This document shows positions 1-64,000 of a DNA stretch of 64,000 nucleotides, piece by piece. Positions within the stretch are counted from its first letter, which is position 1; the number at the start of each line of letters is the position of its first letter. The translations under genes and the position numbers were made by a program. The notes under the pieces were generated by a model. That model was not told where the DNA came from. It worked only from the letters and a program-made list of their open reading frames with translations, and did no database searches. Origin of the DNA: Acetoanaerobium noterae (GTDB taxonomy: Bacteria > Bacillota > Clostridia > Peptostreptococcales > Filifactoraceae); NCBI RefSeq assembly GCF_900168025.1, contig NZ_FUYN01000008.1, positions 1 to 64,000 on the forward strand, read 5' to 3'.

Positions 1-30
1 ACGCCGTGTAATTCTATCGAGTAAAATAAA
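1..30 (+). CRISPR. Possible degenerate terminal CRISPR repeat
   Basis: Positions 6-24 match, at 17 of 19 bases, the reverse complement of the predicted tracrRNA anti-repeat at 6047-6065; the core GTGTAATTCTAT is identical. The orientation places the crRNA sense strand on plus, so an array to the left would be transcribed toward csn2. The first five bases do not fit the predicted repeat, as expected for a decayed leader-distal repeat. Only one unit is visible because the window begins here. Confidence 0.45.
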
Positions 31-49
31 TTATTTTGAATCAGTAAAT

Positions 50-721
50 CTAAAATTCACATAAATCACTATCAATTACTATCTTGCTTTCATAATCAGA
101 ATACTCATAATCATTAGCACTTATGATTAATACTTTAAGTTTATTGTACAGTACAGTCTTATAGAAATCATCAATTTCTTCATCTGATATATAGTTTCTC
201 AAATTTAGTAAAATAAAACATTTTTCGGAATCAAATTCTCTAACAAGCAACATATAATCTATTATTTTTTCAGCCAATGATTCATAGTCCTCTTTAAATT
301 TAAAGTCAATTGTCTTTAGGATGTTTGATATATCATATTCATATATGAAATCAATATCATGGTCTATTTCTTCAGACAAAATTTTTGCATATTCACTTAT
401 AAATAGATATAATTCTTTAGTTTTTATTAAGAAATCTTCTCCTTGGGCGATTGTATCCATTTTCTTTAACAATTTCCCAATTAATGTCTTTTTATTAATT
501 TCAAAAGGAATAAATTGAGTAATGATTTCAATATTTTTAGATATTTCTTTAGGAGAATTGTCTATGGAAAAGACAAATCTTCCTTTACAATTATTAATTT
601 GTCCATATAATTCTGTAAGAATGCTTGTAAATAGCTTTTGGTTTTCTATCACCAATATATTTACTTTGCTTTCATTACTTAAGTTTATTATTTCACTTAT
701 TAATGGATGAACTAGTTTCAT
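50..721 (-). CDS. csn2: CRISPR-associated protein Csn2 (type II-A)
   Basis: Csn2 is a ring-forming double-stranded-DNA-end-binding protein needed for spacer acquisition with Cas1, Cas2 and Cas9 in type II-A systems. The 223-residue product, its low-complexity acidic sequence and its place as the last gene of cas9-cas1-cas2-csn2 all fit the family, whose usual length is about 220. The N-terminus MKLVHPLI and the C-terminal [11 protein letters not shown] strand resemble Csn2. The start overlaps the end of cas2 by 4 nt, implying translational coupling. The subtype call II-A rests on this gene. Confidence 0.9.
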
Positions 722-1038
722 ATTATAATTAGCCTTTCATCACTATTTATAACATCAGATTGATTTTCCCCAATCAAATACTCTGATTTAGAAAACTGTT
801 TTTCTGTGATTGTGAGTATTTGAACCAATCCTTTAGGTGGTTTATTTTTTCTTAGATTGTCATATACTCCACTTACTGCAGTTTGATTTAATACTATTTT
901 GCAATAAACAGATTCCTGAAGCATCATAAATCCGCTTTTTACTAGATATTTTCTAAATTTTCTATATTCCTTTTGATTTTCTAAACTTATTGTAGGCAAA
1001 TCGAAAAATACAAATATTCTCATATATCTATAGCTCAT
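718..1038 (-). CDS. cas2: CRISPR-associated endonuclease Cas2
   Basis: Cas2 forms the dimeric core of the Cas1-Cas2 integrase. The start is placed at the ATG giving [16 protein letters not shown], which matches the conserved Cas2 N-terminus, rather than an upstream ATG at 1086 deep inside cas1. The product is 106 residues with a ferredoxin-like fold: a beta strand ending in FFDLP, then the [12 protein letters not shown] helix. The gene overlaps cas1 by 11 nt and csn2 by 4 nt. No clear Shine-Dalgarno is seen, so coupling to cas1 translation is likely. Confidence 0.93.
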
Positions 1039-1906
1039 AGTTATAAAATTTAATAAGCGATATATCTTTATCTTCAATTGCTTCAAAAATACTATGACAA
1101 TAGATTTTTATCGCATTACTAACAAACTGCTCCTTTCCATCAATTATTACGGTATCATTAAGTATATCTATAAGCATAAGCCTTTGGTCTTTTTCAAATA
1201 CGTTAAAATTATTATACTTAACAACCCTGTCAACCAAAATTCTAAATGGCTCCATTAAATCTGAGCTAAGGTTAAATTGGTTAAACATATTATTATGAAA
1301 TATACCTAGCTGAGTAAGATATCCATTAGCTACTATTTCTCTATTGAATGCAGATAATAATATACTATATCCATAATTAAGCCCCGCATTAATAGAATTG
1401 TCAGCACTTCTAGTAAAATCCATTCCAAAAATAGCATTGAAATATACTTTTGCAGCATGACCCTCCCTATTTGTAACATCTGAAAGTTCAATTTGAGTAG
1501 TGTATTCATCTAGAAGTAATGCTTCATCAAATTTTTCTAGTTCTTTTAAAAACTTAGATTGCTTTTTAATTTTTTCAGTAACAATTTCACTCCATACAGT
1601 TTGTTTGATATAATCATTCCACTTTATTTGTTTTTCTAGTTTTCTGCTACAATCATGGCTACCATAATAGTTCATGAGCTCTGAGCAAGGATTTCTTTTA
1701 TTGTCACAAAAAATTACTTTTACTTTTTTTGATGCAAGTTCACAAATCAAGCATCCTGTAATCGATATAGCTGTGTTTTCTATTACAAGTGTCGATATTT
1801 CATCAATATGAACTCTTTTAGTCCCTTCATCACTTCTTATTACTAGGTAGCCTAATTTTAGGTCAAGCTTACATCTTTTTGTTATTACTAAAGTTCTCCA
1901 ACTCAT
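1028..1906 (-). CDS. cas1: CRISPR-associated integrase Cas1 (type II)
   Basis: Cas1 is the metal-dependent integrase that inserts new spacers. The 292-residue product has an N-terminal beta domain, including [19 protein letters not shown], and a C-terminal helical catalytic domain. The likely metal ligands are E148 (NREGHAA), H204 (FHNNMFNQF) and E219 (DLMEPFR), spaced as in the Streptococcus pyogenes protein. Its ATG overlaps the cas9 stop as ATGA (1903-1906), so the two are translationally coupled. Confidence 0.96.
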
Positions 1907-4900
1907 AGCTCTAATAAATTTCCTGATTTTTTCTCAAACAAACCTGTAGGAGATTGGTCAATGATTTCTATACAACTAAACTTAGTTCCATTTATTTTTG
2001 AATTAATATAAATTTTTCCAGTATTTTTTGATCCCCCAATAGATTTAAGGTCACATGTATCTTTTCTTCCTGTTTTAAAATATTTAACTAACTCTAGAAG
2101 AATTTTTGATTGTTCTTCCAAATTTGCAACTTTAAATTTTTCTAAGCCTTCTACTAAAATTGATTTAAGAGTACTGTACGCAGATAATTTTGTAAAAATA
2201 TTTTGATTGCATTTATTAAAAATTTCTTCATATAATTCAATGTTCTGTTCTTTTGTGATTTTATCAAAATTTTCATTAATTTTTAATTCAGTTCGATTTT
2301 TTGATGATTTTTCAATTATGCTAGTAATTCTTTTAATATATTTTTCGTATATAGGAGAAACGACTAGTGGTATACTTGAAGTTAAAACTATCCTGTCCCC
2401 ACCATGTGACTTAGACGCTATATTTGCTCTGAATCCATCTAATTCTAATATTGCATTAATTTTTATTATTTTTCTGTTATTAATTAATTCAGGATTATTT
2501 AGCCCTAACTTCAATTTGCAATACTCAACTGCAAATTCGTCATCATTTATAAATTTATCCGCATAAAGGAGTTCTACCGGTTTGATAGATATACATTGTT
2601 TCCCTTTTTCCGTATGTTTTACTAATGTAAAGAAACTAGCTGTTGTATCGCTATATCCTCCATATATATCAGTAGGTAAATGTTTCTTTCTTGGAATCAA
2701 AGCATTTTCTTTGTGTGGAGCTTTAAGCGGATTTTGATCAAAGAAACCGCCTTTTCTGCAAAAAGCATATCTAACATAATTGATATTATTTTTACTCATG
2801 GTTTTCTTAACCTGAGAAATTGTGGTTCCATCAGCTATCCATGCTACCTCACCGTTTCTTTTTATATCTCTAGATAACAATCCATTTTTTTCTTTAATAT
2901 TGATGCTGTATTTTTCTTTTGATTTTATAAAGTTAAGTGGATTTTTTGTAAATTTAACATTATATACATTTCCTATGACTATATTTAAATACGCATCCTT
3001 AGCATGGTGTAAATCATTTATTTCTCTTGATTTTAGCATATCAAATTGATGTCTAAATTCACTGACTAAACCGGCTTTTACATATACTATCTCAGAATTC
3101 GGAAAAATATTTTCTAGTATTCTTGCAACTGCCTTAGTAGATTGCCTAGTTTCCACTAGCTGTCTATTTATAAACCCAGCTAGCTCTTCATCAGCAAATC
3201 CTGTCATTCTAGTTAATCTATATAGCTTTTCTTTAGTTATTAAGTTTTTCGACTCTAGCATAGTCCAAAAACCTTTCCTGGCATTTTGAATGTCTTGATT
3301 TATGGGATAGATATCTCCTTTTAATCTATTTGCGTTGCTCAAAACAAGAACTTTGTTATTATGTACACTATCGTCCTTAACTTTAGATTGAGGATAAATA
3401 TGATCAATATCATAGGTATTATCCATTAATTTACTCAAATCAATTTTTTCTCCTGTATACATGCATCTCCCTAGTTGCATATAATACAAGAAATACCTCT
3501 CACTTTTTAGCCTGTCGTCTGGTTCATTATCTAACTTGCTAATTATCTCTTTATTTTGCTCTTTAAGCTCTCCATCTAGACTATCGTACAAATCTTTTAT
3601 CTGCTGTTTTCTTGATTTAGTACGTTTTTTCTCTTGTTCTCCTCTTGCCATTTCAATAAATATTTTTATAGGTTCATTTTTCATTATACTTTTTATTTCT
3701 TTAACTATATCTAGAGTTCTATATATAGGTCTTTTAACAGCATTTGAAATATACATTTCTTCTAGCATTGTATTTATATTTGTAGGATATTGCTCGTAAT
3801 ATTCTTTATTGTGAAGCTCAATTTGCTTATAGAAATTAAACTGCTGAGATAGAAGCTGCATTAAATTGTAATTTGTATTCCATAAAGCTCCCACTAAAGT
3901 AACGTATTCTCCAGTTTCTGGTATTGTTGCTTGTACTCCTGAAAGTAACTTGTAAGAAAGTCTACCGTAATCTTTAAATTTCATATTTGCTATATATTTT
4001 ATGTCTTCTTCTATTAAAGAAGGATATTCGGTTTTCAGATATTCCTGTAATCTCTTTTTATCCGTGGTAAAAGATATTCTAGAAATAATATTTTCTACTT
4101 GTGCTTCATTTAGTATCCCTTGAGTCAACAGCTTTCTAAATTTATGATATGAACTAAGTGAAGATTTTATATCATCATCTATTCCTCTTACTTCATCATG
4201 TGCTTGCATATAGTTATTGCTAACAAGCCAATCCTTTAATCTTTTTTTAGTAATTTTCTTTTGACTATTTTCAAATAAATCTTTATATAAATGCTGTTTG
4301 CATTCAATAGTTATTGGATAATCTGATATTTTTATATTATTGATTTCATTAAGCACCATATATTTACAATATAATAATGAATTTTTACAAAGAACATCTT
4401 CTCCAGCTAGATAGGTACATTTTGCAGTCATCTTTCTAATAAAAGCTTCTTCGCTTTGTTCATAATCAACCATTTCATGAATATTCCAAGGTAAAATTCT
4501 TCCATCAGCTTTTCTTTTTATCCATGAAAATTTCTTGTGATAATCATTTAGTGGTCCTATATAATAAGGGATTCTAAACTCAATAATAGAAAGCAATTTA
4601 TCAATTATTGTTAATCCATCACCATCTTTTTCCTTTAAAAAAGTATGGAAATTAGACATATTTTCTAGTAACTCTTTTAATTCATGTCTATATACTTGAT
4701 AAGGAATAACTCCATTATCTGTGTGTATTTGCTTTGGCATAAACTCATTTTTCAACTCTAGTCTAGACATTAAATCATCAAACTTAGCCTTATCTTCATC
4801 AAGAACATCTATATTCTTTAACATCTTCTGAATGTATTTGCAAAATTTTTCATTATCAGTCTTTTGATATTCTACTTCTTTTTCATTAGTTGTTTTATTT

Positions 4901-6000
4901 TTAACAGACTTAAAATTCCCAGAATAGGCTACATAATTATCAAGATCTTTCGCAGATGCTCTGAAAATTTCATAATATTTTTTTGGTATATATTTTTTTA
5001 CAAGACTTTTTAAAAGCGCTAAATCTTTTTTATGTTTTTTATACATTTCAACTTTTGCTTCGGAAATAAATTCTTTTTCTTTTAAAATATTAGAAAGCAC
5101 TGACCAATCATAAATCGCTTTGATTCTAGTAACTAAATCGAAATCTATATCTTCTAAAACTTCACTTAAAGAAGCTAATTTTTCATCAAAATCCGAGTCT
5201 GCAAATGATATAGTATTATTCTCAATATCATCATAAATATTATTATCGCATAAATCAGATAATTTTATCTTAGCTCCAGTAATTGCCTTTATTATTGTTT
5301 CTTCACTTTTATCCAATTTTTTCTTGTTGCTAAAAGCCAATTCTTTTATTTGCTTTTGCTTCTCTTTCATTCCTATCTTCTTTTTCAGAATTTTACCTAA
5401 TTCATCTTTAATCTCATCTGTCCAGTTAGACTCGACTTCATTTTCTGAAAAAAAGTCTTTAAAAGAAGAATAGACGTTATCAAATAGTATTACATTTTTA
5501 ATATCATTTTTATCTACTTCAATTAAAAAATGTCCTCTATTTGATAAGATGTATGAAACTGCTAGATATACTAATCTAATATCTTTAGATTCAGTCGTAT
5601 TAATCAAATCCATAATTAGATGATGAATAGTAGGATAATCTTTATGGTAAGATTTATCATTAATTTTTATGTCATCAAACAATGAATATCTTGTGTCTAC
5701 AGTCTTATCTATTCTGTGAAGAGCACTCTCATCTAGCCTTTTAAAAAAATCCTCATCCACTTTTGCAATTTCTTTTGCAAATAGTTCTCTTGCAAGCTGT
5801 ATTCTCTGTTTTTTTCTTTGAAGTCGTCTTCTAGAAGCTCGAAAAATTCTTCTTTCAGCAGATTGTTTTCCTTCTTCAAAAACATGGCTACCCCACATAG
5901 CCTTCTTATTGAATTTCTTTATAACATAATTCTCATCAGTAACTGCATAACCTACAGAATTGCTACCAATATCTAATCCCAAATAATACCCCGTTTGCAT
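1903..6000 (-). CDS. cas9: CRISPR-associated endonuclease Cas9 (type II-A)
   Basis: RNA-guided double-strand DNA endonuclease of 1365 residues, close in size to the S. pyogenes enzyme. RuvC-I is present as LGLDIGSNSVGYAV with catalytic D10. It is followed by an arginine-rich bridge helix (about 53-75, ERRIFRASRRRLQRKKQR). RuvC-II is IFIEMARGE with E783. The HNH centre is YDIDHIYPQS with H867, and RuvC-III is HHAKDAY with H999 and D1002. The C-terminal 250 residues would be the PAM-interacting region. All catalytic residues are intact and the frame is open throughout, so the enzyme should be active. It is the first gene of the cas operon, with the predicted tracrRNA transcribed away from its 5' end. 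Confidence 0.98.
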   Translation of the reverse strand: MQTGYYLGLDIGSNSVGYAVTDENYVIKKFNKKAMWGSHVFEEGKQSAERRIFRASRRRLQRKKQRIQLARELFAKEIAKVDEDFFKRLDESALHRIDKTVDTRYSLFDDIKINDKSYHKDYPTIHHLIMDLINTTESKDIRLVYLAVSYILSNRGHFLIEVDKNDIKNVILFDNVYSSFKDFFSENEVESNWTDEIKDELGKILKKKIGMKEKQKQIKELAFSNKKKLDKSEETIIKAITGAKIKLSDLCDNNIYDDIENNTISFADSDFDEKLASLSEVLEDIDFDLVTRIKAIYDWSVLSNILKEKEFISEAKVEMYKKHKKDLALLKSLVKKYIPKKYYEIFRASAKDLDNYVAYSGNFKSVKNKTTNEKEVEYQKTDNEKFCKYIQKMLKNIDVLDEDKAKFDDLMSRLELKNEFMPKQIHTDNGVIPYQVYRHELKELLENMSNFHTFLKEKDGDGLTIIDKLLSIIEFRIPYYIGPLNDYHKKFSWIKRKADGRILPWNIHEMVDYEQSEEAFIRKMTAKCTYLAGEDVLCKNSLLYCKYMVLNEINNIKISDYPITIECKQHLYKDLFENSQKKITKKRLKDWLVSNNYMQAHDEVRGIDDDIKSSLSSYHKFRKLLTQGILNEAQVENIISRISFTTDKKRLQEYLKTEYPSLIEEDIKYIANMKFKDYGRLSYKLLSGVQATIPETGEYVTLVGALWNTNYNLMQLLSQQFNFYKQIELHNKEYYEQYPTNINTMLEEMYISNAVKRPIYRTLDIVKEIKSIMKNEPIKIFIEMARGEQEKKRTKSRKQQIKDLYDSLDGELKEQNKEIISKLDNEPDDRLKSERYFLYYMQLGRCMYTGEKIDLSKLMDNTYDIDHIYPQSKVKDDSVHNNKVLVLSNANRLKGDIYPINQDIQNARKGFWTMLESKNLITKEKLYRLTRMTGFADEELAGFINRQLVETRQSTKAVARILENIFPNSEIVYVKAGLVSEFRHQFDMLKSREINDLHHAKDAYLNIVIGNVYNVKFTKNPLNFIKSKEKYSINIKEKNGLLSRDIKRNGEVAWIADGTTISQVKKTMSKNNINYVRYAFCRKGGFFDQNPLKAPHKENALIPRKKHLPTDIYGGYSDTTASFFTLVKHTEKGKQCISIKPVELLYADKFINDDEFAVEYCKLKLGLNNPELINNRKIIKINAILELDGFRANIASKSHGGDRIVLTSSIPLVVSPIYEKYIKRITSIIEKSSKNRTELKINENFDKITKEQNIELYEEIFNKCNQNIFTKLSAYSTLKSILVEGLEKFKVANLEEQSKILLELVKYFKTGRKDTCDLKSIGGSKNTGKIYINSKINGTKFSCIEIIDQSPTGLFEKKSGNLLEL

Positions 6001-6001
6001 C

Positions 6002-6031
6002 TTGACTTCACCTCTTATTATATGGTATTGT
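6002..6031 (+). promoter_or_regulatory. Candidate tracrRNA promoter
   Basis: TTGACT (6002-6007) and TATTGT (6026-6031) are separated by 18 bp and would start a transcript near 6038, just before the anti-repeat. The site begins two bases upstream of the cas9 start codon, overlapping its ribosome binding region. Start site not shown. Confidence 0.45.
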
Positions 6032-6037
6032 TTTGCT

Positions 6038-6154
6038 ATAGGATGATTACCCTATAGAATTACACTACGAGTTCAAATAAAAATTTATTCAAATCGTTCG
6101 GTTTACCGTTCCGCACAGTGTGTGCATCTCGAAGTCTGCTTTGCAGGCTTTTTG
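6038..6154 (+). ncRNA. Predicted tracrRNA of the type II-A system
   Basis: tracrRNA pairs with the crRNA repeat and is bound by Cas9. The segment 6043-6080 looks like an anti-repeat: its reverse complement reads ATTTGAACTCGTAGTGTAAT followed by TCTATAGGGTAAT, a plausible GTTTGA-type repeat with the usual bulge. It is followed by AATAAA/TTTATT pairing (6076-6089), a CGGT-TT-ACCG nexus-like hairpin (6099-6108), a GCACA-GTG-TGTGC hairpin (6113-6125) and a final terminator hairpin. Opposite orientation to cas9 is the arrangement known in S. pyogenes. Exact ends are inferred. Confidence 0.8.
6133..6153 (+). terminator. Intrinsic terminator of the tracrRNA
   Basis: Seven-pair stem AGTCTGC-TTT-GCAGGCT with one G-U pair, followed directly by a T run. 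It is correctly placed to form the 3' hairpin of the tracrRNA. The interval 6155-6259 holds nothing else recognisable. Confidence 0.75.
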
Positions 6155-6259
6155 TTTTGCAATATTTACCAGTTCTTATGATACTATTGTCTCATATACT
6201 TGAATAATTATCCATATTAAAATCCCACTATAAATAAACTAAAAATTATTAATTCATAC

Positions 6260-6997
6260 TTATAACTTATATTCCGCTATTTCTATCCATCCTAAACTAT
6301 CTTTTTCATTTTTATTTATAATAGTTCTTTCAAACTTATACTCATGCTTATTTATAATTATCTCTAGGTAGCAGAGAAATATACCCATATCAAGCGAATT
6401 GTAATAAGGTAACTTTACAAAGGGAATAAAGGATTTTACTTTTGTATTTCTATAAATCTTAATTTTATTATCATCAAATGAAGCTCTCCAAGGCTGAGAG
6501 TTACAGGCGCTAGGTGCATATCTTACTAGGTTTAGTATTTCCTTATCAAAATCCCCACTAAATAATTCAGCTTCAGATTTTCTCTTGCAGTTTGAAAAAT
6601 CTGTTCTAAAATCTGTTTCTTTGCTTTTTCCAAATACAAGCATAATCACATAGTCAAGACCGCTTCCAAAATCGGACTTTGGCTTTGCCATTCCATACCA
6701 ACAGGCTCCTACATTTATGGATGCCATAAATAAATCCATCTGTTCTAACACATAGCCTGCGTTTAATAGATAATTATCCTTATTCTCGCTATAAAATAGC
6801 AGAGCATATTCACCATATTTAGCTGTCGTTTCTGATTTTTTTACTATTTCAAATTTAATTTTAATCTCTGGAATAAGCGGAATTACTTTTTCAAACTGGC
6901 TTTTTATTAGCTCTAGCTCCTCATCAGATACACTAAGGCTAGAATCAAATTTTCTTATAGATTTTCTTTTGTAAATCATATTGTATAACTCGTCCAT
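6260..6997 (-). CDS. Nitroreductase-like FMN protein
   Basis: A 245-residue protein of the putative-nitroreductase group, in which two half-domains resemble one FMN-binding nitroreductase dimer. Visible motifs are the N-terminal YKRKSIRKFD, typical for phosphate binding of FMN, a central NVGACWYGMAKP, and RYAPSACNSQPW near residue 165, a second nitroreductase signature. The ATG at 6997 is preferred over GTG at 7003 because AGGAGG lies seven bases upstream. Substrate unknown. It stands alone between the CRISPR locus and the next terminator. Confidence 0.75.
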   Translation of the reverse strand: MDELYNMIYKRKSIRKFDSSLSVSDEELELIKSQFEKVIPLIPEIKIKFEIVKKSETTAKYGEYALLFYSENKDNYLLNAGYVLEQMDLFMASINVGACWYGMAKPKSDFGSGLDYVIMLVFGKSKETDFRTDFSNCKRKSEAELFSGDFDKEILNLVRYAPSACNSQPWRASFDDNKIKIYRNTKVKSFIPFVKLPYYNSLDMGIFLCYLEIIINKHEYKFERTIINKNEKDSLGWIEIAEYKL

Positions 6998-7076
6998 CAA
7001 CACCCCTCCTCATATGCTTAATTATACGCTTGCCATTTTAACTTGAATACAGAATTTTTAAAACTATTATAAAAAT

Positions 7077-7108
7077 AAATCCCTAAATCATAAACGATTT
7101 AGGGATTT
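7077..7108 (-). terminator. Intrinsic terminator after the SPFH/RHH operon
   Basis: Perfect 13-bp stem AAATCCCTAAATC (7077-7089) with GATTTAGGGATTT (7096-7108). On the minus strand it is followed by ATTTTTATAA. It lies 73 bp past the stop of the RHH gene. Confidence 0.75.
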
Positions 7109-7181
7109 ATAATAGCTGTTGTTTTGGATATATCAAAGCTAGATTCATAATCAATCTTTACTTCTCTAATTGATGTATTTC

Positions 7182-7385
7182 TTACTCAATATCCAGTTCA
7201 GGCGGTATATCTAGTTCATCAGAAACATATTTTCCATTTTTTTTACGCTGTCTCACACATTCTGTAAGAAGGTATTCGATTTGCCCATTTACTGATCTAA
7301 AATCATCTTCAGCCCAAGAGGCAATTGCATCATAAAGCTTAGTCGATAATCGCAAAGGAATTTGTTTTTTGCGATTTTCACTCAT
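7182..7385 (-). CDS. Arc-like ribbon-helix-helix protein
   Basis: A 67-residue protein with the pattern of an Arc/MetJ-type ribbon-helix-helix DNA-binding domain: a short basic beta strand ([16 protein letters not shown]), a first helix ([10 protein letters not shown]) and a second helix after the [10 protein letters not shown] turn. The C-terminus is acidic ([12 protein letters not shown]). It lies 27 bp downstream of the SPFH gene in the same orientation. Such pairs recur in Firmicutes; the function is unproven. The tandem palindromes upstream of the SPFH gene are a natural candidate binding site. Confidence 0.72.
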
Positions 7386-7412
7386 ATCACATCATCTCAC
7401 TTTTCGAAGTTA

Positions 7413-8420
7413 CTAATATAAACTTCCTGAATTAACAATAGGCTGTGCATCATGGTTTCCACATAATACAACAAGTAGATTAGATACCATAGCTGCTTTT
7501 CGCTCTTCATCTAGCTCTACTACTTTGTTTTCATTAAGTTTATCTAATGCCATTTCTACCATTCCTACAGCCCCATCTACTATCATTTTTCTAGCGTCTA
7601 TGATAGCTGAAGCTTGTTGCCTTTGTAGCATTACTGCTGCGATTTCAGGTGCATATGCTAGGTAGGTGATACGAGCTTCTAATATTTCTAATCCTGCTTC
7701 TGCTACTTTTGATTGAATTTCTTCTTTTATTTTTAAAGCTACTAGCTCGCTTGAACCTCTAAGGCTCCCGTCATCAGCTATTCCATCTCCTGTTGTATCT
7801 ATATTATTAGCTACATCATATGGATAGGTACGAACTATATTTCTAAGTGCTGAGTCACATTGAAGAGAAAGATATTCTTTGAAGTTATCTACAGCAAATA
7901 CAGCTTTTGCAGTATCTACTACCTTCCATGTCACAGCTATTCCTATTTCAATAGGATTCCCCAAGCAGTCATTTATTTTCTGCTTGTTATTGCTAAGTGT
8001 CATGATTTTAAGTGATATCCTTTTATTGTTAGCCTCTACGTTTGCATGTCCCCCGATGCTTCCAATAGTTATTCCTGTGTTATTTGTTGCATCTACATCT
8101 CCACTTTGTTTAAGCTTTGTTTTAGAAGCTGGATTCACACTAGAGCAAAATGGATTTACGTAGTAAAAGCCTTCTTCTTTTAATGTTCCTATATACTTAC
8201 CAAAAAGTGTAAGAACTAAAGCTTCTTGAGGCTTCAATATTTTTAATCCAAGTAAAGATATCCAGCCTATACTTAGCCACAAAATACACACTACCATCAG
8301 TAGCGCTGTGCTACTACTTGCAAAGATTATTAATCCACCAATAGCTAATAGGTAAGATAGAATAATTAATATTAAAGCAAGCATACCATTTTTCTTTTTG
8401 TTCAAAATTTTCTCTTGCAT
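7413..8420 (-). CDS. SPFH/band-7 domain membrane protein
   Basis: A 335-residue member of the stomatin/prohibitin/flotillin/HflK superfamily. Two hydrophobic segments lie near residues 12-32 and 38-60. An SPFH domain follows: [27 protein letters not shown], then [24 protein letters not shown] helical region (residues about 230-300) contains [37 protein letters not shown]-type sequence typical of the family. Such proteins form oligomeric membrane microdomains. A GGGGGA ribosome binding site precedes the ATG. It is first in a two-gene operon with the RHH protein. Confidence 0.88.
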
Positions 8421-8556
8421 GACAAATCCCCCATTCCAAAATCAAAATCATAAAAAAATAAAATAACCAAAGGCTGTATCAAAGGAAAATCATATAGCCT
8501 TTAAGAATTTCATAGTCTAAATCTATCTAATCTATAAAAACTTACCTGACTAAAAA

Positions 8557-8590
8557 ATTCTATTTGATATCATAATGATATCAAATAGAA
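8557..8590 (-). promoter_or_regulatory. Tandem 8-bp palindromes within a candidate promoter
   Basis: The self-complementary octamer TGATATCA occurs at 8565-8572 and 8576-8583, an 11-bp period, inside a perfect 15-bp inverted repeat (8558-8572 with 8576-8590). On the minus strand TTGATA (8584-8579) and TAGAAT (8562-8557), 16 bp apart, could be a promoter for the SPFH/RHH operon with the boxes in its spacer. Tandem boxes one helical turn apart suit Arc/MetJ-type proteins. The same inverted repeat followed by TTTTTT could instead terminate the DUF523 transcript. Confidence 0.5.
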
Positions 8591-8661
8591 CAAAAATGTC
8601 AAGCATTTACATTATTAATTTGGATTTTGAATTATTATGAGAAATAAGTATTATGTAATTA

Positions 8662-9081
8662 TTAGCTTATATCTTCTGAATCTATGGTTTTAATACCTTG
8701 AGCTATAAGAGCTTTTGCAAATATTCCCTGTCCTTTAATCAAATTCCCATTAAAGCTTCCATCATAAATTTGCTTTACTCCGCAGGTAGGGCTTCTAGAT
8801 TGTAATATAGCTAAATCTACTTCCTTTCCTTCTATCATTTCCATCGCTAATCTCATACCTTCATGAAATTTATCATCCAGATTAATCCCATCTTTTGTCA
8901 TAATTATTCCATTTACTAGCTCTACAGGTGGTCTTGGACATCCAAGTCCAGCCAGCATTTCAGGACATATCTCAATTACTTCATGTCCCTTTACATAGCT
9001 TACCACTGCTTCACTTAAATTATTTCCTCCATTGTATTTACAATTTTCACCAAGAAGACAAGCACTTACTACTATTTTCAT
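8662..9081 (-). CDS. DUF523 family protein
   Basis: A 139-residue DUF523 protein. It shows the family hallmarks: N-terminal VVSACLLGENCKYNGGNN, then EICPEMLAGLGCPRPPVEL, and ILQSRSPTCGV. The conserved cysteines in these three motifs (CLLGxxC, CPE, SPTCG) suggest metal or cofactor binding, but the biochemical role is unknown. GGAGGT lies upstream of the ATG. It is transcribed alone. Confidence 0.85.
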   Translation of the reverse strand: MKIVVSACLLGENCKYNGGNNLSEAVVSYVKGHEVIEICPEMLAGLGCPRPPVELVNGIIMTKDGINLDDKFHEGMRLAMEMIEGKEVDLAILQSRSPTCGVKQIYDGSFNGNLIKGQGIFAKALIAQGIKTIDSEDIS

Positions 9082-9416
9082 TTTTTCTACCTCCTACAAC
9101 AAATCCCTAAGCCATAAGGACTTATGAGTTTAATATAATTCTTATTATAAAGCTTTAATACTTTTATTGCCTTACAAAAAATATTATCTATATTTTGTTT
9201 TAATATTTAATTTTCCTGGGTATTAAATAGCTAAAAACTCGGCTAATCCATATATGGATTAGCCGAGTTTTTTCTATTTTCGGTCTTTTATTAAATATTT
9301 ATTTAATAAAAATGTGCTTATTAACTAAATTATGATGATAAAACTGTATCATATTTTAGTTTTTTTGTTAAAATATTAGTAATAGAGTAAATCAATTATA
9401 CCCCTAGGAGGAACTT
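9082..9416. other. Divergent intergenic region
   Basis: This 335-bp stretch separates the DUF523 gene (minus) from the SLH gene (plus). It holds a strong hairpin (9233-9272, listed separately), AT-rich sequence and presumably both promoters. TTGTTA near 9366 and TAGTAA near 9378 give only a poor promoter match. No open frame, tRNA or repeat was recognised. Confidence 0.5.
9233..9272. terminator. Strong bidirectional terminator without an obvious gene
   Basis: Near-perfect 20-bp inverted repeat with arms AAAAACTCGGCTAATCCATA and TATGGATTAGCCGAGTTTTT, flanked by A and T runs on both sides, so it could terminate either strand. The genes on both sides point away from it. Confidence 0.75.
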
Positions 9417-10469
9417 ATGAAATTTAAATCATCACTAGCAAAGTTTATATTAATATCAATGGTATTAACTTCATCATATCAAATATCAAACCCTGTTTTT
9501 GCTGAGGCTATAGCAGATAGCTGGGCAAAGCCATCTGTAACAGCAATGGAAAAAGCTAATCTAATTCCTGGAGCATTAAAAGATGATGCAGACCTTACAA
9601 AGAATGTATCAAGAGAGGAATTTGCAGAGCTTATAACAACATATTACAACGCTGTAGAAAAGCAAACTAGTATTCCATCGCCATCAGAATCAAAGTTCAC
9701 TGACACAAAGAATCCTCTTATTGTAATGGCAAATAAGCTAGGTATTGTTGGTGGATATCCTGATGGTTCATTTAAGCCATATAATAACATCACTAGACAA
9801 GAGATAGCAGTTATGGCAAACCAAGCTGAAAAGCAGCTGACAAATATAGGGCAAACTAAGAATGTAGATAAGTTTTCAGACAAGGCAAAGATAGCTGACT
9901 GGGCAAAAGAAAGCGTAGGCTCATTATCAAATGCAGGTGGAATAGGCGGATATCCAGACGGAACATTTAAGCCTACAAACAATATGACAAAGCAAGAAGC
10001 AATAGCTCTAGTATCAAATCTAGCCGCAAAGGCAGGTTTAATAGAAAAGCCAACTGCTCCAACTCCGCCAGTGGCACCTATAGGCGGATCAGTAACTGAT
10101 ATCCCATCAACTCCAACAGGAGTTTTAAATGAGGCTCAAGAGAAACTTGTAGTCGATGGTATTTTAGCAATACCAAACATGACTCGAGCTTTGTGGGATA
10201 AGCAAGTCGCTGTATATGAAGAAGCCGCTAGAGGACATATGGCTAATCGATTCGTAGAAAAAGCCGTACCACCTAGTGGAACAAAATGGCTTGTAAATAA
10301 AGACACTGTCCATGAGGTTGGTATCCCTGGTATAGCTGGATTGGAAGTAAAGACAGATAACGGAACTTTATACTATAGAGTATTTCAAGTAGGAACGTCT
10401 TACGAAAACGGTGGAGTGAGATTAACTACTGAAGTGAATTATAGAACCGAATGGCAAAGGTTAGAATAG
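9417..10469 (+). CDS. S-layer homology (SLH) domain surface protein
   Basis: A 350-residue exported protein. A signal peptide (residues 1-29, cleavage after VFA) is followed by three SLH modules at about 33-85, 88-145 and 150-205. The second and third carry the GGYPDGSFKP and GGYPDGTFKP signatures and ITRQE/MTKQE motifs. SLH modules bind pyruvylated secondary cell-wall polymer. A Pro-rich linker (about 208-232) leads to a 115-residue C-terminal domain that I do not recognise. AGGAGG precedes the ATG. It is the first gene of a plus-strand pair in a minus-strand neighbourhood; the next gene begins 10 bp downstream. Confidence 0.88.
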   Translation: MKFKSSLAKFILISMVLTSSYQISNPVFAEAIADSWAKPSVTAMEKANLIPGALKDDADLTKNVSREEFAELITTYYNAVEKQTSIPSPSESKFTDTKNPLIVMANKLGIVGGYPDGSFKPYNNITRQEIAVMANQAEKQLTNIGQTKNVDKFSDKAKIADWAKESVGSLSNAGGIGGYPDGTFKPTNNMTKQEAIALVSNLAAKAGLIEKPTAPTPPVAPIGGSVTDIPSTPTGVLNEAQEKLVVDGILAIPNMTRALWDKQVAVYEEAARGHMANRFVEKAVPPSGTKWLVNKDTVHEVGIPGIAGLEVKTDNGTLYYRVFQVGTSYENGGVRLTTEVNYRTEWQRLE

Positions 10470-10479
10470 GAGGTAGACT

Positions 10480-10899
10480 ATGAAAAAGTTAAACAAACTA
10501 TTAAGTTTATTTCTTGTTTTAACATTACTTGTACCAATGTTAAACGTGGCATCAGCAGAAGAATTTGACCCACACACTTCTTATCCACTACTTACAGAAG
10601 AGGGCAAATACTTCAACATCGAAAATAGCCCCAATTCGATGGGTGGAGTCAAAGACACCATAGATTTTCTTACAACTATAGGTGCCGATGGAAACGAAGT
10701 CAATCAAGCAGCAACCTTCTCAGTTGTATCCACAGGAAACTACACCGCAGGAAACTTATCATGGAAGACAACCAGAATAGTAGTAGCAATACATTTTTTC
10801 GACCCAGCTACAAATAAAATGACACGTATGGGATATCAGTTCAGGCCAGATGAATTAATCATGGCAAACAATGCAACAACCACAATAACCATATCTTAA
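10480..10899 (+). CDS. Small secreted protein of unknown function
   Basis: A 139-residue product with a clear signal peptide (residues 1-26, cleavage after ASA). The mature part is about 113 residues, rich in Thr, Asn and aromatic residues, with alternating hydrophobic stretches (WKTTRIVVAIHFFDP and TTTITIS) suggesting a beta sandwich. No cysteine and no known motif were seen. It lies 10 bp after the SLH gene with its own AGGAGG, so the two are almost certainly co-expressed and the SLH protein may anchor it. Function not recognised. Confidence 0.75.
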   Translation: MKKLNKLLSLFLVLTLLVPMLNVASAEEFDPHTSYPLLTEEGKYFNIENSPNSMGGVKDTIDFLTTIGADGNEVNQAATFSVVSTGNYTAGNLSWKTTRIVVAIHFFDPATNKMTRMGYQFRPDELIMANNATTTITIS

Positions 10900-10980
10900 A
10901 AGTGTTCAATTTCATTTATTTTTAAAAACACCTAAGTTATCAATCTATAATACTGAAACAACAAATTTATTCACAATAGA

Positions 10981-11040
10981 AAAATCCTAGATTAAGCTCT
11001 ACTTTTATACACTTGTAGATGCTTTGTTATCTAGGATTTT
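10981..11040. terminator. Bidirectional terminator between converging genes
   Basis: AAAATCCTAGAT (10981-10992) pairs with ATCTAGGATTTT (11029-11040), with further internal pairing AAGC/GCTT and CTAC/GTAG. It sits between the convergent secreted-protein gene and toxin gene and probably serves both. Confidence 0.65.
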
Positions 11041-11068
11041 ATAATTATCTAGCTTAATAACTTTTGAA

Positions 11069-11332
11069 CTAGTCATAAATATTTTTTCTGTGCCCTATAT
11101 CTACTACTATAATAATTATCGTGTCATCATCAATTTCACATATTACTCTATAATCTGCAATACGATATCTCCAAAATCCTTTTAAATTAGCAGATAGAGC
11201 CTTTCCTTTTGCTCTAGGTTCTTCTAAAGTTTCAAGATTTCTAAGATATCGTACAATTAGTTTTTGAACGGACTTGTCTAATTTTTTTAACTGCTTTAAG
11301 CTATCTTCTGAATAAATTAATTTATAACTCAT
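11069..11332 (-). CDS. RelE/ParE-family toxin
   Basis: An 87-residue type II toxin-antitoxin toxin of the RelE superfamily. The pattern is complete: N-terminal YKLIYSEDSLKQLKKLDKSVQK helix pair, LSANLKGFWRYRIADYRVICEI beta sheet and C-terminal IIIVVDIGHRKNIYD. RelE-type members cleave mRNA in the ribosomal A site; the basic and aromatic residues R55, R57, R62 and H81 are in the expected places. The ATG overlaps the antitoxin stop as ATGA. Confidence 0.88.
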   Translation of the reverse strand: MSYKLIYSEDSLKQLKKLDKSVQKLIVRYLRNLETLEEPRAKGKALSANLKGFWRYRIADYRVICEIDDDTIIIIVVDIGHRKNIYD

Positions 11333-11541
11333 ATACCAAGTTCCTTTTCTACTTCATCAGCAGAATAAAAACTCATTTTTTCTTTTTTATCTAAATAGTC
11401 TTTTACTAGCTTTAAATCATATTCATCTTCTATTTTTTCCAGTGCTGCTTGTCTCAAAAACTCTGATACACTTTGTTTTTTTATGGCTGCAAATTTTTTT
11501 ATTAAATTCTCATCTTCTGAACTACATCTTATTGAAAGCAT
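11329..11541 (-). CDS. RelB-type ribbon-helix-helix antitoxin
   Basis: A 70-residue antitoxin. The N-terminal MLSIRCSSEDENLIKKFAAIKKQSVSEFLRQ pattern is a ribbon-helix-helix DNA-binding domain. The acidic C-terminal part (DKKEKMSFYSADEVEKELGI) would wrap the toxin. The ATG at 11541 lies nine bases after AAAGGAG; an in-frame TTG at 11544 is less likely. It is upstream of and overlaps the toxin gene. A palindrome in the promoter predicts autoregulation. Confidence 0.85.
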   Translation of the reverse strand: MLSIRCSSEDENLIKKFAAIKKQSVSEFLRQAALEKIEDEYDLKLVKDYLDKKEKMSFYSADEVEKELGI

Positions 11542-11562
11542 CAATTTTCACTCCTTTTATTT

Positions 11563-11593
11563 ACATTGTAATACAATGTATTACAAAAAACAA
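11563..11593 (-). promoter_or_regulatory. Antitoxin promoter with embedded operator
   Basis: On the minus strand TTGTTT (11593-11588) and TACAAT (11570-11565), 17 bp apart, form a promoter. Two overlapping inverted repeats fill it: TTGTAATA/TATTACAA (11566-11573 and 11579-11586) and ACATTG/CAATGT (11563-11568 and 11574-11579). Binding of the antitoxin or the complex here would block RNA polymerase. Confidence 0.65.
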
Positions 11594-11636
11594 GTGGAGT
11601 AAAAATTTATTAGGTATAATAATCTCTAAAATTAAC

Positions 11637-11667
11637 AAATCCCCAAGCCATAATGACTTGGGGATTT
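11637..11667 (-). terminator. Terminator after rpsI
   Basis: AAATCCCCAAG (11637-11647) pairs with CTTGGGGATTT (11657-11667). It is located 20 bp past the rpsI stop and ends the ecf-truA-rplM-rpsI transcript. Confidence 0.7.
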
Positions 11668-11687
11668 TGATATAAATATAATCGATA

Positions 11688-12080
11688 TTAACGCTTAGAG
11701 AACTGTGGCGCTCTTCTAGCTGCTTTAAGACCGTATTTCTTTCTCTCTTTCATTCTAGAGTCTCTTGTTAAGAATCCAGCTGATTTAAGAGTTGGTCTAA
11801 GTTCAGCATCTACTTTAAGTAGTGCTCTTGAGATACCGTGACGAATTGCTCCAGCTTGACCTGTAAATCCTCCGCCTTCTACTTTTACTATTACATCATA
11901 TCTTCCTAGAGTTTCAGTAATAGTTAGAGGTCTCATAACCTCTCTCTTTTGAGTTTCATAACCGAAATACTCGTCAAGAGTTCTTCCATTTATTGTAATG
12001 TTTCCCTCGCCTGGTAATAGTCTTACTCTAGCGACAGAGCTTTTTCTTCTTCCTGTTCCGAAATATTGTACTTTTGCCAT
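11688..12080 (-). CDS. rpsI: 30S ribosomal protein S9
   Basis: The 130-residue product has the usual [16 protein letters not shown] start and [12 protein letters not shown]-type core (here [10 protein letters not shown]). The basic C-terminal tail ends in RAPQFSKR, which reaches toward the P-site tRNA. It is 24 bp downstream of rplM, the usual pair, and is the last gene of the operon before the terminator. Confidence 0.97.
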
Positions 12081-12104
12081 GAAAAAATCCTCCCTTCTCT
12101 CAAA

Positions 12105-12533
12105 CTATATGTTTAAAGTCTCAACGCTTTGTGCTGCATGAGTATGCTCGTTACCTGCAAAAATTCTTAGTCTCTTCATCATTGGAGCTCTAAGTTTATT
12201 TTTAGGTAGCATTCCTCTTACAGAAAGCTTGATGATTTCTTCAGGCTTTTCTTGTTGAAGCTTTCTAAAGTTAGTTTCTTTCATATTACCGATATAGCCA
12301 GTATGTCTTCTATAGATTTTATCGTCAGTTTTGTTTCCTGTTACTACCACCTTGTCAGCGTTTACTACGATAACAAAGTCCCCACCATCAACGTGAGGTG
12401 TGAAAGTCACCTTATGTTTTCCTCTAAGTAATCTTGCGATTTCTGTAGAAATTCTACCAAGCGTCTTTCCTTCTGCATCTATAAGGTACCATTTTCTAGT
12501 AACCTCAGAAGGTTTAGATATATAAGACTTCAT
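12105..12533 (-). CDS. rplM: 50S ribosomal protein L13
   Basis: A 142-residue L13, recognised by RKWYLIDAEGKTLGRISTEIARLLRGKHK and the VVVTGNK and MLPKNKLR motifs. L13 is an early assembly protein of the large subunit. A 100-bp gap separates it from truA, leaving room for a leader or internal promoter. GGAGG precedes the ATG. Confidence 0.97.
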   Translation of the reverse strand: MKSYISKPSEVTRKWYLIDAEGKTLGRISTEIARLLRGKHKVTFTPHVDGGDFVIVVNADKVVVTGNKTDDKIYRRHTGYIGNMKETNFRKLQQEKPEEIIKLSVRGMLPKNKLRAPMMKRLRIFAGNEHTHAAQSVETLNI

Positions 12534-12633
12534 TTATTTTCCTCCTTACCAGATTCTTACTAATTAGTTGGTTGTATATAAAGTCCGGGGCATTGGACAA
12601 CTTATCTACACATACCAATATATTGTAATATAC

Positions 12634-13383
12634 TTAGGATTTAATGTCAAGATTATAACTTACTTTTTTTAGAAAAAGTCCTTGAGGTGGAGCAGTTGGT
12701 CCTGCGAAGCCTCTATCTCCTGTCATTAGTGCCTTTTGTATATCGTACCTAGTTGATTTCTTGCCAAGTTCTATTAGTGTTCCTACTATAATTCTGACCA
12801 TGTTATATAAAAAACCATTTCCAGTAAACTCAAATTCTATTATATCATTTTCTTTAGTAATTTTTATATCGTATATTGTTCTTATTGTAGTTTTTACGGA
12901 TGAGCCACTACTGGAAAAGGCTTTAAAGTCATGCTCTCCTATTAGTAGCTTTGCCATAGTTTTAATTATATCTAGGTCCAAGTCTTCTCTGACATGATAA
13001 GCATAGTTTCGCTCTATCGGTCTTCTAACTGGTGTATTTAAAACTCTATATCTATAGGTTTTTACTTTCGCGCTATATCTAGAATGAAACTCCTCTGGCA
13101 CCTCTATGCTATTTAATATTACAATGTCGTCAGGAAGGTTGGTGTTGAGCGCTACAGCAAATTTTTCAGTAGGTATAGTAGAGTCTGTGTGAAAGTTTGC
13201 AACTTGACCTAGAGCATGCACTTTTGCATCAGTTCTCCCTGAGCCATAAATATCTGTTTGTTTTTTTGTGACCTTGTATATAGCTTTTTCTATCTCTTCT
13301 TGAACGCTAGCAGCATTTGGCTGTCTTTGCCAACCATTATAATTGGTTCCATCGTATTCAATTAAGATTAGAATATTTCTCAT
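12634..13383 (-). CDS. truA: tRNA pseudouridine(38-40) synthase TruA
   Basis: The 249-residue enzyme isomerises uridines 38-40 in the anticodon arm. The catalytic aspartate is D52 in YGSGRTDAKVHALGQ. IEYDGTNYNGWQRQPN at the N-terminus and the GNGFLYNMVRIIVGTL motif near the C-terminus are diagnostic. It overlaps the ecfT stop by one base (TAATG), so translation is coupled. Placement between ecfT and rplM is standard in Firmicutes. Confidence 0.97.
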   Translation of the reverse strand: MRNILILIEYDGTNYNGWQRQPNAASVQEEIEKAIYKVTKKQTDIYGSGRTDAKVHALGQVANFHTDSTIPTEKFAVALNTNLPDDIVILNSIEVPEEFHSRYSAKVKTYRYRVLNTPVRRPIERNYAYHVREDLDLDIIKTMAKLLIGEHDFKAFSSSGSSVKTTIRTIYDIKITKENDIIEFEFTGNGFLYNMVRIIVGTLIELGKKSTRYDIQKALMTGDRGFAGPTAPPQGLFLKKVSYNLDIKS

Positions 13384-14186
13384 TAGATTCCCACCCAGCG
13401 CATAGCAACTATTACGCCTAGATATATTACTATTATAGTAGATGCTACGTAGTCTTTAGTAGAAAAATTTATCTCTTTCATTCTAGTTCTTCCATCTCCA
13501 CCTCTATAGCATCTAGCTTCCATAGCCATGGCGAGTTCATCAGCTCTTCTAAATGCACTGATAAATAATGGTACTAGAAGAGGAATAAGCCCTTTTGCTC
13601 TTTTTATCATATTTTTACTTTCAAAATCTGCTCCTCTAGCCATTTGAGCTTTCATTATTTTATCAGTTTCATCCAAAAGAGTAGGTATGAATCTAAGCGC
13701 TATAGTCATCATCATCGCTAGTTCATGAGCTGGTACTTTGATTACTCTAAGAGGATTTAGTAGCTTTTCTATACCATCTGTCAGCTCTATAGGTGCTGTA
13801 GCTAGAGTTAGTACAGAGGTTCCTATTATAAGAAATACTAATCTTAAGAGCATAAAGCTACCTTGAGTTACCCCTTCTCTTGTAAGCTTCAAAAATCCAA
13901 ACGACCATATAGGCTCTCCTGGACTTAAGAATGCATTTATAGAAAAGGTCAATATAAGCAATATCCAAAGTGGTTTTAAGCCTTTTAGAATGTATTTTAA
14001 TGGTATCTTTGATACTTTTATTATCACAAGTAAGAAAGCTAATATAAGGGCGTAGGGAGCAAAGGTATTTATGACAAATAAAGATATCATAAAGATAAAG
14101 GTGAATAGTATCTTTACTCTGGGATCTAATCGGTGAATTATGGAATCTGTAGGGTAGTACTGTCCTATTGTTATATCTTTAAGCAT
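13383..14186 (-). CDS. ecfT: ECF transporter transmembrane subunit EcfT
   Basis: The 267-residue membrane scaffold joins the two EcfA ATPases to exchangeable vitamin-binding S components. Several hydrophobic helices lie between residues 25 and 120 and a last one near 245-262. The two cytoplasmic coupling motifs are present as [10 protein letters not shown] and [14 protein letters not shown]. It overlaps ecfA2 by 8 nt. No S component is encoded nearby, which suits the shared group II ECF arrangement. Confidence 0.94.
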
Positions 14187-15042
14187 CCTTCTTACTCCTT
14201 AAAATTCTAATTATTTCTTCCTTTACCTCTTCTATTGTCATTCTGTCCTCAGCTATATCAAACCCTTTTTCTCTGAGTGCTTTTACTAGCTCTACTACTT
14301 TTGGTACTCCTAGTCCTATTTCTTTTAATCTAATCTCATGCTTGAATATCTCTCTAGGCGAGCCTACGAATTCTATTTGTCCTCTATTCATAACGATAAT
14401 TTTGTCGACTAATTTCGAAATATCTTCCATAGAGTGAGATACGAGTATTATTGTGGTATTATGTCTTTTGTGAATTTCTTTTATCTCCTGCAAGATTTCA
14501 TCTCTACCTCTTGGGTCTAGTCCAGCTGTAGGCTCATCTAAAATAAGAACTTCTGGCTTCATAGCTATTACCCCAGCTATTGCTACCCTTCTTCTTTGAC
14601 CTCCAGAAAGCTCAAAAGGCGACCTTTCCTTTAGAAGCTCAAAATCTAAGCCCGTAATTTCCATAGCTTCTCTTACTCTTACATCAATTTCTTCTTCTGA
14701 AAGTCCCAAGTTACCAGGGCCAAAAGCGATGTCCTTATATATTGTTTCTTCGAAAAGTTGATACTCAGGGTATTGAAATACAAGTCCTACGTTTTTTCTA
14801 ATTTCAATAAGCGAGGTTTCTTTTTTTGTGATATCAAGTCCATTTATAAGTATAGTGCCTGATGATGGCTTAAGCAGTCCGTTAAGATGCTGTATGAGAG
14901 TTGACTTTCCTGAACCTGTATGACCTATTAGTCCAATAAACTCTCCTTTTCCTATCTCAAGATTTACTCCATTTAGAGCTGTGCTTTCAAATGGAGAGCC
15001 TGGATTATAAACATGAACTAAATCTTTTATAACTACTGACAT
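14179..15042 (-). CDS. ecfA2: ECF transporter ATPase EcfA2
   Basis: A 287-residue ABC ATPase with Walker [13 protein letters not shown] signature [13 protein letters not shown], Walker [14 protein letters not shown] and H-loop LVSHSMEDI. It pairs with EcfA1 to power vitamin uptake through EcfT. It overlaps ecfA1 by 10 nt and ecfT by 8 nt. The choice of A1 or A2 follows gene order and the longer second copy. Confidence 0.94.
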
Positions 15043-15863
15043 AATCTGTTCACCATCTCTTCCACAGTGAGAATATCATCTTCAATATCTATATTCTCAT
15101 TTCTTAGCTCATATGCTAGTTCTGTCATCTGAGGAACATCTAGCCCTAGTTTTTTTAATTTATCTACTTGCTTGAATATTTCTCTAGGCTTTCCTTGCAT
15201 TATAAGCTTTCCATCTTCCATTACACATACTCTATCAGCATTTACTGCTTCTTCCATAAAGTGAGTGATATGAATGACAGTTATTTTATCTTCTTTATTA
15301 AGTCTATATACGGTATCCATTACTTCTTTACGCCCTCTTGGGTCTAGCATAGCAGTGGGTTCATCCATGATGATGCATCTAGGTTTCATCGCTATTATTC
15401 CTGCTATTGCGATTCTTTGCTTTTGTCCTCCAGATAAAAGGTGAGGGGCTTTTTTTGCAAACTCACTCATCCCTACATTTGCAAGAGCTTCATCTACTCT
15501 TTTTCTTATTTCTTTTGGTTCTATTCCTAGATTTTCTGGTCCAAATGCCACATCCTCTTCCACTACAGTAGCAACTATTTGGTTATCTGGATTTTGAAAT
15601 ACCATTCCAGCTGTTTGTCTTATATCAAAAGTATTTTCTAATACCGAGGTATCTAATCCATCTACATATACTTTCCCAGAGGTCGGAAGCAGTATAGCAT
15701 TTAAGTGTTTTGCAAGCGTAGATTTTCCAGAGCCATTATGACCTATCACAACTAGAAATTCTCCTTCGTGTACGTCTAATGTCACTTCATCTATTGCTTT
15801 TACTACTCTTTCTCCATCTGTATATTCATAGGTGAGATTATCAATTTTTATAATTGGCTTCAT
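15033..15863 (-). CDS. ecfA1: ECF transporter ATPase EcfA1
   Basis: A 276-residue ABC ATPase with Walker [10 protein letters not shown], signature [13 protein letters not shown], Walker [14 protein letters not shown] and H-loop HITHFMEEA. It is first in ecfA1-ecfA2-ecfT-truA-rplM-rpsI. The operon normally follows rplQ directly. Here a plus-strand island and a terminator intervene, so a separate promoter in 15864-16040 is needed. Confidence 0.94.
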
Positions 15864-16171
15864 TATTTTCTCCCTTTTAATTACTAAGCTTAATTATGCC
15901 TAACCTTAATATTAACATATTTTTACTCTCTTTTAAATATTACATACGTATTTGGTACTATAATTAACCATAAAAATATTTTTAGTTAGGAAGAATTTTT
16001 TACAAAGTGTAACTTAGCAGAAATATCAATATAGTCATATATTGTGTTATAATATCTAAAAGTAAAACTTTCTTATTTTATATAGTAAAAATCTATTTCA
16101 ATAATAGTTTGATATAAATTCTATACCAAGTCTTTATCAACTCATTGGAAAATATAAAAGGAGGTGCTTAT
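15864..16171. promoter_or_regulatory. Divergent intergenic region with extended -10 promoter
   Basis: A 308-bp AT-rich gap between ecfA1 (minus) and the YARHG gene (plus). On plus, TGTTATAAT at 16045-16053 is an extended -10 element without a good -35, predicting a leader of about 110 nt for the YARHG gene. No minus promoter for ecfA1 stands out, although one must exist. No ORF or structured RNA was recognised. Confidence 0.45.
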
Positions 16172-17089
16172 ATGCCAGAAAATAATTTACCTACTGATTC
16201 AGAACTAAAAATAGACGATTTGTTTAAGAATATAGATGAATTAATTTTAAAACGAAATTTTGACGAAGCTTTTAATTTAGTTGAAGAAAATAGAGCTTAC
16301 ATAACAAAATTTGCAAATGTAAAGCAGCAGCTTTTATTGAATAAATACCACACTAAAATTTTGTTTGAACTTACTCTAATGGCTTATGAAGTCGAAAAGG
16401 ATGCAGATAAATTTTTAAATCTTTTCGAAAAAAACAGAGATTTTTTCGAAGTGCATTTAGATAAGCCTAAATATAACAGGTTGCTAAGATATACCTCAAA
16501 TATCAAAAAAAATCGTAGAAAAAAGAAGCTTAATATTATTATTCCAGTGGCTTTTTTCTTAGTTGCTCTACTTATTTATGGTGTAGCTACAATGGATATT
16601 CTTCCTAAAATATCATTTAATGAAATTTATTCCTCTGTAGCTGAGAAGTTTAAATCTGATAAACCCGATGATGATGCTGATACTCCTGTACCTAACGATG
16701 ATTCAGCTGAAGATAATGCAGAGCCAGATTCTGGTGGTGCTTCTAATGAGGATGAAGCTATTTCTGAGAATAATTCTTCTGATGGCGGTTCTTCTGATGG
16801 CGCTCTAGATGAAGATTATCTGCTTCCTAGCAGTACAAAGGAGCTTACTCTTGATGATATTATTGGAATGAGCTCAAAGGATTTAAGACTTGCTATTAAC
16901 GAGATGTATGCCAGACATGGATATTATTTTGGCCCAGGAGCCAATCAGCGCTACTTTGACGAAAAGCCTTGGTACAATCCTGATATGAGTATTAAAAGTC
17001 CTAACGACATTGTTGAGAATTTTACCGAAATAGAAAATAAGAATCTGTCATTTCTTGCTACTCAAGAAAGACGATTAAAAAACAACTAG
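16172..17089 (+). CDS. YARHG-domain membrane protein
   Basis: A 305-residue protein. The start is the ATG at 16172 because AAAGGAGGT ends six bases upstream; an in-frame ATG at 16145 lacks a site. A cytoplasmic N-terminal part of about 120 residues, rich in charged helices, precedes one membrane helix (IIIPVAFFLVALLIYGVA, about 129-147). A highly acidic, Ser/Asp/Asn-rich extracellular linker (about 165-215) and a C-terminal YARHG domain (MYARHGYYFGPGANQRYFDEKPWY) follow. YARHG domains are extracellular and presumed cell-wall associated. It is inserted, in opposite orientation, between rplQ and ecfA1. Confidence 0.85.
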   Translation: MPENNLPTDSELKIDDLFKNIDELILKRNFDEAFNLVEENRAYITKFANVKQQLLLNKYHTKILFELTLMAYEVEKDADKFLNLFEKNRDFFEVHLDKPKYNRLLRYTSNIKKNRRKKKLNIIIPVAFFLVALLIYGVATMDILPKISFNEIYSSVAEKFKSDKPDDDADTPVPNDDSAEDNAEPDSGGASNEDEAISENNSSDGGSSDGALDEDYLLPSSTKELTLDDIIGMSSKDLRLAINEMYARHGYYFGPGANQRYFDEKPWYNPDMSIKSPNDIVENFTEIENKNLSFLATQERRLKNN

Positions 17090-17100
17090 GAGGTAAGAAT

Positions 17101-17196
17101 ATGAAAATACTGTATAAGAGCTTGTTTATTATATCCTTTATTCTTTTACTCGTGAGCATGGGACTACTTGTTGCAAAAGTTTTCTTTATGAAGTAA
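17101..17196 (+). CDS. 31-residue single-pass membrane microprotein
   Basis: A short open frame starting 11 bp after the YARHG gene, with a strong AGGAGGT seven bases before its ATG. It encodes MKILYKSLFIISFILLLVSM followed by GLLVAKVFFMK, a single hydrophobic helix with basic ends. The perfect ribosome binding site and spacing make translation likely. Function unknown; it may partner the YARHG protein in the membrane. Confidence 0.65.
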   Translation: MKILYKSLFIISFILLLVSMGLLVAKVFFMK

Positions 17197-17250
17197 TGAT
17201 TTGACTGCTAAAAGTTTTAGACCTTTTTATATTAAAAAATTACCCATTAA

Positions 17251-17291
17251 AAATACCCTTATCGAAAGCATCACTTTCGATAAGGGTATTT
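17251..17291. terminator. Bidirectional terminator between microprotein gene and rplQ
   Basis: Perfect 18-bp stem: AAATACCCTTATCGAAAG (17251-17268) with CTTTCGATAAGGGTATTT (17274-17291), with A and T runs on the two sides. It ends both the plus-strand island and the minus-strand rpoA-rplQ transcript. Confidence 0.85.
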
Positions 17292-17302
17292 TTATGTTTT
17301 AA

Positions 17303-17644
17303 TTAAACCAGTTCAATGATAGCCATTGGTGCGCCATCTCCACGTCTTGGTCCAAGTTTCATTATTCTTGTGTATCCACCTTTTCTTTCACTATACTTAG
17401 GTGCGATTTCATCAAATAGAGTTTTTACAACAGTTTCATCCATCATGTAAGCCATAGCTTGTCTTCTGGCATGAAGATCTCCTCTTTTACCAAGAGTAAT
17501 CATCTTTTCTACCATTCTTCTAGCTTCTTTAGCTCTAGTTTCAGTAGTTGTAACTCTTCCGTGCTTTAGTATGTCTGTAGCAAGGTTTCTAAGTACTGCT
17601 TTTCTGTGAGAAGAAACCATGCCTAATTTTCTGTACATTGCCAT
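17303..17644 (-). CDS. rplQ: 50S ribosomal protein L17
   Basis: A 113-residue L17, recognised by [24 protein letters not shown] and the C-terminal [21 protein letters not shown]. It lies 21 bp after rpoA and is the last gene of the long ribosomal transcript, directly before the terminator. Confidence 0.97.
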
Positions 17645-17665
17645 TGTTAATATCCCTCCTTTTCC

Positions 17666-18607
17666 CTAGTCTTCACTTGGCTTAAGGCTGAATCCAAGCT
17701 CTTCTAGCTTTTGAATAACTTCTTCTAGGGATTTCTTTCCTAGGTTTCTAACTTTCATCATATCATCTTCTGTTTTCTCAGTTAATTCTTCAACCGTGTT
17801 GATACCAGCACGCTTAAGGCAATTGTATGATCTAACAGATAAGTCAAGTTCTTCTATTGTCATTTCAAGAGCTTTTTCTTTTTTATCTTCTTCTTTTTCA
17901 ACCATAAGCTCAACTTCGCCTAAATGGTCAGTAAGATCGATAAATAGGTTTAGATGCTCAACTAGTATTTTTGCTCCTAAGGAAACACCCTCTTGAGCTC
18001 CTATACTTCCATCTGTCCAAACTTCTAAAACTAATCTTTCAAAATCAGTTCTAGTACCTACTCTTGTATTTTCAGTCAAATAGCTTACTTTATGAACAGG
18101 TGTATATATAGAATCTACTGGGATTACTCCAATTGGCATATCATCAGATTTGTTATTCTCAGCAGAAACATAGCCTCTGCCTTTATCTACATTGATTTCC
18201 ATGTATAGCTTAGCATCCTCAGAAAGCGTAGCTATATGTAAATCTTTGTTTAGAATTTCAACATCTGGTGGACAAATAATATCTCCAGCTGTTATTACAC
18301 CTTCACCAGTATGCTCTATTTTTAAAGTTCTAGCTCCATCAGAATCCATTTTCATAGAAAGCTCTTTTAGAGTTAATATGAGTTCAGTAACATCCTCTTT
18401 CACACCAGGAATCGTAGAAAATTCGTGTAGTACGCCATCTACTTTAATAGATGTAACGGCAACACCAGGAAGAGAGGACAAAAGTACTCTTCTTAGTGAG
18501 TTTCCTACAGTTATACCGAATCCTCTTTCCAATGGTTCTAAAGCGAATTTACCATAGTTTTCTTTAAGCTCCAACACTTCTATACTTGGCTTTTCGATTT
18601 CTATCAC
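17666..18607 (-). CDS. rpoA: RNA polymerase alpha subunit
   Basis: A 313-residue alpha subunit. The N-terminal dimerisation and assembly domain (about 1-230) includes [24 protein letters not shown] linker of charged residues ([12 protein letters not shown]) leads to the C-terminal domain (about 245-313), which has the helix-hairpin-helix [18 protein letters not shown] that contacts UP elements and activators. Standard position between rpsD and rplQ. Confidence 0.98.
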
Positions 18608-18669
18608 TAATAAACCCTCCTTGTAAAATAATTTAAAAAGATCACCGAGGGTACTAATCTTAGGTGCGG

Positions 18670-19293
18670 TTACTTAGAGTAAAGCTCTACGATTAGATGT
18701 TCTGCTACTTCAAGGTCAATATCTTCTCTTGTAGGATTTGCAACCATTTTAGCACTCATCGACTCAAGATTTACATCAAGCCACTTAGGAGCTACTCTTG
18801 TAGAGTTTTCAACTAATGACTTAATTTTTACAGATGATCTTGAAGTTTCTTTTACTGTTATAACATCTCCAACGCTGATTGTCATAGAAGGAATATTAGC
18901 TTTGTGTCCATTAAGATTAAAATGTCCATGTCTTACTAATTGTCTAGCTTCTTTTCTAGAAGCAGCTAGTCCCATTCTATATACTACGTTGTCTAATCTT
19001 CTTTCTAAAAGGTTAAGTAGGTTTTCACCCGCCATACCTTGCATTTTTTCTGCACGCTCAAAAGTTAATCTGAACTGAGTCTCTAAAACTCCATATATTC
19101 TTTTAACTTTTTGCTTTTCTCTTAATTGCTCTCCGTAGTTAGAAACTTTCTTTCTTCCTTGACCATGTTGTCCAGGAGCATATGCTCTTTTAGCAAATGC
19201 ACATTTATCTGTATAGCATCTGTCACCTTTAAGGAATAGCTTCATTCCTTCTCTACGGCAAAGTCTGCATGATGAATCAGTATATCTTGCCAC
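18670..19293 (-). CDS. rpsD: 30S ribosomal protein S4
   Basis: A 207-residue S4 with an S4 RNA-binding domain near residues 97-160 ([28 protein letters not shown]). The N-terminus keeps C9, C12, C26 and C31, the zinc-binding form. S4 nucleates small-subunit assembly. It is in the rpsM-rpsK-rpsD-rpoA-rplQ order. Confidence 0.98.
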
Positions 19294-19313
19294 TTATATG
19301 ACACCTCCTTAAA

Positions 19314-19712
19314 TTAAACTCTTCTTCTTTTTGGCGGTCTGCATCCGTTGTGAGGAATTGGAGTAACGTCTTTAATCATTGTCACATCTAATCCTGCTGC
19401 TTGAAGCGCACGGATAGCTGCTTCTCTTCCTGCTCCAGGTCCTTTTACAAATACTTCTACAGATCTTAGTCCATGCTCCATAGCACCCTTAGTTGCTGTT
19501 TCTGCTGCCATTTGAGCGGCAAATGGAGTAGATTTTCTTGAGCCTTTGAATCCAAGCTGTCCTGCACTTGCCCAAGAAAGAGCATTTCCGTGAACATCAG
19601 TCAATGTAATAATAGTATTGTTAAAAGTTGACTGAATATGTGCGTGGCCTTTTTCTATGTTTTTACGTTCTCTTCTTTTTACACGCGTCACTTTTTTCTT
19701 TGGCTTAGCCAT
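19314..19712 (-). CDS. rpsK: 30S ribosomal protein S11
   Basis: A 132-residue S11 with the conserved [28 protein letters not shown] core, [18 protein letters not shown], and the C-terminal [16 protein letters not shown]. It sits in the platform of the small subunit. Spacing to rpsM is 32 bp. Confidence 0.98.
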
Positions 19713-19744
19713 TATTTTCCCTCCTTACTTTTTAAATAGAGACT

Positions 19745-20113
19745 TTATTTCTTCTTCTTACGACCAACAGTTCTCTTAGGACCTTTTCTAGTTCTTGCGT
19801 TAGTTTTAGTCTTTTGACCTCTAACTGGAAGTCCCTTCATATGTCTGATACCTCTGTAGCATCTGATATCTCTAAGTCTCTTAATGTTTAAAGAAATCTC
19901 TCTACGTAAATCTCCCTCTACGTTATAATTATCGATCTCTTTTCTTAATAGGTTAACTTCTTCCTCTGTTAAATCTTTGATTCTAGTATTTTCGTTAATA
20001 CCAGTTGCTGATAAGATTTGAGCAGAAGTATTCTTTCCTATTCCGAATATATATGTCAGACCAATTATTACTCTTTTTTCTCTTGGTAAGTCTACACCGG
20101 CGATACGAGCCAT
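19745..20113 (-). CDS. rpsM: 30S ribosomal protein S13
   Basis: A 122-residue S13 with N-terminal [25 protein letters not shown] (helix-hairpin-helix) and a basic C-terminal tail ending [10 protein letters not shown]. It is located in the head, contacting the large subunit and P-site tRNA. A 100-bp gap separates it from rpmJ. Confidence 0.98.
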
Positions 20114-20212
20114 GTATTTACACCTCCTATTTTTACATTTGGACGTCGGATATGTTTTACATTATCCCAAAATTGTATTATATCAAATAATGATGTATTC
20201 TGTAAACAAATC

Positions 20213-20338
<126 letters not shown>

Positions 20339-20343
20339 TTAGG

Positions 20344-20562
20344 CTACTTCTTTCGCCAAGTAATTCTCCCTTTAGTAAGATCATAGGGAGAAAGTTCAAC
20401 AGTTACCTTGTCTCCAGGAAGTATTCTTATGAAGTGCATTCTTAATTTTCCTGAAATATGAGCTATAATTTCATGATCATTTTCTAGTTTAACTTTAAAC
20501 ATAGCATTAGGAAGTGCGTCAATTATCGTACCTTCCAATTCTATAACGTCTTTTTTGGACAT
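20344..20562 (-). CDS. infA: Translation initiation factor IF-1
   Basis: A 72-residue OB-fold protein with [37 protein letters not shown] and a C-terminal [11 protein letters not shown]. It binds the A site of the small subunit during initiation. It starts one base after the stop of the preceding KOW gene. Confidence 0.98.
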
Positions 20563-20563
20563 A

Positions 20564-20851
20564 TTATACCTCCCTTATGTTAGAATATCCTAGCTTTTCA
20601 AGTTCTTTTCTTATAAAAGCATTTTGGCTTTGCAGGTCTTTGTAATTTATTTTATCCATATCTCCTGAAACGGCTGGCATTAATTTAAGATGCTTTAGCT
20701 TTTTAAGTTTAGGATTTTGAATTTTTCTAAGCTTACCATCAGAAATGAGTACATTCTTATCATCAACGATGCTGACAATTATAAAATATCTATTTTGATC
20801 TCTTCCTGAAATGCTTTTTACTATCTGACCTATCTGAATTTTCCCATTCAA
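20564..20851 (-). CDS. KOW-domain RNA-binding protein
   Basis: A 95-residue protein with a KOW-like N-terminus ([36 protein letters not shown]), the type seen in ribosomal proteins L14e/L6e/L27e. A gene of this type commonly lies between map and infA in Clostridia. RNA binding is inferred from the domain; no defined function is known to me. It is 13 bp after map. Confidence 0.82.
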
Positions 20852-20864
20852 GGCGTGACCTCCT

Positions 20865-21614
20865 CTATAGCGCTGTTAACAGCAGTGGCTGTTCACTGGT
20901 TATAGCAATGGTATGTTCGTAGTGAGCAGATTTTTTACCATCCAGCGTCACTGCAGTCCAACCGTCACCTAACACTTTAACCTTATAGGTTCCTTGATTT
21001 ACCATGGGTTCTATCGCCAACACCATGCCTTCTTGAAGTCTAGGACCTCTACCAGCTGGGCCGTAATTTGGAATCTGAGGCTCTTCATGTAGCTCTTTTC
21101 CAACACCATGTCCAACAAAGTCTTTAACTATAGAAAATCCATAACGCGTAGCATATACCTCAATAGCATGTGAAATATCCGATAGTCTATTCCCCACTAC
21201 AGCATGTTTGATTCCTTCATAAAAGCTTTGTCTGGTTACATCTATCAAAAGTTTATCATTTTCAGATATCTCGCCAACAGGATGTGTTTTTGCAGCATCT
21301 CCATGATAGCCTTTATAAAATGCTCCAATATCAATACTTATAATGTCACCATTTTTCAGTATGATATCTTTTGATGGTATTCCGTGAACTACAACTTCAT
21401 TTAATGAAGCGCAGATGCTTCCAGAAAATCCACCATATCCTTTAAAAGAAGGAATCGCATTATACTTGGTTATATTTTTTTCTGCTATTTGATCTAGCTC
21501 ATAAGTGCTAATGCCTTCTTTAATCGCATCTCTTATGATTTCATGAGTTTCAGCAACTATTTTTCCAGCATCTCTTAATAGCTCAACTTCATGTTTTGAT
21601 TTTATAATAATCAT
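20865..21614 (-). CDS. map: Methionine aminopeptidase, type I
   Basis: A 249-residue metalloprotease that removes initiator methionine. Metal ligands are seen in order: D in [21 protein letters not shown] (two aspartates), H in [15 protein letters not shown] in VLAIEPMV and E in YEHTIAIT. The ATG follows the adk stop codon with no gap, so re-initiation is likely. Standard secY-adk-map-infA order. Confidence 0.97.
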
Positions 21615-22265
21615 TTATTTTTCACTTCCCAAGGCACTTACTATATCCTCAAGCACCTTATTTATATCCTGCTGACCGTCAATAGTCACTAAGATATCTT
21701 TTTTCGTGTAGTAGTCAATAAGAGGTTGTGTTTCATTTAGATATACTTCAATTCTCTTTGATACTGTTTCTTCAGTGTCGTCAGATCTTTGGAAAAGTTC
21801 ACCTTGACATAAGTCGCAGATTCCTTCTTGCTTAGGCTTATTGAATTCTATGTGGTAAGTAGCTCCACAGTTTTTACAAATTCTTCTTCCTACAGCTCTG
21901 CCTACAAGTATACTTTTATCAACTTCTATATTGATTACTTTATCTAGCTTGGTATCCATTTTTTCAAGAGCAGTATCCAAAGCCTGAGCTTGGTTTTCTG
22001 TTCTTGGGAATCCATCTAGTAAGAAGCCTTCACTTGCATCAGCTTCTTTTAGTCTATCTTCAACAATCGCTACTACAAGTTCATCTGGTACAAGTAATCC
22101 TTTATCCATATATTCTTTAGCTTTTCTTCCAAGCTCAGTGTTTTCTTTAATGTTTTTTCTAAAGATATCACCAGTAGAAATATGAGGCACTTTGTATCTA
22201 TCTACGATCCCAGAAGCTTGTGTACCTTTTCCAGCCCCTGGAGGTCCTAAAAGTATTAATCTCAT
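21615..22265 (-). CDS. adk: Adenylate kinase
   Basis: A 216-residue enzyme (ATP + AMP = 2 ADP). The P-loop is MRLILLGPPGAGKGTQ. The long LID includes a zinc knuckle with CKNCGATYH and CDLCQG, the form common in Gram-positives. The start is taken at the ATG giving MRLILL, with GGAG nine bases upstream, rather than an in-frame codon 30 bp earlier. Confidence 0.97.
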   Translation of the reverse strand: MRLILLGPPGAGKGTQASGIVDRYKVPHISTGDIFRKNIKENTELGRKAKEYMDKGLLVPDELVVAIVEDRLKEADASEGFLLDGFPRTENQAQALDTALEKMDTKLDKVINIEVDKSILVGRAVGRRICKNCGATYHIEFNKPKQEGICDLCQGELFQRSDDTEETVSKRIEVYLNETQPLIDYYTKKDILVTIDGQQDINKVLEDIVSALGSEK

Positions 22266-22301
22266 CTTTTCATCTCCTAGGAATGCTCCGATCATTGGAG
22301 T

Positions 22302-23576
22302 TTATTTTAAAAAGCCTTGATAATGTCTCATTACCATTTGCGCTTCAATTTGCTTCATTGTTTCAATAGCAACACCGACAACAATCAGTAATGATGTTCC
22401 GCCAAATCTAAACGGTATGTTAGTTGCCGCATAAATGATAGTTGGTAGGGAAGCTATTAATGCTAAGAAAACTGCTCCTGCAAGTGTCAATCTGTTAAGT
22501 ACTCTTGCTAAATATTCCTCTGTAGATTTTCCTGGTCTTATTCCTGGAATGAATCCATTTGAGTTTTTCATATTTTCTGCAACTTCGTCAGGTTTAAACG
22601 TAATTGATATATAGAAATATGTGAAGAATACTACTAGTAGGAATTCCATAAGTGTATATACATAGATTCCTGGGTTTCCACTTGCTGTGAACCATTTTGA
22701 GACAAATGCCTGATACTCAGGATTTTTTATAAATATACCTAGAGTCTGTGGGAATGCAAGTAGAGATACTGCAAAGATTACAGGTATTACTCCAGCTTGA
22801 TTTACTTTTAGAGGGATGTGCGTTGATTGACCTCCGTAAGTTTTTCTTCCTACAACTCTTTTTGCATATTGAACAGGTATTTTTCTAACTCCCTGAAGCA
22901 CTAGGATAACACCTACTATTATAGCTACAGAGATTATTAAAAATACACCTACTTGAATAAAATTAAGCTCTCCAGACTTTACAAGTTCAAAAGTTTGAAC
23001 AGTAGCCTGTGGTATTCTAGATACAATACCAGCGAAGATTAAAAGTGAAATTCCGTTTCCAATGCCTTTTTCGGTAATTTGCTCTCCAAGCCACATCAAA
23101 AATGCTGTTCCTGCTGTAAGAGTTAAAACTACGCTTATTTTACTAAGTATAGAATCCGAAACAAGGGCACTGTTAAAGAATCCAATTCCAATAGCAGTAG
23201 CCTGAATAAGTGCTAATACTACTGTAAGATATCTAGTGTACTGAAGAATTTTCTTTCTTCCCTCTTCACCAGATTTCTGCATGTCTTCAAGTGCAGGTAT
23301 AGCAACTGTCAAAAGTTGAATTACTATCGATGATGTAATGTACGGCGTGATGCTCAGCGCAAAGATCGTAAAATTACTAAATGCTCCTCCAGCTACGATA
23401 TCATAAAAAGATAGTATGCCTGCCTGTTGAGAAATCATTTGTTTTATTACATCGACGTTTATTCCTGGAACAGGAATTGCTGTACCTATTCTAAATACTA
23501 CCAGCATTAAAAAGGTAAATACCAATTTTTTTCTTAAATCCGGTATCTTAAGAGCATTTTGAAGTGTCTTAAACAT
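22302..23576 (-). CDS. secY: Preprotein translocase subunit SecY
   Basis: The 424-residue channel of the Sec translocon has about ten membrane helices, the plug region (GAFSNFTIFALSITPYITSSIVIQLL) and the cytoplasmic loop YAKRVVGRKTYGGQSTHIPLK. The ATG overlaps the rplO stop by one base (TAATG). Confidence 0.98.
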   Translation of the reverse strand: MFKTLQNALKIPDLRKKLVFTFLMLVVFRIGTAIPVPGINVDVIKQMISQQAGILSFYDIVAGGAFSNFTIFALSITPYITSSIVIQLLTVAIPALEDMQKSGEEGRKKILQYTRYLTVVLALIQATAIGIGFFNSALVSDSILSKISVVLTLTAGTAFLMWLGEQITEKGIGNGISLLIFAGIVSRIPQATVQTFELVKSGELNFIQVGVFLIISVAIIVGVILVLQGVRKIPVQYAKRVVGRKTYGGQSTHIPLKVNQAGVIPVIFAVSLLAFPQTLGIFIKNPEYQAFVSKWFTASGNPGIYVYTLMEFLLVVFFTYFYISITFKPDEVAENMKNSNGFIPGIRPGKSTEEYLARVLNRLTLAGAVFLALIASLPTIIYAATNIPFRFGGTSLLIVVGVAIETMKQIEAQMVMRHYQGFLK

Positions 23577-24022
23577 TAGATCACCTCGGCCTTTCCTCCA
23601 GCGGCTTCTATCTTCTCTGCAGCTGATTTTGTGAACTTATTTGCTTTGATTGTAAGTTTCTTTTCTATGCTGCCATTTCCTAGTATCTTAACGCCATCTT
23701 TTTCGATTTTTCTGATGATTCCAGTCTCTTTTAAAAGCTCTGGTGTAACTTCAGTTCCATCTTCAAAGGCATTTAACTTATCTACATTTAAGATTGTATA
23801 TCTAGCTTCGAATTCGAAGTTATTAAATCCTCTTTTAGGAAGTCTTCTATATAGAGGCATCTGTCCACCCTCAAATCCAGGTCTAACTCCTCCACCTGAA
23901 CGTGACCATTGACCGTCTTGTCCTCTACCTGCAGTTTTACCTTGACCAGTCGCAGTACCTCTACCGATTCTTCTCTTAGCTCTAACTGCGCCTTTAGCTG
24001 GTTTTAACTCGTGTAGTTTCAT
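23576..24022 (-). CDS. rplO: 50S ribosomal protein L15
   Basis: A 148-residue L15. The ATG giving [11 protein letters not shown] is the start, with AGGAGG eight bases upstream; a GTG nine bases earlier overlaps that site. Glycine- and arginine-rich N-terminus [19 protein letters not shown] is typical. It is coupled to secY. Confidence 0.97.
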
Positions 24023-24041
24023 TCCTTGCACCTCCTTTTGC

Positions 24042-24221
24042 TTAAGCTTCTTCTACTTTCACAAGATGTTTTACTACTTCAATCATACCTCTGATTTGAG
24101 CGTTATCAGGCTTTTCTACTGTTTGCTCTCTCTTAGTAAGTCCAAGAGCTGTTACAGTTTTTCTCTGATTTGGCTTTGTAGCTATTACACTTTTTACAAG
24201 CGTTATTTTTAGTTTTGCCAT
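24042..24221 (-). CDS. rpmD: 50S ribosomal protein L30
   Basis: A 59-residue protein beginning [20 protein letters not shown] and ending in HLVKVEEA; the internal [21 protein letters not shown] is diagnostic. It lies between rpsE and rplO, 12 bp after rpsE, with a GGAGGCG site before the ATG. Confidence 0.96.
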
Positions 24222-24233
24222 TTCTTTCGCCTC

Positions 24234-24740
24234 CTAACCTAAAAGATCTTCTACTTTTTTACCTCTTAGGGTTGCTACGTCTTCGATTTTTCTAAGTGAA
24301 GCAAGACCTTGCATTGTTGCGTTAACAACGTTTCTCGCATTGTTTGTTCCTAGTGATTTAGATCTAACGTCTTTAAGACCAGCTAGCTCTAACACGTCAC
24401 GAACAGGTCCACCTGCGATAACTCCAGTACCTTCTTTAGCTGGCATGATAAGAACATTTCCTGCTCCGTATCTTCCTTGGATTCTGTGAGGTACAGTAGT
24501 TCCAACTATAGGAACTGTGATAAGGTTCTTCTTAGCGTCTTCCACTGCCTTACGAATAGCCTCAGGTACTTCCATAGCTTTTCCAGTACCGATCCCTACG
24601 TGTCCGTTTCTGTCTCCAACAACTACAAGCGCAGCAAATCTAAAGTTTCTACCACCTTTAACAACTTTTGTTACTCTTCTTATGTCAATAACTTTTTCTT
24701 CGATATCTAGTTGTCTAGCATCTATTGGCTTTTTAAGCAT
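24234..24740 (-). CDS. rpsE: 30S ribosomal protein S5
   Basis: A 168-residue S5 with the double-stranded RNA-binding-like N-terminal domain ([27 protein letters not shown]) and C-terminal [22 protein letters not shown]. It contributes to decoding accuracy. Follows rplR by 16 bp. Confidence 0.98.
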
Positions 24741-24756
24741 CTTATCCCCTCCTTTT

Positions 24757-25125
24757 TTAGAATTTCAATCCAGCTTCTCTTGCGGCTTCTGCAAGCTCTT
24801 GAATTCTTCCGTGATAAATATATCCTCCTCTGTCAAATACGACAGTATCGATTCCTTTTTCTAAAGCTCTTTTTGCAGCAAGCTCTCCAACTTTTTTAGC
24901 AGCGTCTTTGTTGCTTGTGCTTGAAAGAGTTCCTTTTAATTCTTTATCAATCGTAGAAGCGGATACAAGGGTAATTCTGTTTATATCATCAACGATTTGT
25001 ACATAAATATTATTAGTACTTCTGTACACGTTAAGTCTTGGTCTTTCAGGAGTTCCCTTTACCGTTTTACGCACTCTCTTGTGTCTAGCAATACGGTTTG
25101 CGTTTTTATCTACCTTCTTGAACAA
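24757..25125 (-). CDS. rplR: 50S ribosomal protein L18
   Basis: A 122-residue L18, the 5S rRNA-binding protein. Diagnostic parts are [29 protein letters not shown] and the C-terminal [26 protein letters not shown]. Nineteen bp after rplF. Confidence 0.98.
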
Positions 25126-25144
25126 CTTTCTTCACTCCTTTCCT

Positions 25145-25687
25145 TTATTTCTTACCTGTCTTACCTTCTTTACGTCTTACATATTCTCCAGAGTAACGGA
25201 TTCCTTTGCCTTTGTATGGCTCTGGCTCTCTCCATGCTCTTACTTTAGCAGCATAGTTACCAACTAATTGCTTGTTGATTCCTTTGATTAAAATCTCTGT
25301 TTGAGACGGAACTTCAACTTCAATGCCATCTGGATCTTCCATTTCAACTGGGTGTGAGAATCCTAAGCTAAGTACTAGTTTCTTTCCTTGCTTAGCAGCT
25401 CTGTATCCAACTCCAACTATTTCAAGTTTCTTTGAGTATCCTTCTGTTACGCCTATTATCATGTTGTCAATAAGTGTTCTAGAAAGACCATGTAATGATC
25501 TATGCTTCTTATTGTCAGTAGGTCTAGTAACAACTAGCTCACCTTCATTAAGTTCAATCTTAAGATCTTTTGAAATTTGCTCAGTTAATGTTCCCTTAGG
25601 TCCTTTAACTGTAACTAGGTTTTTATCATCTATTTTAACTTCTACACCGCTTGGAACGGTTATAGGTTTACGTCCTATTCTTGACAT
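25145..25687 (-). CDS. rplF: 50S ribosomal protein L6
   Basis: A 180-residue L6 made of two repeated domains, starting [17 protein letters not shown] and ending with the signature [27 protein letters not shown]. It sits near the factor-binding site. Confidence 0.98.
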
Positions 25688-25710
25688 TTAGGCACCTCCT
25701 TTGCATAAGT

Positions 25711-26109
25711 TTACCATACGTAGCAGATTACTTCTCCACCTACGCCAAGCTCTCTAGCTTGCTTATCTGTTACAATTCCTTTTGAAGTAGATATTACTGA
25801 TATTCCAATACCGTTAAGTACTTTTGGAACATTGTTTCTATCAGCGTATACTCTCATACCTGGCTTAGAAATTTTCTTTATTCCAGTAATAACTTTCTCA
25901 CCATTTTTGCCATACTTAAGCTGCATTCTAATAAGTCCTTGCTTACCATCTTCGATTACGTCGTAACCTTTGATGTATCCTTCTTCTAAAAGAATTCTGG
26001 CAATTTCCTTTTTTATATTTGAAGCAGGTATGTCAACTGTATCGTGTTGTACCGAGCTTGCGTTTCTTACACGTGTTAGCATATCTGCAATTGGATCTGT
26101 CATTGTCAT
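25711..26109 (-). CDS. rpsH: 30S ribosomal protein S8
   Basis: A 132-residue S8 with [34 protein letters not shown] and the C-terminal [22 protein letters not shown]. The first ATG (MTMTDP) has GGAGG nine bases upstream and is kept; M3 is possible. Confidence 0.98.
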
Positions 26110-26132
26110 GATCTTTTACCTCCTTCCATGTA

Positions 26133-26318
26133 TTACCAAGAAGCTTTTCTTACTCCTGGTATTTGGCCTTTGTATGCTAATTCTCTAAAGCATATACGGC
26201 AAATTCCGAATTTTCTTAGTACCGCATGAGGTCTACCGCATAGATTGCATCTTGTGTATTCTCTAGTTTGGTACTTTTGCTTTTTTTGTTGCTTAAGGAT
26301 CATTGCTTTTTTTGCCAC
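26133..26318 (-). CDS. rpsN: 30S ribosomal protein S14, zinc-binding type
   Basis: A 61-residue short S14. C24, C27, C40 and C43 (RCNLCGRPH and [10 protein letters not shown]) form the zinc site. This is the form of the paralogue called rpsZ in Bacillus. Lies between rplE and rpsH. Confidence 0.97.
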
Positions 26319-26333
26319 GATTTTCCCTCCTTT

Positions 26334-26876
26334 TTACTTTGCAAAAGGCATTCCGATTAGTCTAAGTAGCTCTCTTGCTTCTTCGTCGGTTTTTGCAGTT
26401 GTTACAAATATGATATCCATACCTCTAACCTTATCTACTTTATCATATTCGATTTCTGGGAAAATAAGTTGCTCTTTAATTCCAAGCGCATAGTTTCCTC
26501 TTCCGTCGAAAGCATCTTTACTTACACCTCTAAAGTCACGTACCCTTGGAAGTGATATGTTTACTAGTTTATCAACGAAGTAATACATATTATCTCCTCT
26601 AAGAGTAACTTTTGCTCCGATTGGCATTCCTTCTCTTATCTTGAAGTTAGCAACAGATTTTCTTGATTTTGTTGTAACTGCTTTTTGTCCAGCTATCTTT
26701 TCAAGTTCAGCTATAGCAACGTCAAGTATTTTAGCGTTGTCTTTCGCCTCACCGATACCCATGTTGATTATTACTTTTTCAAGCTTAGGAACTTCCATTA
26801 CATTGCTGTAGTTGAATTTTTCCATAAGTGCTTTTATGATCTCTTGATCGTATTTAACTTTTAGTCTTGAAGCCAC
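26334..26876 (-). CDS. rplE: 50S ribosomal protein L5
   Basis: A 180-residue L5 that binds 5S rRNA in the central protuberance. Diagnostic parts are [24 protein letters not shown] and [26 protein letters not shown]. Follows rplX by 26 bp. Confidence 0.98.
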
Positions 26877-26902
26877 GTGATTCTGCCTCCTTTCAAACTA
26901 TA

Positions 26903-27211
26903 TTATATTTGCTCTCCTGATTTCTTAGATATACGAACTTTATCTCCGTTTTCTAATTTCTTCATTCCAACTCTAACACCTTTTCCAGCTTTAGCATCGA
27001 AAAGCATTACGTTAGATACATGAATAGGTTGTTCTATGTGTATAATTCCACCCTGAGGGTTTTTTTGGTTTGGTTTTTGGTGTTTAGTAGCTACGTTAAC
27101 GCCTTCTACAAGAACTTTATCTTTTGAAGTGATAACTTCTAGCACTTTACCTTTTTTACCTTTATCTTTTCCGCTTATTACTACTACGGTATCTCCACTT
27201 TTAATACGCAC
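26903..27211 (-). CDS. rplX: 50S ribosomal protein L24 (GTG start)
   Basis: A 102-residue KOW protein beginning with a GTG codon read as MRIKSGDTVVVISGKDKGKKG. AAGGAGGT lies nine bases upstream of the GTG. A longer frame from 27250 would overlap rplN and spans the binding site, so it is rejected. L24 initiates large-subunit assembly. Confidence 0.95.
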   Translation of the reverse strand: MRIKSGDTVVVISGKDKGKKGKVLEVITSKDKVLVEGVNVATKHQKPNQKNPQGGIIHIEQPIHVSNVMLFDAKAGKGVRVGMKKLENGDKVRISKKSGEQI

Positions 27212-27230
27212 TCTTATGACACCTCCTTGA

Positions 27231-27599
27231 TTATAGAACTTCTGGTGCAAGGGAAACGATCTTCATGAACTGCTTATCTCTAAGCTCTCTTGCTACAGGT
27301 CCAAATATACGTGTTCCTGTTGGAGTTTTATCATCTTTTATAATTACTGCAGCGTTCTCATCAAATTTGATGTAGCTACCATCTTTTCTTCTAAGTCCTT
27401 GCTTTGAGCGTACTATAACCGCCTTTACTACTTTACCTTTTTTAACAACTCCGCCTGGTGTTGCACTTTTAACTGAAGCAACGATAACGTCTCCGATGTT
27501 TCCTGACTTTCTCTTAGATCCGCCAAGTACTCTAATGCAAAGAATCTCCTTAGCTCCAGAGTTGTCAGCAACCTTAAGTCGTGTTTCTTGTTGTATCAT
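27231..27599 (-). CDS. rplN: 50S ribosomal protein L14
   Basis: A 122-residue L14 with [28 protein letters not shown] and the closing [24 protein letters not shown]. It takes part in the intersubunit bridge. Position between rpsQ and rplX is standard. Confidence 0.98.
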
Positions 27600-27627
27600 T
27601 ATAATACCTCCTCTCTGCTAATTCGAA

Positions 27628-27888
27628 TTATTCAGCAGCTCTTTCTACTACTTCCACAATTCTCCATCTTTTATCTTTTGAAAGAGGACGAGTCTCCATT
27701 ATTTTGACTCTGTCACCTATTTTGCATGTATTTTCCTCGTCATGAGCTTTATACTTAACAGTTTTCTTAACTGCTTTTCCATATAGAGGATGACGTACTA
27801 GTTCTACTATAGATACTACAACAGTCTTATCCATTTTGTCTGAAGTAACATATCCAATTCTTGTTTTTCTAGTTGTTTCTCTTTTCAT
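27628..27888 (-). CDS. rpsQ: 30S ribosomal protein S17
   Basis: An 86-residue OB-fold protein with [32 protein letters not shown] and the closing [18 protein letters not shown]. Follows rpmC by 23 bp. Confidence 0.98.
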
Positions 27889-27911
27889 TTATATCCTCCT
27901 TTCCCAAAGGC

Positions 27912-28109
27912 TTATGCGTTAGCCTTTTGTTTTTCGTTAAGGATGGTCTTAACACGTGCAATATCTTTTCTTATAAATCTTAATTTCACTGGATTGTCTA
28001 GCTGTCCTGTAGCCAACTGGAAACGAAGGTTAAAGAGTTCACCTTTAAGTTCGTTGAGTTTAGATCCAAGTTCAATAACAGTCATATCTCTTAACTCTTT
28101 AGCTTTCAT
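27912..28109 (-). CDS. rpmC: 50S ribosomal protein L29
   Basis: A 65-residue helical protein, [20 protein letters not shown] at the start and [17 protein letters not shown] near the end. The ATG at 28109 is chosen over an upstream GTG at 28121 because GGTGG is correctly spaced for it. It overlaps the rplP stop by 11 nt. Confidence 0.96.
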
Positions 28110-28542
28110 CAGCTTCACCACCCTTTACTTCTGTTTCCTCACGCTTCACAAATTTACATTTAATAGGTAATTTGTGCATAGCTAGTCTCATAGCTTCTCT
28201 TGCTCTTTCCTCTGATACCCCTGACATTTCAAACATTACTCTACCAGGCTTTACTACTGCTACCCAGTACTCAGGTGAACCTTTACCAGCACCCATACGA
28301 GTTTCAGCCGGTTTTTGTGTTACAGGCTTATGAGGGAATATTTTTATCCATACCTTACCGCCTCTTCTTACTGATCTGTTAATAGCGATACGGGCTGCTT
28401 CTATTTGATTCGATGTGATCCAAGCTGGCTCAAGTGCCACTAGGCCATAATCACCGTATGTTATGGTATTACCTTTTTGAGCTTTACCTGCCATACTGCC
28501 TCTATGAACTCTACGACGCTTAACTCTTTTTGGCATTAACAT
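28099..28542 (-). CDS. rplP: 50S ribosomal protein L16
   Basis: A 147-residue L16 starting [19 protein letters not shown], with the [31 protein letters not shown] core that lines the A-site tRNA path. It has an acidic C-terminus (GGEADES). Follows rpsC by 27 bp. Confidence 0.98.
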
Positions 28543-28569
28543 ATTTTTTCCTCCTTCCTCTAATTAGGA

Positions 28570-29361
28570 CTAATTACTAGAAGGTCTTGGGGTTCTTTGA
28601 GAATTTCTTCTGTCTCCTTGACCGCCTTGTCCTCTATCATTTCTTCTATTAAATCCGTCATCTCTTCTTCTTGGTTTTTTCTTCTCTTCTTTAGGCATAA
28701 CTGAGTCTAATTCTCTTTTTGGTCCTTTTCTTGTAGGAAGAATTTCTCCTTTACAAATCCAAACCTTAACGCCTAGTTTTCCGTAAGTAGTATCTGCTTC
28801 TGCAAATCCATAATCGATGTCTGCTCTAAGTGTATGAAGTGGCACGTTTCCTTCTGAATATCCTTCAGTTCTAGCCATCTCTGCTCCACCAAGTCTTCCT
28901 GATGTAGAAACCTTGATACCTTTAGCTCCAGATCTCATAGCTCTTTGCATAGCTTGTTTCATAGCTCTTCTAAAAGCAACACGTCTTTCAAGTGCAAGTG
29001 CTATATTTTCAGCTACTAGTTGAGAATCAATTTCTGGTCTTTTAACCTCAAGAATATTAACAAAAGCTTGTTTACCAGTCATTTTTTCAACTTCGTTTTT
29101 GATTTCTTCGATGCCTTGTCCACCTTTTCCTATAACCATTCCTGGTTTAGCAGTAAAGATGTTTAATTTCACTTTATTTCCTGATCTTTCGATTTCTATT
29201 TTAGGAACGCCTGACAAATAAAGCTTCTTCTTTAATACTTTTCTGATTTTAAAATCTTCCTGTAAAAAAGCTGCGAAGTCTCCTTTATTTGCAAACCATT
29301 TTGAATCCCAGTCTTTATTAATACCGACTCTAAGTCCATGTGGGTTTACTTTTTGACCCAT
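28570..29361 (-). CDS. rpsC: 30S ribosomal protein S3 with long C-terminal tail
   Basis: A 263-residue S3, about 40 residues longer than the usual 215-225. The first 220 residues are standard: [22 protein letters not shown] domain with [12 protein letters not shown], and [18 protein letters not shown]. The tail (about 225-263) is Arg/Asn/Gly/Gln-rich ([20 protein letters not shown]) and presumably disordered. S3 lines the mRNA entry channel, so the tail could touch incoming mRNA; that is inference. Confidence 0.97.
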
Positions 29362-29382
29362 TCTTTTCCCTCCTATCTACTA

Positions 29383-29715
29383 TTATCTTTCTCTTACAAC
29401 AACGCCAATATGACTTGTTCTTTTTCTTATTCCAGTTGCTCTACCTTGAGCTCTTGGCATAAATCTCTTAAGCGTTGGTCCTTGGTTTGCGTAAACTTCA
29501 GAAACATAGAGTTTTTTAGGGTCCATATTCATATTGTTTTCCGCATTTGCAGCAGCTGATTTTACAACCTTAGCAATGATACCCGCGCTTTTTTGCGGCA
29601 TGTATTTTAATATTGCAAGTGCTTCGTCTACATTTTTGCCTCTAACTAAAGAGCAAATTTGTCCAGCTTTACGCGGAGAAGTTCTTACATATTTAGCTAT
29701 CGCTTTAGCTTCCAT
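29383..29715 (-). CDS. rplV: 50S ribosomal protein L22
   Basis: A 110-residue L22 with [30 protein letters not shown]. The extended hairpin [21 protein letters not shown] reaches into the exit tunnel. Follows rpsS by 31 bp. Confidence 0.98.
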
Positions 29716-29746
29716 CTATTATTCATCTCCTTCCATAATCAAGGAA

Positions 29747-30028
29747 TTATTTTCTTTTACTTGTTCTATCGTCGTCTTTATGTCCCTTGAATGTTCTAGT
29801 AGGAACGAATTCTCCTAGTTTATGTCCAACCATATCTTCAGTAACATATACTGGCACGTGCTTTCTGCCATCATGTACAGCTATAGTATGTCCTACAAAT
29901 TCAGGGAATATTGTTGACGATCTAGACCATACTTTTATAACAGTTTTATCGTTATTTTTGTTCATTTCTTGTACTTTCTTTAAAAGTCCTTCATGTACGA
30001 AAGGCCCTTTTTTAGCTGATCTTCCCAT
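29747..30028 (-). CDS. rpsS: 30S ribosomal protein S19
   Basis: A 93-residue S19 starting [19 protein letters not shown], with [36 protein letters not shown]. Located in the small-subunit head next to S13. Confidence 0.98.
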
Positions 30029-30054
30029 CTATGAAATCCTCCTTTCAAGGCTTA

Positions 30055-30885
30055 CTATTTCTTTCTCTTAGAAACAATCATTTTATTAGAAGCTTTTTTC
30101 TTCTTTCTTGTCTTGTATCCAAGTGCTGGCTTACCCCATGGAGTTACTGGAGATGGTCTTCCTATTGGAGATCTACCTTCTCCTCCACCGTGTGGATGGT
30201 CATTAGGGTTCATAACAGAACCTCTTACTGTAGGTCTGATTCCCATATGTCTTTTTCTTCCAGCTTTACCGATAGTTACGTTCTCGTGATCAAGATTTCC
30301 AACTTGTCCAATTGTAGCTTTACAATTGATGTTTACGTATCTTGTTTCACCTGAAGGTAATCTAAGAAGAGCGTTTTTGCCTTCTTTAGCCATAAGCTGT
30401 GCAGAAGTTCCAGCAGATCTTACCATTTGTCCGCCTTTTCCTTCTTTAAGCTCGATGTTGTGTACTAATGTACCAACTGGCATATCCTTAAGCTTTAAGC
30501 AGTTACCTACTTTGATATCTGAACCTTCTCCAGAGAATATTACATCTCCTACTTTTAATCCGTTTGGAGCTAAGATATATCTTTTTTCTCCATCTACGTA
30601 GTGAAGTAGTGCAATATTTGCAGATCTATTTGGATCATATTCGATTCCAGCTACCTTTGCAGGTATTTGATCCTTGTCTCTTTTGAAATCTATGATTCTG
30701 TATTTTCTCTTTGCTCCGCCGCCTCTATGACGAACAGTTATTGATCCTTGAGAATTTCTTCCTGCATTCTTCTTAAGAGTAGCAAGAAGAGATTTCTCTG
30801 GCTCATGCTTAGTGATTTCATCTGACTTAAGTACAGTCATGTGTCTTAAGCTCGGAGTAATCGGTTTGTATTTTTTAATAGCCAT
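30055..30885 (-). CDS. rplB: 50S ribosomal protein L2
   Basis: A 276-residue L2 with [17 protein letters not shown], the [24 protein letters not shown] centre and the conserved C-terminal [35 protein letters not shown] near the peptidyl transferase centre. Follows rplW by 20 bp. Confidence 0.98.
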
Positions 30886-30905
30886 TTAATTTCCCTCCTT
30901 TTTAC

Positions 30906-31190
30906 TTATACTCCAAAGAATTCAATTTCTTTGCTCGCTGGTGTTAGAGTAACAACTGCTTTTTTATAAGAAGAAGTTTTCCCTACATATTTTCCCATTC
31001 TTTTAGTTTTTCCATCGTAGTTTAAAGTGTTAACTTTTGCTACTTTAACAGAAAAAATTTGTTCTACAGCTTGTTTGATTTGAGTTTTGTTAGCAGTTTT
31101 GGCAACAACGAAAGTGTACTTCTTCTCTGCTGATGCTGCCATACTTTGCTCTGTGATAATCGGTTTAATTATGATATCATGCGCTAGCAT
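30906..31190 (-). CDS. rplW: 50S ribosomal protein L23
   Basis: A 94-residue L23 with [42 protein letters not shown]. It forms the exit-tunnel docking site for trigger factor and SRP. The ATG overlaps the rplD stop by one base. Confidence 0.97.
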
Positions 31191-31813
31191 TATGCGTACA
31201 CCTCCTCTGTTTTTCTAACTGCTTCTTTAGTAATTATTAGTGAATCATGTCTCATAATGTCATATACATTTAGAGTGTTCACAAAAGTAATATCTACTCC
31301 CGGAATGTTTCTTCCTGATTTAACAACATTTGGAGAATTCTCAGCTGTTACTACAAGTGCTTTTTTACCAGCGTTTACTGCAGATAACATAGCTATGAAG
31401 TCCTTAGTTTTAGGAGCATTCATTTCTAAAGCATCAAGAACGATTAAGTTTCCTTCGTTAACCTTAGTAGTTAAAACACTCTTAAGAGCAAGTCTTCTAA
31501 CTTTCTTGTTTACACTGTAGCTGTAATCTCTAGGCTTTGGTGCGAATACTACTCCTCCACCAATCCATTGTGGAGATCTTGTACTACCTTGTCTAGCTCT
31601 ACCAGTTCCTTTTTGTCTCCAAGGCTTTCTTCCTCCGCCTCTTACTTCGGCTCTAGTCTTAGCTGACTGAGTTCCTTGTCTTCTATTTGCAAGGTGATTC
31701 TTAATTACTTCGTATACAGCATATTCACTGATTTCAGCAGCGAAAATGCTTTCTGAAAGCTCAAGTTCTTCAACCTTTTGTCCGTTTATATTCAATACAT
31801 CAACTTTAGGCAT
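31190..31813 (-). CDS. rplD: 50S ribosomal protein L4
   Basis: A 207-residue L4. The tunnel loop [39 protein letters not shown] is intact. L4 represses the S10 operon in enterobacteria; whether it acts on the long leader here is unknown. Confidence 0.98.
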
Positions 31814-31842
31814 TTTTGTGTTCCTCCTTTCCTATCTATCGA

Positions 31843-32469
31843 TTAACCTTTTATAGCCTTTTTAATTACTACTAGGCCTTTTTTCGGTCCTGGAACAGCA
31901 CCTTTAATAAGGATAAGATTTTTTTCTACATCTACTTTAACTACTTCAAGATTTTGAATAGTTACTCTTTCAGCTCCCATGTGTCCAGCAAGTTTTTTAC
32001 CTTTGAAAACTCTTGATGGATCAGAAGCAGCTCCCATTGAACCAGGTCCTCTGTGATATCTAGAACCGTGAGTCATAGGTCCTCTACTTTGATTATGTCT
32101 TTTTATAGGCCCTTGGAATCCCTTACCTTTTGAAGTTCCTATAGCGTCTACTTTCTCTCCAGCTTCAAATACATCTACTTTGATTTCTTGAGCTAAAGAA
32201 TAAGCTGATAAATCTTCAACTTTAAATTCTCTTACGAATTTTTTAAAGCCTACTCCTGCTTTTGCAAAGTGTCCTCTAAGAGGTTTGTTAACTCTCTTTT
32301 CTTTAACTTCTCCAAAAGCAACCTGAACAGCTTCATAGCCATCAGTTTCTTTGTTCTTGATTTGTGTTACTACCATAGGTCCTGCCTCAATTACTGTTAC
32401 TGGAACTAATCTTCCATCTTCAGCAAAAACTTGAGTCATCCCTAACTTTCTTCCTAGTACTGCTTTCAT
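31843..32469 (-). CDS. rplC: 50S ribosomal protein L3
   Basis: A 208-residue L3 starting [31 protein letters not shown], with the peptidyl-transferase-side loop [33 protein letters not shown]. The 95-bp gap to rpsJ is larger than elsewhere in the operon. Confidence 0.98.
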
Positions 32470-32564
32470 AAGTACACCTCCATTAATCTTACAGCGGATT
32501 GCTGAGCAATCATACTAAGATAAGGTATCTATCTATTTAAAATACCTTAACTTCTTTGTGCATT

Positions 32565-32876
32565 TTACAGTTTGATTTCTATGTCTACGCCTGCTGGCAG
32601 GTCTAGTCTCATTAGAGAATCAACTGTCTTAGAGCTTGGGTTACTAATATCGATAAGTCTCTTGTGAGTTCTGATTTCGAACTGCTCTCTAGAGTCTTTG
32701 TATTTGTGAACCGCTCTTAAGATTGTGATAATTTGTTTCTCTGTAGGTAGCGGAATTGGTCCTGAAACAGATGCTCCTGTCCCTTTAGCCGTCTCTACAA
32801 TTTTCTCAGCTGACATATCTAGGATTCTGTGATCGTAAGATTTCAGTCTGATTCTGATCTTTTGATTTTTTGACAT
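32565..32876 (-). CDS. rpsJ: 30S ribosomal protein S10
   Basis: A 103-residue S10 (NusE) with [30 protein letters not shown] and [33 protein letters not shown]. It also serves in transcription antitermination. It is the first gene of the S10-spc-alpha transcript, behind a strong promoter and a leader of about 190 nt. Confidence 0.98.
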
Positions 32877-33069
32877 TTTTTTACCTCCTATCGTACGATT
32901 ATCGTACGACTCGACCTCTGAAAACTGTTCCGGGTGTTTCTAAAGTGTGTTTAAAAAAAACAGCCTTTCAGCGTCTCGTCGCCCCATTCTAGATGTTGCA
33001 TACTCCGTAGAAATTACCCAAGCAATGCTTAGCAACCTTCTACATCATCGCATTCCTTAAAAAACACAC
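32877..33069 (-). promoter_or_regulatory. S10 operon 5' leader
   Basis: About 190 nt between the predicted start site and rpsJ. GTGTGTTT near the 5' end can pair with AAACACAC (32944-32951), enclosing a G-rich structured segment (33050-32955). Nearest the gene, TCGTACGA-TAA-TCGTACGA (32891-32909) forms a perfect 8-bp hairpin three bases from the AGGAGG site. Autogenous control by a ribosomal protein is plausible but not shown by sequence alone. Confidence 0.55.
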
Positions 33070-33075
33070 TACTAT

Positions 33076-33104
33076 ATTGTATATCAGCATCATAGCTAAT
33101 GCAA
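33076..33104 (-). promoter_or_regulatory. Strong sigma-A-type promoter of the S10 operon
   Basis: TTGCAT (33104-33099) and TACAAT (33081-33076) with a 17-bp spacer. It predicts a start near 33069. No other good promoter was seen within this ribosomal cluster, so it probably drives most genes down to rplQ. Confidence 0.8.
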
Positions 33105-33190
33105 GCTTTTTTTGTTTATTTTTAAAGTTTTTTAGAAGTTTTTTTCAGCTAGATTTTTCAGAATAATCCATAATTATTATTCTAATTTTT

Positions 33191-33233
33191 GAAAGTAAAA
33201 AAATCTGTTTAAAACACAGATTTTTTCACTTTC
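33191..33233. terminator. Terminator after the liv operon
   Basis: An 18-bp stem with one mismatch: GAAAGTAAAAAAATCTGT (33191-33208) and ACAGATTTTTTCACTTTC (33216-33233). It lies about 120 bp past the livF stop and upstream of the rpsJ promoter. The gap between it and livF (33234-33351) shows nothing else. Confidence 0.65.
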
Positions 33234-33351
33234 TTAACCTATTAATTATACCTTAATTTAAAAAAATATCCAAGTTTTTTATATTTAAAGTCACTATTTA
33301 TTATTTGAATTCATTGCTTCATAAATATATTCTTTCATATTAATATAGATT

Positions 33352-34059
33352 CTAATGTTTTTTTCCTAAATAAGCTTCTTGGATTCTCTCATCTTTTAGT
33401 AAATCTTTTGCATTGCCCTCCAAGGTAACAACTCCCTGCTCCAAAATATAAGCTTTGTTTGCTACCGAAAGAGCTTTATAAGCATTTTGCTCTACGAGTA
33501 GAATTGTTTTTCCCATCTTTTGAATTTCTTCAACTATTTCAAATATAGTTTTAATAAAAAGTGGAGCAAGGCCTAGTGATGGCTCATCTAAAAGCACAAG
33601 ATTTGGATTGCTCATTATGCCTCTACCCATGGCAAGCATCTGCTGTTCTCCGCCTGAAAGAGTTCCTGCAACCTGATTAATCCTCTCATCAAGTCTTGGA
33701 AAAAGCTTAAATATGCCTTTCAAATCTTCTTCAATCTTATCCTTGTCTTTTCTAAGAAAGGCTCCCATATATAAATTCTCTTTTACAGTGAGATTTGCAA
33801 ATATTATTCTGCCTTCAGGAACTTGGCATATCCCAGATTCAACTATTTTATGAGGAGCCTTGGCTAGGGGTAGCCCCTTGTAAAGTATCTCTCCCTCCTT
33901 AGGCTTAACTATCCCACTGATACAATTAAGAAGAGTTGATTTTCCTGCACCATTAGAACCTATTATAGATACAACATCGCCTTCTTTTACATCAATAGAC
34001 ACTCCTCTTAGGGCGTGTATTCCACCATAATATACATTTAGATTTTTTATTTGTAGCAT
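33352..34059 (-). CDS. livF: Branched-chain amino acid ABC transporter ATPase LivF
   Basis: A 235-residue ABC ATPase with Walker A GSNGAGKST, signature LSGGEQQMLAMGRG, Walker B LVLLDEPSLGLAP and H-loop LLVEQNAYKAL. The short form and LYMGAF-type segment identify LivF. Last gene of livJ-livH-livM-livG-livF, directly abutting livG. Confidence 0.94.
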   Translation of the reverse strand: MLQIKNLNVYYGGIHALRGVSIDVKEGDVVSIIGSNGAGKSTLLNCISGIVKPKEGEILYKGLPLAKAPHKIVESGICQVPEGRIIFANLTVKENLYMGAFLRKDKDKIEEDLKGIFKLFPRLDERINQVAGTLSGGEQQMLAMGRGIMSNPNLVLLDEPSLGLAPLFIKTIFEIVEEIQKMGKTILLVEQNAYKALSVANKAYILEQGVVTLEGNAKDLLKDERIQEAYLGKKH

Positions 34060-34830
34060 CTATTCGTCCTCCTTTCCAAGATAAGCTTCGATTACATTTT
34101 TATCATCTTGGATTTCTTTAGGAGAGCCCTGTGCTAAAGGAAGACCGAAGTTTAGTACAAATATCCTGTCACAAACACCCATAATAAGGTCCATATGATG
34201 CTCTATTACTAAAACAGTCACATCGAGCTTATCTCTTATTTCTCTTATAAGCTCCATAAGTCTAAGAGTTTCCTCGGGGTTCATTCCTGCTGCTGGCTCA
34301 TCAAGTAGAATGAGTTTTGGATTAAGAGCGAGCGCTCTTGCAATTTCCAATCTTCTTTGAAGTCCATAGGGAAGATTTGATGCTAGCATATTTTTATGCT
34401 GAGTAAGTCCCATAAGCTCCATTAAATCTTCAGCTTTTTTTGCAAGTAGCTTTTCTTCATTCTTAAACTTCCTCGTTCTAAAAACACTGTCTAAAAGCCC
34501 ATAACTAGCTGACTTGTGACAAGCAATTAAAACATTTTCATAGGTAGTTAAATTCTTAAATAATCTTATGTTTTGGAACGTTCTTGTTATTCCTGTATTT
34601 GCTATTTGAAATGGCTTTAATCCACTAATTGACTTTCCTTCAAATAAAACATCGCCTTCTGTAAGTCCATATATTCCAGTAATAAGATTGAAAATGGTAG
34701 TTTTACCAGCTCCATTAGGACCTATCAGTCCAAATATCTCACCTTTTTTAATGCTAAAATCCACTCCACCTACTGCCGTTAGTCCTCCAAATTTTTTGGT
34801 GACATTTTTTAATGTTAGCATCTCGCTCAT
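34060..34830 (-). CDS. livG: Branched-chain amino acid ABC transporter ATPase LivG
   Basis: A 256-residue ABC ATPase with Walker A GPNGAGKTT, a signature-equivalent LPYGLQRRLEIARA and Walker B LILLDEPAAGMNP; the AAGMN variant is typical of LivG. The ATG overlaps the livM stop by one base. Confidence 0.94.
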   Translation of the reverse strand: MSEMLTLKNVTKKFGGLTAVGGVDFSIKKGEIFGLIGPNGAGKTTIFNLITGIYGLTEGDVLFEGKSISGLKPFQIANTGITRTFQNIRLFKNLTTYENVLIACHKSASYGLLDSVFRTRKFKNEEKLLAKKAEDLMELMGLTQHKNMLASNLPYGLQRRLEIARALALNPKLILLDEPAAGMNPEETLRLMELIREIRDKLDVTVLVIEHHMDLIMGVCDRIFVLNFGLPLAQGSPKEIQDDKNVIEAYLGKEDE

Positions 34831-35696
34831 TAAATATTCACCTCTTTTTCCTTATTGAATAATTTTTTGATAAATTTGAAATTAAGCTCTTTTCCTCCCA
34901 TAAGCCCTCTAGGTCTACTTATCATGATAGCAATAACAGCTAATCCATAAATTACAAGTCTCCACTGGTAGAAGTCTCTAAGTATCTCTGGAAGTGCAGT
35001 AAGAAGGATAGCTCCAATAACGCTTCCTGTAATACTTCCAAGTCCACCAAAAATCACTATAATTGTAAGCTCTGTTGATTTAACCATTTGGAACATAAGG
35101 GGTTGTAGATATCCAAGGTAATGTGCTAGCATTCCTCCAGCAACTCCTGCATATAATGCACTAATTCCCAGTGATGTCATCTTATATCTAAATACATCTA
35201 TACCCACTATCTGAGATGCAAGCTCTTCCTCTCTTATGGCTTTCATATTTCTACCATGTCTGGAATTTATTATAAATACCATCACAATAATTGCAACAAC
35301 ATCTATAATCATTACGTTCCAAAAGGTTGTGTATAATGGAATACCTGCCCAACCTCTAGAGCCTCCGAAATATTGAATATTATCAAGTATAAGTCTAATG
35401 GCTTCTCCAAAACCCAGAGTTGCTATACAGAAATAATCTCCTTTTAGATTAAGCGTGAATTTTCCTATTACTAAGCTTATAAGCGCTGCTGAAAGACCTC
35501 CAACTAGTAACGCAGGAATAAACGGAAGCCCAAGCTTGACAGTCATCATTGTAGTCATATATGCTCCTATAGCCATAAAACCTGCATGTCCAAAAGAAAA
35601 AAGCCCTGTAAATCCTGTAAGAAGAGATAAACCTAGCACTGTTAAGAGATTTATTCCAGCCAGTATTAGTATCCCTTGCACATAATACATATCCAT
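34830..35696 (-). CDS. livM: Branched-chain amino acid ABC transporter permease LivM
   Basis: A 288-residue permease with about eight to nine hydrophobic segments. The family motif GFTGLFSFGHAGFMAIGAY is near the N-terminus and REEELASQIVGIDVFRYK is the cytoplasmic coupling segment. Forms the membrane channel with LivH. Confidence 0.93.
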   Translation of the reverse strand: MDMYYVQGILILAGINLLTVLGLSLLTGFTGLFSFGHAGFMAIGAYMTTMMTVKLGLPFIPALLVGGLSAALISLVIGKFTLNLKGDYFCIATLGFGEAIRLILDNIQYFGGSRGWAGIPLYTTFWNVMIIDVVAIIVMVFIINSRHGRNMKAIREEELASQIVGIDVFRYKMTSLGISALYAGVAGGMLAHYLGYLQPLMFQMVKSTELTIIVIFGGLGSITGSVIGAILLTALPEILRDFYQWRLVIYGLAVIAIMISRPRGLMGGKELNFKFIKKLFNKEKEVNI

Positions 35697-35708
35697 ATCT
35701 ATCCCTCC

Positions 35709-36587
35709 TTATGCCTTATCCTCGTTAGATTTACCCATGATTCCAGTAGGTCTGATAATTAAAACAGCAATAAGTAGTGCAAAAGCTATCAAATCTCTAT
35801 ATTGTGAGGATATATATCCCGATGTAAGCGTTTCGATAATTCCTAATAAAATAGAACCTATAACTGCGCCTTGCAAACTTCCTAGTCCTCCAAATACAGC
35901 CGCTATAAAAGATTTCATAGTTATTGCGCCGATTTGAGGATATACTGTGTATTTCATGCCAAAAAGTACACCTGCTATCCCCGCTAGTATTCCACCAAGT
36001 AAGAATATAGTAAATATTACCTTGTCGACATTTACTCCCATAAGAGTACTCCCTTTGGAACTGTATGATGTCGCTCTAATAGCTAGTCCTATTTTAGTTT
36101 TCTCTATTATATATACTAATATACTCAAGCTTATAGCCGAGATGACAAACATAAGAACATCTAGCCTTCCTATTGTCAGTGCTCCAATTTGAATCGGAGT
36201 AGCAGAAAACACTGGTGGATAGGTTCTAAAAGTAGGCCCAATCGTCGCTACTACAATATTTTCTAAAAATATAGATGCACCCATTGCTGATATTATAAAG
36301 TATAAAAACGGTGCATTTCTTTTCCTCAGTGGATTATAAGCCACTCTTTCAACTATTATTGCAAGTATCCCAGAGCCAAGAGCCGCAGTTACGAATGCAA
36401 CTGGGAAACTAAAATTTAGTAAGGAAATACAAAAAAATCCTATGTATGAGCCTATCATTATTACGCCGCCGTGGGCAAAGTTAGAAAAGTTCATAATACT
36501 GTAAACCAGTGAGTACCCAACTGCCATAAGTGCATAAACACTTCCAATGGATAAGCCGTTAATCATCTGCTGTATGAATCCAATCAT
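35709..36587 (-). CDS. livH: Branched-chain amino acid ABC transporter permease LivH
   Basis: A 292-residue permease with NGLSIGSVYALMAVGYSLVYSIMNFSNFAHG at the start, the typical LivH opening, and MGVNVDKVIFTIFLLGG as coupling segment. It lies 12 bp before livM. A stable hairpin lies between it and livJ. Confidence 0.93.
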   Translation of the reverse strand: MIGFIQQMINGLSIGSVYALMAVGYSLVYSIMNFSNFAHGGVIMIGSYIGFFCISLLNFSFPVAFVTAALGSGILAIIVERVAYNPLRKRNAPFLYFIISAMGASIFLENIVVATIGPTFRTYPPVFSATPIQIGALTIGRLDVLMFVISAISLSILVYIIEKTKIGLAIRATSYSSKGSTLMGVNVDKVIFTIFLLGGILAGIAGVLFGMKYTVYPQIGAITMKSFIAAVFGGLGSLQGAVIGSILLGIIETLTSGYISSQYRDLIAFALLIAVLIIRPTGIMGKSNEDKA

Positions 36588-36639
36588 CGAATTAACCCCT
36601 TTCGTATTTCATATTAGGTCACTCTTATAGATTAAATAG

Positions 36640-36672
36640 CAAAGTCTTCTTTAATATGTAAAGAAGACTTTG
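36640..36672 (-). other. Hairpin between livJ and livH
   Basis: Perfect 14-bp stem CAAAGTCTTCTTTA (36640-36653) with TAAAGAAGACTTTG (36659-36672). On the minus strand it lies about 90 nt after the livJ stop and has no T run. It probably stabilises or partly terminates the livJ message so that binding protein exceeds permease. Confidence 0.55.
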
Positions 36673-36765
36673 CCATTGTTTTAGTTAAAACAAGGTTCTC
36701 GTAGCTTAACAGTAATTTTTATATCACTTACTAAGCGAGATTCTTATTTAAAAATCTAGAGCGAT

Positions 36766-37941
36766 TTATTCAGCCGCATATTTTTCTTGGAATTCATAGT
36801 TTCCGCTAGTAATTTTAATTATTGCAGCTTCTTTACCTTCAGGGTTATGAGTTTCTGGACTTATATTGATTTTACCAGTGATACCTTCTACTTTTGCAGT
36901 TGATAAAGCTTTTGCTATAGCATCTGAATCAGTTGAATTAGCATCTTTTACAGCCTGCTCAAATAGCTTAAATGCATCATGCACTAAATAACCATTAAGC
37001 TCAAGATTTTTATTATATTTAGCTTTGTATTGTTCTTGGAAAGGTTTTACATCTGGGTCATTAAAGTCAAGATGGTTAACTACGAAGCTTCCTTCGATAG
37101 CATCGCTAGCCATTTCTATAAGCTGATCTGATGGCCAGCCATCTCCACCCATTAATACTGATGTAATTCCTAGCTCTCTAGCTTGGTTTGCGCTAAGAGC
37201 AACTTCTTTATAATAATAAGGCATGAAAATTACTTCTGGCTGAGCTTCTTTGATTTTACTAAGCTGTGCTCTAAAATCAACGTCTCCAGCTTTAAATCCT
37301 TCTTTAGCTACTATAGTTCCACCTTTTTCTGTAAACGTTTTCTCGAAGAATTCAGTAAGTCCTTGAGAATAGTCACTTGTTACATCGTATAGTATAGCTG
37401 CTTTAGTAAAACTTAATTTATCGGCTGCATATCCTGCTGCTACTGCTCCTTGATATGGGTCGATAAAGCAAACTCTAAAATTGTATGGTTTTACGCTTCC
37501 GTCATCATTTACTGTAACTTTTGGATTTGTTGCAACTGTAGCTATATTCGCTACTTTCATTTGCTCTAATACTCCTGAAATTGATATAGCTTGTCCACTA
37601 GCATTAGGTCCAAGTATTGCAACAACTTTGTCTTGAGAAGTAAGTCTTTTAACAGCATTAACTGCTTCAGTTGCATCTCCCCTAGTATCATAACCTATTA
37701 CTTCAATTTGCTTTCCTAATAATCCACCTGCTGCATTTGCGTCTTCAACTACCATTTTTAAGGTATCGAATTCACAAGTTCCCCATACAGCTTGATCCCC
37801 AGTAAGAGAACCTATCCATCCAATCTTGATTGTATCACTCTCAGCAGCATCTCCTCCTGCAGATGGCTGGCTAGAGCACCCTGCAAATAACATAGTGCTT
37901 AATACAAAAATTAGAAGTAGATATGTAGTAATCTTCTTCAT
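36766..37941 (-). CDS. livJ: Branched-chain amino acid-binding lipoprotein LivJ
   Basis: A 391-residue periplasmic-binding-fold protein. It has a lipoprotein signal with lipobox LFAGC, C22 being lipidated. The mature protein begins with an Ala/Asp linker and KIGWIGSLTGDQAVWG, followed by ILGPNASGQAISISGV, typical of Leu/Ile/Val receptors. The exact ligand cannot be read from sequence. First gene of the liv operon, after a GGGAGG site. Confidence 0.92.
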   Translation of the reverse strand: MKKITTYLLLIFVLSTMLFAGCSSQPSAGGDAAESDTIKIGWIGSLTGDQAVWGTCEFDTLKMVVEDANAAGGLLGKQIEVIGYDTRGDATEAVNAVKRLTSQDKVVAILGPNASGQAISISGVLEQMKVANIATVATNPKVTVNDDGSVKPYNFRVCFIDPYQGAVAAGYAADKLSFTKAAILYDVTSDYSQGLTEFFEKTFTEKGGTIVAKEGFKAGDVDFRAQLSKIKEAQPEVIFMPYYYKEVALSANQARELGITSVLMGGDGWPSDQLIEMASDAIEGSFVVNHLDFNDPDVKPFQEQYKAKYNKNLELNGYLVHDAFKLFEQAVKDANSTDSDAIAKALSTAKVEGITGKINISPETHNPEGKEAAIIKITSGNYEFQEKYAAE

Positions 37942-37981
37942 GACTTACAACCTCCCTTTGATTCATATTTTTATTTCGTTT

Positions 37982-38010
37982 AGTATACCACACTAGTAGT
38001 GTGTACTCAA
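37982..38010 (-). promoter_or_regulatory. livJ promoter with palindromic operator in the spacer
   Basis: TTGAGT (38010-38005) and TATACT (37987-37982) are 17 bp apart on the minus strand. The spacer carries a perfect palindrome with arms CACACTA and TAGTGTG about one central base (37989-38003). A repressor bound there would sit between the two promoter elements. No regulator gene lies adjacent. Confidence 0.68.
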
Positions 38011-38171
38011 TATCTGATTTTTCTAAATATTTAATAAATTTTCTTATACGCAAATTTATTTTTTTATATATCATTAAGTAAAAAATTAAATGAAATTATT
38101 TTTTTATAAGCTATTTTTTTTAATTTGTTTTTTAGCTTTGCTATCGGAATCTAAAAAACAAAAAATAAAAA

Positions 38172-38200
38172 ACGAGCTTTTGCATAATGCAAAAGCTCGT
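38172..38200 (-). terminator. Terminator after tuf
   Basis: Perfect 13-bp stem ACGAGCTTTTGCA (38172-38184) and TGCAAAAGCTCGT (38188-38200), followed on the minus strand by TTTTTTATTTTTTG. Confidence 0.88.
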
Positions 38201-38219
38201 ATATAAGTCAGGGCTTTAA

Positions 38220-39413
38220 TTACTCTACGATTGTAGCAACAACACCAGCGCCTACAGTTCTTCCGCCTTCTCTGATAGCAAAACGAAGTCCCTCTTCCAT
38301 AGCGATAGGAGTAATAAGATCAACAGTGATTGTGATGTTATCTCCAGGCATAACCATTTCTACGCCATCTGGAAGCTGAATGTCACCAGTTACGTCAGTT
38401 GTTCTGAAGTAAAACTGTGGTCTATATCCTTTGAAGAATGGAGTATGTCTTCCACCCTCTTCTTTTTTAAGTACGTAGATTTCTGCAGTGAACTTCGTTC
38501 TTGGTTTGATTGTACCAGTTTTAGCTAGAACTTGTCCTCTTTCGATATCATCTCTAGTTACACCTCTAAGAAGTGCTCCTATGTTATCTCCAGCTTGCGC
38601 TTGATCTAGTAACTTTCTGAACATCTCTACTCCAGTTACTACTACTTTTCTTGCTTCTTCTGTAAGTCCAACGATTTCTACCTCGTCTTGAACTTTTAGA
38701 ATTCCTCTTTCTACTCTTCCTGTTGCAACTGTTCCTCTACCAGTGATTGAGAATACGTCCTCTACTGGCATTAGGAATGGCTTGTCGATATCTCTTTCTG
38801 GCTCTGGAATGTAGCTATCGATTTGCTCGAATAACTCAACGATTTTGTCTCCCCACTCAGATGCTGGATCTTCTAATGCTTTTAGTGCTGATCCTCTGAT
38901 GATTGGAGTGTCATCTCCTGGGAATTCGTACTCGTTTAGTAGGTCTCTTACTTCCATTTCTACTAGCTCAAGTAGCTCTTCGTCATCTACCATGTCACAT
39001 TTGTTTAGGAATACTACGATGTATGGTACCCCTACCTGTCTTGATAGTAGGATATGCTCTCTTGTTTGTGGCATTGGTCCATCTGCTGCTGAACATACTA
39101 GGATAGCTCCGTCCATCTGTGCTGCTCCTGTGATCATGTTCTTAACGTAGTCAGCATGGCCTGGGCAGTCAACGTGTGCATAGTGTCTGTTTGGAGTCTC
39201 ATACTCAACGTGTGCTGTTGAGATTGTGATTCCTCTTTCTCTTTCCTCTGGTGCCTTATCTATGTTTTCGAAATCTACTGCTGCTCCGAATCCGTATCTT
39301 GCATGTAATGTCTTTGTGATTGCTGCTGTTAATGTTGTTTTTCCGTGGTCAACGTGTCCTATTGTTCCAATATTAACGTGTGGCTTGGTTCTTTCAAATT
39401 TAGCTTTTGCCAT
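38220..39413 (-). CDS. tuf: Elongation factor Tu
   Basis: A 397-residue GTPase delivering aminoacyl-tRNA. The P-loop is GHVDHGKTT, with [24 protein letters not shown] (G3) and NKCDMVDD (G4). The start is [14 protein letters not shown] with GGAGGAG upstream; a longer in-frame ATG is ignored. It lies 58 bp after a tRNA-Thr gene, probably on one transcript. In C. difficile, from memory, a tuf copy also lies beside sigH. Confidence 0.97.
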
Positions 39414-39471
39414 TTTTTTAGCTCCTCCTCCAATAAACACTTCCAAGTGTTTCATTATTATAAAAAAGAAA

Positions 39472-39547
39472 TGGAGCTCACGAGCGGACTTGAACCGCCG
39501 ACCTCCGCCTTACCAAGGCGACGCTCTACCGACTGAGCCACGTGAGC
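39472..39547 (-). tRNA. tRNA-Thr (GGT anticodon)
   Basis: A 76-nt tRNA with encoded CCA. The acceptor GCTCACG pairs with CGTGAGC. The D arm is GCTCAGTCGGTAGAGC, the anticodon loop is TTGGTAA flanked by TCGCC/GGCGG, and the T arm is GGCGG-TTCAAGT-CCGCT. The anticodon GGT reads ACC and ACU threonine codons. It is upstream of tuf. Confidence 0.96.
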
Positions 39548-39560
39548 ACTTACAAGGCAT

Positions 39561-39589
39561 ATTGTACTATGTTTATACGCAAAAATCAA
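39561..39589 (-). promoter_or_regulatory. Promoter of the tRNA-Thr/tuf unit
   Basis: TTGATT (39589-39584) and TACAAT (39566-39561), spacer 17 bp, predict a start about 7 nt before the tRNA. An imperfect inverted repeat GCAAAAATC/GATTTTTTGC (39579-39603) overlaps the -35 and may be the weak terminator of sigH. Confidence 0.72.
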
Positions 39590-39690
39590 GAAAGATTTTT
39601 TGCATATTAAAATCTTATTATCAACGCTATAAAATTATTGAAATTTAAAAGTAATTTTTGTTTTCTTTAGTTTTAAATTACTCATTTATT

Positions 39691-40380
39691 TTAATCTCTT
39701 TGCTCTAAATATTTTTCAAACTTTCTTTTTATTCTCTGAAGAGCATTATCAACACTTTTAGGATGCTTGCAAAGCTTCTCAGATATTTCATTATAGGAAT
39801 AACCTTTTAAATATAGTGATAAAACCCTAGTTTCAAACTCACTTAGCATTTCCTTTGTTTTTTCTTCTATGAGCTTCATTTCCTCTTTACTTATTATAAG
39901 CTGCTCAGGGTCACTTATATGAGAATTTTTCATCATATCCATAAGAGTTTTATCTGGATCTTCTTCACTCATAGGTTTGTTAAGAGAAATATATGAATTA
40001 AGGGGAATATGTTTTTGCCTAGTTGCCGTTTTTACAGCTGTGATAATTTGCCTAGTTACACATAGCTCTGCAAAGGCTCTAAACGAAACCGTTTTTTCTT
40101 CATCATAATCTCTAATTGCTTTGAATAACCCAATCATTCCTTCTTGCAATATATCTTCTTTATCAGCTCCAACGATAAAAAAGGGCTTGGCTTTTGATCT
40201 TACAAAGTTGCGATATTTTCTTAGAATATGATTTAAAGATTTTTCGTCTCCTGCCTTCGCTCTAAAAACCATATTGTCATCTACGTCAGCTTCATCGTCG
40301 CTTATTATTTCTTTGTTTTCATCAACGATGTCTGAGTCAGCAATTGCGAAATCATATTTCAAGTCCTCATTTTTTGACAT
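39691..40380 (-). CDS. sigH: RNA polymerase sigma factor SigH
   Basis: A 229-residue sigma-70 family factor of the stationary-phase/sporulation SigH type. Region 2 is ILRKYRNFVRSKAKPFFIVGADKEDILQEGMIGLFKAIRDYD. Region 4 near the C-terminus includes YLKGYSYNEISEKLCKHPKSVDNALQRIKRK. A 35-residue acidic N-terminal extension precedes region 2. The yacP/rae1 and rlmB neighbours are the conserved context. Confidence 0.94.
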   Translation of the reverse strand: MSKNEDLKYDFAIADSDIVDENKEIISDDEADVDDNMVFRAKAGDEKSLNHILRKYRNFVRSKAKPFFIVGADKEDILQEGMIGLFKAIRDYDEEKTVSFRAFAELCVTRQIITAVKTATRQKHIPLNSYISLNKPMSEEDPDKTLMDMMKNSHISDPEQLIISKEEMKLIEEKTKEMLSEFETRVLSLYLKGYSYNEISEKLCKHPKSVDNALQRIKRKFEKYLEQRD

Positions 40381-40393
40381 TTAACAGCCTCCA

Positions 40394-40933
40394 TCATTTC
40401 CCCTTAGATATACCTTTTCTTATTTCCTCTAATTTTCGAAGCACATCAGTATCAACCACATCCTCTAAGGTGTTTTTTTCTGTTTTTTTCGTCTTTGTTG
40501 TGGTTTTAATTTTAGTGTTTGAGCGCTGCACCTCTATATTTAGCTCTCTTGTAGTTATTCTGCTTCCACCCTTGCCAAGAACCATCTGCTGCTCAGCCAT
40601 GTCATCACTGGCAACTCTTATACTCAAGTGCTTTTTGGGTCCAAACTCGGTTATAAGCTTTTCTATATATGAATCGGCAGTTTGCTTTTCTTTTGTATAC
40701 ACAATTTTTAAATTGCCTATTTCTTCTTCTCGCTTCGTATGAGCTTTGACTCTGTAGGCATCATAGACAACTATGGTGTAGATTCCACTAAAAGCAGCAT
40801 ATTCACCTAGAATAAAATTGAGTTTTTCTCTCGCTCCTTCTAGGTCCACTTTAGCCATTTCATTTAAATCACTCCATGCATTAATTACATTATAGCCATC
40901 TACTATGAGATAGTCCGTAAATTTCTTTTTCAA
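40394..40933 (-). CDS. rae1: NYN-domain ribosome-associated endoribonuclease Rae1/YacP
   Basis: A 179-residue PIN/NYN nuclease. Acidic site residues appear in DYLIVDGYNVINAW and TIVVYDAYRVK, and KEKQTADSYIEKLI and VASDDMAEQQMVLGKGG follow. In Bacillus subtilis Rae1 cleaves mRNA in the ribosomal A site. The C-terminal 40 residues are Lys/Thr-rich. It lies between rlmB and sigH, 13 bp from sigH. Confidence 0.88.
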   Translation of the reverse strand: MKKKFTDYLIVDGYNVINAWSDLNEMAKVDLEGAREKLNFILGEYAAFSGIYTIVVYDAYRVKAHTKREEEIGNLKIVYTKEKQTADSYIEKLITEFGPKKHLSIRVASDDMAEQQMVLGKGGSRITTRELNIEVQRSNTKIKTTTKTKKTEKNTLEDVVDTDVLRKLEEIRKGISKGK

Positions 40934-40943
40934 TTTTATCTTC

Positions 40944-41672
40944 CTAACTATTTCGTCTTTGCCTTACTACTTCATACAAAAGAATAGACGCAGCCACAGA
41001 CGCATTTAAAGACCCGACTTTCCCTTTCATAGGTATTTTGAGGGTAAAATCACAATTGTCCTTTAGAAGTCTCGATATACCTTTACCTTCATTTCCTACT
41101 ACTAAAGCAACTGAGCCTTTTAAATCCACTCTATCATATGACTCTCCATCCATATCCAAGGCATAAATCCATATACCCTCTTTCTTAAGCTTCTCAACGG
41201 TAGATACTAGATTGGTTACCTTTATAACCTTCATGTAAGACGCCGCTCCAGCAGCTGTCTTTTCTACAGTTGCATTCACAGAGGCCGATCTTCGTTTTGG
41301 TATGATTACACCATGAGCTCCAGCACCCTCTGCTGAACGAATTATAGCTCCTAGATTATGAGGATCCTCTATTTCGTCCAATATAATAAAGAAAGGTTTT
41401 TCGTTTTTTTCTCTAATTTCATCTAACACTTCTTCAAGTTCATAGTATTTATAATCTGTTACTAGTGCCACAACCCCTTGATGCTGGGTGCCTTCAGCAA
41501 GTTCATCTAGTTTAGTTTTATCAACCTCTTTGATTAATATTTTCTGTTCTTTTGCAAAAGAGAGGATTTTTTTAATAGAGCCCTCCTTATCTCCTGCTTT
41601 AATATATAGGCAATCTATAGTACGATTGCTTTTAAGTGCTTCAAGCACTGGATTTCTTCCTGATATATTCAT
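40944..41672 (-). CDS. rlmB: 23S rRNA 2'-O-methyltransferase RlmB
   Basis: A 242-residue SPOUT methyltransferase. It has an N-terminal substrate-binding part (NISGRNPVLEALKSNRTIDCLYI) and the knotted SAM-binding core with ILDEIEDPHNLGAIIRSAEGAGAHGVIIP, VALVVGNEGKGISRLL and GSLNASVAASILLYE. RlmB methylates G2251 in E. coli 23S rRNA. It is 10 bp upstream of rae1. Confidence 0.94.
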   Translation of the reverse strand: MNISGRNPVLEALKSNRTIDCLYIKAGDKEGSIKKILSFAKEQKILIKEVDKTKLDELAEGTQHQGVVALVTDYKYYELEEVLDEIREKNEKPFFIILDEIEDPHNLGAIIRSAEGAGAHGVIIPKRRSASVNATVEKTAAGAASYMKVIKVTNLVSTVEKLKKEGIWIYALDMDGESYDRVDLKGSVALVVGNEGKGISRLLKDNCDFTLKIPMKGKVGSLNASVAASILLYEVVRQRRNS

Positions 41673-41703
41673 ACTGGTTTCTTCTTTCTATTTTAAATAA
41701 TTT

Positions 41704-41734
41704 TTATAAGGAGATAACAGGTATCTCCTTATAA
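41704..41734 (-). terminator. Terminator after thyX
   Basis: Perfect 13-bp stem TTATAAGGAGATA (41704-41716) and TATCTCCTTATAA (41722-41734), followed by AAAATTATTTAAAATAG on the minus strand; the T run is weak, so read-through to rlmB is possible. Confidence 0.5.
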
Positions 41735-41777
41735 ATTTAAATACAGCTGTTTAACTGCTTTGTAATTGCTTTTAGTT

Positions 41778-42551
41778 TTATAAACTAGCTTCGATTGCTT
41801 CAATTTTAGATTTTGGAATATCTGGTCTTTTACATGACATAGCGCCTTCCTTACAGCTACCCTTGTAGCAACTAGGACCTGCATTTTTGAACAATATAGG
41901 TGCTACGCTCTTTACTTCTCTTAGCATTTCAAAAGCTAAGTCTCTTATCTCCCACTGGGCTCTTTCACAACATCTATGAGTGAAGAAATTCATAAGGGAG
42001 CGCGCATTCATGCTTACTACCATTTTAGTCTCACAGGCATTAGGAAATACATATCTAGCATCTTCTATAGATACTTTTTCAGCGGCTGAGGCTGCTTTTT
42101 TTTCACTCATGCCTTGATTTATAAACTCTGCATAATTCTTTTCATATAGCTTTTCAACTATTTCATCATAAGCTTTTTGGTCTGCTTCCATAGCTTTTAA
42201 AAATATAGCTTTAGCATCTTCATTAGCTTCTATTTGTGGTGGAACTATGTATTCAAATTGGCTTAGCTTAACATATCTTTGTGACTGCTGAGAAAAGCTA
42301 GCAATTCTATGTCTTACTACTTGGTGGGAACAGGCTCTTGATATTCCTTCTATAGAAAACGTAAAGCTTACATGCTCTATAGGGCTTTCGTGTCCCATTG
42401 ATACAAGAATACCAAGAAACTTCTCAACCTCTTGTGGCGATAAACCTTCACCTATAGATTCTGCTCCAACTGGAGAATAGCAAAGTTTAGCGGCCATAGA
42501 CACAACCTTGTCCGGATTATCTGTATGTGCAATTAGTTTTACTCTCATCAT
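41778..42551 (-). CDS. thyX: FAD-dependent thymidylate synthase ThyX
   Basis: A 257-residue flavin-dependent thymidylate synthase. It makes dTMP from dUMP with methylenetetrahydrofolate and NADPH. The ThyX motif [14 protein letters not shown] (RHRx7S variant) is present, and [18 protein letters not shown] is the second conserved block. Either of two tandem ATG codons could start it. Its position before rlmB is the conserved one in Clostridia. Confidence 0.96.
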
Positions 42552-42647
42552 AAGCTCCCCTTTTCTTGTAAAGTTCTTTGACTTAATATATCATATTTAG
42601 CATTTATACACAATTCAAGATAATGCTAAGTATTTATCAAAAAAAAC

Positions 42648-42714
42648 AATATCCCAGAATACATTTATACTAGAACTTAATATTTCATAAGCATAAATTA
42701 TATTCTGAGATATT
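42648..42714 (-). terminator. Terminator after the DMT permease gene
   Basis: AATATCCCAGAATA (from 42648) pairs with TATTCTGAGATATT (42701-42714) with one mismatch. On the minus strand a run TTGTTTTTTTTGAT follows, so it is a good intrinsic terminator despite the long loop. Confidence 0.65.
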
Positions 42715-42725
42715 ATTTTATTATC

Positions 42726-42779
42726 ACCACTTTTATTCAATATATTTACTTTCATCGAATATATTTTTATTCAAGTGGT
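42726..42779. other. Second hairpin behind the DMT permease gene
   Basis: ACCACTT (42726-42732) pairs with AAGTGGT (42773-42779), and AATATATT occurs in each half. It lies between the permease stop and the terminator at 42648, giving a double-hairpin 3' end. Role unknown. Confidence 0.4.
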
Positions 42780-42822
42780 ATTTTTGTTTATTCGCTTTAT
42801 ATTTAATTCAAATTAGCATAGT

Positions 42823-43749
42823 TTACTTCACTTCAAATGAATTTTCCAGCGATACCTTTTTTAAAGCTTTGCTTGGCAAGCTTACCATAATAGCTGATGT
42901 TATTATAAGGACAGCTCCCATAAGCTGATATATTCCCATTTTTTCATTTAGAAATACTGCCCCTAGTATACAGGCAATTACTATTTCCATATTTGCAATT
43001 ATGGATCCTTTTACAGCTCCTATTCTCTTCACTCCTGCAAAAAGAGCAAGCATAGCTACTGAAGTTGCAAATATGCCTATAAGAGCCGCGTAGCTAAGAG
43101 CAAATATATTTATACGATATATAAAGGTATTACTTACTATTGCTGCTATGCCCATCCCTAAGGCTGCAAATATATTGGTATAAAAGCTCATTTTTACTGA
43201 ATCTATTTTCTTTACTCTTGGAAGAGATAATCCCAGTACATAAAATGCATATAGAATCCCTCCAAGAAGAGAAAAAATAATTCCTCTGTAATCTATATGA
43301 GCTTTTCCTGGAGATACTATGGATAAAATACCTACACTTCCTAGTATTAAAGATAAAATTTTATTCGGAGTAAGCTTTTCTTTGAAAAAAACAAACGAAA
43401 ATAAGGTTACAAAAATAGGATAGGTAAAAAAAATAACTGCAGTTAGCGATGCAGGTATAAAATTTAGTGAATAAAAATAACAAAAGGAAACCAAATTATA
43501 CCCTATAAATCCAAACCCAAATGCTATTAGACCGTCCTTAAGCTTTAGCATTAAAGGTCGTTTTAAAATATGTGAGACTAAAAAAAGAATAATGGCGGCA
43601 ATAAAGAATCTTAGAAAAAGAAGCGTTGTAGTATTTAACCCATAGCTGTAAGCCATCTTTCCCAATACTCCCATTGTAGCAAATCCCATAGCTGATAGAA
43701 AAACCAAAAGTTCTCCTTTAATACCTATAGAAAAAATACCATTTTTCAT
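42823..43749 (-). CDS. EamA/DMT-family permease
   Basis: A 308-residue protein with about ten hydrophobic helices arranged as two EamA repeats. The first begins GELLVFLSAMGFATMGVLGKMAY and includes VIFFTYPIFVTLFSFVFFKEKLTPNKI. The second begins GIIFSLLGGILYAFYVLGL and contains ANMEIVIACILGAVFLNEKM. Members export amino acids and other metabolites; the substrate here cannot be told. Flanked by terminators on both sides, so it is monocistronic. Confidence 0.86.
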   Translation of the reverse strand: MKNGIFSIGIKGELLVFLSAMGFATMGVLGKMAYSYGLNTTTLLFLRFFIAAIILFLVSHILKRPLMLKLKDGLIAFGFGFIGYNLVSFCYFYSLNFIPASLTAVIFFTYPIFVTLFSFVFFKEKLTPNKILSLILGSVGILSIVSPGKAHIDYRGIIFSLLGGILYAFYVLGLSLPRVKKIDSVKMSFYTNIFAALGMGIAAIVSNTFIYRINIFALSYAALIGIFATSVAMLALFAGVKRIGAVKGSIIANMEIVIACILGAVFLNEKMGIYQLMGAVLIITSAIMVSLPSKALKKVSLENSFEVK

Positions 43750-43900
43750 TTAGTCTCATTTCTCCTTTTCGTTGTAAAATTAAATTTTTATAAGTAAAAT
43801 TAATTTGCCAATCTTAATCTAATACATTTTATCTTTACATTCAATCTATTTTTTTAGTATTTTCAAAATAGTCGTAAAATTTCACTTATTTTTAGTAACT

Positions 43901-43940
43901 AAAAAGGAATATAATCTTTGAAAAGACTATATTCCTTTTT
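43901..43940 (-). terminator. Terminator after the chemoreceptor gene
   Basis: AAAAAGGAATATA (43901-43913) and TATATTCCTTTTT (43928-43940), with inner CTTT/AAAG pairing. It lies 35 bp past the chemoreceptor stop. Confidence 0.75.
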
Positions 43941-43975
43941 AAATTTATTTATATATTAAATTTTCTTAACAAATA

Positions 43976-46012
43976 TTAAACTTTAAATTTATCAATAAGA
44001 GATTTTAGTTCATCAGCAATAAGAGCTAGCTCCTCCCCAGATTCGGATATCATGCTTATCGACTCTAATTGCTGTTGCATAGATGCTGATGCCTCTTCTG
44101 TTCCAGCAGCGTTTTCTTCCGATACCGCAGATAGATTATGCATCAGATTTACTATTGCATCTTTATTCATATTCATTATCTTAGAAGATTGATTTAATTT
44201 TTCAATCACGTCTTTTACCGTTTCAATCGCCTGTGCTATCATCTCAAATTTTTCTTCAGTGCTTTTTACAGAAATATTTTGCTTATTGACTATATCCTTA
44301 ACCTGTACCATAGCCTCTACAGCTCCTGTAGATTTCTGTCTTAGCTCATCTATTATAGTCTTAATATCATTTGTAAAGTCATTTGATTGTTCAGCTAATT
44401 TTCTTATTTCATCAGCAACAACGGCAAATCCTCTTCCGGCTTCTCCAGCTCTTGCTGCTTCTATTGCAGCATTTAGCGCGAGAAGATTAGTCTGGTCTGC
44501 TATATTTTGAATCATTTGACTTGCAACTTCGATTTTTTCCGCACTTTCATTATTGTTCAAAATAATCTTGTAAATCATATCAGAGGATTTCATATTGCTA
44601 TCCGTTTGACTTACCACTTCATTTAGTAGCACAAAGCCTTCATTCTTTTGCTTATCGATTTGAGCTACAGAGTGATTAAGCTCCTTAATATGCTCAAAAT
44701 CTTTTTCAATGGCCTCTTCCATTTCACTTACATTCTCACTTGCCTGCTCTGTATCTTTTGCTTGAGAGGTTGCCCCGTTGGCGATTTCCTCTATTGCCTT
44801 AGATATTTCTTTAGAAGTAAACTCTGTTTTTTTAGATACCTCAGCAAATCTATTCGAAGCCTCATGTATCTGGTCAGAGCGCGCTATTAGTGTAAAAAGC
44901 ATAGCTCTAATAGAGGTTTTCATCTCACTTAGCGCATTAGCCATTTGCCCAAATTCATCCTGCTTATTTAGAAGATTAGCCTCTACGTCGTGAGAAAAAT
45001 CTCCTGACGCCATCTCCAGTAGGTGTCCTCTTAGCTTATTGATGATTTTAATAGAGCCGCTTAGATTTGTATACAATATAAGAGCCAATATTGCAAATAT
45101 TAATAAGCCTGCAATTGCTATCATCATGTTGTTTTTTGCTATAGCAACATTGACGCTTTCCATAGAGAAGCCTATGTTTATAGCTCCTAGATGTTCTCCT
45201 GCCACTTCCACAGGCATGAGTATATCGTAGACATCTATTTTTCCAGCTTCATAATAATATTCCGATGCATACTCTTTTTTATCAACTGCAGCTGCTTTAC
45301 TTCCTTCATCTGTTAAGGTTATACCTATTCTATCTTTATTGCTATGAGCAGTTGCGATTAAATTCTTATCTATAAAAAGTGCGTAAACAATTTTTTCATC
45401 ATCCACTATATTGTCAATGAGGGTCTGATAACTGAACTGGTCACTGAACTTTTGAACCACGTCCGCCTTTATCCCTACCTGAGCATAGTAGCCATCATTT
45501 CCTCTTACGTAACCATACTGCTTGTATTCTTTTGATTCTGCATCTTGTCTTATAGCTTCTATTTGAGTTTTTTCAGTCCCATTTGCAAATGCCATAGCCG
45601 CATGGTCACTAGGAGCTTGCCACCCTATATAATCAGCAAAATTCGAATACACTATCATCCCCTGAGGATTAAACCAGTTTATTTCATCTACATTTAAGTC
45701 CTTAGCAAGCGTTTGCAAATACTCCATGCTCAAGCTACCGCTATTGGAAACTATAGTATTTCCAGTTGAGATAATTTTTTCTGATAGCATTTCATTCATA
45801 CTGCCAAGAGCTTGCGAGTTATCATTAAGTCTGTCTACAAATGAATGTGTTAAAAAAAATCCATTTTCTCTCATCTCAGCTAACAAACTGTTTTTTGTGA
45901 GTACGCTAGAAACTGCGCCGATTACAAATACCCCCACAAGTATTACAATGAGAGGAACAAATAAAAGCTTAACTTTAATCGACTTGCCTTTTTGGGATTT
46001 TTCTACATTCAT
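43976..46012 (-). CDS. Methyl-accepting chemotaxis protein
   Basis: A chemoreceptor of about 679 residues. The start is one of two adjacent ATGs (46015 or 46012) behind AAGGGTGG. Membrane helix 1 ([23 protein letters not shown]) and a large extracellular Cache-like sensor region are followed by helix 2 ([20 protein letters not shown]), a HAMP domain ([19 protein letters not shown]) and the signalling domain with [40 protein letters not shown]. It may sense amino acids, given its neighbours; that is inference. Confidence 0.92.
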
Positions 46013-46072
46013 CATTTCGCCACCCTTCAAATATAAACTAAATTCAAATTCTACTAAAACCATGTCCAATTA

Positions 46073-46120
46073 AAAAGGTTATACCCAAGTAAGAATAATC
46101 TTACTCAAGATATAACCTTT
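46073..46120 (-). terminator. Terminator after the TauE-like permease gene
   Basis: AAAAGGTTATA (46073-46083) and TATAACCTTT (46111-46120), with inner stem AGTAAGA/TCTTACT. It is 20 bp past the permease stop and is the first plausible terminator found after prdC. Confidence 0.7.
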
Positions 46121-46141
46121 ATATTATAAATAAAATTTTAA

Positions 46142-47017
46142 TTAAGCAGCTTTAATGTCAGCTGGCTTAGATGCAGCTTTGAACATTGTCATAGAAGTAT
46201 AGAAGATAACTCCTATTACTAACCATCTAAGAATATCAAGAGGTAGTGACTTAACGATATATGCTGCTATAAATACTCCAACAATTCCAAGTACTGCTAT
46301 TGCTAAAGAAGCTTTTCTGTTATACGCGCCTTCTCTTACGAACTTAACAGATGCAACTGGCATTAAGAATGCACAAGATCCCATCATTATAGGGAAAGCA
46401 ACTGCTGGGCTCATTCCAAGGAAATAAACTAGAGCCATACAAGGAGCATAAAGTCCGATTCCAAGTGTCATAAGAGCTCCAAGGATGAAGTTACCAACTA
46501 TAGCTATAACAAGTTTCACACCAGTAAGTCCTATAGCATCTCCGCCTCCAGGCATCCATCCCATTTGTCCAGCAAGCATTAAGAATGCTGTAACAAAAAG
46601 TGCGATTGCCATTGCAAGCTGAATCTTTTTCTCAGGAAGTCCAGAAACGAATCCAGCTCCTAACCAAGCACCAATAGTAGCTGCAGCTAGCATACCAATA
46701 AGGGTTACTGGCTCAACTTCGATAACTGTGATGAAGATAAATGCCTCTGCAACAACTGGCCATGTACAAGAAACGTTTAATGTTCCAGGAAGAACTCTAT
46801 CATGTATTTGTCTAAAAGCTTTAAGTAAAGCGGTAGTAGGTGCAAAGCTTCCTATACCTAGTGTATCAAAAAAGTTTGTTATAAATCCGATAATACCTGC
46901 TGTTAAGAAATTAGTCTCTTTTTCTAGATTCTCTTTGTGTTTTGCAAGGTCCTTAACAAACTCAAAGCTGAACCATGCCGTCAGTGCGCCTAAAACTCCT
47001 AATATCCCTGTAATCAT
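46142..47017 (-). CDS. TauE/SafE (TSUP) family permease
   Basis: A 291-residue protein with about eight hydrophobic helices and the repeated glycine-rich TSUP pattern, e.g. AAATIGAWLGAGFVSGLPEKKIQLAMAIALF. Family members move sulfite, sulfonates or organic anions. It begins 61 bp after prdF with no terminator between, so it is probably the last gene of the prd transcript. A role in moving proline, 5-aminovalerate or a sulfur/selenium species is only inference. Confidence 0.8.
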   Translation of the reverse strand: MITGILGVLGALTAWFSFEFVKDLAKHKENLEKETNFLTAGIIGFITNFFDTLGIGSFAPTTALLKAFRQIHDRVLPGTLNVSCTWPVVAEAFIFITVIEVEPVTLIGMLAAATIGAWLGAGFVSGLPEKKIQLAMAIALFVTAFLMLAGQMGWMPGGGDAIGLTGVKLVIAIVGNFILGALMTLGIGLYAPCMALVYFLGMSPAVAFPIMMGSCAFLMPVASVKFVREGAYNRKASLAIAVLGIVGVFIAAYIVKSLPLDILRWLVIGVIFYTSMTMFKAASKPADIKAA

Positions 47018-47078
47018 AGTAGCCTCCTCATAATTTTAATTTGATTGTTAAATCATATTTTAACGATTATACACTATT

Positions 47079-48086
47079 TTATACTGTAAATCCATACTTA
47101 AGTGGATCTTCTGGGTCAATTACAAAATGATTGAATCCAGTTATATATGCTCCACCTGTAATTTCTGGGATTATAGCATCAAATTCTCCAACTTTTGTTT
47201 CTTCTAAAACTCTTCCTTTGAACATTGTTCCAGTGATGCTTTCGTATACAAATTTTTCATCTATCTTAAGATGTCCTTTTTTGTAAAGTGTTGCAAGCTT
47301 AGCACTAGTTCCAGTTCCACAAGGAGAACGGTCTACTTGCCCTTGTCCGAAGATAACAACGTTTTTGTATGTAGCTTCAGGATGAGATGGCTCATCGTAG
47401 ATTTCTACTAAATCAACAGTTTTGATATGCTCTAGCTCTGGATGTTGAACTTTGATTTTTTCATTTATTAAATCTCTTATTTCTATACCTAACTTTTTAA
47501 GTACATCAACTTGGCTAGTTTCTACTTTAACTCCTAGCTCTTTTGCATGTATAATAGCAAAGAAGCTTCCGCCAAAAGAAATGTCAAATGTAATAGTCTT
47601 GTTTAAAGAAGGTACTTCTAATGTAGCATCTTCCATATATAAAAATGAAGGAACGTTAGTTATAGATACTTCTTTTACTTTTTCATTTTCTACCATAACT
47701 TTAGCTTTGATAAGTCCAGCAGGCGCTTCCATGTTGATATTAGTAACAGGCTCTACCATTTCTACCATTCCTGTTTCAACTGCTACAGTAGCCGCTCCAA
47801 TTGAACCATGACCGCACATATTTAAGTATCCGCCGCCATCCATAAATATAATTCCAAAATCAGCTTCTTTATTATTTGAGCTAGTTATAATAGAACCAAA
47901 CATATCATTATGTCCTCTTGGCTCATGCATTAAAGCTGTTCTAACGTAGTCTAGGTTATCTTCAAGATATTTTTTCTTGTCAGCCATTGTTTCCCCATTA
48001 ATCTGTGGAATACCTCCTACAACTATTCTAGTAGGTTCTCCCATAGTATGTGAATCTATAGCGTGAATTCCTTTAGAAAACTTCAT
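47079..48086 (-). CDS. prdF: Proline racemase PrdF
   Basis: A 335-residue cofactor-independent racemase that turns L-proline into D-proline, the substrate of the reductase. The two catalytic cysteines are C91 (NMCGHGS) and C256 (RSPCGTGTSA). Other conserved parts are IDSHTMGEPTRIV and MHEPRGHNDMFG. The ATG overlaps the prdE stop as ATGA. Hydroxyproline epimerases share this fold, but the operon points to proline. Confidence 0.96.
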   Translation of the reverse strand: MKFSKGIHAIDSHTMGEPTRIVVGGIPQINGETMADKKKYLEDNLDYVRTALMHEPRGHNDMFGSIITSSNNKEADFGIIFMDGGGYLNMCGHGSIGAATVAVETGMVEMVEPVTNINMEAPAGLIKAKVMVENEKVKEVSITNVPSFLYMEDATLEVPSLNKTITFDISFGGSFFAIIHAKELGVKVETSQVDVLKKLGIEIRDLINEKIKVQHPELEHIKTVDLVEIYDEPSHPEATYKNVVIFGQGQVDRSPCGTGTSAKLATLYKKGHLKIDEKFVYESITGTMFKGRVLEETKVGEFDAIIPEITGGAYITGFNHFVIDPEDPLKYGFTV

Positions 48087-48553
48087 CTTCTTGCTCCCTT
48101 CATTTTTAGTTTCAAAAACGCTAAGGCTTTCTTAGCATCTAATTTTTCAACTGTGTTTTCTCCCACAGTTTGGGTTTCTATACCTGCCTTAGACTTATTA
48201 AAGTCTACTATAGTATCCATATATTGATTTTCCACTACGAATTTTGCTTGAGTTCCTATAAAGCTAAGCCCTACAACAGGAATTCCTCTTATACCAATTT
48301 CCTCGATAGTGTTGGCATAATCAACATGGCTGTTTCCCCATCCGTCAACTGAGATAATAGTTCCATCTGCTCGCATAGATTCTAGCCATACAGCTACTCT
48401 CTTGCCGACATATTCTTTTTCTTCGTTGCTTTGAGGTGTTCCAACCACTATGATTCCCATTAAATCAATATCTTCATCATTCGATACTACATCTAAAAGC
48501 GGATCTCTAAAATGGTGCAAAGTAGTCTCTTTTGTAGATGGTCCTACACCCAT
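48083..48553 (-). CDS. prdE: Proline reductase-associated protein PrdE
   Basis: A 156-residue protein similar to the C-terminal, pyruvoyl-bearing part of PrdA. Its MGVGPSTKETTLHHFRDPLLDVV aligns with CIGPASKENSRHYWREPLVIEVM of PrdA, and GWGNSHVDYANTIEEIGIRGIPVVGLSF with GFGNNHIDFASHHEQVGMRGIPVVGMSF. The residue matching the PrdA pyruvoyl precursor Cys is replaced by the start of the protein, so no pyruvoyl group can form. The ATG at 48553 has better spacing to AAGGTG than one six bases upstream. Function in the complex is unproven. Confidence 0.88.
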   Translation of the reverse strand: MGVGPSTKETTLHHFRDPLLDVVSNDEDIDLMGIIVVGTPQSNEEKEYVGKRVAVWLESMRADGTIISVDGWGNSHVDYANTIEEIGIRGIPVVGLSFIGTQAKFVVENQYMDTIVDFNKSKAGIETQTVGENTVEKLDAKKALAFLKLKMKGARR

Positions 48554-48568
48554 TATCATTCACCTTCT

Positions 48569-49333
48569 TTAAGTCATAGCCCTAATAGCACCATCTCTGT
48601 ATTCATTAGGACTTAAAATGATTGGCATATTGCCCATATCTATAATACTTCTGCCTCCAGCTACAGAGCTTGAACTAGCTGGCAAAATAAAATTGTCATA
48701 CATAGCTCCTTGGCCTGCAACTTGCTTAACAATTGCCACCTTATAGCCATTTTTTCTAATTTTGTCGTAAAATTTGTACTTTTCTGTACATAACTTCGAG
48801 TCCATAGCCTTTAAGTACATTCTTACATCCTCTAAAAAATCGTCACAAGCTTTGTGACATTCTATAATTGCTTCTCTAACTACGCCTTTACCCTCATATA
48901 AAACTAAATCAAATGAAATAATGTAATCGTTTTCAGAAGGCGTACCTGGTCTGCCTAATTTTAACCTTTCAGCTAAAATCCCTTCAGATGAACCAAATTC
49001 AGCAACTTGAGTGCCTTCCTCATCGACTCCAGTTATCATTACATAAGCCCCAGTAATAGTATGGGTAATACCTTCGCCTAAATTTCCAAGCACCTTTACG
49101 GATATAGGCAAAATATCCATAATACTGTTAGTCCAAATATTATGTTCATTAGGCTTAATAATTTTTACGGAAATCTCTTTAATAGATGGATATTTAGTTA
49201 TAATATTGTCAATCTTAGATAAAGAAAAACTTAAGCAACCGTCATTAATTTTTGCTTTTTCTGCAAATTCTACTTTATCTACATGATAAGATCTAATGAC
49301 AAGTTTTCTTAAATCAATTTCGTTTGTCAGCAT
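48569..49333 (-). CDS. prdD: Proline reductase-associated protein PrdD
   Basis: A 254-residue protein similar to PrdA from about residue 175 up to the cleavage site, for example TGVDEEGTQVAEFGSSEG beside TGTDEDGVQIGEFGSSEG, and IVKQVAGQGAMYDNFILP beside IIKEIMGQGAMHDNLILP. Its last residues, DGAIRAMT, align with DGGIHALT of PrdA, so the chain stops exactly before the PrdA pyruvoyl-forming cysteine. It lacks the PrdA N-terminal domain and Ala/Pro linker. The ATG at 49333 follows AAGGTG. prdE starts 15 bp downstream. Confidence 0.88.
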   Translation of the reverse strand: MLTNEIDLRKLVIRSYHVDKVEFAEKAKINDGCLSFSLSKIDNIITKYPSIKEISVKIIKPNEHNIWTNSIMDILPISVKVLGNLGEGITHTITGAYVMITGVDEEGTQVAEFGSSEGILAERLKLGRPGTPSENDYIISFDLVLYEGKGVVREAIIECHKACDDFLEDVRMYLKAMDSKLCTEKYKFYDKIRKNGYKVAIVKQVAGQGAMYDNFILPASSSSVAGGRSIIDMGNMPIILSPNEYRDGAIRAMT

Positions 49334-49353
49334 ATTATTCACCTTCATTTTTA

Positions 49354-49387
49354 TTCTAAACAAAGGGCATACGCCCTTTGTTTAGAA
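49354..49387 (-). other. Perfect hairpin between prdB and prdD
   Basis: Perfect 15-bp stem TTCTAAACAAAGGGC (49354-49368) and GCCCTTTGTTTAGAA (49373-49387) in the 64-bp gap. There is no proper T run afterwards. It probably protects the prdC-prdA-prdB message 3' end or reduces prdDEF expression. Confidence 0.55.
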
Positions 49388-49397
49388 ATATAATCCA

Positions 49398-50126
49398 TTA
49401 AACCTTTGCTACGTACTCGTAAGGTAGTGGTACTATTTTTCCTGCACTAGGAATCTCAACTAACTGCTTTAGAGAATCTGTACAAATAGCTTTTTGCATT
49501 TCTGGATTATTAGGCTCTCCTGCATTAGCTCCCATAGGAACTAGTGGAGCAACCGCTCTTGGAGTACCATTTTGTCTTACTACTGGTGGTAAAGCTGCTA
49601 TAATTATTGTAGGAATACCCGATTCCTCAATCGCTCTCTGCACTATAACTGCAGAACGATGGCAGGTACCTCAGCCAGCTGTTAGAAGAACAGCATCTAC
49701 TCCAGCTTCTTTAAGTTTTTGTGCGATTTCAGGACCAGTTTCTTCAGTAAACTTTCTTTGGTCTCCTCCACCACCCATGAATCCAACGTTGATAGGTGCT
49801 AAAGCTTTGATAAATCCTTCTTCAGCTAAAGTTCTCATTGGATCTATAGGGAACATACAGTTGATGTCTTTGTTAACATCTCCGTTGTCATATCCTCCGT
49901 GAGATACCATCATATCTTTTACTGATGCATCTCCTGGGATTATTCTGTAAGAGAAATCTCCTGCTAGGTTAAATCTCTTGTCAGATTTTAAATGAACTCC
50001 TGCTGCTGTAACAAGTGCAACAGTCATGTCTTTTAATTCTTTTGTTACTGGCGTCCACACTGGTGGTGGTGTAATAGGTACGTAAATTTCAGATTGTAAT
50101 CCTTTTACTACAGTCAAATCAGACAT
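49398..50126 (-). CDS. prdB: D-proline reductase selenoprotein PrdB
   Basis: The 242-residue selenocysteine subunit of D-proline reductase. An in-frame TGA (49673-49671) splits the frame into 151 and 90 residues. Reading it as selenocysteine gives VLLTAG-U152-GTCHRSAVIVQR, a UxxC redox motif known in this family, and sequence on both sides fits PrdB (SHGGYDNGDVNKDIN before; PRAVAPLVPMGANAGEPNN after). A stem-loop sits immediately downstream. U152 is expected to attack the substrate bound to the PrdA pyruvoyl group. The start overlaps the preceding 86-residue gene by 8 nt. Confidence 0.95.
49631..49673 (-). promoter_or_regulatory. Bacterial SECIS element of prdB
   Basis: On the minus strand, 14 nt after the UGA, TCGTTCTGCA pairs with TGCAGAGAGCGA around a 7-nt loop GTTATAG. 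Position and apical guanine fit SelB recognition. This is a structural reading by eye. Confidence 0.7.
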
Positions 50127-50379
50127 TCATATTCCTCCTTTTATCTTTATTTTTTTGGATATTACTCAAATATTTTTCGTTAACTTCATCACTTAATACT
50201 TCTACAAAACTCATATTCATAGCTACCTCTAAACCAATTTCAAGAGGATAGTCAGTAATAAGCATTCTTTTAGGGACTTTCAGAAAGCCTAACCTTCCTT
50301 TAAAATCTATCGATACAGAACAATCATCAAAATCTACAATGATTCCTTCCATATATATGATTTTGTCTCCATATTTCAT
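50119..50379 (-). CDS. Small conserved protein between prdA and prdB
   Basis: An 86-residue basic protein (MKYGDKIIYMEGIIVDFDDC at the start, a Lys/Arg-rich end). The first half looks like a small beta barrel, including SVSIDFKGRLGFLKVPKRMLI. From memory, proteins of this type (labelled CBO2463/CBO2479) occur in proline reductase clusters of other Clostridia. It overlaps prdB by 8 nt and follows prdA by 30 bp, so it should be made in step with the enzyme. A chaperone, maturation or regulatory role is possible but unsupported. Confidence 0.7.
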   Translation of the reverse strand: MKYGDKIIYMEGIIVDFDDCSVSIDFKGRLGFLKVPKRMLITDYPLEIGLEVAMNMSFVEVLSDEVNEKYLSNIQKNKDKRRNMNV

Positions 50380-50409
50380 ATAATCACCTTTTCATTTTAA
50401 AAGAACGGT

Positions 50410-52299
50410 TTATTTATCTGCCTCATAAATTTCTTTTCTCTTCTTGCTCATTGGTAGAACTTGCTCATTTGGAAGTAAAGTAATTTCTTTTCCAGTTTGC
50501 TCTTCGATTAAATCTACATTGTTTTCTTTAACGTTTTTGTTGAATTTTCTCTCAGCAACTTTTACTTCTTCTTCAGCTATTGCTGCTTTAAGCATAGCAA
50601 CTGCTCTTATAGCATCTTCTGGGCAAAGAGTGTTGTTAGAAAGAATTTCATTTTCTATACCTTGCTCAGATTTATTATTATCTACCATGTATTTCATGTA
50701 TTTGTTTCCAACAACTAGAGCTCCCTGAACAGCACAGAATGACATTCCAACAACTGGAATTCCTCTCATACCAACTTGCTCATGGTGACTAGCAAAGTCT
50801 ATATGGTTGTTTCCGAAACCTTCAGTTGTGATGAAAGCTCCCTCTACATCCATAGTCTCAACTAACATACCTAGTCTTTCTGATACGTAGAATTTCTCAG
50901 CGTTAACCTGAGGAGATCCAACAAATACAACACCTGCTAAGTCAAATTCTTCGTCATTCATAACTTCAATTACTAGAGGCTCTCTCCAGTAATGTCTAGA
51001 GTTTTCTTTTGATGCAGGTCCTATACAAGTAAGTGCATGGATTCCTCCATCTAGTACCTCAAGAGGCGAAAGAACAACTGGAACGTTTCCAAGGTCAACG
51101 TTTGGCTTTGCACCTATTACTCCTACTGGCTCTACAGGAAGGATTAGGTTATCATGCATTGCGCCTTGTCCCATGATTTCTTTGATGATTACAACTTTCT
51201 TCTTGCCAGGTCTTCTGTACTGAGCTAACTCCTCAATTTCAACTACTTCAGAATCATCAAGTTTCTTAAGCGCTTCTCTTATTTCTTGAGTGATGAAATC
51301 AGTTGCTTTATGAGCCGCAAGTGGTCCTGGTCTTTCCATGTTAGTACCAGCTTTTATAGTAACTTGAGTCTTGATAAGGATTTCTCCTTTATCAGGAGCT
51401 CCAGGTCTTCCCCACATGATGTTTGCATCAAGTTCGCCCTCAGATGAACCAAATTCACCGATTTGAACTCCATCTTCGTCAGTTCCTGTAACCATGATTA
51501 TAGCTCCATCGATAACACGAGTAACACCTTGTCCTATTTTTCCGTCGCCTTCTTTAGTAGCTATAGGCTGAACGTCCATAATAGTTTCGCTGTACTTGCC
51601 GTAATCAGCTGGAGTAATGATTTCCACTTTGATATCTGTAACTAGGTTGCTTACTTTTACAGCATCTTCGCAGATATTCTCTCTAATGTAGATAGTGTTA
51701 TTTTCAATTTTTGTCTCAGGTCCAAATTCTACCTTCTCAATTTTGAAATGCTTCTTTTGAAGTGTTCTTATAAGCTTTGGCTCTCCTGCTGGTGCTACTA
51801 CTTGCTCTGTAGCTGCTGTTACTGGCATAGCTACTCCTGCTGGTGCTGCCGCTGCTGGAGCAACTACTCCCATTTGTCCTGCAATTGTTAAAGGAATTTC
51901 TAGATTGATATCTTTTCCTTCTCCAATATGAATCTTAAGCATTGAACCAGTTACATTTGCTACTGGCATAGCAGCTGGTGCTGCCTCTACTGCTGGTGCT
52001 GCTACTGGCGCTGAAGTTTCTTGCTTAGGTGCTTCTTCACTTACAGAATTTACTCCCTCAAGTAGTTCTGGAGTAAGTGGAGTAAGTGAATCAGCTGTTT
52101 TAACTAATTTCGCTCCTAAAACCTCTCCTATTTTAAGGCAGTTAGCAGGAATAGTTAATAAACCTGAATCCTCCAAGTCACCAAATATAGCTGGATCTTC
52201 TAAATTACTAGGTCCAATTACTGTACCCTCTTCTGCACGACAACATAAAACGGCTAAATCATTAGCATGCTCTTTCGCACTTTCTAAAGTTATTGACAC
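50410..52299 (-). CDS. prdA: D-proline reductase proprotein PrdA
   Basis: A 629-residue proprotein. In C. sticklandii PrdA is cleaved to about 45- and 23-kDa chains, the second carrying an N-terminal pyruvoyl group made from cysteine. The matching site here is DGGIHALT-C425-IGPASKEN. An N-terminal domain (1-85) and a long Ala/Pro/Val-rich linker (about 85-170) precede the conserved core with DGVQIGEFGSSEGELDANIM and MGQGAMHDNLILP. The start is GTG, eight bases after AGGAGG. prdC lies 32 bp upstream. Catalysis also needs PrdB: D-proline is reduced to 5-aminovalerate. Confidence 0.96.
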   Translation of the reverse strand: MSITLESAKEHANDLAVLCCRAEEGTVIGPSNLEDPAIFGDLEDSGLLTIPANCLKIGEVLGAKLVKTADSLTPLTPELLEGVNSVSEEAPKQETSAPVAAPAVEAAPAAMPVANVTGSMLKIHIGEGKDINLEIPLTIAGQMGVVAPAAAAPAGVAMPVTAATEQVVAPAGEPKLIRTLQKKHFKIEKVEFGPETKIENNTIYIRENICEDAVKVSNLVTDIKVEIITPADYGKYSETIMDVQPIATKEGDGKIGQGVTRVIDGAIIMVTGTDEDGVQIGEFGSSEGELDANIMWGRPGAPDKGEILIKTQVTIKAGTNMERPGPLAAHKATDFITQEIREALKKLDDSEVVEIEELAQYRRPGKKKVVIIKEIMGQGAMHDNLILPVEPVGVIGAKPNVDLGNVPVVLSPLEVLDGGIHALTCIGPASKENSRHYWREPLVIEVMNDEEFDLAGVVFVGSPQVNAEKFYVSERLGMLVETMDVEGAFITTEGFGNNHIDFASHHEQVGMRGIPVVGMSFCAVQGALVVGNKYMKYMVDNNKSEQGIENEILSNNTLCPEDAIRAVAMLKAAIAEEEVKVAERKFNKNVKENNVDLIEEQTGKEITLLPNEQVLPMSKKRKEIYEADK

Positions 52300-52331
52300 A
52301 AGCCTTCCTCCTTATCTAAATTATAATTTTT

Positions 52332-53618
52332 TTATTTATCAGTTCTTCTAACAAGTCTTTGTCCTGCTGCTCTAAGTACATGGTCTGTACTATGATATGT
52401 TGGAACTCCTAACCTAGGAGCTACTCCCATAACGGTATTCGTTCAGTCTCCGCAAGTACCTGTCAAAAGAATTTGTATACCTTTTTTCTTCATGCTGATT
52501 ACTTTTTCAGCTTGACCAGGACATATTCCTGGGTTATCGCAGCGGTATCTTCCATCTACCTCTACCATTCTCTTACATTTCTCTACAGCTACAACCTCTG
52601 CACCCATTTCTTTGGCGATTTCTCTTAGTCTGTCTTCTTGAGCTCCGCATTCGCAAGCCAGCAGACCAACTTTTCTCTCGTCATGTACAAAAGGCATAGC
52701 TACTAAAATTCCACCTGTTGTTTTTGTTATCGGAGCATCTTCTTCTACATGTCTTCCAGTAAAAGGTCCTCCCATAACAATTTCACCGTGAGGATTCATA
52801 TATCCACCACAAAGGTCTATATATTTTTTTACACTCTCACCTACAGGCACGTCCATAAATACTTTTCCATCAGTAGCATCCATTACTCTTCCAGCAACTG
52901 TTATATCTTTTGTGATATAAGGCTTTCTAAGCTCAATTGCATTTACAATATGCTTTAATGTCTCTACATTTTGAATTACAGCATTTGCAGCCTTTGGTAG
53001 CTGTCCTGGCTCTAGAAGAATTCCTAAGATATCTCTTACTATAGCTCTTTCATCTCCAGCAGGATACATATCTGGAAGAATCTTAACTTCTATATCAGGC
53101 TCAAGCTCGCAAGCTGTTTTAAGAATTCTTAGAGCTTTTTTGTGCTTTGCTTTCATCGCTATGTATGCCTTAGATGCATTTGTGATTTCTTTTACGTATT
53201 TAAGACCTCTTATTATAACCTGAGGATCTTCTTCCATCAGCTTTATATTGTGACCTAGTACAGGTTCACACTCTGCTCCGTTGGCAATAACATATCCACC
53301 TTCAAGGTTTACATTAAGCTTTACGTGAGTAGGAAAGCCTGCCCCTCCTGAGCCAACTATTCCAGCTTCCTGGATAGCTTCAATGTGGGTATTTGTATCT
53401 TTAATCTTTACGAATTCATCTGGTTGGTTCTCATCTGCTTCAATAATGATTGCAGTTTCATTTACAGCTTTTACAACACCGTAAACGCTTGAGTGAAGAT
53501 TTGCTCCTAAACCATTTGGCTTAGCAATCAATTCTCCTTTTTGAACTTTTTGACCCGCCTCAACTATACTTTGGCATGGTGCGCCTACATGTTGTTTTAA
53601 AAGTAAAACAATATCCAT
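52332..53618 (-). CDS. prdC: Selenoprotein PrdC, RnfC-like electron-transfer protein
   Basis: A 428-residue protein if the in-frame TGA (52445-52443) is read as selenocysteine: LLTGTCGD-U392-TNTVMGVAP, then 36 more residues to a TAA. The CxxU motif and the conserved tail support readthrough. The main part resembles RnfC: EAGIVGSGGAGFPTHVKLN, an NADH/flavin-type fold, and Cys-containing motifs CECGAQED and CDNPGICPGQ. It is thought to pass electrons to the reductase. The ATG at 53618 is seven bases after AGGAGG. First gene of the prd operon behind a sigma-54 promoter. Confidence 0.93.
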
Positions 53619-53656
53619 CATTTCACCTCCTTCAACTTTGTTTGTTAATAAACAAA

Positions 53657-53671
53657 GCAAGTACCGTGCCA
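53657..53671 (-). promoter_or_regulatory. Sigma-54 promoter of the prd operon
   Basis: On the minus strand TGGCACGGTACTTGC, a perfect match to TGGCAC-N5-TTGC. Transcription should start near 53646, 28 bp before prdC. The divergence-free context, next to a sigma-54 activator gene, supports it strongly. Confidence 0.92.
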
Positions 53672-53775
53672 AAAAATAAAAAATTGATATTTTTTTATTT
53701 TAATTGCTCTTAAATCCCTAATTTTAGCTATAAATTTTGTTTATTGCGATTATAATAATTGCTTATCTCAAAAAT

Positions 53776-53823
53776 AAAACCTCTGAGTTAATGTCAGTTT
53801 TCTGACACTAGTTTAGAGGTTTT
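53776..53823 (-). terminator. Terminator after prdR, containing one activator box
   Basis: AAAACCTCT pairs with AGAGGTTTT, and the inner TGTCAG pairs with CTGACA. ATTTTT follows on the minus strand. It ends prdR 90 bp past its stop, and its tip is one of the three palindromic boxes. Confidence 0.6.
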
Positions 53824-53907
53824 GTTAAAATTAAAACGTAACGAACTTAAAATCAATGCATTAGAGTAGTTTGTGTCAACTTTCTGACACGTGTCAATTT
53901 TTTGACA
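53792..53907. promoter_or_regulatory. Three palindromic upstream activating sites, probably for PrdR
   Basis: TGTCAGTTTTCTGACA (53792-53807), TGTCAACTTTCTGACA (53874-53889) and TGTCAATTTTTTGACA (53892-53907) share the form TGTCA-N6-TGACA. They lie about 120-250 bp upstream of the sigma-54 promoter, the usual range for enhancer-type sites. The last two are 18 bp apart and extend to 18-bp palindromes (GTGTCA...TGACAC). Confidence 0.82.
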
Positions 53908-53912
53908 CACAG

Positions 53913-55667
53913 CTACAGGTACTGATTTAAGTCATAAAATTTGATTTTATAGTAGAGAGTGCTTCTAGGAATATCCAGCAGCTTAGCTGCTTGTTGCTTG
54001 TTATTTCCACACTCTTTCATTGCATCATGAATTGCTTTTATTTCAGTTTTTCTTATAAGGTCTGTTAAGCTCTTTTCATTTTTTATGTTTATGGTTTTAT
54101 CGTCCTTGTTATTTATATATTCAGGAAGAGTATCTATTTGAATCTCATTATTTTTAGAAAAAACAACTAAATGCTCTACCATATTTTTAAGCTCTCTTAT
54201 ATTTCCTGGCCAGCTGTAGTTCATGAGCATATTTAATATTTCAGGAGAAATATCGGGAACCTTCATATGATTTTCTCTACAAAACTCTTCAATAAAAAGC
54301 TTAACAAAAAGTGGAACGTCTTCTATCCTGTCACTTAAACTAGGAAGCTTTATATTTACAACATTCAATCTATAATAAAGGTCCTCTCTAAAAGTGCCCG
54401 CCTTTACCATATCTTCTAAATTTCTATGAGTAGCGGAAATCACTCTTACATCAAGGGATATACTTTTATCTCCCCCTACTCTCATAAGCTGTCTTTCTTG
54501 AAGAACTCTAAGAAGCTTCGCCTGCATATGAAGAGGCATGTCACCTATTTCATCAAGGAAAAGCGTCCCTCCATTTGCTATCTCAATTTTTCCTATTTTC
54601 CCTTTGCTAAGTGCACCCGTAAATGCACCACTTTCATAGCCGAACATCTCACTTTCAAAAAGGCTCTCAGGTATAGCACTACAATTTATAGCTACAAAAG
54701 CTCCTTCTCTACCACTAGACTGATGTATAGCCCTTGCAAATACTTCTTTACCAGTACCACTTTCGCCGCTTATAAGAACACTACTGGTCGTCGATGCAAC
54801 CTGATAGGCTCTATCTATAGTATGAGTCATTATTTTACTTTTCCCAACTATATTGCCAAAGGAAAATTTATCTTCGTTCATCTTTCTAACTTCTACTTGA
54901 AGATAGTCTAACTTCTCCTTAGTGAACTCGAGCTCTCTAGATAGGTTTGTAATCTCTGACACATCTCTCTCTGTAGATACTACGCCAATTAGTTTTCCAT
55001 TTTTAATAAGCGGAAGAGCACTTATATTTACATAAGTATTTTTTCTAGGGCTGTGGATGATGTTTTCCACTGGCTCTTTGCTTTTTAGCACATCTAATAA
55101 CAAAGCCGTAGGGAAAAATTCCTCAAGCTTTTTACCAATAATTTCTGATTTTTTTATTCCGTAAAGCTTTTCTGATCCTCTTCCCCAAATACAAACCGTT
55201 CCTTTATTATCTATTATGCATATGCCTTCATGAACGTTATCCCATAATAGCTCATACAAATCTTCATTGGCTTGAATTTTAGGATATAGCTTATACACTA
55301 TATCTTGAGTTCTAAGTACCCCTACTAGCTTTTCATCATCTAAAATAAATACTCTATCTACTTGATTTTCCCTCATTATGTCCTTTGCCATGAGCACTGT
55401 ATCTTCTACATTAAGATAAAAGGGCTTATTAGCCCTGATATCGAATAGTTTTTTTTCTGGAAAGCTCTGACTTAATGAAATTTTTATTATATCGTCAAAT
55501 TTTATATAGCCTGTGAGTTTTTCATGGTGTCTTACTATTACCTCTTTGAGATTATTAAGAGCTATATGCTCTACGCACCTTCTAAGAGATATGTCTGAGT
55601 CAAACACTATAAAATCCTTTGACATTATATCCTTGACTTTAAGACGTTTAGTTTGGTTAAAAAACAT
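53913..55667 (-). CDS. prdR: Sigma-54-dependent activator PrdR
   Basis: A 584-residue enhancer-binding protein. Two CBS domains (about 10-130) and a PAS domain (about 140-240, ICIIDNKGTVCIWGRGSEKLYGIKKSEIIGK) precede the AAA+ domain (about 270-500). The latter has Walker A GESGTGKE, the sigma-54-contacting GAFTGA and Walker B GGTLFLDEIGD. A Fis-type helix-turn-helix ends the protein (NKQQAAKLLDIPRSTLYYKI). In C. difficile PrdR activates prd genes when proline is present. It lies downstream of prdX by 34 bp. Confidence 0.95.
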   Translation of the reverse strand: MFFNQTKRLKVKDIMSKDFIVFDSDISLRRCVEHIALNNLKEVIVRHHEKLTGYIKFDDIIKISLSQSFPEKKLFDIRANKPFYLNVEDTVLMAKDIMRENQVDRVFILDDEKLVGVLRTQDIVYKLYPKIQANEDLYELLWDNVHEGICIIDNKGTVCIWGRGSEKLYGIKKSEIIGKKLEEFFPTALLLDVLKSKEPVENIIHSPRKNTYVNISALPLIKNGKLIGVVSTERDVSEITNLSRELEFTKEKLDYLQVEVRKMNEDKFSFGNIVGKSKIMTHTIDRAYQVASTTSSVLISGESGTGKEVFARAIHQSSGREGAFVAINCSAIPESLFESEMFGYESGAFTGALSKGKIGKIEIANGGTLFLDEIGDMPLHMQAKLLRVLQERQLMRVGGDKSISLDVRVISATHRNLEDMVKAGTFREDLYYRLNVVNIKLPSLSDRIEDVPLFVKLFIEEFCRENHMKVPDISPEILNMLMNYSWPGNIRELKNMVEHLVVFSKNNEIQIDTLPEYINNKDDKTINIKNEKSLTDLIRKTEIKAIHDAMKECGNNKQQAAKLLDIPRSTLYYKIKFYDLNQYL

Positions 55668-55701
55668 TAATTAACGCCATCCTTTTTAATATCATTTATA
55701 A

Positions 55702-56190
55702 TTACAGCTCAATTGCCTTAAAAGTATTGCCATTTGCCTTGACTATTTTTTCAAGGTCCTCATACGAAAGTACAACTGTAGCGCTGTTGTCATTTGGGTG
55801 AACTGCTACACAGCTTCTTCCTACAAGATTTTTATCAAAAATTACTTCAACTTCTGCATTTTCATCGTTTAAAACTCCAAACGGTGATACTGCTCCCTTA
55901 GTTAGCTTTAAATACTTTTGCAATCTATCTTCTGAAGCAAAGCTGAGCTTTGTAGAGCCTATTTTATCTTGAAGGGTTTTCAAATCAATTTTTTGGTCCT
56001 TATCTGCTACTACTAGGTAATGCTGTCTGCCTTTAGCATCTCTTAAGAAGAGATTTTTTACAATGTAGTCGATGTTTTCGATATCGATTTTTTCCATTTC
56101 TTCTATTGTATATACTGGATCGTGTTCTATAAGAGTGTAATTGATTTTTAATTCATCTAATTTAGCAATTACTGCTTGTTTTGCATCCAT
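55702..56190 (-). CDS. prdX: Prolyl-tRNA editing protein PrdX (Ala-tRNA-Pro deacylase)
   Basis: A 162-residue YbaK/ProX-family deacylase, similar to C. sticklandii PrdX, which hydrolyses mischarged Ala-tRNA-Pro. Motifs are EHDPVYTIEEM, KNLFLRDAKGRQHYLVVADKDQKIDL and LTKGAVSPFGVLND. The ATG at 56190 has better spacing to AAGGAG than one six bases upstream. It lies between proS and prdR, separated from proS by a terminator. The adjacent ProRS appears to lack the bacterial editing insertion, so editing in trans makes sense. Confidence 0.93.
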   Translation of the reverse strand: MDAKQAVIAKLDELKINYTLIEHDPVYTIEEMEKIDIENIDYIVKNLFLRDAKGRQHYLVVADKDQKIDLKTLQDKIGSTKLSFASEDRLQKYLKLTKGAVSPFGVLNDENAEVEVIFDKNLVGRSCVAVHPNDNSATVVLSYEDLEKIVKANGNTFKAIEL

Positions 56191-56279
56191 GTCCATTCTC
56201 CTTTATAGTTCAATATTTTTTAAAATATGGCTATATCTCTACCTGTAGAATACCAAAAAGGAAGAAATTATACAAGCTA

Positions 56280-56324
56280 AAGGACACTAATCGAAGCATT
56301 TACGTGCATCAATTAGTGTCCTTA
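56280..56324 (-). terminator. Terminator after proS
   Basis: AAGGACACTAAT (56280-56291) pairs with ATTAGTGTCCTT (56312-56323) in a 12-bp stem 24 bp past the proS stop. Confidence 0.65.
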
Positions 56325-56347
56325 AATTTAATATTAATTATAAAATT

Positions 56348-57793
56348 TTAGTAAGCTTTTGCTAGATATACCATATGCTTAGCTGGCTTTCCGCAGAACT
56401 GACAAGTCTCTCCAAGATTTTCTTGAACGAAAGGAATACAACGAATTGTTACTCCTGTATCTTCTTTAATCTTAGCCTCACACTCTTCTTCTCCGCACCA
56501 CATTCCTTTTGCAAAACCTGGAGTTTCAATCATTTTTCTCTTGAACTCCTCATAATCCTTGAATGTAAATGTTTTACTGTCTCTATGAGCTCTAGCTCTT
56601 TCAAGCATATCAGTGTGCACTGTATCTAGAAGATTTTTCACTGTATCTCCTATATTGTCAAGGCTGTAAGAATCTTTAGAAAGTGTATCTCTTCTAGCTA
56701 TCATAGCTACATTATTTTCAATATCTCTAGGTCCTATTTCTAATCTTAGAGGTACACCCTTCATTTCATACTGGTTGAATTTCCAGCCTGGGCTGTAGTT
56801 AGTATCATCGTCTAAAGTAACTCTTATGCCTTTTGCTTCTAATTCTTTTTTGATTTCATAAGCTTTATCTAGTACCCCTTCTTTGTTTTGAGCTATAGGG
56901 ATAATAACAACTTGAGTAGGTGCTACTCTTGGAGGAAGTACTAAGCCTCTGTTGTCTCCATGAACCATTATGATTCCACCTATAAGTCTTGTAGAAGCCC
57001 CCCAAGAAGTGTGATGAGGATACTCAAGCTCACCTGTTCTTCCTTGGAAAGTGATATCAAAAGCTTTAGTGAAATGCTGTGCTAGATTGTGAGAAGTTCC
57101 TGACTGAAGTGCTTTTCCATCGTGCATCAAAGCTTCTATAGTGTAAGTAGCTGCAGCTCCAGCAAATCTTTCTCTATCTGATTTTCTTCCATCTACTACT
57201 GGAATAGCTAGTAAATCCTCAGCCATCTCTTTATATATAGCAAGCATTTGAAGTGTTTCAGCTTGCGCCTCTTCAGCTGTTTCATGAAGAGTATGTCCCT
57301 CTTGCCATAAAAACTCAGATGTTCTTAAAAATGGTCTAGTTGATTTTTCCCATCTTACAACTGAACACCACTGGTTGTATAGATAAGGAAGCTCTCTATA
57401 TGAAGTAAGCCATTTTGAATACATAGAACAAATTATAGTTTCAGATGTAGGTCTAACGCAAAGTCTTTCTGCTAGCTTTTCACTGCCTCCATGAGTTACC
57501 CATGCAACCTCTGGAGCAAAGCCCTCAACGTGCTCTTTTTCTTTATTAAGTAGACTTTCTGGTATTAGAAGAGGGAAATAACAGTTCTGATGTCCTGTTT
57601 CTTTAAATCTTCTATCCAAAAATGCCTGGATATTTTCCCAAATAGCATATCCATAGGGCTTGATTACCATAAAGCCTTTTACAGGTGAATAATCAACTAA
57701 GTCTGTTTTAGTGATTACATCAGTATACCACTGTGGAAAGTCTTCATCCATGTTGGTAATATCTTTTACAAATTCTTGGTCCTTTTTTGCCAT
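56348..57793 (-). CDS. proS: Prolyl-tRNA synthetase, archaeal/eukaryote-like type
   Basis: A 481-residue class II synthetase. Motif 2 region is [26 protein letters not shown] and motif 3 is [35 protein letters not shown]. It lacks the editing insertion of the bacterial type and ends with a C-terminal zinc-like domain ([29 protein letters not shown]), as in the archaeal form. A proline T-box precedes it. Confidence 0.96.
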
Positions 57794-57872
57794 TGATAAT
57801 CTTCCTCCTTAAAATAATAAGCATATCTATTTTAGATTGCTGATTTTTAATATTAATATGTTTTTATGAACT

Positions 57873-58100
57873 AAAAAAGCCATCATCTCTAAATATATAG
57901 AGACGATGGCTCGCGGTACCACTCTAATTAATGCATGCAATGAACTGCACACACTCACTCAACAGGATATAACGCTCCTACCGTTTAGTTTTTTGCTAAA
58001 TGCTCAAGGTCAGGTTCAAAATTAATATAGCTAAGAAGTCTTTCAGCCGGTGGACTTCACTCTCTAGTTAGCATCATAATTTTTACTAGCTCCTATCAAA
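57873..58100 (-). promoter_or_regulatory. T-box riboswitch of proS
   Basis: The T-box motif AGAGTGGTACCGCG (minus strand, 57925-57912) lies just before a terminator with stem GCCATCGTCTCTA/TAGAGATGATGGC (57910-57879) and a T6 run. Upstream, a stem I region has AGAGAGTGAAGTCC and GGCTGAAAGACTTC; GAACCTGACC (around 58018-58009) offers CCT (58014-58012) as a proline specifier. Uncharged tRNA-Pro should switch the gene on. It fills most of the 345-bp proS-mrnC gap. Confidence 0.9.
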
Positions 58101-58137
58101 GCAGTGTATAAAGTTATTTAATATCTTATTATACATT

Positions 58138-58548
58138 CTATTTACTTGTCAAGCAGTTATTTATTAATTCTATGCTTTTATCTATTATTTCTTCCATTCT
58201 ATCAGTTAAGCTGGAAAAATAAAGATACCCTAACAGCGCCTCAAATCCAGTAGCATATTTATATTCAGCTACATTTGCATTCTTAGGTGCGTTGCTAGCG
58301 TGGTTTCTGCCTCGCTTTACTACGCTCACCTCATCTTCACTTAGCTGCTCTTGCTTCATAAGTTCTAAAACCGCATAAGCCTGAGCTGAAGCCTTTACAT
58401 ATTTCACAGCTTCCTTGTGAAGCTCATTGACCTTCAGCGTAGGGCACTTTCTTATAACATGAGATCTTACCCTATCTTCGTAAGCTGCATCGCCCATAAA
58501 AGCTAAAGATAAAATTCCTACTTTATTTACTAATTTATTTTCTTCCAC
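58138..58548 (-). CDS. mrnC: Mini-ribonuclease III
   Basis: A 136-residue RNase III catalytic domain without a dsRNA-binding domain. Signature LAFMGDAAYEDRVRSHVI holds the conserved acidic residues, and EYKYATGFEALLGYLYFS the second site. It matures 23S rRNA in Bacillus. The start overlaps cysS by 19 nt. Confidence 0.94.
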   Translation of the reverse strand: MEENKLVNKVGILSLAFMGDAAYEDRVRSHVIRKCPTLKVNELHKEAVKYVKASAQAYAVLELMKQEQLSEDEVSVVKRGRNHASNAPKNANVAEYKYATGFEALLGYLYFSSLTDRMEEIIDKSIELINNCLTSK

Positions 58549-59930
58549 TTTGTGCCCTGCCTTGTATCTTCTATTTCTATGCCCATAGATTTTAGCTCAT
58601 CTCTTATAGCATCTGCCAGTGCAAAATCTTTGTTTTTCTTAGCCTCTACTCTATCCTTAATTAGCTTTTCAATCTGTTCATTGTCATTTGAATCTGTATC
58701 TTCAGCTTTTATAATATTTAGTACACCCGTAAGCTCATTAAATAAACTAAGATTTTTTTCAGCCCACTCAAGTGAAGAATTCTCAGTTACATTTGTATTT
58801 GAAAATCTTGCCAGTTCAAAAATTATACTTATGGCATCAGCAGTATTTATATCGTCATCCATAGCTTCAATAAATCTGTCTCTGTGATTTTCAAGCGCAC
58901 TCACAAGCTCAAGCTCAGATTCGTTCATCTGCCCCTTCGCATGCGATATAGTAAATACAAGTCTTTCCTTTGAATTTGCAAGTCTTTCCATTCCAGCCTT
59001 CGCTTGAAGTATCAGTTCCTTGCTAAAATTCACTGGGTTTCTATAATGAGCTGATAATAAGAAAAATCTTATAACCTGTCCTGAAAACTCAGAAAGAATA
59101 TCTCTTACAGTAAAGAAATTTCCAAGTGACTTGCTCATTTTTTGATTATCTACATTTATATATCCATTATGCATCCAATATCTAGCAAACTGCTTGCCAG
59201 ACCTAGCTTCACTTTGAGCTATTTCATTTTCATGGTGTGGGAAAATAAGATCCTGTCCACCTGCATGAATATCAATTGTATCTCCAAGGTATCTCGCACT
59301 CATTACTGAGCACTCAATATGCCATCCTGGTCTGCCTTCTCCCCAAGGAGATTGCCAGCCTATTTCGCCCTCTTTTTTAGCCTTCCAAAGAGCAAAATCT
59401 ATAGGATGCTTCTTTTCATCATTTACATCAATTCTAGCTCCTAAGTTAAGCTCCTCTAAATTCTGTTTAGATAGCTTTCCATACTCTTTATATGCTTGAC
59501 TGTTAAAATACACATCTCCATTTAATTCATACGCAAAGCCTTTAGAAATCAAATCTTCTATAAAGGTTATTATGTTTTCAATGTTTTCTGTTACTCTTGG
59601 ATGAACTGTTGCTCTTTTTATACCTAGAGCATCTGCATCTTTAAAATATTCTGCGATGTATTTTTCAGCCACTTCAATTGGCGATATTCCTTCTTCATTC
59701 GCTCTTTTGATGATCTTGTCATCTACATCAGTAAAGTTTTGCACATAAGTTACTTCGTAGCCTCTATACTCCATATAATTTCTAAATGCATCAAAAATCA
59801 TAAATGGTCTTGCATTTCCTATATGGAAGAAGTTATACACTGTAGGTCCGCATACATACATCTTAATCTTGTTTTCTTCTAAAGGGATAAATGTTTCCTT
59901 TTGTCTAGTAAGTGTATTGTAAATCTTCAA
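58530..59930 (-). CDS. cysS: Cysteinyl-tRNA synthetase (TTG start)
   Basis: A 466-residue class I synthetase. HIGH is present as FFHIGNARPF and KMSKS as KMSKSLGNFF. Zinc ligands come from MYVCGPTVYN, HIECSVMSARYLG and HHENEIAQSE. The start is TTG at 59930, read as MKIYNTLTRQKETF, with GGGGAGGG upstream; a longer frame from 59951 spans that site. Gene order cysE-cysS-mrnC is common in Firmicutes. Confidence 0.96.
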   Translation of the reverse strand: MKIYNTLTRQKETFIPLEENKIKMYVCGPTVYNFFHIGNARPFMIFDAFRNYMEYRGYEVTYVQNFTDVDDKIIKRANEEGISPIEVAEKYIAEYFKDADALGIKRATVHPRVTENIENIITFIEDLISKGFAYELNGDVYFNSQAYKEYGKLSKQNLEELNLGARIDVNDEKKHPIDFALWKAKKEGEIGWQSPWGEGRPGWHIECSVMSARYLGDTIDIHAGGQDLIFPHHENEIAQSEARSGKQFARYWMHNGYINVDNQKMSKSLGNFFTVRDILSEFSGQVIRFFLLSAHYRNPVNFSKELILQAKAGMERLANSKERLVFTISHAKGQMNESELELVSALENHRDRFIEAMDDDINTADAISIIFELARFSNTNVTENSSLEWAEKNLSLFNELTGVLNIIKAEDTDSNDNEQIEKLIKDRVEAKKNKDFALADAIRDELKSMGIEIEDTRQGTKWKKIN

Positions 59931-59954
59931 AATGTTCCCTCCCCAAATCAAAAT

Positions 59955-60530
59955 TTAGTGCTCGACCTTTTCTCCATTGAGCCTAACTACCTTCGCTGGG
60001 ATTCCAACTGCTGTAGCATTCTTAGGTATATCATGCAGTACTACTGCATTGGCTCCTATTTTCGAGTTTTCACCTATCACTATAGGTCCAAGCACCTTTA
60101 CTCCTGCTGATATTATAACATTATTTTCTACGGTTGGATGTCTTTTTCCTTTATCTTTTCCAGTTCCCCCGAGTGTAACCTGATGGAAAAGCATTACATC
60201 ATCACCTATTTCAGCAGTTTCGCCTATAACTATGCCCATACCATGGTCTATAAAAAACCTTCTTCCTATCTGAGCCCCTGGATGAATCTCAATTCCAGTT
60301 AAAAATCTGCTGATTTGAGATATGAGTCTAGCTGTAAAAAAATGCTTTCTATTATATAGGCTGTGAGCAACTCTGTGAAACATAATCGCATGAATGCCAG
60401 GGGTGTTAACTAAGATATTAATTGCACCTTTTGCAGCAGGATCTTTTTCTCTAGCTACTTCTATAGTCTCTTTAATTTTTTCCATAAAGGTTAATTTTTG
60501 TTTTTCTCTCAAGCTTAACACCTCTCGCAT
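59955..60530 (-). CDS. cysE: Serine O-acetyltransferase
   Basis: A 191-residue enzyme making O-acetylserine. The left-handed beta-helix hexapeptides are seen in [59 protein letters not shown], with the catalytic histidines in this block. It is coded 51 bp after cysK and supplies its substrate. Confidence 0.95.
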
Positions 60531-60581
60531 AAATACTCTCCTATTTTATCTTCGGCCTATAAATTAGCCTACTAGATTTAT

Positions 60582-61496
60582 TTATTCATCTCCATATAAA
60601 GCTGTGCTTAGATATCTTTCTCCGTTATCAGGAGCAACAAACAGCACTTTTTTCCCTTTTCCAAGACGTTTAGCTGTTCTAATCGCAGCCTCTAATGCTG
60701 CTCCTCCTGAAATTCCAAGGAGGATTCCTTCTTTTGAAGCCATAAGTCTAGATGCATCAAAAGCTTCCTGCGTTTGAATTTGTTCTATCTTGCTTATATA
60801 CTCAGTATCTAAAATACTAGGTACAAATCCTGCACCTATCCCTTGAAGCTTATGAGGCCCTGGAGCATTTCCAGATAAAACTGCTGATTCCACTGGCTCT
60901 ACAGCAACAATTTCTGCATTTATAGAGCTTTCTTTAAGTGCTTTAGCTACTCCAGTAAGTGTTCCTCCTGTTCCTACTCCTACAACTAGAGCATCTAAAT
61001 CAGGTAGGTCACTGATTATTTCCTTAGCTGTGTTTTTATAGTGAGCATCTACGTTATAGCTATTGTCAAACTGTCTTAGGATTACATAGCCATCTTCTTG
61101 TGCCATCTCTTCAGCTTTTGCTATAGCACCTTTCATGCCTTTAGCTCCTTCAGTTAAAACCAGCTCAGCGCCATAGGCTTTTAAGATTTTTCTTCTTTCT
61201 ATACTCATAGTCTCTGGCATACATAAAATTACTTTGTAGCCCTTTGCTGCGCCTACCATCGCTATTCCTATTCCAGTATTTCCACTTGTTGGCTCTACAA
61301 TAATATCTCCAAGCTTAAGCTTACCCTCTTTTTCCATGTTTTCTATCATATTTAATGCAGCTCTATCTTTTACTGAACCTCCTGGATTAAAAAATTCCAG
61401 CTTTACATAAAGCTCTGCCATATTCTCATCTGTTAAATTTGCAAGCTTAACTATTGGGGTTTTTCCTATTGTCTGCATGATATTTTCATAAATCAT
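60582..61496 (-). CDS. cysK: Cysteine synthase A
   Basis: A 304-residue PLP enzyme converting O-acetylserine and sulfide to cysteine. The PLP lysine is K43 in [28 protein letters not shown] binds the phosphate/substrate and [15 protein letters not shown] is the glycine loop. AGGAGG sits seven bases before the ATG at 61496; a longer in-frame start is rejected. Confidence 0.96.
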
Positions 61497-61645
61497 AATT
61501 TTTCCTCCTGAGATAATTTTTTCACTTATACATGTAATTATAAAATACAGCAAATATACTAAAATGCTATATTTATAGCTTAAGACATGTGTTCATACCT
61601 TTTATTTTATACCCAAATTTAGATAACATTATTTCTATAAAAAGA

Positions 61646-61679
61646 AAATCATAGTATTCCAGTAGGATTACTATGATTT
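61646..61679 (-). terminator. Terminator after the nucleoid-associated protein gene
   Basis: AAATCATAGTA (61646-61656) pairs with TACTATGATTT (61669-61679), followed on the minus strand by TCTTTTTATAG. Confidence 0.65.
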
Positions 61680-61722
61680 AAATAATATATTATTTGGTAT
61701 GATTTTGTCAATCTAATCTTTA

Positions 61723-62739
61723 CTAACTTTGTATATTCCCTATATTTTTAATCACTAGAGAAACAGTCCCGTCTCCATTTGCTACAAATTCAAGCTTTGA
61801 AGGGTCTCCATAGTAATTTACTGGAATCTTCACTTCTATTCCACTTTCAGTTATTATCTTTTGAATTTCAAATTTTCTCTTAAGTGCAGTTTCAGAAACT
61901 TCTATTTGCTCATTTTCGATGCCTGCCTTACTAAGAGCTTCTTTATATATGGCTTTGATTTCATCTGTTTCTTCAAAAGCTGTTTCTAATGCTTTTTCTA
62001 CACTTAAAATTCCATCTTCAACTACAGCATCAACAACAGCCTTTTTAATCTTAGCTTTTTTCTCCAAGTCATCTCCAATATACTTATTCTCTATATTCTT
62101 TGTGACTTTACTGAAGATATCTAGCTTTTCTTTTTCAGAGAAATTGCTTTTGCACTTTAAGAAATGTTCTTTTAAATAGAACTCTTTTTCTCCATTTATT
62201 TCATATTTCTTATCTAATAATGCTATATCCATATGCATAAGATGAACTATAAAGCCTTCATCAGCCTTATGTCTATTGCTTGCAAAAAGCGAAGCGTCTT
62301 TTATTATGCTTATGCTCTGGCCGTCTCTTATTGCTTCTATTTTTCTTGTAAGCATGGTTTTGTAATTGTACTTCATACCAGCTAGATAGTAGGCTTCATC
62401 CATCTGAAAAAGCGCAAATACCATATCTCCTGAGCTTATATCTGGATTATCTTTTATAAGTTTAAATAACTCATAAGATAAATCCTTAGTGGCATCCATA
62501 AATAAGTTCATATCGCCAGAAAGTGCTTCAAATATACGTTTTGGTGAGCTATCCTCTACAAAATTGCTCCACTGCATATTTTTAGAATCTAGTATACTGC
62601 CTAGTGCATGCTCTATAAAACCTATAGTCGTACTATCATCAGCATCTACTTCAAAAGAAGAACAAATGGGAGTTTCAAAATTTGCATCTAGCACGTGGAT
62701 TACTGCTTTTATTAGCTCTATTTTTCCAAGTTCAAACAT
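61723..62739 (-). CDS. Nucleoid-associated protein (NdpA/YejK-like)
   Basis: A 338-residue protein that fits the 37-kDa nucleoid-associated family. Supporting parts are an N-terminal strand-helix ELIKAVIHVLDANFE, DMVFALFQMDEAYYLAGMKYNYKTMLT in the middle, and a C-terminal domain with IVKIPVNYYGDPSKLEFVANGDGTVSLVIKNI-like sequence. Role beyond nucleoid association in E. coli is poorly known. The ATG overlaps the gltX stop by one base. Confidence 0.72.
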   Translation of the reverse strand: MFELGKIELIKAVIHVLDANFETPICSSFEVDADDSTTIGFIEHALGSILDSKNMQWSNFVEDSSPKRIFEALSGDMNLFMDATKDLSYELFKLIKDNPDISSGDMVFALFQMDEAYYLAGMKYNYKTMLTRKIEAIRDGQSISIIKDASLFASNRHKADEGFIVHLMHMDIALLDKKYEINGEKEFYLKEHFLKCKSNFSEKEKLDIFSKVTKNIENKYIGDDLEKKAKIKKAVVDAVVEDGILSVEKALETAFEETDEIKAIYKEALSKAGIENEQIEVSETALKRKFEIQKIITESGIEVKIPVNYYGDPSKLEFVANGDGTVSLVIKNIGNIQS

Positions 62740-64000
62740 TATAACCCCCGAATGTGAGCCTTAGCTTGCTCTATACGAGAAAGTGCTTTCTCCTTGCCAA
62801 GTAAGCTAAGTACCATAGGGATGTCTGGTCCATGATTTTGTCCAGTGATTATAACCCTTGTTCCCATAAATAGGTTCTTGCCTTTTATACCTTTTTCCTT
62901 TTGAATTTCCTTAAACATAGCTGAAACAAAATCTGGTGTTATCGTATCAGCTGCTGTTATTTTTGCTTCAAGCTCATCAGCTAGCTCCATCATATGCTCT
63001 AGCTTCATAAATTCTCTAGCCTCATCTTCAAGCTCTGGCATAGCAGAATTCAAAAAGCTTTTAATTTCTTCTGGAAACTGTGCAAGGTAATCAAGTCTAT
63101 CTTTTACAGTATCCATAGCAAGTAAAAGCCACTCATTATTAGCTTTAACTTCCTGCTCACTCATCAGCTTTTCTTTTATTACAAATTTCGAAGCCAAATC
63201 AACTAGTCTTTGAGTGTCAGCTTCTTTGATATAATGGCTATTAACCCAGTTCAGTTTAGCTGTGTCAAATACTCCTCCGCTTTTAGATACTCTTTCTAGT
63301 GAAAAAGCTTCTATAAGCTCTGGCATAGAGAATATTTCTTTGTTATCTTCAGGAGACCAGCCCACAAGAGCTATATAGTTTACTAGAGCTTCTGGAAGAT
63401 AGCCTTTATTTCTAAAATCCTCTACAGCTACATCGCCTTGTCTTTTAGATAGCTTCTTTCTATCTGCATTTAGAATATTTGGAAGATGTACAAAAGTAGG
63501 CGCCTTCCATCCGAACATCTGATATAAAAGTACGTGTTTTGGTGTAGATGTAAGCCACTCTTCCCCTCTTATAACGTGAGTGATATCCATCATATGGTCA
63601 TCCACAACTACTGCAAAATGATAAGTTGGAAATCCATCAGCCTTTATCAGAACTTGGTCATCCATATCAGAGGTATGAATAGAAACCTTTCCTCTTACTA
63701 TGTCATTAAATGTAATACTTTTATTTTCAGGAAGCTTCATACGAATTACATAATCTTCTCCCTTGTCAAGCTTATCTTGGATTTCCTCTTGAGATAGCTC
63801 TCTACAATGTCCATCGTACTTAGGGTCTAGACCTTCATTTTTTTGCTGCTCTCTGATACGGTCAAGTCTACTTCTGCTACAGAAACAGTAATAAGCATCT
63901 CCCTTATCGATCAATGTCTTAATGTGCTCCTTATATATGTCTAGGCGCTCTGACTGAATATATGGCCCACAGTCTCCATTTTGAACTACTTTATTGTCAT
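62739..64000 (-). CDS. gltX: Glutamyl-tRNA synthetase, N-terminus outside the window
   Basis: The open frame runs off the right edge, so 420 C-terminal residues are visible. They begin at [38 protein letters not shown], part of the Rossmann domain; the HIGH motif is lost. The KMSKS equivalent is [14 protein letters not shown]. Cysteines in YCFCSRSRL and YDGHCREL may bind zinc. The helical anticodon-binding domain ends at [17 protein letters not shown] at 63914 is internal, not the start. Confidence 0.95.

Follow-up and report, generated by a model that had tools for sequence, protein, structure and literature searches.

D-Proline reductase is described in the main text of PMC9908766 as PrdA, PrdB and PrdC. 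PrdA is a proprotein that cuts itself between Thr424 and Cys425, yielding a pyruvoyl group; in Clostridioides difficile, the equivalent peptide (amino acids 421–427) was mapped with its carbonyl group, as the same source reports. The glycine reductase proprotein GrdE, a member of the PF09338 family, likewise acquires a Cys-derived pyruvoyl group by proprotein cleavage according to PMC9908766, and GrdE-derived chains are cited in PMC3091704 for a protein-stabilizing role. GrdE differs from PrdD and PrdE in being one cleaved protein that retains its Cys, and it is distant in sequence (PrdA is 23% identical to its own-genome relative, G000:C4:87502). The homology of PrdD and PrdE with PrdA was published in 2010 (PMC3091704). 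A third relevant system is the trypanosome AdoMetDC prozyme, a dead, unprocessed paralogue that activates its pyruvoyl enzyme about 1000-fold, as described in PMC5201418. Self-cleaving pyruvoyl enzymes are known, and so are dead paralogues with an activating role; a dead paralogue that is held cut by gene structure, and open even when fused in reverse order, was not found described in the literature searched.

We analysed a 64,000-nucleotide stretch of Acetoanaerobium noterae DNA (the window), in which the prd genes all lie on the minus strand:

53913–55667, minus strand: prdR, sigma-54-dependent activator (NF041552, 797.6 bits; cut-off 795).
52332–53618, minus strand: prdC, electron-transfer selenoprotein with an in-frame TGA at 52443–52445 read through as Sec392 of 428 (TIGR04481, 600.1 bits on the part before the TGA; cut-off 490).
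50410–52299, minus strand: prdA, D-proline reductase proprotein, 629 amino acids, GTG start (TIGR04480, 1027.1 bits; cut-off 700; and sequence).
51025–51030, minus strand: codons of the PrdA cleavage (pyruvoyl) site, Thr424 at 51028–51030 and Cys425 at 51025–51027 (from the sequence).
50119–50379, minus strand: CBO2463/CBO2479-domain protein, 86 amino acids, between prdA and prdB (NF041553, 92.1 bits; cut-off 50).
49398–50126, minus strand: prdB, selenoprotein, 242 amino acids, TGA read as Sec152 (TIGR04483, 421.5 bits; cut-off 300; and sequence).
48569–49333, minus strand: prdD, pseudo-beta chain (TIGR04482, 372.4 bits; cut-off 320; ends compared among relatives).
48561–48568, minus strand: AGAAGGTG, a ribosome-binding-like site found by eye, favouring the second prdE ATG.
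48083–48553, minus strand: prdE, pseudo-alpha chain from the second ATG, with Gly as residue 2 at the Cys425 position (TIGR04480 positions 414–566; starts compared).
47079–48086, minus strand: prdF, proline racemase, sharing 4 bases with the end of prdE (NF010576, 605.4 bits; cut-off 556).

Across the cleavage site, the PrdA of the window reads GGIHALT/CIGPASKE (Thr424/Cys425, the slash marking the cut). PrdD ends in GAIRAMT followed directly by its stop (last codon 48572–48574, TAA 48569–48571), and its last residue is the homologue of PrdA Thr424. Two in-frame ATGs are present in prdE, at 48557–48559 (MIMGVG) and 48551–48553 (MGVG). Because AGAAGGTG ends 1 base before the first and 7 bases before the second, and because relatives start at the second position, we assign the start of PrdE to MGVGPSTKE, as the preliminary description had done. 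PrdE thus begins with Met, followed by a Gly that sits at the Cys425 (pyruvoyl) position. In a profile search with TIGR04480, PrdD covered positions 164–413 and PrdE positions 414–566, two matches that abut without overlap. At the other end of prdD, the listed open reading frame opens at TTG 49363, although translation probably begins at ATG 49333, which follows AAGGTG; the TIGR04482 score, which spans model positions 1–246 of 246, was computed on the frame from 49363.

The same ends recur among relatives. Every PrdD-type chain (PrdD or the PrdD part of ED, the reversed fusion described below) whose end was present stopped on the residue equivalent to Thr424 (119/119), and 122 of the 124 PrdE-type genes (PrdE or ED) with the region present have their start codon directly before the Gly; these counts cover loci from the window, other genomes and named contigs, and they include close relatives, so the loci are not independent. 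The remaining two PrdE-type genes carry a one-base frameshift at this position; the apparent exceptions include the ED genes of L143 and L147, each frameshifted by one base close to its start. Only the second set of loci (L131–L176) was cleared of duplicates, and the first contains close relatives; the first-set start count omits five PrdE-class fragments, namely the PrdE2 remnants of L059, L066 and L067 and the contig-end PrdA tails of L101 and L103, and L176, where just the final portion of a PrdD-type chain is present, was counted for ends alone. One scoring round took up to four candidates per genome. At a constant length, PrdD ends in T, V, D, Q, H or N (in ED, in L, S, V or I), so that it is the length itself that is conserved. 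Directly after the cut, at P1′, Cys is found in 130/130 PrdA sequences, whereas Gly occupies the Cys425 position in all 85 PrdE and ED sequences scored in the first set; in the second set 38 of 39 matched the Gly pattern, which itself required Gly. The earlier estimate that the gene boundary equals the self-cleavage boundary to within a residue or two can accordingly be tightened to an exact coincidence, and the proposed loss of the catalytic cysteine holds. Neither of the findings that the preliminary description named as refuting, a boundary placed elsewhere or a catalytic residue in PrdE, was found among the PrdD, PrdE and ED loci compared. Three other candidate exceptions were set aside: the PrdA of L039 had been missed by the regular expression and also reads T/C; the ‘PrdD’ of L159 is read as a PrdA truncated by the end of its locus; and in L041, which lacks the PrdD stop, prdD is almost wholly deleted and prdE internally deleted.

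Taken together, PrdD and PrdE are 39% identical to PrdA (PrdA residues 178–573). The earlier proposal of a PrdA paralogue split at the cleavage site is supported: the pair is a non-catalytic paralogue of the PrdA core that resembles the mature, cut enzyme. Among 129 columns invariant in PrdA, 65 are kept at ≥90% in PrdD/E and 24 have switched to another conserved residue, including Cys425 to Gly and Arg435 to Leu (both 100%); the comparison used 87 of 94 PrdA sequences, leaving out L039, L123–L126, L128 and L130. Such retention and replacement indicate a pair that is constrained rather than decaying. Both proteins pass the Pfam PF09338 (Gly_reductase) gathering cut-off of 22.2 (PrdD 29.3 and PrdE 41.3 bits) and fall below the TIGR04480 cut-off of 700 (245.5 and 193.9 bits). 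Neither is a self-cleaving pyruvoyl proprotein, as no single chain runs through the site, which ED also leaves open. Relative to PrdA, they match along their whole lengths and end where the mature cut enzyme ends, but they lack the cleavable Cys and the N-terminal domain, and they are encoded either as two genes or as a single reversed fusion, where PrdA is one protein that is cut. With prdA and prdD/prdE in one cluster, a paralogue judged dead from its missing Cys and the active enzyme occur in the same genome. Positions separating PrdA from PrdD/E number 29; 11 of them, themselves conserved, fall within 400–440, the region surrounding the junction. In 16 rows, from loci without PrdD/E, PrdA carries 1 to 7 of the 29 PrdD/E-like residues; the other rows average 0.24, with a maximum of 2. 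This comparison was not used, because it is biased by the choice of the 29 columns on those other rows and most high scorers (L123–L126, L128 and L130) branch deep.

In 32 genes the pair is fused in reverse order, PrdE–PrdD (ED), which amounts to a circular permutation; one such fusion comes from Peptostreptococcus russellii. In all 32 the join lies between the far ends and nowhere else, and both ends at the pseudo-cleavage site stay free. No natural-order PrdD–PrdE fusion without Cys was found among the open reading frames classified, even though 41 of 85 PrdD–PrdE pairs share one reading frame (median gap, 13 bases). In a tree of 28 of the 72 PrdD–PrdE units, 28 PrdA and 31 ED sequences, ED forms one clade among the split pairs and PrdA also forms one clade; the tree omits L143 and L147 and includes both of the near-identical loci L160 and L161, and the PrdD of L099, which has no adjacent PrdE, does not enter the concatenated rows. 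In many ED clusters the fusion occupies the prdD–prdE slot after prdB, and in some genomes ED is present in second prd clusters; according to the 2010 account, the second C. botulinum set lacks prdD and prdE (PMC3091704). The coincidence of the gene ends with the cut, the Met-Gly start, the reversed fusions and the occurrence of ED in second clusters were not found in the literature searched. That the cut is retained open even in reversed fusions suggests, at the level of sequence, that the open ends matter, and it strengthens the part of the preliminary description in which PrdD/E may mimic the mature chains.

These observations can be combined in a model. In sequence, PrdD corresponds to the part of PrdA that precedes the cut and PrdE to the part that follows, Gly taking the place of Cys, and together they make up an inactive copy of the PrdA core that lacks the N-terminal domain. 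Ordinary removal of the start Met would leave a free N-terminal Gly of PrdE at the pyruvoyl position, and the two chains would fold together as one PrdA-like core. This non-catalytic copy, encoded already cut, would then act on PrdA and/or PrdB as a putative subunit or activator, its open ends being required for the fit, a reading to which we give about an even chance. A more specific version is somewhat more tentative: the N-terminal Gly of PrdE and the C-terminal carboxylate of PrdD may make up a pseudo-active site in a permanently ‘cut’ state, which PrdD–PrdE would need to keep open in order to act on PrdA/PrdB, with gene layout having replaced self-cleavage and gene fusion having come about only by circular permutation. 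By analogy, PrdD–PrdE possibly acts on PrdA/PrdB as the trypanosome prozyme acts on AdoMetDC, and would work like it while probably lying outside that family. The prozyme is a single uncut chain whose pairing with its enzyme is experimental (PMC5201418), whereas PrdD–PrdE is pre-cut by gene layout and its partner is proposed here.

Thirteen PrdA-bearing genomes (93–100% complete) keep the T/C site and gave no PrdD, PrdE or ED match, so PrdD and PrdE are accessory; prdD/prdE are retained in many of the prdA clusters examined and missing from others, and in one further genome (G017) most of prdD and part of prdE are gone, with prdA and prdB still present. Over 41 loci, selected from 49, distance matrices gave a PrdDE–PrdA correlation of r = 0.89; without the divergent family f128 (38 loci) it was 0.70, below the 0.81 for PrdDE–PrdF, so that specific PrdDE–PrdA coupling receives no support from the matrices once f128 is left out. 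The 13 genomes, the loss in G017 and the lack of specific distance coupling count against a pseudo-subunit, as does the absence of PrdD and PrdE from the main-text enzyme description in PMC9908766. That absence would equally suit a maturation factor that briefly binds the PrdA proprotein (or unassembled PrdB), promotes the cut at Cys425 or assembly, and then leaves. Since PrdD–PrdE resembles the cleavage product, it could keep the proprotein in a conformation ready for cutting, and both the resemblance to mature chains and the shared cluster with prdA and prdB fit such a role, as does the indirect, protein-stabilizing role proposed in PMC3091704. We nevertheless regard it as unlikely, given that T/C PrdA persists without the pair in the 13 genomes and that G017 lost the pair while prdA and prdB stayed; the same 13 genomes bear on the chaperone or regulator part of the preliminary description, which stays conjectural.

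The exact ends might also say nothing about function, if a single split occurred at a naturally broken point of the fold and any other break, or closure, would spoil folding. The trees allow a single event for all split pairs, and a gene would presumably split most easily at a natural chain break. However, PrdD varies in its terminal residue and not in its length, the far termini were free to join (ED), and conservation is strong along the N-terminal stretch of PrdE (A429S, R435L and E440D at 100%); moreover, the prozyme described in PMC5201418 demonstrates that an uncut pseudo-pyruvoyl protein exists. We therefore consider tolerance alone distinctly improbable. A ligand sensor, in which a remodelled substrate pocket would signal proline or redox state to a protein such as PrdR or PrdC, could draw on the conserved cluster of 11 of the 29 separating positions and on PrdDE distances that follow PrdA, PrdF and PrdC alike, but it is very improbable: no sensor or DNA-binding family scored above cut-off (PrdE has a weak DeoR match, 23.5 bits against 420), and no direct sign of a ligand was seen. 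Returning to the pre-cut copy of PrdA, its role in Stickland proline reduction becomes directly testable by closing the cut or moving the ends.

Structure models were built with AlphaFold from alignments of 60 rows (8 ED, 26 PrdE and 26 PrdD) and of 39 PrdA. In the search for a fold shared with AdoMetDC or another solved pyruvoyl enzyme, Foldseek returned no match at E ≤ 0.001 for the ED or PrdA model, and a missing fold family was not counted as evidence; the PrdA sequence had no convincing relative in the PDB, its two matches (E values of 0.06 and 0.81) being judged chance. In VIA fold comparison, the best Z for ED was 4.5, with no informative homologue, and PrdA matched mainly through its C-terminal half to common alpha/beta folds (best Z 11.8). 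The predicted ED structure is confident (pLDDT 91.6, pTM 0.91), although it does not place the N-terminal Gly, because the first six residues have pLDDT below 50; the reversed fusions offer ready single-chain versions for structure work.

The minus strand of the window carries a complete proline-reductase cluster, identified by sequence and profile search: prdR, prdC, prdA, a small CBO2463-domain gene, prdB, prdD, prdE and prdF. Two genes are specified here:

52332-53618, minus strand: prdC, selenoprotein gene, in-frame TGA at 52443-52445 encoding Sec392 of 428 residues
46142-47017, minus strand: membrane-permease-like gene after prdF, assigned by eye

Ordinary ORF calling halts prdC at the TGA, and read-through restores a Cys-x-x-Sec motif and the 428-residue protein. 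In PrdB, Sec is residue 152 of 242. An NCBIfam profile search of the permease-like gene returned no match. Clostridium sticklandii has been renamed Acetoanaerobium. The Sec positions of PrdB and PrdC agree with the C. sticklandii table in PMC3091704, which makes Acetoanaerobium the probable source genus of the window.

PrdD and PrdE adjoin precisely where the proprotein PrdA cuts itself to form its pyruvoyl group. Across the cut (slash), PrdA reads GGIHALT/CIGPASKE, with the Cys425 codon at 51025-51027; PrdD terminates in GAIRAMT, followed by the stop codon. Of two candidate ATGs for prdE, the one giving MGVGPSTKE lies at the position common to relatives and is better spaced to the ribosome-binding-like site AGAAGGTG (48561-48568, minus strand, judged by eye). 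PrdD covers positions 164-413 of the PrdA profile and PrdE 414-566, adjoining without overlap. Methionine aminopeptidase takes off a Met that precedes Gly; mature PrdE should therefore have its N-terminal Gly exactly at the PrdA pyruvoyl position. In Clostridioides difficile PrdA, the cut was mapped by mass spectrometry to a labelled peptide (residues 421-427) bearing a Cys-derived carbonyl group (PMC9908766).

The generality of these ends was assessed in the genome itself together with 148 relatives, plus 391 genomes from the class and 398 from the phylum (overlapping draws; at most four candidates scored per genome in part of the survey). In a first set of 96 loci with strong matches plus the window, 81 of 81 chains of PrdD or of ED (a single gene fusing PrdE and then PrdD) stopped exactly on the residue preceding the cut. 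The start codon directly preceded the Gly at the Cys position in 85/85 PrdE and ED genes with this region intact (79 ATG, 5 GTG and 1 TTG; five fragments dropped). A second set of 46 loci, from which duplicates were then removed, came from scanning named genome contigs with fused proteins, a scan that is not exhaustive because it was based on two short peptide patterns. It added exact ends in 24/24 ED and 14/14 PrdD, and exact starts in 15/15 PrdE and 22/24 ED, the two misses being one-base frameshifts; one further 'PrdD' proved to be a PrdA truncated by the locus end. Pooled, exact ends number 119/119 and exact starts 122/124, counts that are not independent because close relatives are included. 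The distance from a conserved Asp-Gly to the PrdD end was 8 residues in 119/119, though the final residue itself varies. The far end of PrdE is looser, lying 22 to 37 residues past a conserved Gly (nine lengths, standard deviation 1.8; 86 of 97 PrdE matching the pattern). All 130 PrdA carry Cys immediately past the cut; the residue on the other side is Thr in 125 and Cys in 5.

The reversed ED order was found in 32 genes encoding ~410-425 residues counted from the Met-Gly start; two of the genes carry a frameshift close to that start. ED begins with Met-Gly at the pyruvoyl position, and its last residue is the one preceding the cut. The cut thus remains open, and a variable linker connects the two far ends (alignment of eight). 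Record titles place ED in, among others, Peptostreptococcus, Muricomes, Extibacter, Clostridium drakei, Anaerotignum, Gemella, Lachnoanaerobaculum, Peptoniphilus, Aedoeadaptatus, Mogibacterium, Asaccharospora, Lutispora, Sedimentibacter, a Desulfovibrio, and metagenome-assembled genomes titled Deltaproteobacteria and a Spirochaetia bacterium. ED follows prdB, the place of prdD-prdE, in many clusters and precedes prdC or prdA in some. No uncut natural-order PrdD-PrdE fusion without Cys was seen among the ORFs classified, although the 85 adjacent pairs have a median gap of 13 bases (range 8 to 110) and 41 of them are in one frame. A plain fusion would require losing the intervening stop codons; the reversed fusion would require duplication and loss. 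In a careful tree of 87 rows, PrdA formed one clade (100/99) and ED one clade (100/100) nested inside split PrdDE (the pair taken together), so that one permutation can account for all ED. A wider quick tree gave the same groups (support 93 for PrdA, 100 for 8 ED).

PrdDE is not decaying. Across 87 PrdA, 129 columns show no variation; in 72 PrdDE, 65 of these columns retain the PrdA residue at ≥90%, 24 have switched to another residue conserved at ≥80%, and 40 are relaxed. Eleven of the 29 positions that cleanly separate PrdA from PrdDE fall within 400-440 around the junction. The pattern looks like that of a remodelled site that is still selected. An ED protein modelled with AlphaFold folds as a single unit with high confidence (pLDDT 91.6, pTM 0.91; residues 1-6 under 50), and the PrdA model is fair (pLDDT 81.6, pTM 0.76); by eye, the predicted secondary-structure elements follow the same order within each half. 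No solved homologue was found with the PrdA sequence against the PDB or in fold searches with the ED and PrdA models.

Judged from sequence, PrdDE is a PrdA paralogue that lacks the catalytic Cys, is pre-cut and is strongly constrained at the cut. PrdD and PrdE would form a PrdA-like heterodimer, which may serve PrdA/PrdB as a non-catalytic subunit or an activator. Speaking against a stable subunit, PMC9908766 describes the enzyme as PrdA, PrdB and PrdC, and the names PrdD and PrdE are absent from its main text. The closest precedent is the prozyme of trypanosomes: this dead paralogue of the pyruvoyl enzyme AdoMetDC is itself uncut and activates AdoMetDC ~1000-fold (PMC5201418). A distance-matrix comparison identified no partner of PrdDE. 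Neither the exact ends nor the reversed fusion turned up in the literature searched, which includes PMC6311696, PMC8557875, PMC10564238, PMC6615313 and PMC10298544 but few subscription papers and neither theses nor the original enzyme papers of 1999 and 2001.

PrdD and PrdE are not needed everywhere. In 14 genomes the fetched PrdA locus lacks the pair; 13 have no PrdD, PrdE or ED match elsewhere, and the fourteenth (G132) has both PrdD and PrdE. Five pair-less loci (L107-L110 and L124; L-numbers denote loci from other genomes) retain prdR, prdC, prdA, prdB and prdF, and genome G017 has lost prdD almost wholly and prdE partly while keeping prdA and prdB.

Lone and extra copies were also observed. 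In genus g40, PrdE is followed by a second copy, PrdE2 (L061 6495-7016, L063 6659-7201, L065 3213-3728), which is decaying in some members, with remnants in L059, L066 and L067. Reading PrdE2 from a GTG gives it the same Met-Gly start. A lone prdE stands beside the prdA of a second prd cluster with no adjoining prdD in L099, L145, L156 and L159; the sole split prdD of L099 is >12 kb distant, and L159 and L099 are apparently one site. The L116 pair (4802-6059) has no prdA or prdB within the 11 kb fetched; judged by eye from ORFs, it lies between a gene resembling pullulanase and genes resembling those of tryptophan synthesis. The same genome carries a normal cluster at L115.

PrdA and PrdB also vary. 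At five loci, free-standing ORFs encoding only the PrdA N-terminal domain lie just upstream of prdA:

L043, 7758-8210
L050, 7816-8244
L051, 7822-8349
L058, 7644-8138
L063, 1770-2237

PrdA-like proteins without that domain, with ~140-150 extra C-terminal residues (L125 4628-6298, L126 4480-6174, L128 5201-6859), are encoded next to Sec PrdB, with no prdC seen there; by sequence they are a separate putative reductase subfamily. PrdB has Cys replacing Sec (TGGCGTCHR) in eight ED clusters (L035-L038, L095, L096, L099 and L100). At four further ED loci (the Desulfovibrio, two Deltaproteobacteria and the Spirochaetia bacterium), prdB is split into two ORFs, the pattern that a Sec codon would give.
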